DNA of 32,360 nt from Smithella sp. SCADC (GTDB taxonomy: Bacteria > Desulfobacterota > Syntrophia > Syntrophales > Smithellaceae). Within the stretch, counting starts at the first letter, position 1, and the number at the start of each line of letters is the position of its first letter. Under the pieces are notes generated by a model. That model worked only from the letters and a program-made list of their open reading frames with translations. It had not been told where the DNA came from and did no database searches. The position numbers were made by a program, and so were the translations under genes. Positions 1 to 32,360 of the stretch are shown one piece after another. The stretch is from NCBI GenBank assembly GCA_000747625.2, contig JQDQ01000202.1, positions 1-32,360 of the forward strand. Direction: 5' to 3'.

Positions 1-60
1 AACTTAAATACTTAAGGGTGTCCCCTATTTCCTCGATAACCGATCTCTTGAAGCGGAAGG

Positions 61-333
61 TTATCCGGTCTTTATTTTTATATCACCTTCTACATAACGG
101 TGAATGATGCCGGAAATAAGCGTTTGGTATGGCATACCCATCTCCATAGCTTTCTTTTGAATTCCAATAAAATCATGGTCATACAGACGAATCGTTATCC
201 GCTTGTCTTTTTTAAGTGTGTTATTCGCCGCTGCCTTAATCGATTCTATTTCTTTTTTTGATGGCGCAGTAAGCTTCATCTTGCCCTTTTCCAACGCATC
301 AAGAATATCTTTTTCTTCTTTATCGTATTTCAT
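61..333 (-). CDS. CopG/BrnA-like ribbon-helix-helix antitoxin
   Basis: This 90-residue protein is probably the antitoxin of a type II toxin-antitoxin pair. It should bind the toxin encoded just upstream and repress their shared promoter. Residues about 44-80 (ITIRLYDHDF, then MGMPYQTLISGIIHRYVEG) have the pattern of the CopG-type antitoxin family: a short beta strand, two helices, and the conserved PYQTLI segment. The N-terminal half is charged and probably contacts the toxin. Its start overlaps the toxin gene by 14 bases. Toxin first and antitoxin second is the usual order for BrnT/BrnA. Family assignment is from sequence pattern only. Confidence 0.82.
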   Translation of the reverse strand: MKYDKEEKDILDALEKGKMKLTAPSKKEIESIKAAANNTLKKDKRITIRLYDHDFIGIQKKAMEMGMPYQTLISGIIHRYVEGDIKIKTG

Positions 334-613
334 TTTGATTCTCCTGTTCTTCGTTATACATTTTTGTTGCCTTCCTGCTGGGTATTATTGTTTTTAGAAA
401 AATGTAATCCTTTTCCACGATATATGGGACGACATAAATATAACTATCTACAATAACAAAATACAGCTTTTGTCCGGGATAGTTTGACTGGTCGGGATGA
501 TCAGTTACTTTCCAGACATCGCCTCGGGAAAGATGAATGATTATTTGTTCGAAAGATATATGTCTTTCTTTTTTTAACCATTCATTCTTTGCGGGATTCC
601 ACTCGTATTTCAT
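320..613 (-). CDS. BrnT-like (DUF497-related) toxin
   Basis: A 97-residue protein that starts with MKYEWNPAKNEWLKKERHIS, close to the opening of BrnT-type toxins (a [KF]-W-P-K-N motif followed by a helix with H-x-[IV]-S-F-E). BrnT toxins are RelE-fold ribonucleases that act on RNA during translation stress. The middle (KLYFVIVDSYIYVVPYIVE) would form the central beta sheet. The C-terminal ATKMYNEE is typical of the helix preceding the antitoxin gene. It is followed by, and overlaps, the CopG-type antitoxin. The ATG at 613 lies only six bases below a good -10 box, so the mRNA may be leaderless. The exact subfamily is less certain than the toxin role. Confidence 0.78.
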   Translation of the reverse strand: MKYEWNPAKNEWLKKERHISFEQIIIHLSRGDVWKVTDHPDQSNYPGQKLYFVIVDSYIYVVPYIVEKDYIFLKTIIPSRKATKMYNEEQENQNEIR

Positions 614-619
614 GATTCA

Positions 620-648
620 ATTGTACATCATTCGTATGTACACATCAA
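620..648 (-). promoter_or_regulatory. Promoter and palindromic operator of the BrnT/BrnA-like pair
   Basis: Read on the minus strand, there is a -35 TTGATG (643-648), a 17-base spacer and a -10 TACAAT (620-625), followed after six bases by the toxin ATG. The inverted repeat TGTACAT-7-ATGTACA (622-642) overlaps the -10 box and spacer. This is where an autorepressing ribbon-helix-helix antitoxin would bind. The geometry is seen directly; repression is inferred. Confidence 0.7.
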
Positions 649-966
649 GGGATATTATCAACAAGAATATCTTCTATTTATTACGGATAACAAAAATCAA
701 TCGGAACGTATCGAGCGATTTTATGACACAGAATCACTAAAAATGAATATGAACAAGTCACAGATTGTGCACTGAAGTTAGGTTTCGATAATATTTTTGA
801 CAATTTCGTCTGGTCTTGCAAGATTTATACAATGTTCTTTCATATATTCATCATGAAAAAATAGCTAATCGTGCCGAGCAATTAATATATTTTATGGTTT
901 TTTCCCCAAATGTGGTGCAATCCTACTTCATTCCCCAATTAATAAAAAGAGAAACCTATGAATAAT
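649..966. other. Intergenic region with possible decayed coding sequence
   Basis: No intact gene. On the plus strand, a frame around 649-770 (including the words LLFITDNKNQ and ERIERFYDTE) continues after a frame change into EYEQVTDCALKLGFDNIF near 744-800. That stretch reads like protein and weakly resembles the tail of some radical-SAM proteins. Stops and frame changes rule out a functional gene. The rest is AT-rich and featureless. Confidence 0.3.
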
Positions 967-1113
967 GGGGCTGTTCAAAAGCTTGTCCCGTACTTGATAC
1001 GGGATGTTCAGATGCAAGGCGCGCAAGAACCGAACCGCGAGGCGTATATTTACATACGTTGAGCAGTGCGGTTTGCAGCGCAACGAAGTAGATGGACTTT
1101 TTTCAACAGCCCC
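967..1113. repeat. 147-bp inverted-repeat element (MITE/REP-like)
   Basis: The ends form an inverted repeat: GGGGCTGTT at 967-975 and AACAGCCCC at 1105-1113, extending as CAAAAG against CTTTTTTC. Inside is a hairpin, TCCCGTA (986-992) against TACGGGA (998-1004), and a GC-richer core around 1012-1090. No protein is encoded. This is the layout of a non-autonomous mobile or REP-like element; elements ending in GGGCTGTT...AACAGCCC recur between genes in deltaproteobacteria, as I recall. Its right edge touches the lolA stop codon. Confidence 0.65.
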
Positions 1114-1815
1114 TCACGGCATTTCAAAAATTTGGACTCCCGCCGGCGGCCGAAACTGGAAAATTTTCTGTTCCAGTCCCGTATTGATGGAAATGTTGGA
1201 AAATTTCAGCGTAGTGGAATTGCCCATAACATCATCGAAGCTTACCTGCAAAATATAAAAATTGTTTTTATCAATAGTCATCCTGACTGAATTGCAGGCC
1301 GCCGTCTTTTCCCTGGGAATCAACATAAGTAAATAATTGCCGTCTTTGTCATAAGCTTTTGGTTCGGCATATTTGATTATGAAATCATCTTTTAGTTTTC
1401 CCGATCCGGCAAAAAAGTTTATTAAAAACTTCGATTGGAAAATACTTTCCGCCTTCTGCTGATAAGCGACCTTTTCCCTGGCAAGGTAGAGCCACGCGGT
1501 TTTACTGTTAATCACCAGTTTTTTACCTTTGGGATTGGAGTATTCCCAGAGCATATTCTTTGGATTCTTAAAATAAACGCGGCCTTCTTCCCTTTGAGTT
1601 TTCTTGACTGATGTTAATGTTGCTTCCTGAATGAAATTTGCCTTCAGGTCTTTCGTTTCCTCATAAGTGCTCTGAAGCTTTTGGGCAATATTGCCAACCG
1701 CCGGAAGTTCTTCGGAAAAAGCACAACAAGGCCAAGCCGGCAGTGATAGAATAAGGCAAAGAACAATCTTTGTTGCCGTAAATAGCTTATTTGTATTGAA
1801 AATAAATTTTATCAT
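1114..1815 (-). CDS. lolA: Outer-membrane lipoprotein carrier protein LolA
   Basis: LolA is the periplasmic chaperone that takes lipoproteins released by LolCDE and hands them to the outer membrane. From the ATG at 1815 the protein has 233 residues. It has a short basic N-terminus, a hydrophobic stretch (ATKIVLCLILSLPAWPCCAFS) fitting a signal peptide, and then the LolA domain. Family signatures visible are LKANFIQEATLTSVKKT, GRVYFKNPKNMLWEYSNP and KGKKLVINSKTAWLY, which build the half-barrel that holds the acyl chain. A GTG at 1848 with an upstream AGGGA would add 11 residues and is an alternative start. The gene is alone on its strand here, and its stop codon abuts the repeat at 967-1113. 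The C-terminus appears complete. Confidence 0.88.
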   Translation of the reverse strand: MIKFIFNTNKLFTATKIVLCLILSLPAWPCCAFSEELPAVGNIAQKLQSTYEETKDLKANFIQEATLTSVKKTQREEGRVYFKNPKNMLWEYSNPKGKKLVINSKTAWLYLAREKVAYQQKAESIFQSKFLINFFAGSGKLKDDFIIKYAEPKAYDKDGNYLLMLIPREKTAACNSVRMTIDKNNFYILQVSFDDVMGNSTTLKFSNISINTGLEQKIFQFRPPAGVQIFEMP

Positions 1816-2004
1816 TTTTTTATAAAAAAACGGCCATTGATGGCACACTTTTCCCTGTGAAGTTTATATCTGTCTTTATCCATGCCTCTTAAGTGACGAT
1901 GATATAAGGCTATATTGATAAGTTATTGATTATATTGAATATTTTAATTGCCTAAACCTTGTGCAATTTGGTGTAAAATCGTAACAATTACACACTTAGA
2001 GACA

Positions 2005-2050
2005 TTATCAACAACGTTATCAACAACCATTTCCACAGTGTTGTGGAATA
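2005..2050. promoter_or_regulatory. DnaA-box-like cluster
   Basis: Three 9-mers in the same orientation begin exactly 12 bases apart: TTATCAACA at 2005, TTATCAACA at 2017 and ATTTCCACA at 2029. An inverted partner, TGTGGAATA, follows at 2042-2050. Each is one or two changes from the DnaA consensus TTATCCACA. TTCCACA-GTGT-TGTGGAA (2031-2048) is also a perfect hairpin. AT-rich DNA lies on the left (about 1900-1990). It could be a DnaA-binding regulatory cluster or an origin-like site. No dnaA, dnaN or gyrB is near, so origin function is not shown. Confidence 0.4.
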
Positions 2051-2090
2051 CAAACCCAAGTACCTGTATCAAAGAAGAAAAACAAAAAAT

Positions 2091-3188
2091 TTACTTCCTG
2101 GCGGTCTTTTTCCCATCAAATATTTTGACGCGCCAGCCGAACGGATCAGCTTTCAATCCATATTGAATTTGCAGGATTTCATTATATAATTTCTCCGCCA
2201 GCACTCCGGTCTTGCCGCCATTAATTGAATATTCTTTTCCGCGGAAGTGAATATGCCCCACCGGAGAAACGACGGCCGCCGTTCCGGAAGCAAAAGCTTC
2301 TTTCAATGAACCATTTTTGGAAGTAGCAATAACCTCGTCAATGGATATCGGTCTTTCCACAACCTTGGTTTTTAAATGTTTTGCCAAAGTTATCACTGAA
2401 TTACGCGTCACACCCGGCAAAATCGATCCGGCTAAAGGAGGTGTAATTAATTCATTGCCAATGACAAAAAAGATATTGCTTGTTCCAACTTCTTCCACGT
2501 ATCTTTTCTCGGAGGAATCAAGCCACAGAACCTGCGTGTACCCCATATTAGTGGCTATCCTGCTGGCATAAAGGCTGGCGGCGTAATTACCGGCCGCCTT
2601 AATATGACCGATTCCTCCGCGCACCGCGCGGGAGTATTCCTCCGATACATACATTTTTGTCGGAGCAAATCCCTGCGGATAATAAGCTCCCACCGAACCT
2701 GCCACTATAAAAAAGAGATATTCGCTGGCCGGATGCACACCCAGTGCCGCTTCAGTGGCAATCATGGTCGGACGTATATATAAAGATGTTCCTTCACCGT
2801 GGGGTATCCATTCCTTTTCCAGAATAACAAGTTTCTTGATAGCCTCCAGAAAAATTTCCTCATCCATCTGTGGCATACAGAGTCTTTCCGCGGATACATT
2901 CATCCTTTTAATATTTTCCATCGGACGGAAAAGATAAATTTCGTCTTTTGGTCCGCGATAGGCTTTGAGACCTTCAAATATTTCCTGACCGTAATGCAGA
3001 CACATGGCCGTTGGATCAAGCTGTAATTTACGGTAAGGTTCGATTACCGGATGATACCATCCCTTGCCTTCTTTATATTTAATGTTGAAAAAGTGGTCCG
3101 TAACCACCTTGCCGAAACCAAGCTTGGACTCATCACGTGGCTTAGCTTTTCTTTCTTTAGTTGGTGTTTTCCTTATTTTAATTTCCAT
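2091..3188 (-). CDS. ilvE: Branched-chain amino acid aminotransferase
   Basis: This PLP enzyme catalyses the last step of valine, leucine and isoleucine synthesis and the first of their breakdown, exchanging amino groups with 2-oxoglutarate in the cytoplasm. From the ATG at 3188 it has 365 residues, the size of the longer BCAT form. Visible signatures are HYGQEIFEGLKAYRG (about 65-79), the PLP lysine in GHIKAAGNYAASL (about Lys197), EEVGTSNIFFV (about 232) and GSILPGVTRNS. The ATG at 3188 has GAGAGG upstream at good spacing; a GTG 15 bases earlier is possible but less likely. It lies 90 bases downstream of comM on the same strand and could be cotranscribed with it. Confidence 0.95.
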   Translation of the reverse strand: MEIKIRKTPTKERKAKPRDESKLGFGKVVTDHFFNIKYKEGKGWYHPVIEPYRKLQLDPTAMCLHYGQEIFEGLKAYRGPKDEIYLFRPMENIKRMNVSAERLCMPQMDEEIFLEAIKKLVILEKEWIPHGEGTSLYIRPTMIATEAALGVHPASEYLFFIVAGSVGAYYPQGFAPTKMYVSEEYSRAVRGGIGHIKAAGNYAASLYASRIATNMGYTQVLWLDSSEKRYVEEVGTSNIFFVIGNELITPPLAGSILPGVTRNSVITLAKHLKTKVVERPISIDEVIATSKNGSLKEAFASGTAAVVSPVGHIHFRGKEYSINGGKTGVLAEKLYNEILQIQYGLKADPFGWRVKIFDGKKTARK

Positions 3189-3278
3189 AAATGCCTCTCT
3201 CACCAGGCTCTAGCCTCAGTTATATTCTTCTACTATCCGCAAATCGGTCTGGTATTAAAATTTTTCTTTGACATAGCA

Positions 3279-4808
3279 CTAAATTAAACTTCTATCAAGA
3301 CTTCGGTACTGAATTGCTTCGGCAACATGAGCAGGCTCAATATTCTTTTTGTTTTCCATATCGGCGATTGTGCGGGACACTTTTAATATACGGTTTACTG
3401 CCCGGGCGCTTAACCCCAGTTTTTCAATGGCCATTTCGATCAGTTTATGCGCTTCTTCGTCTATCGAACAAAAATTCTTAATTTGTTTTTCCGTCATCCG
3501 GGCGTTACAAAGAACGCCGTTTTGTCCGAAACGTTTTTTCTGCAAATCACGCGCTTTATTGACTCGTTCTTTGACTGCCGCAGAAGATTCTCCCTGTTCT
3601 TTATCGGACAGAGCCCGATATTTTACCGAGGGGACTTCAATGTGTAAATCTATCCTATCCAATAGTGGCCCGGATATTTTAGACTGATACTGACGAATCT
3701 GTTGCGGGGTGCAGCGACAAGTATGCACGCGATCGCCGAAATAGCCGCAGGGACACGGATTCATCGCCGCTACCAGCATGAATTTCGCGGGAAAGGAAGC
3801 GGTTACTGAAGAACGAGTGATTGTTATTGTGCCATCCTCCAATGGTTGTCTCAGAGCTTCCAGAACGTTTTTTTTGAACTCGGGAAGTTCGTCCAGAAAA
3901 AGAACGCCCAAATGAGCAAGGCTTATTTCTCCCGGGCGCGGTGTCTGGCCGCCTCCCACCAGACCGGCGTCCGATATGGTGTGGTGCGGCGAACGAAAAG
4001 GTCTCACGGCCATTAACGTTTCTTCCTTATTAAGGAAACCGGCAATAGAAAATACTTTGGTCACTTCAATCGCTTCATCAAAGGAAAGATCCGGTAAAAT
4101 CGTCGGCATCCTTTTTGCCAGCATACTTTTTCCTGAGCCGGGCGGTCCGATCATCAGAACGTTATGTCCACCGGCTGCCGCTATTTCCAAGGCTCTTTTG
4201 GCCTGCTTCTGCCCTTTTATTTCGTTAAAATCCAAATCATATTTACTTGTTTTTTGAAAAATTTTATTTATGTCCAGAGAAAGCGGCTCAATGTTCTTTC
4301 TTCCTTCCAGAAATTCCACAACATCCGGCAATGTCTTTACCGGAATTACTTTAATTCCTTCCACCATGGCCGCTTCCGCAGCGTTTTCTTCAGGAACGAA
4401 GACAGACTTAATGCCTATTTCCTTCGCCTTGAAAGTAGCCGGCAAAACACCGTTTACTCTTTTTATACTTCCATCAAGTGATAGTTCCCCGATAAAAAAA
4501 CAATCCTTTAAATTATCTTCTTTAATTAATTCTTCTGCGGCCAGAATGCCCACAGCGATGGGCAGATCAAAACCGGTGCCCTCTTTTTTAATGTCGGCGG
4601 GAGCCAGATTAATGGTTACATGACTGCGGGGAAAACGATAGCCGGAATTTTTTATGGCGGCCCGAATCCGGTCCCTGCTTTCTTTAACTGAAGCATCCGG
4701 CAGGCCTACCGTAGCAAACTGAGGCAGCCCCTGAGATGTATCAACTTCCACGAACACAGGGTATGATTCCATGCCAATAACGCTCATACTGATTACTTTA
4801 ACGAACAT
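3279..4808 (-). CDS. comM: ComM/YifB family Mg-chelatase-like AAA+ ATPase
   Basis: A 509-residue ComM (YifB) protein, a hexameric helicase that promotes branch migration during recombination of incoming DNA in natural transformation. It starts with the family opening MFVKVISMSVIG. The N-terminal Lon-protease-like domain (about 1-170) includes PADIKKEGTGFDLPIAVGIL. The AAA+ core holds Walker A GPPGSGKS (221-228), Walker B LFLDE (303-307), SPHHTISDAGLVGGG, and the cysteine-rich NPCPCGYFGD...CRC segment (about 350-366). The C-terminal Mg-chelatase helical domain contains LSARAVNRILKVSRTIAD. Full length. SD-like GAAGAGG precedes the ATG, and a sigma-70-type promoter lies about 90 bases upstream. 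Part of the 5' end of this gene is duplicated upstream of the neighbouring methyltransferase gene. Confidence 0.95.
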   Translation of the reverse strand: MFVKVISMSVIGMESYPVFVEVDTSQGLPQFATVGLPDASVKESRDRIRAAIKNSGYRFPRSHVTINLAPADIKKEGTGFDLPIAVGILAAEELIKEDNLKDCFFIGELSLDGSIKRVNGVLPATFKAKEIGIKSVFVPEENAAEAAMVEGIKVIPVKTLPDVVEFLEGRKNIEPLSLDINKIFQKTSKYDLDFNEIKGQKQAKRALEIAAAGGHNVLMIGPPGSGKSMLAKRMPTILPDLSFDEAIEVTKVFSIAGFLNKEETLMAVRPFRSPHHTISDAGLVGGGQTPRPGEISLAHLGVLFLDELPEFKKNVLEALRQPLEDGTITITRSSVTASFPAKFMLVAAMNPCPCGYFGDRVHTCRCTPQQIRQYQSKISGPLLDRIDLHIEVPSVKYRALSDKEQGESSAAVKERVNKARDLQKKRFGQNGVLCNARMTEKQIKNFCSIDEEAHKLIEMAIEKLGLSARAVNRILKVSRTIADMENKKNIEPAHVAEAIQYRSLDRSLI

Positions 4809-4835
4809 TAGGACCTCTTCAACAACAATCTTCTA

Positions 4836-4893
4836 ATACCATTTTGATTGGAAGCTGCCGCCTGCAAGATGGTTATTACAAGCGAATTGGTAT
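4836..4893. repeat. 58-bp inverted-repeat insertion in the comM leader
   Basis: The segment is bounded by ATACCATTT (4836-4844) and AATTGGTAT (4885-4893), an imperfect inverted repeat. It sits between the comM -10 box and start codon. The second copy of the same promoter region (5787-5847) lacks it, so it looks like a small insertion into one copy. An identical end word, ATACCAATTC, occurs at 4941-4950. Confidence 0.45.
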
Positions 4894-4896
4894 GAA

Positions 4897-4925
4897 ATAC
4901 TAGCTAATCGGAATCTTTATATCAA
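4897..4925 (-). promoter_or_regulatory. comM promoter
   Basis: On the minus strand there is a -35 TTGATA (4920-4925), a 17-base spacer and a -10 TAGTAT (4897-4902). It matches sigma-70 spacing and is almost identical to the promoter at 5819-5847. The predicted leader to the comM ATG is about 85 bases because of the inserted inverted repeat. Confidence 0.6.
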
Positions 4926-4949
4926 GATATTTTCTTGCTTATACCAATT

Positions 4950-5753
4950 CTATTTCCTGTTGTACCAGCATTTAGGCAAAGGAAGAGATGGTTTGTTTTG
5001 CGTATTATCAGTATCCAACGGATGCGGGAAAAATTTAGTAAACGATGGACTACTTATGCGATCATTACGCAAAAAAGTAAGTTCCACAACCATAGGAATC
5101 TCTATATCGCCAATTCTTACTGAATCGGAACAATTATTGGGATGATTGTGAACACATGTATGTGTTTGTAAAAGTTTTTCAAACACCTGCGATACCAATT
5201 TAAAAAATGGTTTGCTCCAAAGTTCGTTTAGAGCATGAAATTCAATCACAATAATCCTGAAACGTTTCAACAAATCATCCGACGCGCCTAATAGCACCTC
5301 ATATTCAGACCCTTCAATATCCATTTGCAACAATAAATCACCTTGCGAATCAGGCCATGATAATTTTACCCAATCGTCAATAGTCATAAATTTATCATTG
5401 GTTAATATACCGATATGCTTCTTTGTAAACACAAAAAGCTCGTGAGACTGGGTTGGTTTCTCTACAGATCCATCTGCTAAAAAAACCTTCATTCCCCTGT
5501 CCGCACAATCTTTCTCAAATACAGAATCAAAACCCACACCGGGTGAGAAACATGCTTCAATTTCTGCAAGATCATCCGGGACAAGATACCCTCCATCACC
5601 TATTGCTCCTAAACGAATCAACTCTTTGTCGCAGGATACAGGCTGCAATTTGTTCAACAATGATTGCAGTTTGTTTTTATCCGTCAATCTACTGGGATGA
5701 AGATTCATTGCAGCAAATATGCTCAATGCAGGTTCATTTATAAAATTTTTCAT
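4950..5753 (-). CDS. FkbM-family SAM-dependent methyltransferase
   Basis: This 267-residue protein resembles FkbM-type methyltransferases, which O-methylate sugars or other small molecules, often in polysaccharide or secondary-metabolite pathways. The SAM-binding core runs from about residue 50 (LGAIGDGGYLVPDD, then EACFSPGVGFDSVFEKDCADRGMKVFLADGS) to about 180. The family signature is LLLQMDIEGSEYEVLLGA (about 141-157), then IIVIEFHAL. Its substrate cannot be told. The ATG at 5753 has no good Shine-Dalgarno sequence and lies inside a short ORF (5734-5787) that begins like comM. A later ATG at residue 16 is an alternative start. The gene has no pathway partners here and sits between two copies of the comM promoter, so it looks like inserted cargo. 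Confidence 0.82.
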   Translation of the reverse strand: MKNFINEPALSIFAAMNLHPSRLTDKNKLQSLLNKLQPVSCDKELIRLGAIGDGGYLVPDDLAEIEACFSPGVGFDSVFEKDCADRGMKVFLADGSVEKPTQSHELFVFTKKHIGILTNDKFMTIDDWVKLSWPDSQGDLLLQMDIEGSEYEVLLGASDDLLKRFRIIVIEFHALNELWSKPFFKLVSQVFEKLLQTHTCVHNHPNNCSDSVRIGDIEIPMVVELTFLRNDRISSPSFTKFFPHPLDTDNTQNKPSLPLPKCWYNRK

Positions 5754-5787
5754 TGCTGACGCTTATGTTGATTACTTTAACAAACAT
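5734..5787 (-). other. 17-codon leader ORF made from a copy of the comM start
   Basis: The ORF reads MFVKVINISVSNEKFYK and stop. Its first eight codons match comM (MFVKVISMSV) apart from small changes, and its tail overlaps the methyltransferase start in another frame. It has an AGGA eleven bases before the ATG and a strong promoter upstream. It is probably a duplication relic that now acts as a leader and could couple translation to the methyltransferase gene. That role is inferred. Confidence 0.5.
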
Positions 5788-5856
5788 TTCAACTTTCCTA
5801 ACGAAAATTTTGTCCGAAATACTAGCTAATCGAAATTTTTATATCAAGATATTTCT
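5768..5856 (-). repeat. Second copy of the comM promoter and 5' end
   Basis: This segment repeats 4791-4930: the words GATTACTTTAAC(A/G)AACATT and GAAATACTAGCTAATCG, and the run TATATCAAGATATTT, occur in the same order and orientation. The main difference is the 58-bp insertion present only in the comM-proximal copy. The pair forms a direct repeat flanking the FkbM methyltransferase gene. Confidence 0.75.
5819..5847 (-). promoter_or_regulatory. Duplicated promoter upstream of the FkbM methyltransferase
   Basis: On the minus strand there is a -35 TTGATA (5842-5847), a 17-base spacer and a -10 TAGTAT (5819-5824), with the same hexamers and spacing as the comM promoter. The predicted start site is about 25 bases upstream of the leader ORF ATG at 5787. 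Confidence 0.6.
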
Positions 5857-5958
5857 CAAAAAAATGGGCATCCTGTTAATGAGAATTTTAGAAAAAACAA
5901 GATTATGCACTTCTCTTTATATTCAAAGTTTCCCGTGTTAAGAATTGATTCTTTGAAA

Positions 5959-6262
5959 TTATGGGTCACTTTCCAGATACTCAAGCAGTAAACGGTTCAA
6001 GCGCTCCGGCACATCAAGCGGAATCCAGTGGCTCCCCAATCATGACCCACCACTAAAGCCCGATTAATGCCAAGCTGATCCATTAGGGCCGTCACGTCAC
6101 CGACTATGGTCTCGAGGGTATAATTTTCTTTGCCTTCCGGCGCGTCGGAATCACCGAATCCCCGAAGATCCGGAACAATTACTTGAAAACCACGGCTCGT
6201 CAAGAATTTGATCTGATCACGCCAGATACGGGCCGAATCCGGAAAGCCGTGCTGTTGCAGGT
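5959..6262 (-). pseudogene. Alpha/beta hydrolase remnant with internal deletion
   Basis: The pieces read as an epoxide-hydrolase-like alpha/beta hydrolase. First come HGFPDSARIWRDQIKF and GFQVIVPDLRGFGDSDAPEG, then the nucleophile elbow VVGHDWGA (about 6040-6060). After a frame change comes a normal C-terminus, SHWIPLDVPERLNRLLLEYL, ending at 5959. The cap domain and the late catalytic Asp region between the elbow and C-terminus are missing. The N-terminus before HGFPDS is also missing and fuses into the neighbouring methyltransferase remnant. It cannot make a working hydrolase. The remaining open frame (5997-6203) codes for only 68 residues. Confidence 0.75.
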
Positions 6263-6765
6263 GATAAAAATTCCACCTTCTGGAAGCTGCATTTTAATTC
6301 GATCAATTAAAGTTATCGCCTGGCTGCGAGAACGGTAATCCCAAAAGCCCACCATTTCAATGATATGAGGTTGGAAAACACTGGCAGCATTTTCTATGAC
6401 TTTTATTCGGAAAAGGCGGCAACCAGAAGGTCAATAACAACTTTAAACCTGTTGGTCACGGCCTGACGGTTTTCAAATTTGCCGATCCAATGACGCGTTA
6501 TCCATCCTTCAAAATTCCCTTTTAATTGCGGTTTTATTTTCTCGTGATAGTTGTAAAACAAATCAAATGAGCGCCAGCCGACCGCCCCGTATTTTGCCTG
6601 ACGATTGAATTTGCTTAAACGGTCAAAGGCGAAACTCGAAATATGATTCCGATCCCTTCCCATATCCCAGAGGATCTTATTAAGAGGACCGCCGCCATTA
6701 GCTGCTTTCCGGTAGAAAGCCTGAGCAAGATTAGTTGCCCTACACCAGGAATTATCACACAACAT
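6253..6765 (-). pseudogene. Truncated class I SAM methyltransferase remnant
   Basis: The intact first part (6403-6765, start ATG 6765 with AGGAAAGG upstream) codes for about 120 residues containing KYGAVGWRSFDLFYNYHEKI, ITRHWIGKFENRQAVTNRFK and VVIDLLVAAF. After the stop, another frame gives IENAASVFQPHIIEMVGFWD, YRSRSQAITLID and LPEGGIFITCN (to about 6253), the late part of a class I methyltransferase fold. The SAM-binding segment expected between the two parts is absent, so an internal deletion is likely. The tail fuses into the hydrolase remnant. The start lies 14 bases after the diguanylate cyclase stop, so it was probably once cotranscribed with that gene. The family call is from motif memory. 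Confidence 0.6.
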
Positions 6766-6779
6766 ATCCTTTCCTGAAA

Positions 6780-8810
6780 CTATGAATCTGAACAAGTTCT
6801 GTTCTTCCCATTTTTTTTCCCCTGGTACATAAGATGATCAACCCTGTTAACGAAAGCCTTTACGTCCTCATGTTTCTTATACTGCGCGACCCCTATGCTC
6901 ACTGTAAGATAAACTTGTTTATTGGGCATCGGAGAAAAATTCTCTTTTTTCAATTCTTCTCTTATTCTTTCTGCGGTAACAACTCCTTCATCACTTGTTG
7001 TCATGGGTAAAATGATTGTAAATTCCTCCCCACCATAACGATAGGCGGAATCTTCCTTGCGAAGGCATCTTTTTATCACCTGACCGAGTCGGAATAAGAC
7101 CTGATCTCCCTCAATATGACCATAAGTATCATTGAAAGCCTTAAAATCGTCAAGATCAAGAAGGAGAAGAGTCAATGGATATTCACGCCGTTCCAGTCGA
7201 TCGATCTCTCTTTTAAGTTGATGGTAAAAATATCTGGAATTGTAAAGCTGGGTAAGATCATCGACAATACTAAGCTCGCGGTATCTTTTTTCACTGTCTA
7301 TTAACTTCCTTTCCACCAGTTTGCGGTCGGTGATATCGCGAACAATAGCCTGAAGGTAGTACTTGCCCATATTGCTGAAGGCGTTCAGGCTGACCTCTGC
7401 ATCAAATAGAGTCCCATCGTAATGCCGGTGTTTCCACTCAAAGAACTGCGTCTGACCTCTGAGCGCTGCATGGATCTTCTCCTGTGCTTTCTCTTCGGAT
7501 TTTCTCCCATCAAGCTGAACTTCCGGGGAAAAAAGATAAGGATGCTGCCCGACGATCTGTTCCCTGCCGCAACGAAACATTTCCAAGGCCTTGAAGTTGC
7601 AATGAATAAAAATATCCTGATCCATTAAAAAAACGGCATCGTTGGCCGTCTCGAAAAGAGTCCGGAATTTGGATTCGCTCTCCTGCAAAGCTTCCTCCGC
7701 CCGCTTGCGGCCGGTAATATCCTGAGATATGATTTGAAACTGTTTTTCACCGTTCCAAAGTATCTCTTTGCGAAAGACCTGGAGATTACGGACTTCACCA
7801 TTTTTTCTGATGATATCTATTGTATATTCGAATGGAACATCAACACCTCGTTTTATTTTCTCATTTCTGATCTTGAATTCTGCATAGCTTTTTTTTGTAT
7901 AGCGTTTCTCCAGGGGGATCATTTCCAATTCTTCAATGCTGTCATAGCCATAGAAATCCAAAATAGCCCGATTGGCATACACGGTTTCATCTTCTTTGGT
8001 CACGATGCGAACACCCAATGAAGATTCATTTATGGACCGGCGAAAATTATCTTCGCTCAACCTTAATGCTTCCACCGCCTGTATGTGGCTGGCGATTTCC
8101 TGCTCAAGCGCCTGATTAATAATTAGATAATCAGCCGTTCTCTTTTTCACTCGCTCTTCCAGTTCCTGGTTAACCTTATTAACATTCTCCCGCTCAATCT
8201 CCAATTGCTGCGTCAGAAAAAAATCATGCCGAGCATAGAATTCGATAAAATAACTGGCCAGCATTCCAAGGGCGTTTGCGCTGATTAAAAAAAAGTTATT
8301 ATTGATCAGAATATCAACGGGCGTAGGATTTATCCAGATAACCACGACTTCATACAATATAACCAGCACCCATCCAGCAAATGAAGCCCAAAGAAACCGA
8401 AGACGGATAAAAATGTAGCCCCACATAAAAACAAGCATCAAGCCGGCATAATAGTAATAACTGACTGGTGGTGGAGCAATAGCGATCATACAAATAACAC
8501 CCCCGCCAGCAATAATAAGAATGCTGGCCAGGATAGGCTGCATATACCGTTCAAAAAAATCTGACAATGATATCAGTAAAACCACTAACAGCAGAGGACA
8601 AACAACAACAAAACGAATAAACCATATGGTAGTTTTTTGTTGAGGCATTAGGAGCGCATCTAGAATACCGAAAGCCACATAAATCAGCGCTCCCAATACC
8701 AGAAAGGTGCGGATTTGTGTAAGTGATAGACGATAGTAATTATTCTGAAACAGTGCTTCAAGATTTGAATATTTACCGGAAAATTTCAGCGTCAGCAGAT
8801 GCAATCTCAT
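6780..8810 (-). CDS. Membrane PAS-PAS-GGDEF diguanylate cyclase
   Basis: A 676-residue signalling protein that probably makes cyclic di-GMP. Residues about 32-192 hold six hydrophobic segments, an uncharacterised membrane sensor region. A coiled coil follows (about 198-255), then two PAS domains (about 251-368 and 376-498) each ending in the PAC-like words ISQDITGRK and IVRDITDRK. The GGDEF domain is at about 510-668. Its active motif is GGEEF (593-597), a functional variant, and RKED (584-587), five residues before it, is an inhibitory I-site. DDLTQLYNSRYF and DFKAFNDTYGHIEGD are further signatures. All catalytic features are present. The input signal cannot be read from the sequence. It is divergent from moaC across a 550-base gap. 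Confidence 0.92.
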   Translation of the reverse strand: MRLHLLTLKFSGKYSNLEALFQNNYYRLSLTQIRTFLVLGALIYVAFGILDALLMPQQKTTIWFIRFVVVCPLLLVVLLISLSDFFERYMQPILASILIIAGGGVICMIAIAPPPVSYYYYAGLMLVFMWGYIFIRLRFLWASFAGWVLVILYEVVVIWINPTPVDILINNNFFLISANALGMLASYFIEFYARHDFFLTQQLEIERENVNKVNQELEERVKKRTADYLIINQALEQEIASHIQAVEALRLSEDNFRRSINESSLGVRIVTKEDETVYANRAILDFYGYDSIEELEMIPLEKRYTKKSYAEFKIRNEKIKRGVDVPFEYTIDIIRKNGEVRNLQVFRKEILWNGEKQFQIISQDITGRKRAEEALQESESKFRTLFETANDAVFLMDQDIFIHCNFKALEMFRCGREQIVGQHPYLFSPEVQLDGRKSEEKAQEKIHAALRGQTQFFEWKHRHYDGTLFDAEVSLNAFSNMGKYYLQAIVRDITDRKLVERKLIDSEKRYRELSIVDDLTQLYNSRYFYHQLKREIDRLERREYPLTLLLLDLDDFKAFNDTYGHIEGDQVLFRLGQVIKRCLRKEDSAYRYGGEEFTIILPMTTSDEGVVTAERIREELKKENFSPMPNKQVYLTVSIGVAQYKKHEDVKAFVNRVDHLMYQGKKNGKNRTCSDS

Positions 8811-9360
8811 AATGTGCCAGATAATTTATGACTAATTAGGCTATTTTTTTATTTAAGTCGAGAAAAGTTATTTCTTTCAATACTATTGATTTTGTTTTCT
8901 TATGTAAGCATCATAATTCTTGGCCATGTTATATTTTTTCAACTATCTATCTATTCATTAGCTCCTGATACTAAGAAAAGTGAGCACAATAATTATTTTA
9001 CTTCTTTATTATTATATACATATCATCATAACCGGGAAATAACAACCTTCATTACAAGATTAAATTATTAGTTCTTACGGATGTTTATGAACTATGGTAA
9101 AAATAAAGTCCGGACAAGCATACTAAAACCGGATGAATTTTAAAAAATATTTAAAAAAATAGTTACGTTTCTTGACTCATTAATTGGCCTATGTTAAAGG
9201 TCAACAAAATCGAGTGGAGCTATTCCGCAAATAGTACATTAAGCTCTGTTTGATAATGCGACTTCCCGCGATTTAAGTCAAATTCATTTATCTGTTGAAA
9301 TCGGGAATGTCAAAGTCGCTGATTTGATTCAACAACAAATTCTTAGAGTCAATAAATGCC
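8811..9360. other. Long AT-rich intergenic region
   Basis: No intact gene. It separates the divergent GGDEF gene and moaC, so it should hold both promoters, but no strong hexamer pair stands out. TTGACT near 9173 is a weak -35 candidate. A plus-strand open frame from 9243 to 9386 (with RDLSQIHLSVEIGNVKVADL) has no start codon and runs into moaC in another frame; it may be a gene relic. TCCCGCGATTT near 9264 can pair imperfectly with AAATCGGGA near 9298. Confidence 0.4.
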
Positions 9361-9837
9361 ATGAAAAAATTGTCCCATGTGAATGATGAAGGCCACGTCC
9401 AAATGGTAGATGTTACAGCAAAGGCTCAGACTTTCCGCAAGGCGAAAGCCCGGGGAATTGTCAAAATGGATTCTCAAACTTTAAAATTAATAGAAAAAGG
9501 GCAAATTGCCAAAGGGAATGTTTTGACAACGGCAAGAATTGCAGGCATTATGGCTGCAAAGAAAACGGGAGAACTCATTCCCCTCTGCCATCCGCTGCAA
9601 TTAACGGGAATTGACGTCGATCTGAATATTGATCATAAAAACTCGCAAATTGTAATAGAAGCTCAGGTGCAAATAGCAGGGAAAACAGGTGTGGAAATGG
9701 AAGCGCTAACAGCCGTGAGCATTGCCGCTTTAACTATTTACGATATGTGTAAGGCTGTAAATAAGAAAATAGTTATCGGAGAAATCATGCTTTTAGAAAA
9801 AAGTGGCGGCAAAAGCGGCACTTTTATTCGTGACTAG
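9361..9837 (+). CDS. moaC: Cyclic pyranopterin monophosphate synthase MoaC
   Basis: MoaC turns the 3',8-cyclo-GTP made by MoaA into cyclic pyranopterin monophosphate, the second half of the first step of molybdenum/tungsten cofactor synthesis. The 158-residue protein is full length. It carries TARIAGIMAAKKTGELIPLCHPL (about 56-79), GKTGVEMEALTAVSIAALTIYDMCKA (about 105-130) and KSGGKSG (about 148-154), including the active-site lysine and the conserved His and Asp. The first ATG is the natural start by length, although no good SD is seen. No other moa gene is adjacent. Confidence 0.96.
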   Translation: MKKLSHVNDEGHVQMVDVTAKAQTFRKAKARGIVKMDSQTLKLIEKGQIAKGNVLTTARIAGIMAAKKTGELIPLCHPLQLTGIDVDLNIDHKNSQIVIEAQVQIAGKTGVEMEALTAVSIAALTIYDMCKAVNKKIVIGEIMLLEKSGGKSGTFIRD

Positions 9838-9912
9838 CTAGAAACAATTAAAACCATTCGGAAAAGCAATATTTGCATGTTTTATTAATCAATTAAATCA
9901 GGGAACTAATAA

Positions 9913-10428
9913 ATGACACAAAGTATTTTTAAAATTAAAAGGACTTTCCTCATACCTTTTATCACTGTCGTTGTTCTTCTCTTCTTATTGTTTCTAATCA
10001 GTTTATTTAAAGGTCAAATGCTGGAGAAAATCATTCTGGCAGTTTCTTTCGCCATCACCTTATTTATTGCTGTTGAAGCAACAAAAAGAAAAATTATTGT
10101 AACTACCGAAGGCTTACAAATAAAGAAGTTTTTTCGTATAAAAGAACTTACCTGGGCAGAGATTACACAATTAGGAGTTGTTATTCTGCGTAATAAAATT
10201 TATTTTATATTAACAACGACCAAGGGATTTTATTTTTTTTCCAACTTATTAGAAAACCATGCTTTACTTATTCGTTCTCTTGTGGATAAGGTGGAAAATG
10301 AGAAAGTCGAAATAGAAGTTAAGAATTATCTGGAAAATCCTGTGGAACAACGTTCTTTGATTGTGATGTGTTGGTTCGGTGTCTTAATCTGTACTGCCTT
10401 TATAATTTTAAAAGTGTTATCATTTTAG
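9913..10428 (+). CDS. Membrane protein with PH-like domain
   Basis: This 171-residue protein has two N-terminal membrane segments (about 11-32 and 38-54) and one C-terminal segment (about 149-167). Between them is a soluble stretch, KIIVTTEGLQIKKFF, then ELTWAEITQLGVVI and KIYFILTTTKGFYFFSN. The pattern of strands after a TEGL turn and the LTWAEI motif resembles bacterial pleckstrin-homology (bPH2-like) membrane proteins of unknown role. An AGGGA sits upstream of the ATG. It lies 75 bases after moaC, but a functional link is not evident. Confidence 0.6.
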   Translation: MTQSIFKIKRTFLIPFITVVVLLFLLFLISLFKGQMLEKIILAVSFAITLFIAVEATKRKIIVTTEGLQIKKFFRIKELTWAEITQLGVVILRNKIYFILTTTKGFYFFSNLLENHALLIRSLVDKVENEKVEIEVKNYLENPVEQRSLIVMCWFGVLICTAFIILKVLSF

Positions 10429-10505
10429 GTTGGGAATTAACCATTCTTTTTAAGTACATTTTACTTTCTTCGTAAATTCTACCCGAAAGGAGTAAGCTTC
10501 AAAAA

Positions 10506-10814
10506 ATGCGATCGAAAAAGCACAACAAGTCAGAAATGGTTATGAATGTAAAGGCAACCCCTTATGTAGCTGTTGAAGAAATAATGGAAAAAAAACTGGA
10601 AGATATTACTACAATTTTATCTTCTTCCGGTGATCGCAAAAGCAAGCTTTATGAAGAAGTCCTGACTATGGTGGAAAAGGGTTTATTTAAAATTGCTTTG
10701 CGCCGGTCAAATGGCGTAAAGAGTTCCGCTGCAGTTTTTTTAGGCATTAACCGCAACACATTTACTGATAAAATGGCTAAACTGGGTATTAGCTGTGGGA
10801 AAAATCATAAGTAG
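10506..10814 (+). CDS. Fis-family DNA-binding protein
   Basis: A 102-residue protein whose C-terminal half (about 47-97) matches Fis. It has KLYEEVLTMVEKGLFKIALRR, a dimerisation helix pair, and then the helix-turn-helix SSAAVFLGINRNTFTDKMAKLGI, parallel to Fis [21 protein letters not shown]. It may act as a nucleoid or transcription factor; the same domain also ends NtrC-type activators, but no AAA+ domain is present. An AGGAG lies somewhat far (about 13 bases) from the ATG. It is 17 bases before the beta-helix protein gene, so it is probably in one operon with the amino-sugar genes and may regulate them (inference). Confidence 0.8.
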   Translation: MRSKKHNKSEMVMNVKATPYVAVEEIMEKKLEDITTILSSSGDRKSKLYEEVLTMVEKGLFKIALRRSNGVKSSAAVFLGINRNTFTDKMAKLGISCGKNHK

Positions 10815-10831
10815 CCGTCTAAAAAATATTT

Positions 10832-12115
10832 ATGACTGGAACGATTAAAAAAACTGTAACCTTATCTCCAAAGGTAATTTGTCTCTTAAAAAAAGGGGTC
10901 CGGATGACGGCCCCTTTTTCTGTGGAAATCGGTGATGAAGTAAATCCGGAAAGGATTGCCGATTCCTCAATAATTTATGGCGCCGCAAGGATTTACGGTG
11001 AAAACACATTAATTTCACCGGAAGTAAAACTGGGGTTCGAAGGACCGGTTACTTTAATTAATTGTCAACTGGGCAACGCAGTAGAACTCAAGGGCGGATA
11101 TTTTACCAATTCGGTATTTTTAAATAAGTCAACAATGGGCGGCAATGCGCAGGTTCGTTCCGGCTGCCTCTTGGAAGAAGAAGCAGCCGGAAATCATTGT
11201 GTCGGTTTAAAACAAACAATCCTCTTTCCTTTCGTGCAACTGGGAAGTCTGATTAATTTTTGTGATTGCCTGATGGCTGGTGGCACGAGTCGCAGGAATC
11301 ACAGTGAAGTGGGCAGTTCCTACATCCATTTCAATTATACTCCGCGGCAAAACAAAGCGACTCCTTCATTAATCGGCGATGTGCCGCGCGGCGTAATGCT
11401 TAGGGAACCGCCGATCTTCCTGGGAGGTCAGGGTGGCATTGTGGGACCGGTACAAATTGATTATGGAACGGTGATTCCCGCAGGTGTTATTTGCCGGCAG
11501 GATTTTAAAACCGGGGGGATACATTGGACATCGCTTTCTTCTCTGGAAAAGAAGAAAGAATTTGTTGCCGGTGCCTCCGGCGGTGACATTACTAGAAAAG
11601 TTAAGCATAATATAGAGTACGTGGCTAATTTATCGGCTTTGAGGCATTGGTATCACTGCGTGCGCCGCGAGTTTTTTATGAAAGAAACGTATGGCGAAGC
11701 CCTTTATTGCGGAGCGTGCAGGGTTTTGGATGAAGCCCTTGCAGAACGGATCAAGCAACTGCGCCTTTTTGCACAAAGCATAGAAACTTCTATGGAAGTA
11801 GTCACAAAAAAAATGGAAAAAATATATCCAGGCAGCGTGTCCCGTACTCAAAAACAGTTTTTGCAGGATTGGCCGCGAATGGAAGCATATCTTTCCGGTA
11901 ATAATGAAGAAAAAATCGGGCTGAAAAAAAGAGACTCATTTGTAAAAATAATGCAGCGCCTTTCCAATAAAGGCAACTCTTATCTGGAATCAATACATTT
12001 GTTGACACCCGCACAAACCCGGGAAGGTACGGACTGGTTAAGAAGTATTACTAAAAACATTATAACTGAATGCGTAAATAATAACCCTGACGCTTCGCGG
12101 CGGAAAGAAAAATAA
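10832..12115 (+). CDS. Left-handed beta-helix acyltransferase-like protein (GlmU C-terminal-like)
   Basis: A 427-residue protein. Residues about 35-240 form a left-handed beta-helix of hexapeptide repeats, for example NPERIADSSIIYGAARIYG, GFEGPVTLINCQLGNAVELK and GSLINFCDCLMAGG. This resembles the acetyltransferase half of GlmU and related UDP-HexNAc enzymes, but the GlmU pyrophosphorylase half is absent. The C-terminal about 180 residues are helical and unrecognised. Probable role: acyl transfer or regulation in UDP-GlcNAc synthesis. Its TAA overlaps the next ATG (TAATG), tying it to the GlmS-like protein. I kept the first ATG because the pattern LLKKGVRMTAPFSVEIGDEV runs through the later ATG at 10904. 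Catalytic function is not proven. Confidence 0.7.
   Translation: MTGTIKKTVTLSPKVICLLKKGVRMTAPFSVEIGDEVNPERIADSSIIYGAARIYGENTLISPEVKLGFEGPVTLINCQLGNAVELKGGYFTNSVFLNKSTMGGNAQVRSGCLLEEEAAGNHCVGLKQTILFPFVQLGSLINFCDCLMAGGTSRRNHSEVGSSYIHFNYTPRQNKATPSLIGDVPRGVMLREPPIFLGGQGGIVGPVQIDYGTVIPAGVICRQDFKTGGIHWTSLSSLEKKKEFVAGASGGDITRKVKHNIEYVANLSALRHWYHCVRREFFMKETYGEALYCGACRVLDEALAERIKQLRLFAQSIETSMEVVTKKMEKIYPGSVSRTQKQFLQDWPRMEAYLSGNNEEKIGLKKRDSFVKIMQRLSNKGNSYLESIHLLTPAQTREGTDWLRSITKNIITECVNNNPDASRRKEK
10890..10919 (+). terminator. Terminator-like hairpin inside the beta-helix protein gene
   Basis: AAAAAGGGG(T)C (10890-10900) pairs with G(G)CCCCTTTTT (10909-10919): five A-T pairs, four G-C pairs, one G-T and one C-G, with an eight-base loop CGGATGAC. 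It ends in five T residues like an intrinsic terminator, yet lies 58 bases into the reading frame. An in-frame ATG (10904-10906) is in the loop. It could be an attenuator between the Fis-like gene and the amino-sugar genes. The structure is seen; the function is inferred. Confidence 0.4.
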
Positions 12116-15100
12116 TGTTTATTGCGCGAATGCTCAATACCATAAAAAATATGGGCCGGTTTCTTGCGGTCTGTCAAATATTTATAGGAAAAAATCCGGC
12201 AAATGTTTCCGTTCCGGCAATAATTTTTTTCCCGGTTTTGACTTATCAACTTAACTGCGGCTTTGCCGGACTGATGACTTTCCATCCCGATAAAAAACCT
12301 GCGGAATTAACCGAAGATCTGGCGCTGGCAACGTTGTGGAAGAAGATCAAAAGTTTTGGTCTAAAAAATGCTTTGGCCGGAAAGATTACAGCAGAGAAAT
12401 ACTTAGACGGACTCGAAACGCTCAGCTCCATGGAAAAAATCACATTGGAGCTCAAGCAGGAAAGTAAACAGGAATTTCTTTTCTTTCATGCTGAAAGATC
12501 CAAAATACTTCTCGGTTTAGTTGAAAAAATGAAATTATTTCTGGCGGAAGAAGAAAATATCCTGGAAGATAATGCCGCCAGATTTACTTCCACCGATCTG
12601 GAAATTATCAACAGCCGTATTATTCTGTTTAAAGATATCCAATGGATTTTAGAAAAAGATATCCTGGCTAATTTCCCGAAGATTTTTGATCTTTCCGGAG
12701 CAAAAAAGATATCCGAAATCAAACCGGCGGCCTTCAAAAAATACCGGCAAATTAATTTATTGCTCAATGCCGTGGACCGATTGGAAGTTCGGGGCAGAGA
12801 TTCCGCGGGACTGCAAATTGTCTTTACCCTGGAAAAAGAAAAAGACATGGAAAACATTTTGCTTAAACTGAAAGAAAAAGGCTTATACGAAGATTATTTG
12901 ACGAGAGCTGAAGAGAAAGACCTTGTTAATGGCGCCATTCTGATTGCAGCAAATGTAAATGCCGGCACCGCCAAAAAAACGACCGTGACTTTTACCTATA
13001 AAACTTTTTCTATTGTGGGTGAACTGGGACGCAATGCCGGTGATCTCAGGCAGATAATTAAGAAAGACAAAATTATCCCGTGTTTTGCCGCACTGGATAC
13101 GCTTTATGAAACGGCGCTGACCCATACGCGCTGGGCTTCCGTCGGTTCGATTACGGAAGAAAATTGTCATCCCGTCAATAATTATAAACTTGAGCAGAAA
13201 AATCCGCACTTTCCTTTTTACCCCAAATCCGCCGCACACATTAATGTTGTATTAAACGGCGATATCGATAATTATCAGGCTCTGCGCGCAGAGCTTCCGG
13301 CGGAAATGATTTCCCCGGAGCTCACAACGGATACGAAAATTATTCCCCTGCAAATTGAGAAATATTTGAAAGCCGGTCAAAACCTCTCTGAATCGTTTCG
13401 CCTGGCTGTGAATGATTTCGAAGGTTCACACGCAATTGCCATGACCAGTGATCTGGAACCGGGCAAGATGTTTTTAGCGCTCAAAGGCAGCGGCCAGTCA
13501 ATTTACATCGGGATCAGTTCGGATCAATACATGTTTTCTTCGGAACTATACGGGATAGTGGAAGTGATGCCTCATTTCATCAAAATGAATGGTGAAACAG
13601 CCACCAATGATGCAAACAGGGCAGCGGGACAAATATTTGTCTTGGATCAATCCTCATCGGGAGGACGGGAAGGAGCAAGTGGTTGCTATTACGATGGCAC
13701 CAAAATTAGTTTAAAAGATATTGATTTGCAGAAGGCGGAAATTACGACGCGTGATATTGATCGCGGCGATTATCCTCATTTTTTCCTCAAGGAAATTTCC
13801 GAATCCGCCATTTCGGTTAAAAGAACCCTGCGGGGTAAATATCGTCTGGCCGTAAAGAATAATTCTTTGCCGCAGGTCATTTTTAATTTAGGTGAAGATA
13901 TTGTTCCTGCCGCCATTCGTTTAAGACTTCAAAACGGCGCTATCAAAAACATAATAGTTATCGGACATGGAACAGCGGCTGTAGCCGGTGCGGCGGTGGC
14001 TGACGCCCTGGAGCGTTATTTAAAAAACAAGAACATTAATATAATGTGCAAAGTTGCTTCCGAATTAAGCGGGTTTTTCTTAAAGGATGATTTATCCGGC
14101 TCCCTTGTGATTCCCATTACCCAGTCCGGAACAACAACAGATACAAATCGCGCCGTGGCCATGGCGGCAGAGCGCGGCGCGTTCATCATTTCCATCGTCA
14201 ATCGGAGACAATCGGATATCACTTCAAAATCGCACGGAGTATTTTACACCAGCGACGGACGCGATATTGAAATGTCGGTTGCTTCCACCAAAGCCTTTTA
14301 TTCCCAGATTATCGCTGGTCATATTTTGGCCCTATTCTTTGCCCAACTATTAGCCGCCCGCAGAGATGATTATATCATGGCGGAATTGCTTAATTTGGAA
14401 AGCTCGCCGCAACTGATGGAGAGGGTTTTTGCCAAAAGGGATCAAATTGCCACTTCTGTGAAAGAAGCTCCCGCGAAGAAATTCTGGGCGATAGTGGGCA
14501 GCGGGCCAAACAAAGCGGCGGCCGATGAAATTAGAATCAAGCTCAGTGAACTTTGCTATAAAACTATTTCTTCCGATGTAGTGGAAAACAAAAAACATAT
14601 TGATTTGTCAGCCGAACCTTTAATTCTGGTTTGTGCTGCCGGAAATCCCCGGGCAGTCGCGGAAGATATCGCCAAGGATGTGGCCATATTCAAAGCACAC
14701 AAGGCTGCGGTTATTGTTTTTGCCGATGAAGGCGATGATCGCTTCGATAATATTGCCGATGCCGTAATTTCCCTTCCGGTGGCACCCATGCCGCTGCCGG
14801 TGATTCTCAATACTATGGCGGGGCATTTGTGGGGCTATTATGCCGCTTGCGGTATTAATAAAGAAGCTCTTATTTTTAAAGAATTCAGAAACAGCCTGAA
14901 TTTGGCTATGGCCGAACAAACGAAGAAAAATTATTCGCTTTACGAAAGAATTGCCGATGTTCACTTGCGCCAGATAATTAATAAGTTTTATCAATCTTTC
15001 AATCATCATCGCAATAATGGGGCATTCAATCTGCTGGGCGTACGGACAATTTCGGATGTCGTGCTTTTGGCAAAATATGCCGCAGGCAAATTACCGCTGG

Positions 15101-15846
15101 GGGATTTCCGCCATGAATTTAAGACTGACGAAGATTTTGCCTCGCCTCTTGATCTTCTGGATGTAACACTTGACCGGGCAATTGATGAATTGACCAGACC
15201 TATAGACGCAATACGTCATCAGGCTAAAACGGTTACAGTCGGTACAAGCCGCAAAGAAAAGGAACTCAAAGGAATCATTTTCGATCTTCTGGAGGAACTG
15301 AAAATTGCCGCCAAAGATATGACCTACAGAAACGTCATGACCGTAAGCAGAATCCAACCTGCCATTTCCGGCGTGCGAGGATACACCATTTATGATATTA
15401 ATAACCTCGATGCACAGGGCAATCCCGCCGAAGGTTCAACCATTACCATCCGAAAAAAAGGCGGAGTGGCCAAAGATATGAAATCGCGCGCGGAAACTTC
15501 CACAATGCTTATGGGAACGAAAAGGACAATTGTCAGTACCGGTCACGTTTATACCGGCAAGGGCAAGGCGGACGGAGCGGCAATCGTAATTTTGCCTATA
15601 TTAGGAGAAAATGAATCTGTCAGCAATCTCGTTTTACTCCATGTAGACTATAATGAATTTCTGCCCGCAGGCGAAAAGAAGGGCGTCTTGGGTTACCGCT
15701 ACAACGACATCCGCAATCTGGTCAACGAATATAATATTAACTGGGATGACGGTTATTTGGAAAAATTCCCGATCGCTGATTTGTTCAGTGAACCGGTGGA
15801 AACTCTGGCCGGGCGCATTAAACAATTGGTCATTACAGATAATTAA
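12115..15846 (+). CDS. Giant GlmS-like glutamine amidotransferase/double SIS protein
   Basis: At 1243 residues this is about twice the usual GlmS, which makes glucosamine-6-phosphate from fructose-6-phosphate and glutamine. Class II amidotransferase words appear in order: CGFAG (Cys48), RGRDSAG (226-232), THTRWASVG (336-344), NCHP (350-353), LNGDIDNY (380-387) and DTKIIP (406-411). About 170 extra residues sit between Cys48 and RGRDSAG. Two SIS domains follow: SIS1 with IGHGTAAVAG (616-625), TQSGTTTDT (669-677) and SVASTKAF (721-728); SIS2 with AIVGSGPN (792-799) and a possible isomerase His828. Residues about 900-1243 have no recognised domain. Cys48 is not N-terminal, so glutaminase activity would need processing or another start. 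It overlaps the beta-helix gene by one base (TAATG). Confidence 0.8.
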   Translation: MFIARMLNTIKNMGRFLAVCQIFIGKNPANVSVPAIIFFPVLTYQLNCGFAGLMTFHPDKKPAELTEDLALATLWKKIKSFGLKNALAGKITAEKYLDGLETLSSMEKITLELKQESKQEFLFFHAERSKILLGLVEKMKLFLAEEENILEDNAARFTSTDLEIINSRIILFKDIQWILEKDILANFPKIFDLSGAKKISEIKPAAFKKYRQINLLLNAVDRLEVRGRDSAGLQIVFTLEKEKDMENILLKLKEKGLYEDYLTRAEEKDLVNGAILIAANVNAGTAKKTTVTFTYKTFSIVGELGRNAGDLRQIIKKDKIIPCFAALDTLYETALTHTRWASVGSITEENCHPVNNYKLEQKNPHFPFYPKSAAHINVVLNGDIDNYQALRAELPAEMISPELTTDTKIIPLQIEKYLKAGQNLSESFRLAVNDFEGSHAIAMTSDLEPGKMFLALKGSGQSIYIGISSDQYMFSSELYGIVEVMPHFIKMNGETATNDANRAAGQIFVLDQSSSGGREGASGCYYDGTKISLKDIDLQKAEITTRDIDRGDYPHFFLKEISESAISVKRTLRGKYRLAVKNNSLPQVIFNLGEDIVPAAIRLRLQNGAIKNIIVIGHGTAAVAGAAVADALERYLKNKNINIMCKVASELSGFFLKDDLSGSLVIPITQSGTTTDTNRAVAMAAERGAFIISIVNRRQSDITSKSHGVFYTSDGRDIEMSVASTKAFYSQIIAGHILALFFAQLLAARRDDYIMAELLNLESSPQLMERVFAKRDQIATSVKEAPAKKFWAIVGSGPNKAAADEIRIKLSELCYKTISSDVVENKKHIDLSAEPLILVCAAGNPRAVAEDIAKDVAIFKAHKAAVIVFADEGDDRFDNIADAVISLPVAPMPLPVILNTMAGHLWGYYAACGINKEALIFKEFRNSLNLAMAEQTKKNYSLYERIADVHLRQIINKFYQSFNHHRNNGAFNLLGVRTISDVVLLAKYAAGKLPLGDFRHEFKTDEDFASPLDLLDVTLDRAIDELTRPIDAIRHQAKTVTVGTSRKEKELKGIIFDLLEELKIAAKDMTYRNVMTVSRIQPAISGVRGYTIYDINNLDAQGNPAEGSTITIRKKGGVAKDMKSRAETSTMLMGTKRTIVSTGHVYTGKGKADGAAIVILPILGENESVSNLVLLHVDYNEFLPAGEKKGVLGYRYNDIRNLVNEYNINWDDGYLEKFPIADLFSEPVETLAGRIKQLVITDN

Positions 15847-15914
15847 ATTTTATTATCAAACTTGTGTCCGAGGCATTTGATCTTTTTTAGTCATAAATAT
15901 GTGGAAAGTATTGA

Positions 15915-17760
<1,846 letters not shown>

Positions 17761-17881
17761 TTATATAAAGAAAAAACATTATGTCAAGAAAATTTAAGTG
17801 TTTTTTTAAAACTTTTGAAGCAATTTTATACTTTCCTATAAAAAACAATGAGATACGGTGGGGGAATAATCCAGTTTGTGC

Positions 17882-17910
17882 TTGACAGTCCCCAATAATT
17901 AAGCTAATCA
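17882..17910 (+). promoter_or_regulatory. rpsT promoter
   Basis: A consensus -35 TTGACA (17882-17887), a 17-base spacer and TAATCA (17905-17910) as -10. It lies about 95 bases before the rpsT start, leaving an AT-rich leader with AGGAGG at its end. Confidence 0.55.
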
Positions 17911-18004
17911 ACAAACCCTATTTAAGGAAACTCAAACATTACAAACGCAGTAAAGTAATATTTAACAAAACTTTTCTAAAAAAATTTAGTTCAGGAGGAT
18001 GCTT

Positions 18005-18268
18005 TTGGCAACACATAAATCAGCAGAAAAACGTGATCGGCAGAACAAAAAAAACCGCGCGCGCAATATCGCCGCCAAGTCCGCACTAAAAACAAAGATT
18101 AAATCAGTAATTGAAAATGTAAACAGTAAGGATAAAGAAAAATCTATTAATGCGCTTAAAACTGCTATCCCCGCATTGAATAAAGCAGCCAGTAAAGGCT
18201 TAATTCATAAGAAAAATGCTTCACGCAAAGTTTCCCGACTGACTAAAAAAGTCAACGCTGTTCAATGA
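18005..18268 (+). CDS. rpsT: 30S ribosomal protein S20
   Basis: S20 binds 16S rRNA early in 30S assembly. From TTG at 18005 the protein has 87 residues and opens with the family form M-ATHKSAEKRDRQNKKNRARN, followed by lysine-rich helices ending SRLTKKVNAVQ. An ATG two codons earlier (17999) directly overlaps the end of AGGAGG and is too close to serve. The TTG sits seven bases after AGGAGG, which is ideal. A TTG start is also found in E. coli rpsT, where it takes part in autoregulation. The gene has its own promoter upstream and a clear terminator downstream. Confidence 0.96.
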   Translation: MATHKSAEKRDRQNKKNRARNIAAKSALKTKIKSVIENVNSKDKEKSINALKTAIPALNKAASKGLIHKKNASRKVSRLTKKVNAVQ

Positions 18269-18286
18269 CCCTCACTAGCGAGTCCC

Positions 18287-18316
18287 AAATTTCAGAAGTA
18301 AAACGCGCTGAAATTT
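18287..18316 (+). other. Perfect hairpin after rpsT
   Basis: AAATTTCAG (18287-18295) and CTGAAATTT (18308-18316) form a nine-base-pair stem with a 12-base loop. There is no T run after it, so it is not an intrinsic terminator by itself. It may protect the rpsT mRNA 3' end. Confidence 0.4.
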
Positions 18317-18371
18317 GCCGGGCGAATTATCACGAGAACAAAGCGATATGGGATCAATAATAAAAACGCAT

Positions 18372-18404
18372 AAAGCGGTCAGTTCTAATACCGGCCGCTT
18401 TTTT
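18372..18404 (+). terminator. Intrinsic terminator of rpsT
   Basis: AAAGCGGTC (18372-18380) pairs with GGCCGCTTT (18393-18401) through nine pairs, one of them G-T. The loop is 12 bases and a T run follows. It lies about 105 bases after the rpsT stop. Confidence 0.8.
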
Positions 18405-18508
18405 ATTTATTATTAAAGCACTTATTTCCTCTCTCTGCTAATCCTTAATATTAGTATTTGCTTTGTTCCGGATAATCATTTAGACACTAATCAAAAGAAG
18501 AGCTTATT

Positions 18509-19243
18509 ATGAAAGCAAAAAAACACGACGAATCATCTTGCGGCGATTTAATAGTAGATATCGGGCTTCTTTTTATTAATAAGCTCTACAAAGAGGGAAC
18601 GCTTGAGAACTCCGGTAAAGAAAATTTAATTGTCAATGTATCGGCCTTTGATTGCACTACTTTGGTGGAAACTGTTCTTGCACTTGCCCAATGCGTCGCT
18701 GCCGGGAATATTTCAAAGCATGAATTCAGAAAAAATTTAAAATCAATCCGTTACCGGCAGGGCAAGATGAATGACTATTCCTCGCGCCTGCATTATTTCA
18801 CTGATTGGTTGCGCGATAATGAAAAAAAGGGGATTTTAACTGACGTGTCTAGTAGTCTTGGCGGCAAACCTCAACACAAAATAATTAATTTCATGACTGT
18901 TCATCGTGAATTGTATCCTGCATTGCAAAACAAAGCGCAACTTGCCAGAATGGCATCGATTGAAAAGATACTTTCCCGCAAAATCTTCTATGTCATTGAA
19001 AAAGATAAAGTAACCACGCAAAGATCAAAAATATATAATGGCGATATCATTGCCTTTACCGCAAACCAGGAGGGACTGGACGTGGCGCATGTTGGCTTTG
19101 CCTTTTGGCAGGGGAAAAGCCTGCGCCTGCTTCACGCCTCAAGCAAGGAAGGAGCCGTGGTCATCTCGAAAAAAAATCTCGTTGCCTATCTGAAATCCAA
19201 TAAGAAATTCACCGGCATCATCGTCGCCCGGCCGTTATTCTAG
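18509..19243 (+). CDS. DUF1460 (N-acetylmuramoyl-L-alanine amidase-like) protein
   Basis: This 244-residue protein matches the DUF1460 family of NlpC/P60-like cysteine hydrolases, some of which cut the amide bond between N-acetylmuramic acid and L-alanine in peptidoglycan. The catalytic Cys49 is in NVSAFDCTTLVETVLALA. A later His is in DVAHVGFAFW (His194), with LHASSKEGAVV after it as a family motif. Many relatives are exported, but no signal peptide or lipobox is visible here, so it may act in the cytoplasm on recycled fragments or need another export route. GAAGAG precedes the ATG. It is convergent with the M15 peptidase gene. Confidence 0.75.
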   Translation: MKAKKHDESSCGDLIVDIGLLFINKLYKEGTLENSGKENLIVNVSAFDCTTLVETVLALAQCVAAGNISKHEFRKNLKSIRYRQGKMNDYSSRLHYFTDWLRDNEKKGILTDVSSSLGGKPQHKIINFMTVHRELYPALQNKAQLARMASIEKILSRKIFYVIEKDKVTTQRSKIYNGDIIAFTANQEGLDVAHVGFAFWQGKSLRLLHASSKEGAVVISKKNLVAYLKSNKKFTGIIVARPLF

Positions 19244-19261
19244 ACCGGTTTCAAATTAAAG

Positions 19262-19393
19262 ATGATAGCAAGGCGGAGAGGAAGAGGTAATCCCGCATGC
19301 GCGGGACAGGCATCCGGCGTATATGTCAATACGTCGCGTTGCCGATGACCCCGGCCTGCGCCGGGGCAGGCTGCACCAACGCAGATAGCGCTT
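19262..19393. repeat. REP-like repeat block with two palindromes
   Basis: This non-coding block lies between the convergent DUF1460 and M15 genes. It contains TCCCGC-ATGC-GCGGGA (19291-19306) and CCCCGGC-CTGC-GCCGGGG (19349-19366), plus the words GCGTATATGTCAATACGTCGCG and CAACGCAGATAGCG. It is GC-richer than its surroundings. The same TCCCGC-n4-GCGGGA unit recurs at 22482 and 28796. Confidence 0.65.
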
Positions 19394-19409
19394 TTATTTG
19401 GAATCGGGA

Positions 19410-19964
19410 TCAGGGTTTTTCAAAATGATGATAGTCTTTGGGCTGCTCAAAATTCCCGCCCCAGTGCCAGCCGCGCCTGAGAAATTCTTGAACAATGGGA
19501 TTGTCTGCCGTGAAGGTTCCTCTGTCTTCCGGCAGATACTTAGCACCTGCCGGCACAACCACGCCGTTGGGATAAACAACCGGGTTCTGCACCGGATTTA
19601 TATCGAGAGCTTTCCCCAGCGAGTGCATGGATAATTTTGTTGTTCCTTCAATAACCCTGAAATTGAAAGATGAAGAATTATTATCCGCCATGGAATTATG
19701 ATCATCCCATTGATAAGCGACTATGGGGACGACTTTTCCCACAGGGAATAAAATCTTTTCAATAAAGTTAAATATGTCATAAACATCATCTTCCAATTCC
19801 CGGTTGACGATAATTTGTCCCTGATGCTTTCTGCCGTCAAAAGAATAGTAGCAGACATCTATCATTGATAAGAGATCGATAATCTCCAGTGGCGCATTTA
19901 TTCCTTCTATCGCTTCGGAAAAGCTCATCGAGCTGTCTACAATTATATCTTCGGTAAAAAACAT
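19410..19964 (-). CDS. M15-family (D-alanyl-D-alanine carboxypeptidase-like) metallopeptidase
   Basis: This protein of about 184 residues has the zinc-site pattern of M15 peptidases: SMHSLGKALDIN (His116 and Asp123, numbered from the upstream GTG) and DYHHFEK (His181/182) near the C-terminus, with GRGTFTADNPIV and GWHWGG between. Family members cut D-Ala or L-Ala-D-Glu bonds in cell-wall peptides. No signal peptide is present. I chose ATG 19964, which has AAGGA upstream; a GTG at 19970 overlaps the stop of the preceding gene. It is translationally close-coupled to the GT2-DUF4922 gene, so the two products probably act in one process. Confidence 0.8.
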   Translation of the reverse strand: MFFTEDIIVDSSMSFSEAIEGINAPLEIIDLLSMIDVCYYSFDGRKHQGQIIVNRELEDDVYDIFNFIEKILFPVGKVVPIVAYQWDDHNSMADNNSSSFNFRVIEGTTKLSMHSLGKALDINPVQNPVVYPNGVVVPAGAKYLPEDRGTFTADNPIVQEFLRRGWHWGGNFEQPKDYHHFEKP

Positions 19965-19966
19965 TT

Positions 19967-22372
19967 TCACTTTCCTTTTACAATTCCTTTAATTATTGAA
20001 TTCATCACATTCTCCGGTAGTGATACTTCCCGGTAAATTTCGCGAATGGCATTATAATCCAGATGATTGTAATTATCCAGAAGCGGCGTGATTACAAATC
20101 CTGCCATATCAACGGCGCCAGGAGAAATAAATATTCTATCTTTGTCTTTCGCGAAATAGGCATTCGGACGGTGTTTCTGACGCAGGAAGACAGCCAACTG
20201 CCAGCGATTACCTGAATAATCGCAAATGATATTTAACATCGGTTCATCGTCTATCTTAAGTATTCTTTGCGTTACAGTCAGTAAATTTAAAAATTGTTCG
20301 TTTAATTTCTCTGCACTTTTCGCTTCCAGCAGAATTATGGAACGGTCAAAATTTTCCCACCGGCTGTATCGGACAGAAGATTTTCCTTCAGCCGGTGATA
20401 GCTTTTTAAATTCCCGGAAAAAAGGAAGGTGACTTCTCGGAATCGCCTGAAAATGCAGATGATCGGGTGCGGATGCGCCGCAGGCCGAACCGTTGTAAAG
20501 GATAGCATATTCCGACGAAAAATCGGCAGCCAACTGCAAAAGAGAAAGCAGAGAGGATGCTATCTTCTGTGGTTCGTGTTTAAGTGCTACTATTGTAAAA
20601 TGATTTTTAAAAATCGGCGCAGGATTACAAAGAATTAAATATTTGTTTCTGTATAAAATTCCTTTCTGTTCCACTGGAAGATTTTCATGACATAAAAAGC
20701 AAGGTCTTTTCTTAATTGACTCTGCATCAACCGCGGCTCCGCTGCTTATAGCGCGGGCGGAATTGTATTGCAGATAAGCTTTATATTTCCCTGATAGCTT
20801 TCTATTATTAACGGCATTTAAGTCACGGCAGGCATCGGCAAGTCGTGGCCAGCTTTTCTTTTGCGAATCATAAAGGCTTTGGCAAAGCAAGGCCAACGAT
20901 AAATCTTTTCCTCCATCAAATTCGGCAAAAATTCTTTCCTTGTTGAAAAAAGGTTCTTCTTTACCGGCTGATTTTCTGGCCCCAATTTCCGTGGTGCGCA
21001 GCTTATCCTTATAAAAATCGTTAGCGTTTTGTTTCTCCATAGAAAGTCCGGCATCAGTGTTGTTCTTCCAGCGGCGGCAGAGATACAGGTTGTCATAAAT
21101 TCTTCCGACTTTATATTCACGGGTAACCCTCAGAGCCACAGCGTAATCCTCGCCGTAACTGACATTGGGAAATCCTATCCGGCGAATCACGGAAGCATCG
21201 AAAGCGCGTGGCGCTCCCATACCGTTGACACGCAGCAAATTATTATGTCCATTAGCCTGCGTCCATTCCCTGTGGTCAATAAGACCCGGTGGAATCTTTT
21301 CAAGGTTCTCATTAACAATAGTATAAGAGCCGACAACCATTGCGTATAGCCCTCGGCGCAGAGTATTCACAATTTTTTGCAGCGTTCGGGGCGAGTTGTA
21401 AAGATCGTCGGAATCGAGCTGAATAACGTAACGTCCGCAGTACGGCGAATAGATCGCTTCATTCCAGCAGCCGCCGATGCCAAGATCGCGTCTCGTGGGA
21501 ATAATATGATGGACATGGGGATATTTTGCCGCGTATTTTTTCAGAATATCAGTGGTATCGTCCGTGGAATGATTGTCTACTACGATAATATTAAATGGAA
21601 AATCGGTTTTTTGTTCCAGGGCACTGGTCAGCGCGGCGGCAATCGTCTTTTTACGATTGAGCATGGGAATGATGATGCTGGCGTTCCACTGCAAGTCATG
21701 CTGTTCTTTATTCACGCTTTTTGTACGTGGAGGCAGATATGCTCCGATGCGCTTCAGGTGATCTGTTGCTATCTTTTCGAGCTTTTTTTGACGAATCAAA
21801 TTTTCTTTAGCAACGTAAGCAAAATGCGCTTCCTCTTTCCCGCCGGGTTTGCTTATCTTTTGTTTATTCTCCGCGGATACAATGTACAAAAATTCCGCAA
21901 CATGAATTATTTTATGGTCAACGGAAACTTTCAGGCGCAAGTCGTATAAAGCCGTATCCCCTTCAAAAGGCAGAGAACCGTATTTCTGCAGACTTGATTT
22001 GATTGCCGCACAAGAAAATAAAAAAAGATGTCCGAAATTAAAATCGTCGCGGATACTGCCCGCCTGATAATCTATAAGGGGATGCTCAAGCAGCTTATTC
22101 CCGTCACGTAAAATCAAATCTGAATAAATCATGCCGGCTTGATTTGTTTCGGCGGCGCCAATGAATTCGCGCAAAGACAATTTATCAATAATAATCCTCT
22201 TGTCGGCATCCATTACCAGCAAATATTTGCCTGATAATTTTCTCAGATATGAAGAAATGTTCTTTATTTCTTGAACGGTACGTTTTTTGAAAAAAAAGAA
22301 ATCTAGTGCCTCTTTTTCATCCTTGACTGCCAGAAGCAGGAATCGGCCGAATTTTCGAACTAAAGGGGTCAT
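19967..22372 (-). CDS. Glycosyltransferase family 2/DUF4922 fusion protein
   Basis: This 801-residue protein has three parts. Residues about 1-215 resemble a degenerate GT2 fold (KYLLVMDADKRIIIDKLSLR, then MIYSDLILRDGN). Residues about 230-435 are a GT2 glycosyltransferase with ASIIIPMLNRKKTI, VVDNHSTDDTTDI and the DxD-type QLDSDDLYN (Asp320-Asp323). Residues about 550-800 match DUF4922, a HIT/GalT-like domain, with CFLC (558-561), NPAPIFKNHFTIV and HLHFQ (His638-x-His640-x-Gln642). The HxHxQ site suggests a nucleotide-sugar phosphorylase or transferase reaction. It may make or use a sugar nucleotide for glycan synthesis. The substrate is unknown. It is followed directly by the M15 gene. Confidence 0.78.
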   Translation of the reverse strand: MTPLVRKFGRFLLLAVKDEKEALDFFFFKKRTVQEIKNISSYLRKLSGKYLLVMDADKRIIIDKLSLREFIGAAETNQAGMIYSDLILRDGNKLLEHPLIDYQAGSIRDDFNFGHLFLFSCAAIKSSLQKYGSLPFEGDTALYDLRLKVSVDHKIIHVAEFLYIVSAENKQKISKPGGKEEAHFAYVAKENLIRQKKLEKIATDHLKRIGAYLPPRTKSVNKEQHDLQWNASIIIPMLNRKKTIAAALTSALEQKTDFPFNIIVVDNHSTDDTTDILKKYAAKYPHVHHIIPTRRDLGIGGCWNEAIYSPYCGRYVIQLDSDDLYNSPRTLQKIVNTLRRGLYAMVVGSYTIVNENLEKIPPGLIDHREWTQANGHNNLLRVNGMGAPRAFDASVIRRIGFPNVSYGEDYAVALRVTREYKVGRIYDNLYLCRRWKNNTDAGLSMEKQNANDFYKDKLRTTEIGARKSAGKEEPFFNKERIFAEFDGGKDLSLALLCQSLYDSQKKSWPRLADACRDLNAVNNRKLSGKYKAYLQYNSARAISSGAAVDAESIKKRPCFLCHENLPVEQKGILYRNKYLILCNPAPIFKNHFTIVALKHEPQKIASSLLSLLQLAADFSSEYAILYNGSACGASAPDHLHFQAIPRSHLPFFREFKKLSPAEGKSSVRYSRWENFDRSIILLEAKSAEKLNEQFLNLLTVTQRILKIDDEPMLNIICDYSGNRWQLAVFLRQKHRPNAYFAKDKDRIFISPGAVDMAGFVITPLLDNYNHLDYNAIREIYREVSLPENVMNSIIKGIVKGK

Positions 22373-22387
22373 AAACCACTTTTGTCA

Positions 22388-22497
22388 TTCCGTACAAGCG
22401 AAGCGCGATACGGAATCCAGTATTTTTTCATTATTGTTTGTCCATATTTCATCAAAACGACATCTGCCGACCGGAGTGCAATCCCGCGTATGCGGGA
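22388..22497. repeat. Palindromic repeats between GT2-DUF4922 and lptE
   Basis: TTCCGTA (22388-22394) with TACGGAA (22409-22415) forms one hairpin and TCCCGC-GTAT-GCGGGA (22482-22497) another. The gap 22373-22552 carries no gene. The second hairpin is the same unit as at 19291 and 28796. Confidence 0.6.
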
Positions 22498-22552
22498 CCG
22501 GTATGACTACAATTTTTCTGACTAAGACGGCATTTCCGACGTTTCGATAAAA

Positions 22553-23089
22553 TTAGAACCCGGACATCATCAGGTTAAAGGCTTTTTCCGCCATATCGTT
22601 GGCCAGTTTCATCAGCGCTTGTTTTCTGGTCGCGGGAAGCAGATTAATATCATCGTTGAGCTTATAATCAACCGATTGTGTCATGTTATTCGCGCTCCAG
22701 ATTACTTTGCCGTTGGAATTATCCTGAAAAACCACTTCGATGATAACTGCCGCCCGTTCTTCTGCCGCCAGACCATTTTTGATATATGAAAGCGGTGATG
22801 TATTAAGATTAAGAATCCTGCCTCTTACTACTGCGTCCGCGTCCTCACTGCTGGATACGATTCTAAAACGGCTGTTCTGAATAAACTGATTAATAAAAGC
22901 TGTCCGGAAAAAATTTTCTATTTCCGCCTGTGAAGTTTTATTGTCAAATGATTCCACGTAAACTTTTTGAATACGGTTATCTATTGACTCTCCACGTGAT
23001 GTAAATGAATAGCCACACCCGAACAGGCAAGCAGACAAAAAACAAACAAATGCGATTTTAATTTTCAAATGATTTTTCCTTTTTATCAT
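22553..23089 (-). CDS. lptE: LPS-assembly lipoprotein LptE
   Basis: LptE plugs the LptD barrel and helps insert lipopolysaccharide into the outer membrane. The 178-residue protein starts with basic residues, a hydrophobic stretch and the lipobox LFGC (Cys25), followed by GYSFTSRG. Then come VYVESFDNKTSQAEIENFFRTAF and DADAVVRGRILNL, typical of the LptE/DUF799-like beta fold. It lies downstream of leuS on the same strand, as in many proteobacteria. The usual next gene, holA, is absent here. Confidence 0.88.
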   Translation of the reverse strand: MIKRKNHLKIKIAFVCFLSACLFGCGYSFTSRGESIDNRIQKVYVESFDNKTSQAEIENFFRTAFINQFIQNSRFRIVSSSEDADAVVRGRILNLNTSPLSYIKNGLAAEERAAVIIEVVFQDNSNGKVIWSANNMTQSVDYKLNDDINLLPATRKQALMKLANDMAEKAFNLMMSGF

Positions 23090-23127
23090 AATAACACCGC
23101 TTGTATCTTAGTAAAACTGTATTTCAT

Positions 23128-23242
23128 GTCATTTCGAGGAGTTCCGACTGGCCGGAACGACGAGAAATCTTTATTTTATGTCATTACCTTATAAGATTTC
23201 TCCCCGAGCATACGCCGGGCTTTCGCCTTCGGTCGAAATGAC
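23128..23242. repeat. Nested inverted-repeat element
   Basis: The outer arms GTCATTTCGA (23128-23137) and TCGAAATGAC (23233-23242) are a perfect inverted repeat. Inside are GAGAAATCTT (23162-23171) with AAGATTTCTC (23193-23202) and GTTCCG...CGGAAC near 23141-23158. There is no coding potential. It is a dispersed-repeat type common between genes, located between lptE and leuS. Confidence 0.7.
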
Positions 23243-23282
23243 AAATCGATAATAATGCAAAGGCCTCACCACTATTTTATTA

Positions 23283-25859
23283 CTATGCAACAACAATATT
23301 GACCAGCTTTTTAGGCACGTAAATAACCTTCTTTATTTGTGTCCCCTCGGTCATGGCCTTGATTTTTTCATCAGCCAGCGCGTTTGCCTTGATTTTCTCC
23401 GGGTCCTCATCCACCGCCACAGTCATTCTGCTGCGCAGTTTACCGTTAATCTGCACGACGATTGTCATCTCTTCTTCACTGGCAATCGCCGGATCAAATT
23501 CCGGCCACACAACATTGGCAGCCAGATATTTATGACCAAGCAACTGCCAGAGTTCTTCCGTGATGTGCGGCACAATCGGCACCAGCAAAATGATGGCGGC
23601 TTCCAGCGCTTCTCTCACGGTAGACAGCGCCATCTTATCATCGCTGCCGGGACGTTTAGTTTGATAGACAGCATTTACTAATTCCATTACCGCGCTGATG
23701 GCCGTGTTGAAATGAAAACGGTCTTCGATATCAACGGTCACTTTACGGATAGTCTGGTGGGTTTTGCGCCGTAACGCCTTTAACTCACCTTCCAGTTCAA
23801 CAGCACCGGACAGAGGCTCAACATTCTTTATGTCTTCAAGATATTCTTCAACGATGCGCCACAGACGACTGAGAAAGCGGAAAGAGCCTTCCACGCCTTG
23901 ATCGCTCCATTCCAGATCCTTCTCCGGCGGCGCCGCAAACAGACAAAATATTCGCGCCGTATCGGCGCCGTATGTTTTTATCAGATAGTCAGGGTCGATA
24001 ACGTTCTTCAATGACTTGGACATTTTTTCGGTCTTGCCGATAATTATTTCCTGTCCGCAGATGTGGCATTTGTCATCCGCCGCCTGCTCAGGGTAAAGAT
24101 AACCGTGCTCTTTGCACTTCATCGTTTCTTTGCAGACCATGCCCTGCGTCAGCAGATTGGTAAAAGGCTCGTCTACGCCGATCACGCCGAAATCGCGCAG
24201 GACTTTAGTGTAAAAGCGCGAATAGAGCAGATGCAAAATGGCGTGTTCAATGCCGCCGATGTACTGATCAACCGGCATCCAGTAATCGAGCTTCTTGCGG
24301 TCAAGGCCGGGCTTGGTGTCGCAATCCGGACAGCAGAAGCGATCGAAATACCATGATGATTCTACAAATGTATCCATCGTGTCCGTCTCGCGAGCGGCCT
24401 TGCCACCACACTTCGGGCAGGTTGTATCCACGAATTCTTTCAGAGCCGCAAGAGGTGAACCGCCTTCGGTGCTTAATTTAACATTTTCCGGCAGTATGAC
24501 AGGCAGATCTTTTTCATCAACAGGAACGATGCCGCATTTAGCGCAGTTAATCATCGGAATCGGCGCGCCCCAGTAACGCTGGCGGGAGATACCCCAATCG
24601 CGCAGACGGTACTGAATGGTGCGTTTGCCCTTCCCTTCTTTTTCCAGAAAATCAGCGATGGCTTCCAGAACCCGGGTGTTTTCCATTCCGTTGAACTGAC
24701 CGGAGTTGACCAGAATTCCTTCATCCACGTAAGCTTCCGTCATCGTTACCGGATCAAGCGTTCTGTCTTTCGGAGAAATGACCACTATCAGCGGCAGATT
24801 GAATTTTTTGGCAAATTCGAAATCGCGCTGATCGTGCGTCGGCACGGCCATGACGCAGCCGGTGCCGTAATCAGCCAGAACAAAATTGGCCGCAAAGATC
24901 GGCATTTTCCAACCGGTGAGAGGATTGAGACAGTAGGAATCCAGAAAGAGGCCTTCCTTTTCGTAATACTCGGAAGTCCGCATCAACTTGTCCTGCTTTT
25001 TGACTTTCTCAACAAACGCCTGAACGTCTTTCTCAATGGCTTTGCCTTTGGTCAGTTCCGTAACCAGCGGATGCTCCGCGGCAACCAGCATGAATGTCGC
25101 GCCGAAGAGCGTGTCCTGACGCGTGGTGAATACCTTGATGGCACCGTTTCCGTCGGCCATCGGAAAATCAACTTCACAGCCGTAGCTCTTCCCGATCCAG
25201 TTTTTTTGCATCGTCATGACGCGTTCCGGCCAGCCGGGCAGTTTGTCGCAGTAATCCAGCAGTTCTTCGATGTAGGCAGTGATTTTGAAAAACCACTGAT
25301 CAAGTACTTTCTCCTGCACTTCCGTACCGCAGCGCCAGCATTGACCGCCTTCCACCTGTTCGTTGGCCAGAACCGTGTCGCATTTGGTGCAGAAATTAAC
25401 GGTGGAGCGTTTCTTGTAGGCCAGACCTTTTTCGTACATCCAGATGAAGAAGAGCTGTTCCCAGCGGTAGTATTTCGGCTCGCAGGTGGAAACTTCCCGA
25501 TCCCAGTCATAGCTGAAGCCCATACGCTTGAGCTGTTTTTTCATGTGCTCGATATTTTCGTTGGTCCATTTCGCGGGATGAATCTGATGCTCGATGGCCG
25601 CATTTTCCGCAGGCATGCCGAAGGAATCCCAACCGATCGGGTGCAGAACATTGAAACCCTTCATTCGCTTATAACGGGCGACTACATCGCCGATGGTGTA
25701 ATTACGCACATGGCCGATATGAATTTTGCCGGAAGGATAAGGGAACATCTCCAGCAGATAATATTTTTTCTTCTGCGGGTCTTCGGTAACCTTGAAGGAT
25801 TTCTCCGCCTCCCATTTTTTTTGCCATTTTTCTTCAATAACTAGTGGTTCATACTTCAT
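23283..25859 (-). CDS. leuS: Leucyl-tRNA synthetase
   Basis: It charges tRNA-Leu. The 858-residue protein is full length. It has HIGH at 47-50 within [31 protein letters not shown], the ZN-1 cysteine set ([12 protein letters not shown]...CWRC, about 157-177), the CP1 editing domain with [18 protein letters not shown], and [12 protein letters not shown] (KMSKS near residue 611). A leucine-specific second zinc-like segment (CPKCGG) is in the middle. The C-terminal anticodon domain ends [10 protein letters not shown]. Strong and typical throughout. Confidence 0.98.
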
Positions 25860-26007
25860 TTTTCAAAATCTCTCCGGATGGTGAATGTTGACGAATTGCT
25901 TAACATAGAGCCACGATGAGCGCAATGGCTTTATGGGAAACATAAAACGAATTGAAAACTCATTATCCGAATCCAAAACCTCAGATTCTTACGCTCTTCA
26001 TCCTCAT

Positions 26008-26670
26008 GTCAACATCTACGCCGTTCCAAATATTCACGGGATGATCATGTTCAATCTTGACGTCATTACGCATATTCAAACAGGACGCGACGAATAGATT
26101 TATCTTCCGATGTAAACGGTCGTCACAGGCAGCTGCGCTGGTCGGAAGGTTTACAAGGCAGACTCCATCGACACATCCCCAAACCGCTCATTGCGTTCAT
26201 AATTTATTGCCGTGCCGGGTAATCATGACAGACCATTGATCTATTTTTATAGATATTTCGGCAGTTGTTCTAAAGTTATAGACATTGGCAAGTGGCGCTT
26301 TATTTGTCTTAACACAGCAAACAAAAAGTTCTCTTGGATACAGCAACTCATGCTGCAAAAGCGTATCCGTGAAAACACGGTTATACTATCACATGTTCCG
26401 CCTAAGTTTGGAGAATGGGAATTTTATTCTTTACCGCACGGTTCAACAAAATATTTTTTAGATGCTTTAAACAAAAACAGGCAGAACATCAAAGCTGCTT
26501 TCTTCGGAGATCTTCATGGATATTCAGAGCAGGTTTACGAAAGTGTTAAAATGATTGTAACCGGTGGCTGCGCAAGATCAAAAGCTATTTATAACAACCG
26601 CTATAACGAGGAAACACCGCTTGAAATGATTATCTTTGATGTGGAGAGCGGTGATATAAAAGTAGAGTAA
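26008..26670 (+). pseudogene. Decayed metallophosphoesterase
   Basis: The C-terminal part from 26203 is open. It contains AVPGNHDRPLIYFY (the GNHD metal motif), TVILSHVPPKFGEW and AAFFGDLHGYSEQ, typical calcineurin-like phosphoesterase sites. Upstream, the same frame has a degenerate first metal motif AVPNIHG (about 26020) where D-x-H is expected, then stops at about 26095, 26113 and 26200. The intervening piece reads best in other frames. The largest open part (26212-26670, GTG start, 152 residues) lacks the first metal-binding strand, so activity is unlikely. Confidence 0.65.
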
Positions 26671-26743
26671 AATTCCGGGGACACTCAATTATTCAAAACA
26701 ATTTTGCTTTATATGTCATGTTTCCATTACTCTGATACTTTTC

Positions 26744-26871
26744 CGGACGAGGATTGTTTCGCATTCGGTTTCCAGTCCGCCAACATTATCGACTGCAATC
26801 AGTAAATTTACCAGACCGTTGCCGATGTGACTTAGAAAACCGGTTTTATGTTTTTTGAGCCCGAGGAATCT
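26744..26871 (-). pseudogene. Remnant of the 3' end of an AmgK-like kinase gene
   Basis: On the minus strand it reads FLGLKKHKTGFLSHIGNGLV, then NLLIAVDNVGGLE and TECETILVRK. This is nearly the same as the C-terminus of the intact gene at 27605-28597 (GFLGLKKNKPAFLSHIGNGL ... ECETILARK), with six codons (MLSDLA) lost. It has no upstream part. It is therefore a partial second copy, in the same orientation, separated from the intact gene by the RelE/ParE-Phd module. Confidence 0.85.
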
Positions 26872-26942
26872 AATTAATTACCGGTTACAGACGGAAATGT
26901 CAATATTCATTTATCGATATGTCCGAAAACCAAATGCCGGAT

Positions 26943-27269
26943 TTATTTTAGCAATCTGTTGAGCAGGATATCTTCAACATTTTGCCGTGAATCGATAACC
27001 GATAGGACAAAAACGGTTCCTTCCGCTATGCGATAGACGACTCGCCAGGGCGCGACAATTAACTCTCTGTAAATATTTATCCCCTGTGCTTGCAGTTCGG
27101 GAACTATTCTGCCGCGTTCAGGAAAAGAATAAAGACCAGATGCTCTCTGCCGAATCTTTTTGAATATTTGTAAAGCATTGCCCGGACTATCAGCCGCCAG
27201 ATAATCGATGATCTGTTTTAAGTCAGTTTCAGCGACAACCGCCCATTGAACCTTATATTTTGGTTTCAT
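26943..27269 (-). CDS. RelE/ParE-family toxin
   Basis: This 108-residue protein has the RelE/ParE fold pattern: YKVQWAVVAETDLKQIIDYLA, a helix containing ALQIFKKIRQRASGLYSFPERGRIVPEL, then YRELIVAPWRVVYRIAEGTVFVLSVIDSRQN. The R-V-V-Y-R and D-S-R-Q positions match family members. These toxins either cut mRNA at the ribosome or poison DNA gyrase; sequence alone does not say which. Its start overlaps the stop of the antitoxin gene by four bases (ATGA). Confidence 0.88.
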   Translation of the reverse strand: MKPKYKVQWAVVAETDLKQIIDYLAADSPGNALQIFKKIRQRASGLYSFPERGRIVPELQAQGINIYRELIVAPWRVVYRIAEGTVFVLSVIDSRQNVEDILLNRLLK

Positions 27270-27547
27270 TTAGACCTTTTATTTAACGTAGCTTCGATTT
27301 CATCAAACATTTTTTCCTGTGCTTTCGTCCGGCCACCTCGTACATCAGCCTCACCTTGTGAAATAAGCTTCAACATACCGATGGCATTGCGCATATTTTC
27401 ATAACTTTCAGGATCTTGCAGTACCGCCCGCGGTTCTCCATTCTGAGTTATAATGACAGGTCTTTGCGTTTCATTGATTTGCTTGAGCAAATCCGCGGCT
27501 TTCGATTTTAAATATGTAACTGGCTTAATATCGTTTATGATATTCAT
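27266..27547 (-). CDS. Phd/YefM-family antitoxin
   Basis: A 93-residue protein with the Phd/YefM N-terminal DNA-binding fold: DIKPVTYLKSKAADLLKQIN, then RPVIITQNGEPRAVLQDPESYE. The C-terminal part (KMFDEIEATLNKRSK) would wrap the toxin. GGAGGT precedes the ATG. The large palindrome just upstream is the likely operator for its autoregulation. Confidence 0.92.
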   Translation of the reverse strand: MNIINDIKPVTYLKSKAADLLKQINETQRPVIITQNGEPRAVLQDPESYENMRNAIGMLKLISQGEADVRGGRTKAQEKMFDEIEATLNKRSK

Positions 27548-27558
27548 GATTTTTACCT

Positions 27559-27597
27559 CCGGTTTGAATATGGTACAATATTCGGACCGGATGTCAA
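27559..27597 (-). promoter_or_regulatory. Operator and promoter of the RelE/ParE-Phd pair
   Basis: The palindrome is CCGGT-2-GAATAT-6-ATATTC-2-ACCGG (27559-27590). It lies next to a consensus -35 TTGACA (27592-27597, minus strand). The best -10 is TACCAT (27570-27575), 16 bases on. The palindrome fills the space between them, a good position for repression by the antitoxin complex. Confidence 0.75.
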
Positions 27598-27604
27598 GTG
27601 ATTT

Positions 27605-28597
27605 CTAGTAATTTTTACGGGCAAGGATGGTTTCGCATTCAGTCGCTAAATCGCTTAGCATTTCCAAGTTACCTACGTTATCGACCGCCATCAATAAATT
27701 CTCCAGTCCGTTGCCGATATGGCTAAGAAAAGCCGGTTTATTTTTTTTAAGCCCTAGAAAACCGTAAGCACCCAAAGCCTGCAAAAGCCTCTGCACCGAA
27801 CCCATCCAAAAATTATGGATAAATTCATCGCGGCTGTAAGTGGGATTTAATAGTTCATAGTAAAAGGTCAACAACTCGTTTCTTTCTTCATCTGCCAAAG
27901 TAACGTAAGGATCGCAGATCAGTGAACCCAAGTCGTAAAAGAGACATCCCTGGCGCATCCCCTGAAAATCAATCATCACCGGCCTGCCGTTTTTAATCAT
28001 GATATTCTGCGACTGAAAATCACGGTGAATCAGACAGGGTTCAATTTTTTGCAGGCGCGCGGAAAGCGCGTCCAGTTCCTTATTCAATTTTGCGGCGTCC
28101 GCTGATGAAAGTTTTATTTTGCAGACTTCCCCGACAAGATTCTCCAGAAAATAGTCATGCTCCCATTTATATAACCGTGGGCCGTAACCTTCGGACAATT
28201 TCACATCCGCGGGAACCGATTTCAGATCAAAGGAATGCAGACGGTAAATTTGCGTGAGCGCCTGAAAATAATAATCGCGCCTTTCATTCCAGGGAAGAGT
28301 CCTTTGCGACCACAAATCAACCTCGCCCAAGTCTTCAATCAGGATAAAATGTTTTGATATATCCTGCGTGACAATCCGCGGCACATTAATATTCAGCGAT
28401 GCCATAAATCTGTTGATGCCGGTCCAGTGGGCGTTTTCCGCTACTTCATCGCCGTAATGCATAAAAACAAAGCTGTCTTGATGTGGCAGGGATACTCGAA
28501 AAAAACTGCGATCGGAACCGCCCTTCTTGATCGGTTCCAGTTCAAAATCAGCCTTGCCCAGATGTTCTCTTAAAAATTTTTGAATTTCCTTATTCAT
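27605..28597 (-). CDS. AmgK-like sugar kinase (aminoglycoside phosphotransferase fold)
   Basis: This 330-residue protein belongs to the COG3178 group, which includes AmgK, the anomeric kinase that phosphorylates MurNAc and GlcNAc in cell-wall recycling. It has GGSDRSFFRV as the nucleotide-binding loop (about 26-35), FILIEDLGEVDLW, the catalytic HRDFQSQN (His191 to Asn198) and the metal-binding IDFQGMRQG (Asp210). The partner MurU nucleotidyltransferase is not in the window, so the recycling role is inferred. The partial copy at 26744-26871 shows that the gene end was duplicated. It ends near the start of the toxin-antitoxin operon. Confidence 0.82.
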   Translation of the reverse strand: MNKEIQKFLREHLGKADFELEPIKKGGSDRSFFRVSLPHQDSFVFMHYGDEVAENAHWTGINRFMASLNINVPRIVTQDISKHFILIEDLGEVDLWSQRTLPWNERRDYYFQALTQIYRLHSFDLKSVPADVKLSEGYGPRLYKWEHDYFLENLVGEVCKIKLSSADAAKLNKELDALSARLQKIEPCLIHRDFQSQNIMIKNGRPVMIDFQGMRQGCLFYDLGSLICDPYVTLADEERNELLTFYYELLNPTYSRDEFIHNFWMGSVQRLLQALGAYGFLGLKKNKPAFLSHIGNGLENLLMAVDNVGNLEMLSDLATECETILARKNY

Positions 28598-28614
28598 AAA
28601 CCCTATGTCTTGTC

Positions 28615-28811
28615 ATTACCCGGCTTGACCGGGTAATCCAGTATTATAAGGAACTGGTTCCCCGCTTGCGCGGGGACGACGCCTGGATTCCGGATCACCA
28701 GACATGCGCCTGGCCTTGAGTCTGGAATGACAAAAATAATGTCCCCCGCTGGCGGGGGTCAGGGGGTGGATTTACTAACTTTCGTGTTATACCGGTCCCG
28801 CATACGCGGGA
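28615..28811. repeat. Array of palindromic repeats
   Basis: The 386-base gap has no gene but holds four hairpins: ATTACCCGG-5-CCGGGTAAT (28615-28637), CCCCGC-TTGC-GCGGGG (28660-28675), CCCCCGC-TG-GCGGGGG (28743-28758) and TCCCGC-ATAC-GCGGGA (28796-28811). A further word, CCCTTGAAGGGAGAGG...GAGGGTGAAA (28867-28898), recurs in altered form at 29831-29863. Confidence 0.75.
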
Positions 28812-28983
28812 TAAACTCCGGCCGGCCATGGTGCCCTTTAGGGTATAAATCCAGAAAATCTCCTTTCCCTTGAAGGGAGAGGTTGGGCGAGGGTGAAATA
28901 TTTTCTTTAATATGTTGAATGCCTAGTATGATAAAGCTTTGCGGGGAGAATCAGCGTCAAATGTCAAGATTAAAGATTTGGCC

Positions 28984-29310
28984 TCATTTCGCAAAACTGT
29001 TTGAACCGCCTTTCATAACTTTAAACTTCCTTCCAGTTGCGGTAAATTTTTCAATTTTTAATTTCTTAAGTCCGGCTTCTTTGTTTTTCAATAATTTTTC
29101 GTAGAATTTTATCGAATCACTGTCCCTTTTTATAAAGCCCTCAATGAAATTAATATGTAACGCCGGAAGATTTAGAGCGTTAAATTGATTTAATATATTT
29201 TTATTCCGTTTAATTGCTCTCTTATATCCCTTTATTAATTCCTTCTCGGTTTTGATTCTTGCTTCATAATCAGCAATGCAAGATTCAATATAATCTAATT
29301 TATTAAACAT
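28984..29310 (-). CDS. Hypothetical coiled-coil protein
   Basis: A 108-residue, lysine-rich, mostly helical protein (YEARIKTEKELIKGYKRAIK; RDSDSIKFYEKLLKNKEAGL). Regular hydrophobic spacing suggests a coiled coil. AGAAGGA sits well placed before the ATG. I recognise no family. It may be a small structural or phage-like protein; there is no functional clue from its neighbours. Confidence 0.5.
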   Translation of the reverse strand: MFNKLDYIESCIADYEARIKTEKELIKGYKRAIKRNKNILNQFNALNLPALHINFIEGFIKRDSDSIKFYEKLLKNKEAGLKKLKIEKFTATGRKFKVMKGGSNSFAK

Positions 29311-29600
29311 AATTCCTTCTTTTATGCCTTTTCTTCTTTAGCCATTCTCATTACAAAAAGCATCCAACAATGTCAATAATGATGTCTCTCTACCCACAAT
29401 ATCCCTATTCTACTAGTTTTCAAGCCGTAATCAATGAAGCCGGGGATTTTTCTCTTTTAAAAATAATGAATCGTGCTATTATATATTCAACCTATCGGAG
29501 AAAGCCAGCAAACGGTCGGTTGATGAACGATACAAATAATTTTAATGATAAGCAAATCAAGCGTGTTTCATTGATAGATTAAATAAAGAGGTGGTGAATT
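29311..29600. other. Intergenic region with a possible small-gene promoter
   Basis: There is an open frame of 70 codons (29370-29582), but it lacks an SD and protein-like character. TATTAT near 29476 with an upstream TTTTAA-like word is a weak candidate promoter for the small gene at 29601. Nothing else is visible. Confidence 0.3.
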
Positions 29601-29771
29601 ATGGGGGGAAGAGAGCAAGAAAAGGGGGAAGGACCGAGAAGGATTATGGTTAACTCTGATGAGGAAATAATAGAGGCTCTAAAAAAAATAAATGAAACTC
29701 TCAAAGTAAAAGAAAGAAGAACGATTATTTGTAACGAAGGAAAGGCAACAAGGAGAATGCCGGGTAAATAG
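29601..29771 (+). CDS. Small basic hypothetical protein (56 residues)
   Basis: It begins MGGREQEKGEGPRRIMVNSD and continues EEIIEALKKINETLKVKER. It is rich in Lys, Arg and Glu, with a helix of about 20 residues in the middle. The reason to call it is the strong Shine-Dalgarno GAGGTGG at good distance from the ATG. It overlaps no other gene. The family is not recognised. Confidence 0.45.
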   Translation: MGGREQEKGEGPRRIMVNSDEEIIEALKKINETLKVKERRTIICNEGKATRRMPGK

Positions 29772-29888
29772 CACTTAATTCAGGTCATCATTGGTGCACT
29801 TTGAACGGGGATTCACCCTTTGAAACAGTCACCCTTGAGGGGAAAGACCGAGGGAGGGTGAAATTCTTTTCCATTCACTCTTCACCCT

Positions 29889-30560
29889 TCACTTTTCCGT
29901 TTCTGCTTCGCGCTCAAAATCGCCGGGCTGGCTTATTTGCTTCTCGTAATATTTCGTCGCGTTTCCGTAACAAGTGATAAAGGATTCAATAATCTTGTCA
30001 TAAGGCAAATCAGCAAAGGAACCGTGATCGGCAATGTATTCCATGTGGCGCCGGCCTTCCATATCAAAAGGATGAAAGATAGCATCGTTTATCCCGTCAA
30101 AATCCAGCGGTTTTACCTTGAATTTCTTGCACAAAGATAAATTGAATGTTGGCGTAGCCTTCAACCAGCGTCCATCGAGAAAAACATCGTTAAAGCCATG
30201 GTAAAAAAATATATCCGTTTGCATGATTTCTTTAAGCCTTTCCGTAGTAAGGTGATTGCGGACATTGGCAAAATGCAGCTTAGCGGGGATACCCTGTGCG
30301 CGTAAGGCGGCGGCCAGCGTTACAGCTTTGGTTACGCAAAAACCATAACCCTGACGCAAAATAGTACTGGCCTTAAAACCGTCGCGGGAAACATCGATCC
30401 GGTATGGATCGTAATAAATACCATCCCGGACGGCATAGTAAAGCTTGACGGCTTTCTCACGGGGTGTTTTTGCTTCAATGACAGCTTTTTGCGCAAAAGC
30501 CTGAACCTCCGGCGCATTGCTGTCGATAAATTCTGTCGGTTTTAAATATTCTTCGTTCAT
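29889..30560 (-). CDS. Transglutaminase-like cysteine protease family protein
   Basis: A 223-residue protein with the transglutaminase-like core. Catalytic Cys75 is in GYGFCVTKAVTLAAALRAQG, and His121 is in FYHGFNDVFLDGRWLKATPTF. The usual third position (Asp) is in a TPTF segment here. Prokaryotic members act as proteases or amidases and few have known substrates. No signal peptide is seen. AGAGG precedes the ATG. No obvious pathway partner is adjacent. Confidence 0.82.
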   Translation of the reverse strand: MNEEYLKPTEFIDSNAPEVQAFAQKAVIEAKTPREKAVKLYYAVRDGIYYDPYRIDVSRDGFKASTILRQGYGFCVTKAVTLAAALRAQGIPAKLHFANVRNHLTTERLKEIMQTDIFFYHGFNDVFLDGRWLKATPTFNLSLCKKFKVKPLDFDGINDAIFHPFDMEGRRHMEYIADHGSFADLPYDKIIESFITCYGNATKYYEKQISQPGDFEREAETEK

Positions 30561-30687
30561 AGTACCTCTGCAAATTAAATGCTATGTTCCATGAATTCCA
30601 TCGGCTGTCATTCCCGCCACCACTGTCATACCAGCGAAGGAGACTGAAGACAACAAGGGAAAAGATACGAATACTATTGTGAGAAAG

Positions 30688-31392
30688 TTAATACATATTT
30701 GCTATATCTTCCAAAATCTTTAAAAGCCGCGGCAATCTTGCCTGGTTTGCATGATCTGGTAGCAATTGTCCCGGAATTGCATCAAGAAAATTTTCATCAG
30801 CTAAGAATATTCGAAACGTCGTGGAAAGAAAAGTTTTCAATTCGTCACAGGAATTTTTAATTTCATCAACTATTTCTCGACGCCCATCCAGAACAGTTAT
30901 AATATCTTCCATGTCGTGACTGGCTACATAATCTCCCTTGCCGCGCCCCTTAAAAGCTTCGATTTTGGTTGCAAGAAAATAAGGGGAGTGACGAGTTTTA
31001 TGGCGAGCTCATTATTGAGCTGCACATCATTTGCATTCTCAATGGCAGGCAGATACCAATGACATGGAGAATCCGAGAATATCCTTTTTTGTGGGCATGA
31101 CGTCAACTTTGATACCATCGACTACCCAGCGACATAACGGCGCATCTTCGCTAATATCATTTCTAAAACCCTTGCTTCGAAGATCTGCCTCAAGTCTGGA
31201 GTATTCCATCCTTGTAGCAATATCAATAATCACGTCCACATCCTTTGTCACCCGGACTTCCGGCATCGCGGGATCCGTAATGAATAAGCCCGTGGCACAA
31301 CCACCGACGAAAACTACTTTCTCCCTAAGACTGCCAAGCCGCCTGGCCACAGTAGTGATCATTTGGATATTCACATTTCTAGGATTGATCAT
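30688..31392 (-). pseudogene. Nucleotidyltransferase (AbiEii/MenT-like) gene with two frameshifts
   Basis: Three reading frames join into one protein. The first (from ATG 31392) has VVFVGGCATGLFITDPAMPE and then TKDVDVIIDI, the NTase GG...DVD signature, to ILGFS near 31070. The second has WYLPAIENANDVQLNNELAI to about 30982. The third has FLATKIEAFKGRGKGDYVAS and MEDIITVLDGRREIVDEI, to 30688. The shifts fall near 31060 and in the C-run at 30981-30986; both could be real mutations or sequencing errors. Such NTases form antitoxin-controlled pairs or act on tRNA in known systems. It overlaps the winged-helix gene by four bases. Confidence 0.72.
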
Positions 31393-31901
31393 AATGATTC
31401 CAATCGTGCTTTGAGTTCTTTGATGGCGATTTCTCTTTCACGGGTTCTTCCGTCGCGGATTGCATCGACCAAGGCCAATAATTCATAGAGTTTTCTATCT
31501 TTTAAAGCAGCCTTCGGAACAGACTTGTAAAGAGGCGAAAATTCATATCCACGGACAGTGCCTTCCGGATCAGGCCATACAGGAGGAGGTTCCGTTGGTT
31601 GAGAAATAACGTCTTTGAGAGGGGGCGCTGCATATGAGGTAGGTACGCCTCGGGTAAGGCTGCCATGATCTGGTGGAAAGGCATATCTAATACCGTGAAT
31701 GAGAAATTCTTCAAAAGATTTTTTCAGGGGATGCCCTTTCTGTGAACCCATTAAATGGGCTGCCGCTGCACGCCTCGTACCTGCATGGATCTCGGACGTG
31801 CTCATGAACAAATCACGAGCCAGAGATTCATAAGTCCATAAGTCTTTCCCGATGGAAACAATTTTTAAAAGAATAAATATATCTTGGGGTTTAAGAATCA
31901 T
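31389..31901 (-). CDS. Winged-helix regulator paired with the nucleotidyltransferase
   Basis: A 170-residue protein beginning MILKPQDIFILLKIV, with a helix-turn-helix, TYESLARDLFMSTSEIHAGT, followed by RRAAAAHLMG. This N-terminal half is like small MarR/winged-helix regulators that stand directly before NTase genes. Residues about 80-125 are proline-rich, and the C-terminus is a charged helix. It likely represses its own operon through the palindrome upstream and may act as antitoxin. The ATG is only a few bases from the -10 box. Confidence 0.65.
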   Translation of the reverse strand: MILKPQDIFILLKIVSIGKDLWTYESLARDLFMSTSEIHAGTRRAAAAHLMGSQKGHPLKKSFEEFLIHGIRYAFPPDHGSLTRGVPTSYAAPPLKDVISQPTEPPPVWPDPEGTVRGYEFSPLYKSVPKAALKDRKLYELLALVDAIRDGRTREREIAIKELKARLESL

Positions 31902-31907
31902 GGCGCA

Positions 31908-31936
31908 ATTATATTCGCTATTCGCGAATAGCGTAA
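31908..31936 (-). promoter_or_regulatory. Leaderless promoter with perfect palindrome
   Basis: On the minus strand there is a consensus -10 TATAAT (31908-31913) six bases before the ATG, with TTACGC (31931-31936) as a weak -35 at 17 bases. The perfect 18-base palindrome CGCTATTCGCGAATAGCG (31916-31933) lies between them, the expected place for an autorepressor. The short distance implies a leaderless transcript. Confidence 0.7.
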
Positions 31937-32110
31937 GGCATTTTTTACCTTAAGTACCCCGCCCTTGAGAGACTGCCCGGCAGTGAACCCCGACAGCAAC
32001 GCCCTGCGCAGGCCTGGGGAGGCCGGTATCCAATAGTTTTAACGATAAATAGGGCGCCTGACGTTCGCTATAATAATTCAGTGTTATGTCCTACGAATTC
32101 CTCTTGTATG

Positions 32111-32360
32111 TCAAGGGAAAAGGGTCTGGATTCTTTGAATCGCGCTATCCAGGTCAACCGTCATCGAATCGGCGATCTTCTTTTCAATGACGCAAATCAC
32201 ACTTTCGTTTAGCCGAATCCGGTTTTTTATCTCTTCGGTCGTGCCGTAACGTTGAATAAGATCTTCCACTCGTTGGACGAGGCTTACGATCCTGTCATGC
32301 ATCACTCTCTTGTCGGCGTAGTTTACTATCTCCCGTTCCTCCAGTTTTCCCTGCGGATTG
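32111..32360 (-). CDS. C-terminus of an HD-domain protein (partial)
   Basis: The gene starts beyond the window. The visible 82 codons read NPQGKLEEREIVNYADKRVM, HDRIVSLVQRVEDLIQRYG and so on to a TGA at 32111. The stretch EREIVNYADKRVMHDRIVSL is typical of the last part of small HD-domain phosphohydrolases. The metal-binding HD motif itself is outside the window. The internal GTG at 32305 is probably not the start, because the frame stays open and conserved beyond it. Confidence 0.6.
   Translation of the reverse strand, partial: NPQGKLEEREIVNYADKRVMHDRIVSLVQRVEDLIQRYGTTEEIKNRIRLNESVICVIEKKIADSMTVDLDSAIQRIQTLFP

Follow-up and report, generated by a model that had tools for sequence, protein, structure and literature searches.

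GlmS, which forms the earliest amino sugar on the way to the cell wall, and GlmU, which acts later on the supply route, are both textbook enzymes. The window analyzed here, a 32,360-nucleotide stretch of Smithella sp. SCADC (contig JQDQ01000202.1), encodes a GlmS-type protein of 1243 residues directly behind a left-handed beta-helix (LbH) protein resembling one half of GlmU. The question raised by this pair is whether it belongs to a divergent route or regulator for amino-sugar supply, as an earlier note proposed from the letters of the DNA, or provides the main GlmS of the cell, and how a class II amidotransferase could work with its nucleophile placed behind an N-terminal extension.

Locus and gene organization

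The two reading frames lie where the earlier note had placed them, at 10832-12115 (+, 427 aa) and 12115-15846 (+, 1243 aa), and both these coordinates and the junction sequence agree with its description of a TAATG overlap. The features are as follows:

10832..12115, + strand: 427-aa protein of the left-handed beta-helix (LbH) type, a candidate GlcN-1-P N-acetyltransferase; residues 9-240 (approximately) align with the acetyltransferase half of GlmU, and the C-terminus is helical
12115..15846, + strand: giant GlmS-type protein, 1243 aa; its start codon shares bases with the stop codon of LbH in TAATG
12115..12255, + strand: N-terminal extension, residues 1-47, candidate propeptide
12256..12258, + strand: Cys48 codon (TGC), motif NCGFAG, aligned with GlmS Cys1
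12292..12750, + strand: insertion 1, residues 60-212; predicted all-helical, without a Pfam match
12751..13674, + strand: residues 213-520, which complete the glutaminase domain of class II amidotransferase type; smaller insertion near 238-327
13675..14865, + strand: double-SIS isomerase domain, residues 521-917
14548..14550, + strand: Glu812 codon (Glu488 of E. coli GlmS)
14596..14598, + strand: His828 codon (His504 of E. coli GlmS)
14866..15201, + strand: insertion 3, residues 918-1029; mostly helical, without a Pfam match over threshold
15202..15243, + strand: GlmS catalytic C-tail, residues 1030-1043; Lys1038 (Lys603) at 15226-15228
15244..15843, + strand: additional region at the C-terminus (residues 1044-1243), of mixed alpha/beta structure where modelled; without a Pfam match over threshold
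15924..17570, + strand: pyrG, CTP synthase; within the giant-gene locus in 49 of 80 related loci (the best 80 of at least 505)

A scan of named genomes found at least 505 stretches encoding relatives, of which the best 80 were retained; these are 41-96% identical and most are matched over nearly the full length. Since relatives recur in this way across named genomes, the unusual architecture does not arise by chance.

Architecture and active sites of the giant protein

The giant protein is modelled with a pLDDT of 83, and the model used in the structure search comprised 1200 residues; that search assigned no fold to the extra regions, a result that carries no weight with a model of this size. 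From Cys48 to residue 1044 it aligns with residues 1-608 of E. coli GlmS (PDB 2j6h) at Z 41.6 and 3.6 Å, with 598 of 608 residues aligned, so that both the glutaminase and the double-SIS folds of GlmS are present. This end-to-end alignment bears out the observation that GlmS amidotransferase and double-SIS motifs are kept at twice the usual length. The giant thus shares with GlmS/GFAT (EC 2.6.1.16; TIGR01135) the domain order, the whole scaffold, the glutaminase and SIS motifs and the equivalents of Cys1, Glu488, His504 and Lys603, but differs in its doubled length, its N-terminal extension, its three insertions (60-212, about 238-327 and 918-1029) and the region that follows the catalytic tail. 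An insertion of roughly 170 residues had been described after the CGFAG motif; one is indeed located there, but it measures 153 aa (60-212), and about 65 further residues are inserted near 238-327. Likewise, the 340-residue C-terminus described as unassigned contains extra regions without a Pfam match, but also the GlmS catalytic tail, being arranged as a 112-aa insertion, the tail and a 200-aa extra region. Pfam scans of the separate pieces 1-47, 60-212, 918-1029 and 1044-1243 gave nothing over threshold. Against curated GlmS profiles the protein scores below the cut-off (221.2 of 418.05 bits for TIGR01135 and 247.1 of 381 for the subfamily NF001484). The additional insertions and the C-terminal region, which are set on an intact GlmS scaffold, may have a role in regulation or assembly.

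In sequence alignment Cys48, E812, H828 and K1038 correspond to Cys1, Glu488, His504 and Lys603 of E. coli GlmS, the tail around K1038 aligning with NLAKSVTVE of five ordinary GlmS proteins, and the isomerase site (E812, H828, K1038) is complete. Across all 59 rows of the family alignment the catalytic residues do not vary, and neither do the glutaminase residues R339, W340, N381, G382 and D406; a cysteine occupies the Cys1-equivalent position in 76 of 77 rows, the remaining row being truncated. Two functional residues of E. coli GlmS, Ser303 and His77, are replaced in the giant, which counts against a GlmS function. Passages of PMC9272926 describe roles for Glu488, His504 and Lys603 in the GlmS isomerase.

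The LbH protein and the divided GlmU

As the earlier note stated, the first gene contains no fused uridyltransferase (pyrophosphorylase) half; it is more than a beta-helix region, since a helical C-terminus follows residues 9-240. This span matches the GlmU acetyltransferase profile (E 2.8e-5), while the model is good only to about residue 120 and the core residues 122-248 fall below a pLDDT of 50. No curated Pfam or NCBIfam cut-off is reached, and the fold is weak as proof of an acetyltransferase (best E 9e-4, with an unreliable core model). R109, K127 and N168, invariant in 25 of 25 sequences, align with Arg333, Lys351 and Asn386 of the GlmU substrate site. At the position of the catalytic His363 of GlmU, one alignment places Phe143 and another shows no histidine, both being gapped there. 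Compared with the GlmU acetyltransferase domain (PDB 5vmk, 2v0h), the LbH protein also differs in a longer loop past a common Asn-Tyr, a 10-residue insertion and its own family motifs, an invariant CDC and (N/D)HSEVGSSY(I/V)HFN(Y/F)TP. On these alignments it is a candidate enzyme for the GlmU acetyltransferase step.

The earlier note had proposed looking in the genome for ordinary glmS, glmM and glmU. GlmM is present (581 bits), and the best GlmU match is the uridyltransferase half only, in a separate 253-aa frame (C182); ordinary GlmS was not found, as detailed below. Of the 55 genomes of the phylum set with an LbH gene, 44 have it next to glmM and 5 next to giant glmS alone, so that glmM is its commoner neighbor.

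The LbH protein might instead assist GlmM or GlmS as a partner, in a structural or regulatory capacity, with another acetyltransferase filling the gap. The unmatched His363 would suit such a partner, and LbH presence tracks the loss of the GlmU acetyltransferase half imperfectly: full-length GlmU is kept in 5 of the 55 LbH genomes and is absent from 76 of the 192 LbH-less ones, which means that the phylum has some other solution as well. The adjacency to glmM and the three retained substrate-site positions nevertheless speak against a mere partner. So do two individual cases. Locus L131 encodes a GlmU matching residues 1-344 only, next to ordinary glmS and with a divergent LbH-glmM pair alongside, and the only one of 31 giant carriers that lacks LbH (G147) has a GlmU over the cut-off. 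A partner role is accordingly possible but rather doubtful.

The N-terminal extension and the probable exposure of Cys48

The Cys48 codon (TGC, 12256-12258) does stand behind 47 residues, as had been noticed. A frame error in the first 150 bases, raised as a possibility at the time, can be set aside: none of the 68 extended rows has a gap between residues 23 and 47, all of them retain Pro40, for which the four CCN codons are all in use, and conservation is stronger at second than at third codon positions, which together show that the frame is correct. The same codon-position pattern rules out an untranslated leader. The count of 68 omits nine rows, namely three without the extension, five cut at contig ends and one truncated. 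Synonymous divergence in the extension is low (pS 0.174, against 0.40-0.53 in other regions, among four close relatives), and for this reason an underlying RNA element was considered; it was rejected, as the sole Rfam match lies elsewhere in the gene at chance level (E 0.97) and third positions vary freely in up to 73 rows.

Three ways out had been offered: that the protein is processed, that it starts elsewhere, or that it does not use glutamine. A start elsewhere cannot expose the cysteine in extended genes, in which the preceding residue is N, C, F, S, Y, A, H, P or R, and Met, Val or Leu occurs in none of the 68 rows. Three members from two lineages (L058, L116 and L118) begin directly with Met-Cys (ATG-TGC). 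Because such members exist, and because no extended row allows a start before the cysteine, the conserved extension of about 45 residues is best read, from the alignment, as a propeptide. If Cys48 is the class II nucleophile, it must become N-terminal through processing. The extension itself is poorly modelled (pLDDT about 50-60), and is conserved more than a spent propeptide would need.

A comparable arrangement exists in PurF/GPRAT of the Bacillus subtilis type and in Arabidopsis GPRAT2, also class II amidotransferases with a cysteine behind an N-terminal stretch; PurF of the Smithella genome carries its Cys19 behind 18 residues. Passages of PMC7056826 report autocatalytic removal of PurF-type propeptides, and removal of the GPRAT2 propeptide in E. 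coli. The giant differs from these enzymes in its double-SIS partner domain and in the conservation of its extension, the removal of which is putative. Cleavage by a specific host protease in place of self-cleavage is unlikely: Gly25, Pro28 and Pro40, conserved in the extension, could form a recognition signal, but the residue before the cysteine is highly variable, and the PurF and GPRAT2 precedents point the other way.

The third option would make the giant an ammonia-only GlmS, its Cys48 remaining buried and its glutaminase half serving as a sensor or surviving as a relic. Many anoxic habitats are rich in ammonia, the extension is conserved and its cleavage is putative; however, the nucleophile and the five other glutaminase residues are invariant, and the Met-Cys members keep just the nucleophile without the extension. 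This option is very improbable, and processing of a glutamine-dependent enzyme is preferred.

Distribution against ordinary GlmS

In the Smithella genome, no ordinary GlmS was found among the profile matches read; second to the giant, and ahead of two weaker matches, comes PurF (508 bits against a cut-off of 350). Among 60 genomes of the Smithella order, none has a TIGR01135 match over the cut-off, and 48 contain a full-length giant frame. Seven show neither enzyme over cut-off, for which gaps in the assemblies may or may not be the reason. One giant carrier of the order (G026) has an ordinary GlmS fragment at a contig edge (148 bits over the last 121 positions), perhaps a contamination. Across 247 genomes of the phylum, 30 encode the giant only, 202 ordinary GlmS only, one both (G214) and 14 neither; an ordinary GlmS over the cut-off is thus missing from 30 of the 31 giant carriers and present in 202 of the 216 other genomes. 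Even within a single family (f51), three genomes have only the giant and three only the ordinary enzyme. In this group of anaerobic bacteria the giant appears to take the place of ordinary GlmS.

With ordinary GlmS not found and the isomerase site complete, the giant is very probably the working, main GlmS of this Smithella-like bacterium and not a side branch. The earlier suggestion is therefore right as to amino-sugar supply and an unusual architecture, while the evidence favors the main enzyme over a divergent route or regulator. That the giant serves to produce some other amino sugar or to control the flux of sugars, GlcN-6-P coming from a different enzyme, is most improbable, for although the low profile scores, the roughly 600 residues beyond ordinary GlmS and the seven order genomes with neither enzyme would allow it, the near mutual exclusion, the complete GlmS site and the linkage to glmM and LbH oppose it.

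Proposed pathway and its meaning

Quite probably, then, the giant is the cell's GlmS, matured by removal of its extension, the LbH protein acetylates GlcN-1-P and the two GlmU halves are separate. Self-cleavage of the PurF kind would probably take off the extension and leave Cys48 as the N-terminal nucleophile. The glutaminase domain would hydrolyze glutamine and pass ammonia, presumably through a channel, to the double-SIS domain, in which isomerization would depend on Glu812, His828 and Lys1038. The resulting GlcN-6-P would be handed to an ordinary GlmM, the adjoining LbH protein would probably stand in for the missing C-terminal half of GlmU and acetylate GlcN-1-P, and the stand-alone GlmU N-terminal half would make UDP-GlcNAc.

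A wider proposal, less likely than not, is that a large part of the phylum possesses a complete parallel UDP-GlcNAc route. It would consist of a zymogen GlmS, whose conserved propeptide controls access to cell-wall synthesis, of GlmM, of GlcN-1-P acetyltransferases forming a new, free-standing family with non-GlmU catalytic residues, and of a stand-alone uridyltransferase, the first three often being encoded together. Among the open-licence papers listed, none was found on a giant GlmS or free LbH acetyltransferase in these bacteria, nor on long Cys48-type homologs characterized as ordinary GlmS.

In this bacterium GlmS takes a double-sized form that probably needs maturation, and GlmU is split, its acetyltransferase half perhaps being replaced by the LbH protein. 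If correct, this would close a gap in the pathway of syntrophic and sulfate-reducing bacteria, provide a natural case of a GlmS behind a propeptide, and offer a function for a protein family encoded beside glmM.

The Gene Pair and Its GlmS Scaffold

The first two of the following three genes overlap in the sequence TAATG:

10832-12115, + strand, LbH, a left-handed beta-helix protein of 427 residues
12115-15846, + strand, giant, a GlmS-type protein of 1243 residues
15924-17570, + strand, pyrG, CTP synthase

The closest named relative of the giant among the matches listed is that of Smithella sp. UBA2180 (locus L036; best segment 96% identical), which marks the host as Smithella-like. The assembly that contains the window has a completeness of 94.7% and a contamination of 8.2%.

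The NCBIfam GlmS profile covers residues 332-912 of the giant, which stays under the curated GlmS cut-offs of that collection (221 of 418 bits and 247 of 381). An AlphaFold2 model spanning residues 22-1221 (pLDDT 83, pTM 0.70) aligns with residues 1-608 of E. coli GlmS (2j6h) over 598 residues (Z 41.6, rmsd 3.6 Å). When five ordinary GlmS, drawn from other phylum genomes, are aligned with the giant by MAFFT, Cys1 falls on Cys48 and the GlmS end NLAKSVTVE on giant residues 1035-1043 (HQAKTVTVG). The catalytic residues given in a review, Cys1, Glu488, His504, and Lys603 (PMC9272926), correspond to Cys48, E812, H828, and K1038, which are invariant in 59/59 aligned proteins. Additions over ordinary GlmS comprise residues 1-47, 60-212, about 65 residues around 238-327, 918-1029, and 1044-1243. 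Four of these regions, each scanned alone against Pfam, gave no match over threshold; the additions as a whole may, at a guess, serve feedback control or assembly. The giant also differs from E. coli GlmS at Ser303 and His77, which we take to be substrate contacts or conserved residues.

Replacement of Ordinary GlmS

Ordinary GlmS (TIGR01135) exceeds the cut-off in none of 60 genomes of the order, while the same profile does so in 14/14 control genomes. Giant frames of at least 1226 residues occur in 48 of the 60 and fragments in five more (G006, G022, G036, G043, and G059, the G036 piece being only 51 residues); in G022 the gene is broken across two reading frames (C36:66364-70078). The other seven have neither a giant match nor an ordinary GlmS over cut-off (G005, G016, G019, G028, G039, G040, G052). 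G040 retains LbH beside glmM (L162).

The wider set, 247 tool-drawn phylum genomes at least 90% complete, in which the best few candidates per genome were scored, contains 30 with the giant only, 202 with ordinary GlmS only, one with both (G214), and 14 with neither (Fisher p 9e-27, a value that overstates independence because the genomes are related). Giant carriers fall in 16 families, one of which (f51) is split between giant only (G123, G149, G173) and ordinary only (G089, G215, G292). The giant thus stands in for ordinary GlmS. Counting against this is one order genome, G026, which carries the giant plus a 118-residue contig-edge piece, perhaps a contaminant, matching the end of ordinary GlmS (148 bits; L188:3-359, C51). 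Predicted structure, conserved residues, and this substitution make the giant very probably the GlmS of its lineage.

Cys48 and the N-terminal Extension

The Cys48 position holds Cys in 76/77 alignment rows, the remaining row being truncated. Three members (L058, L116, L118) begin ATG-TGC and so share the Met-Cys start of ordinary GlmS. L058 and L116 are closely related, and in both a purine-rich stretch resembling a ribosome site precedes the gene; L118 comes from a single-contig genome. Well supported branches of a 74-row tree, built by a quick method with SH-aLRT support only, force two changes for these three. The 68 rows with an extension show no gaps across residues 23-47, and conserve Pro40 (68), Gly25 (65), and Pro28 (53). 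All four codons are in use for Pro40, and second codon positions of the extension are conserved above third positions, which together indicate selection on the protein. Among four close relatives, synonymous divergence (pS) over 12118-12255 is 0.174, against 0.40-0.53 in other regions, while third positions of the extension show free variation when up to 73 rows are compared.

The giant very likely matures by losing this conserved propeptide. Self-cleavage is the simplest reading of the sequences, and has a published precedent in PurF of the B. subtilis type and Arabidopsis GPRAT2 (PMC7056826). The PurF of the window's own genome has a short propeptide-like start, its nucleophile Cys at position 19 lying behind 18 residues (L187:491-1918, C177). 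The residue preceding Cys varies over the 68 rows (N 23, C 22, F 12, S 5, Y 2, and A, H, P, and R once each), so a protease strict about its P1 residue is unlikely to remove the extension. These residues also leave no start codon that could expose Cys in the extended genes. The extension is poorly modelled (pLDDT about 50-60), and the AlphaFold2 model is uninformative for it.

LbH as a Candidate Acetyltransferase

LbH occurs in 55 of the 247 phylum genomes, including 30/31 giant carriers; the exception, G147, has a GlmU over cut-off. Its surroundings were read in all 55 except G002, G003, G017, and G293. In 44 genomes LbH and glmM adjoin on one strand with fewer than 400 bases between them, and 6/6 of the glmM neighbours checked exceed the TIGR01455 cut-off. 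The giant gene alone adjoins it in five: the window's own genome, G046, and, placed from gene coordinates, G002, G003, and G017. Neither gene is beside LbH in G149, G194, and G255; contig ends hide the neighbours in G122 and G173, and G293 was left out. Second LbH copies in G213 (L178), G234 (L182), and G252 (L181) lie away from glmM and glmS. At L140 the giant glmS, LbH, and glmM are consecutive on one strand, and at L131 LbH-glmM is divergent to ordinary glmS and a truncated GlmU, one of two shortened forms directly upstream of ordinary glmS:

L131:3410-4558, 383 residues, matching GlmU residues 1-344 only
L134:2681-3766, 362 residues

Among the best 80 of at least 505 giant-gene loci, many shortened by contig ends, LbH is found in 40, pyrG in 49, and glmM in 22.

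A clear GlmM is encoded in the window's own genome (581 bits against a cut-off of 448), where the best GlmU match is a 253-residue frame with the uridyltransferase half only (269 bits). GlmU exceeds the cut-off in 0/60 order genomes; LbH is present in 54/60. Full-length GlmU, by our count a profile end at 415 or later, is found in 5/55 phylum genomes with LbH (G111, G123, G164, G200, G215) against 116/192 without it (Fisher p 2e-12, again overstating independence among related genomes). The other 76 of the 192 also lack full GlmU, so other solutions exist, which argues against a simple exchange of GlmU for LbH. Several LbH-less genomes have GlmU frames of only about 330-350 residues, and the phylum probably possesses another acetyltransferase.

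The GlmU acetyltransferase domain (PDB 5vmk) aligns with the LbH profile (E 2.8e-5). R109, K127, and N168 of LbH, invariant in 25/25 rows, align with GlmU Arg333, Lys351, and Asn386, presumably substrate-site residues. His363, which we take to be the catalytic residue of GlmU, has no His partner in LbH in these alignments, and the LbH model is poor in the core aligned with the substrate site. Genomic context and partial site conservation single out LbH as the leading candidate for the GlcN-1-P acetyltransferase that is missing, a role it more likely than not fills.
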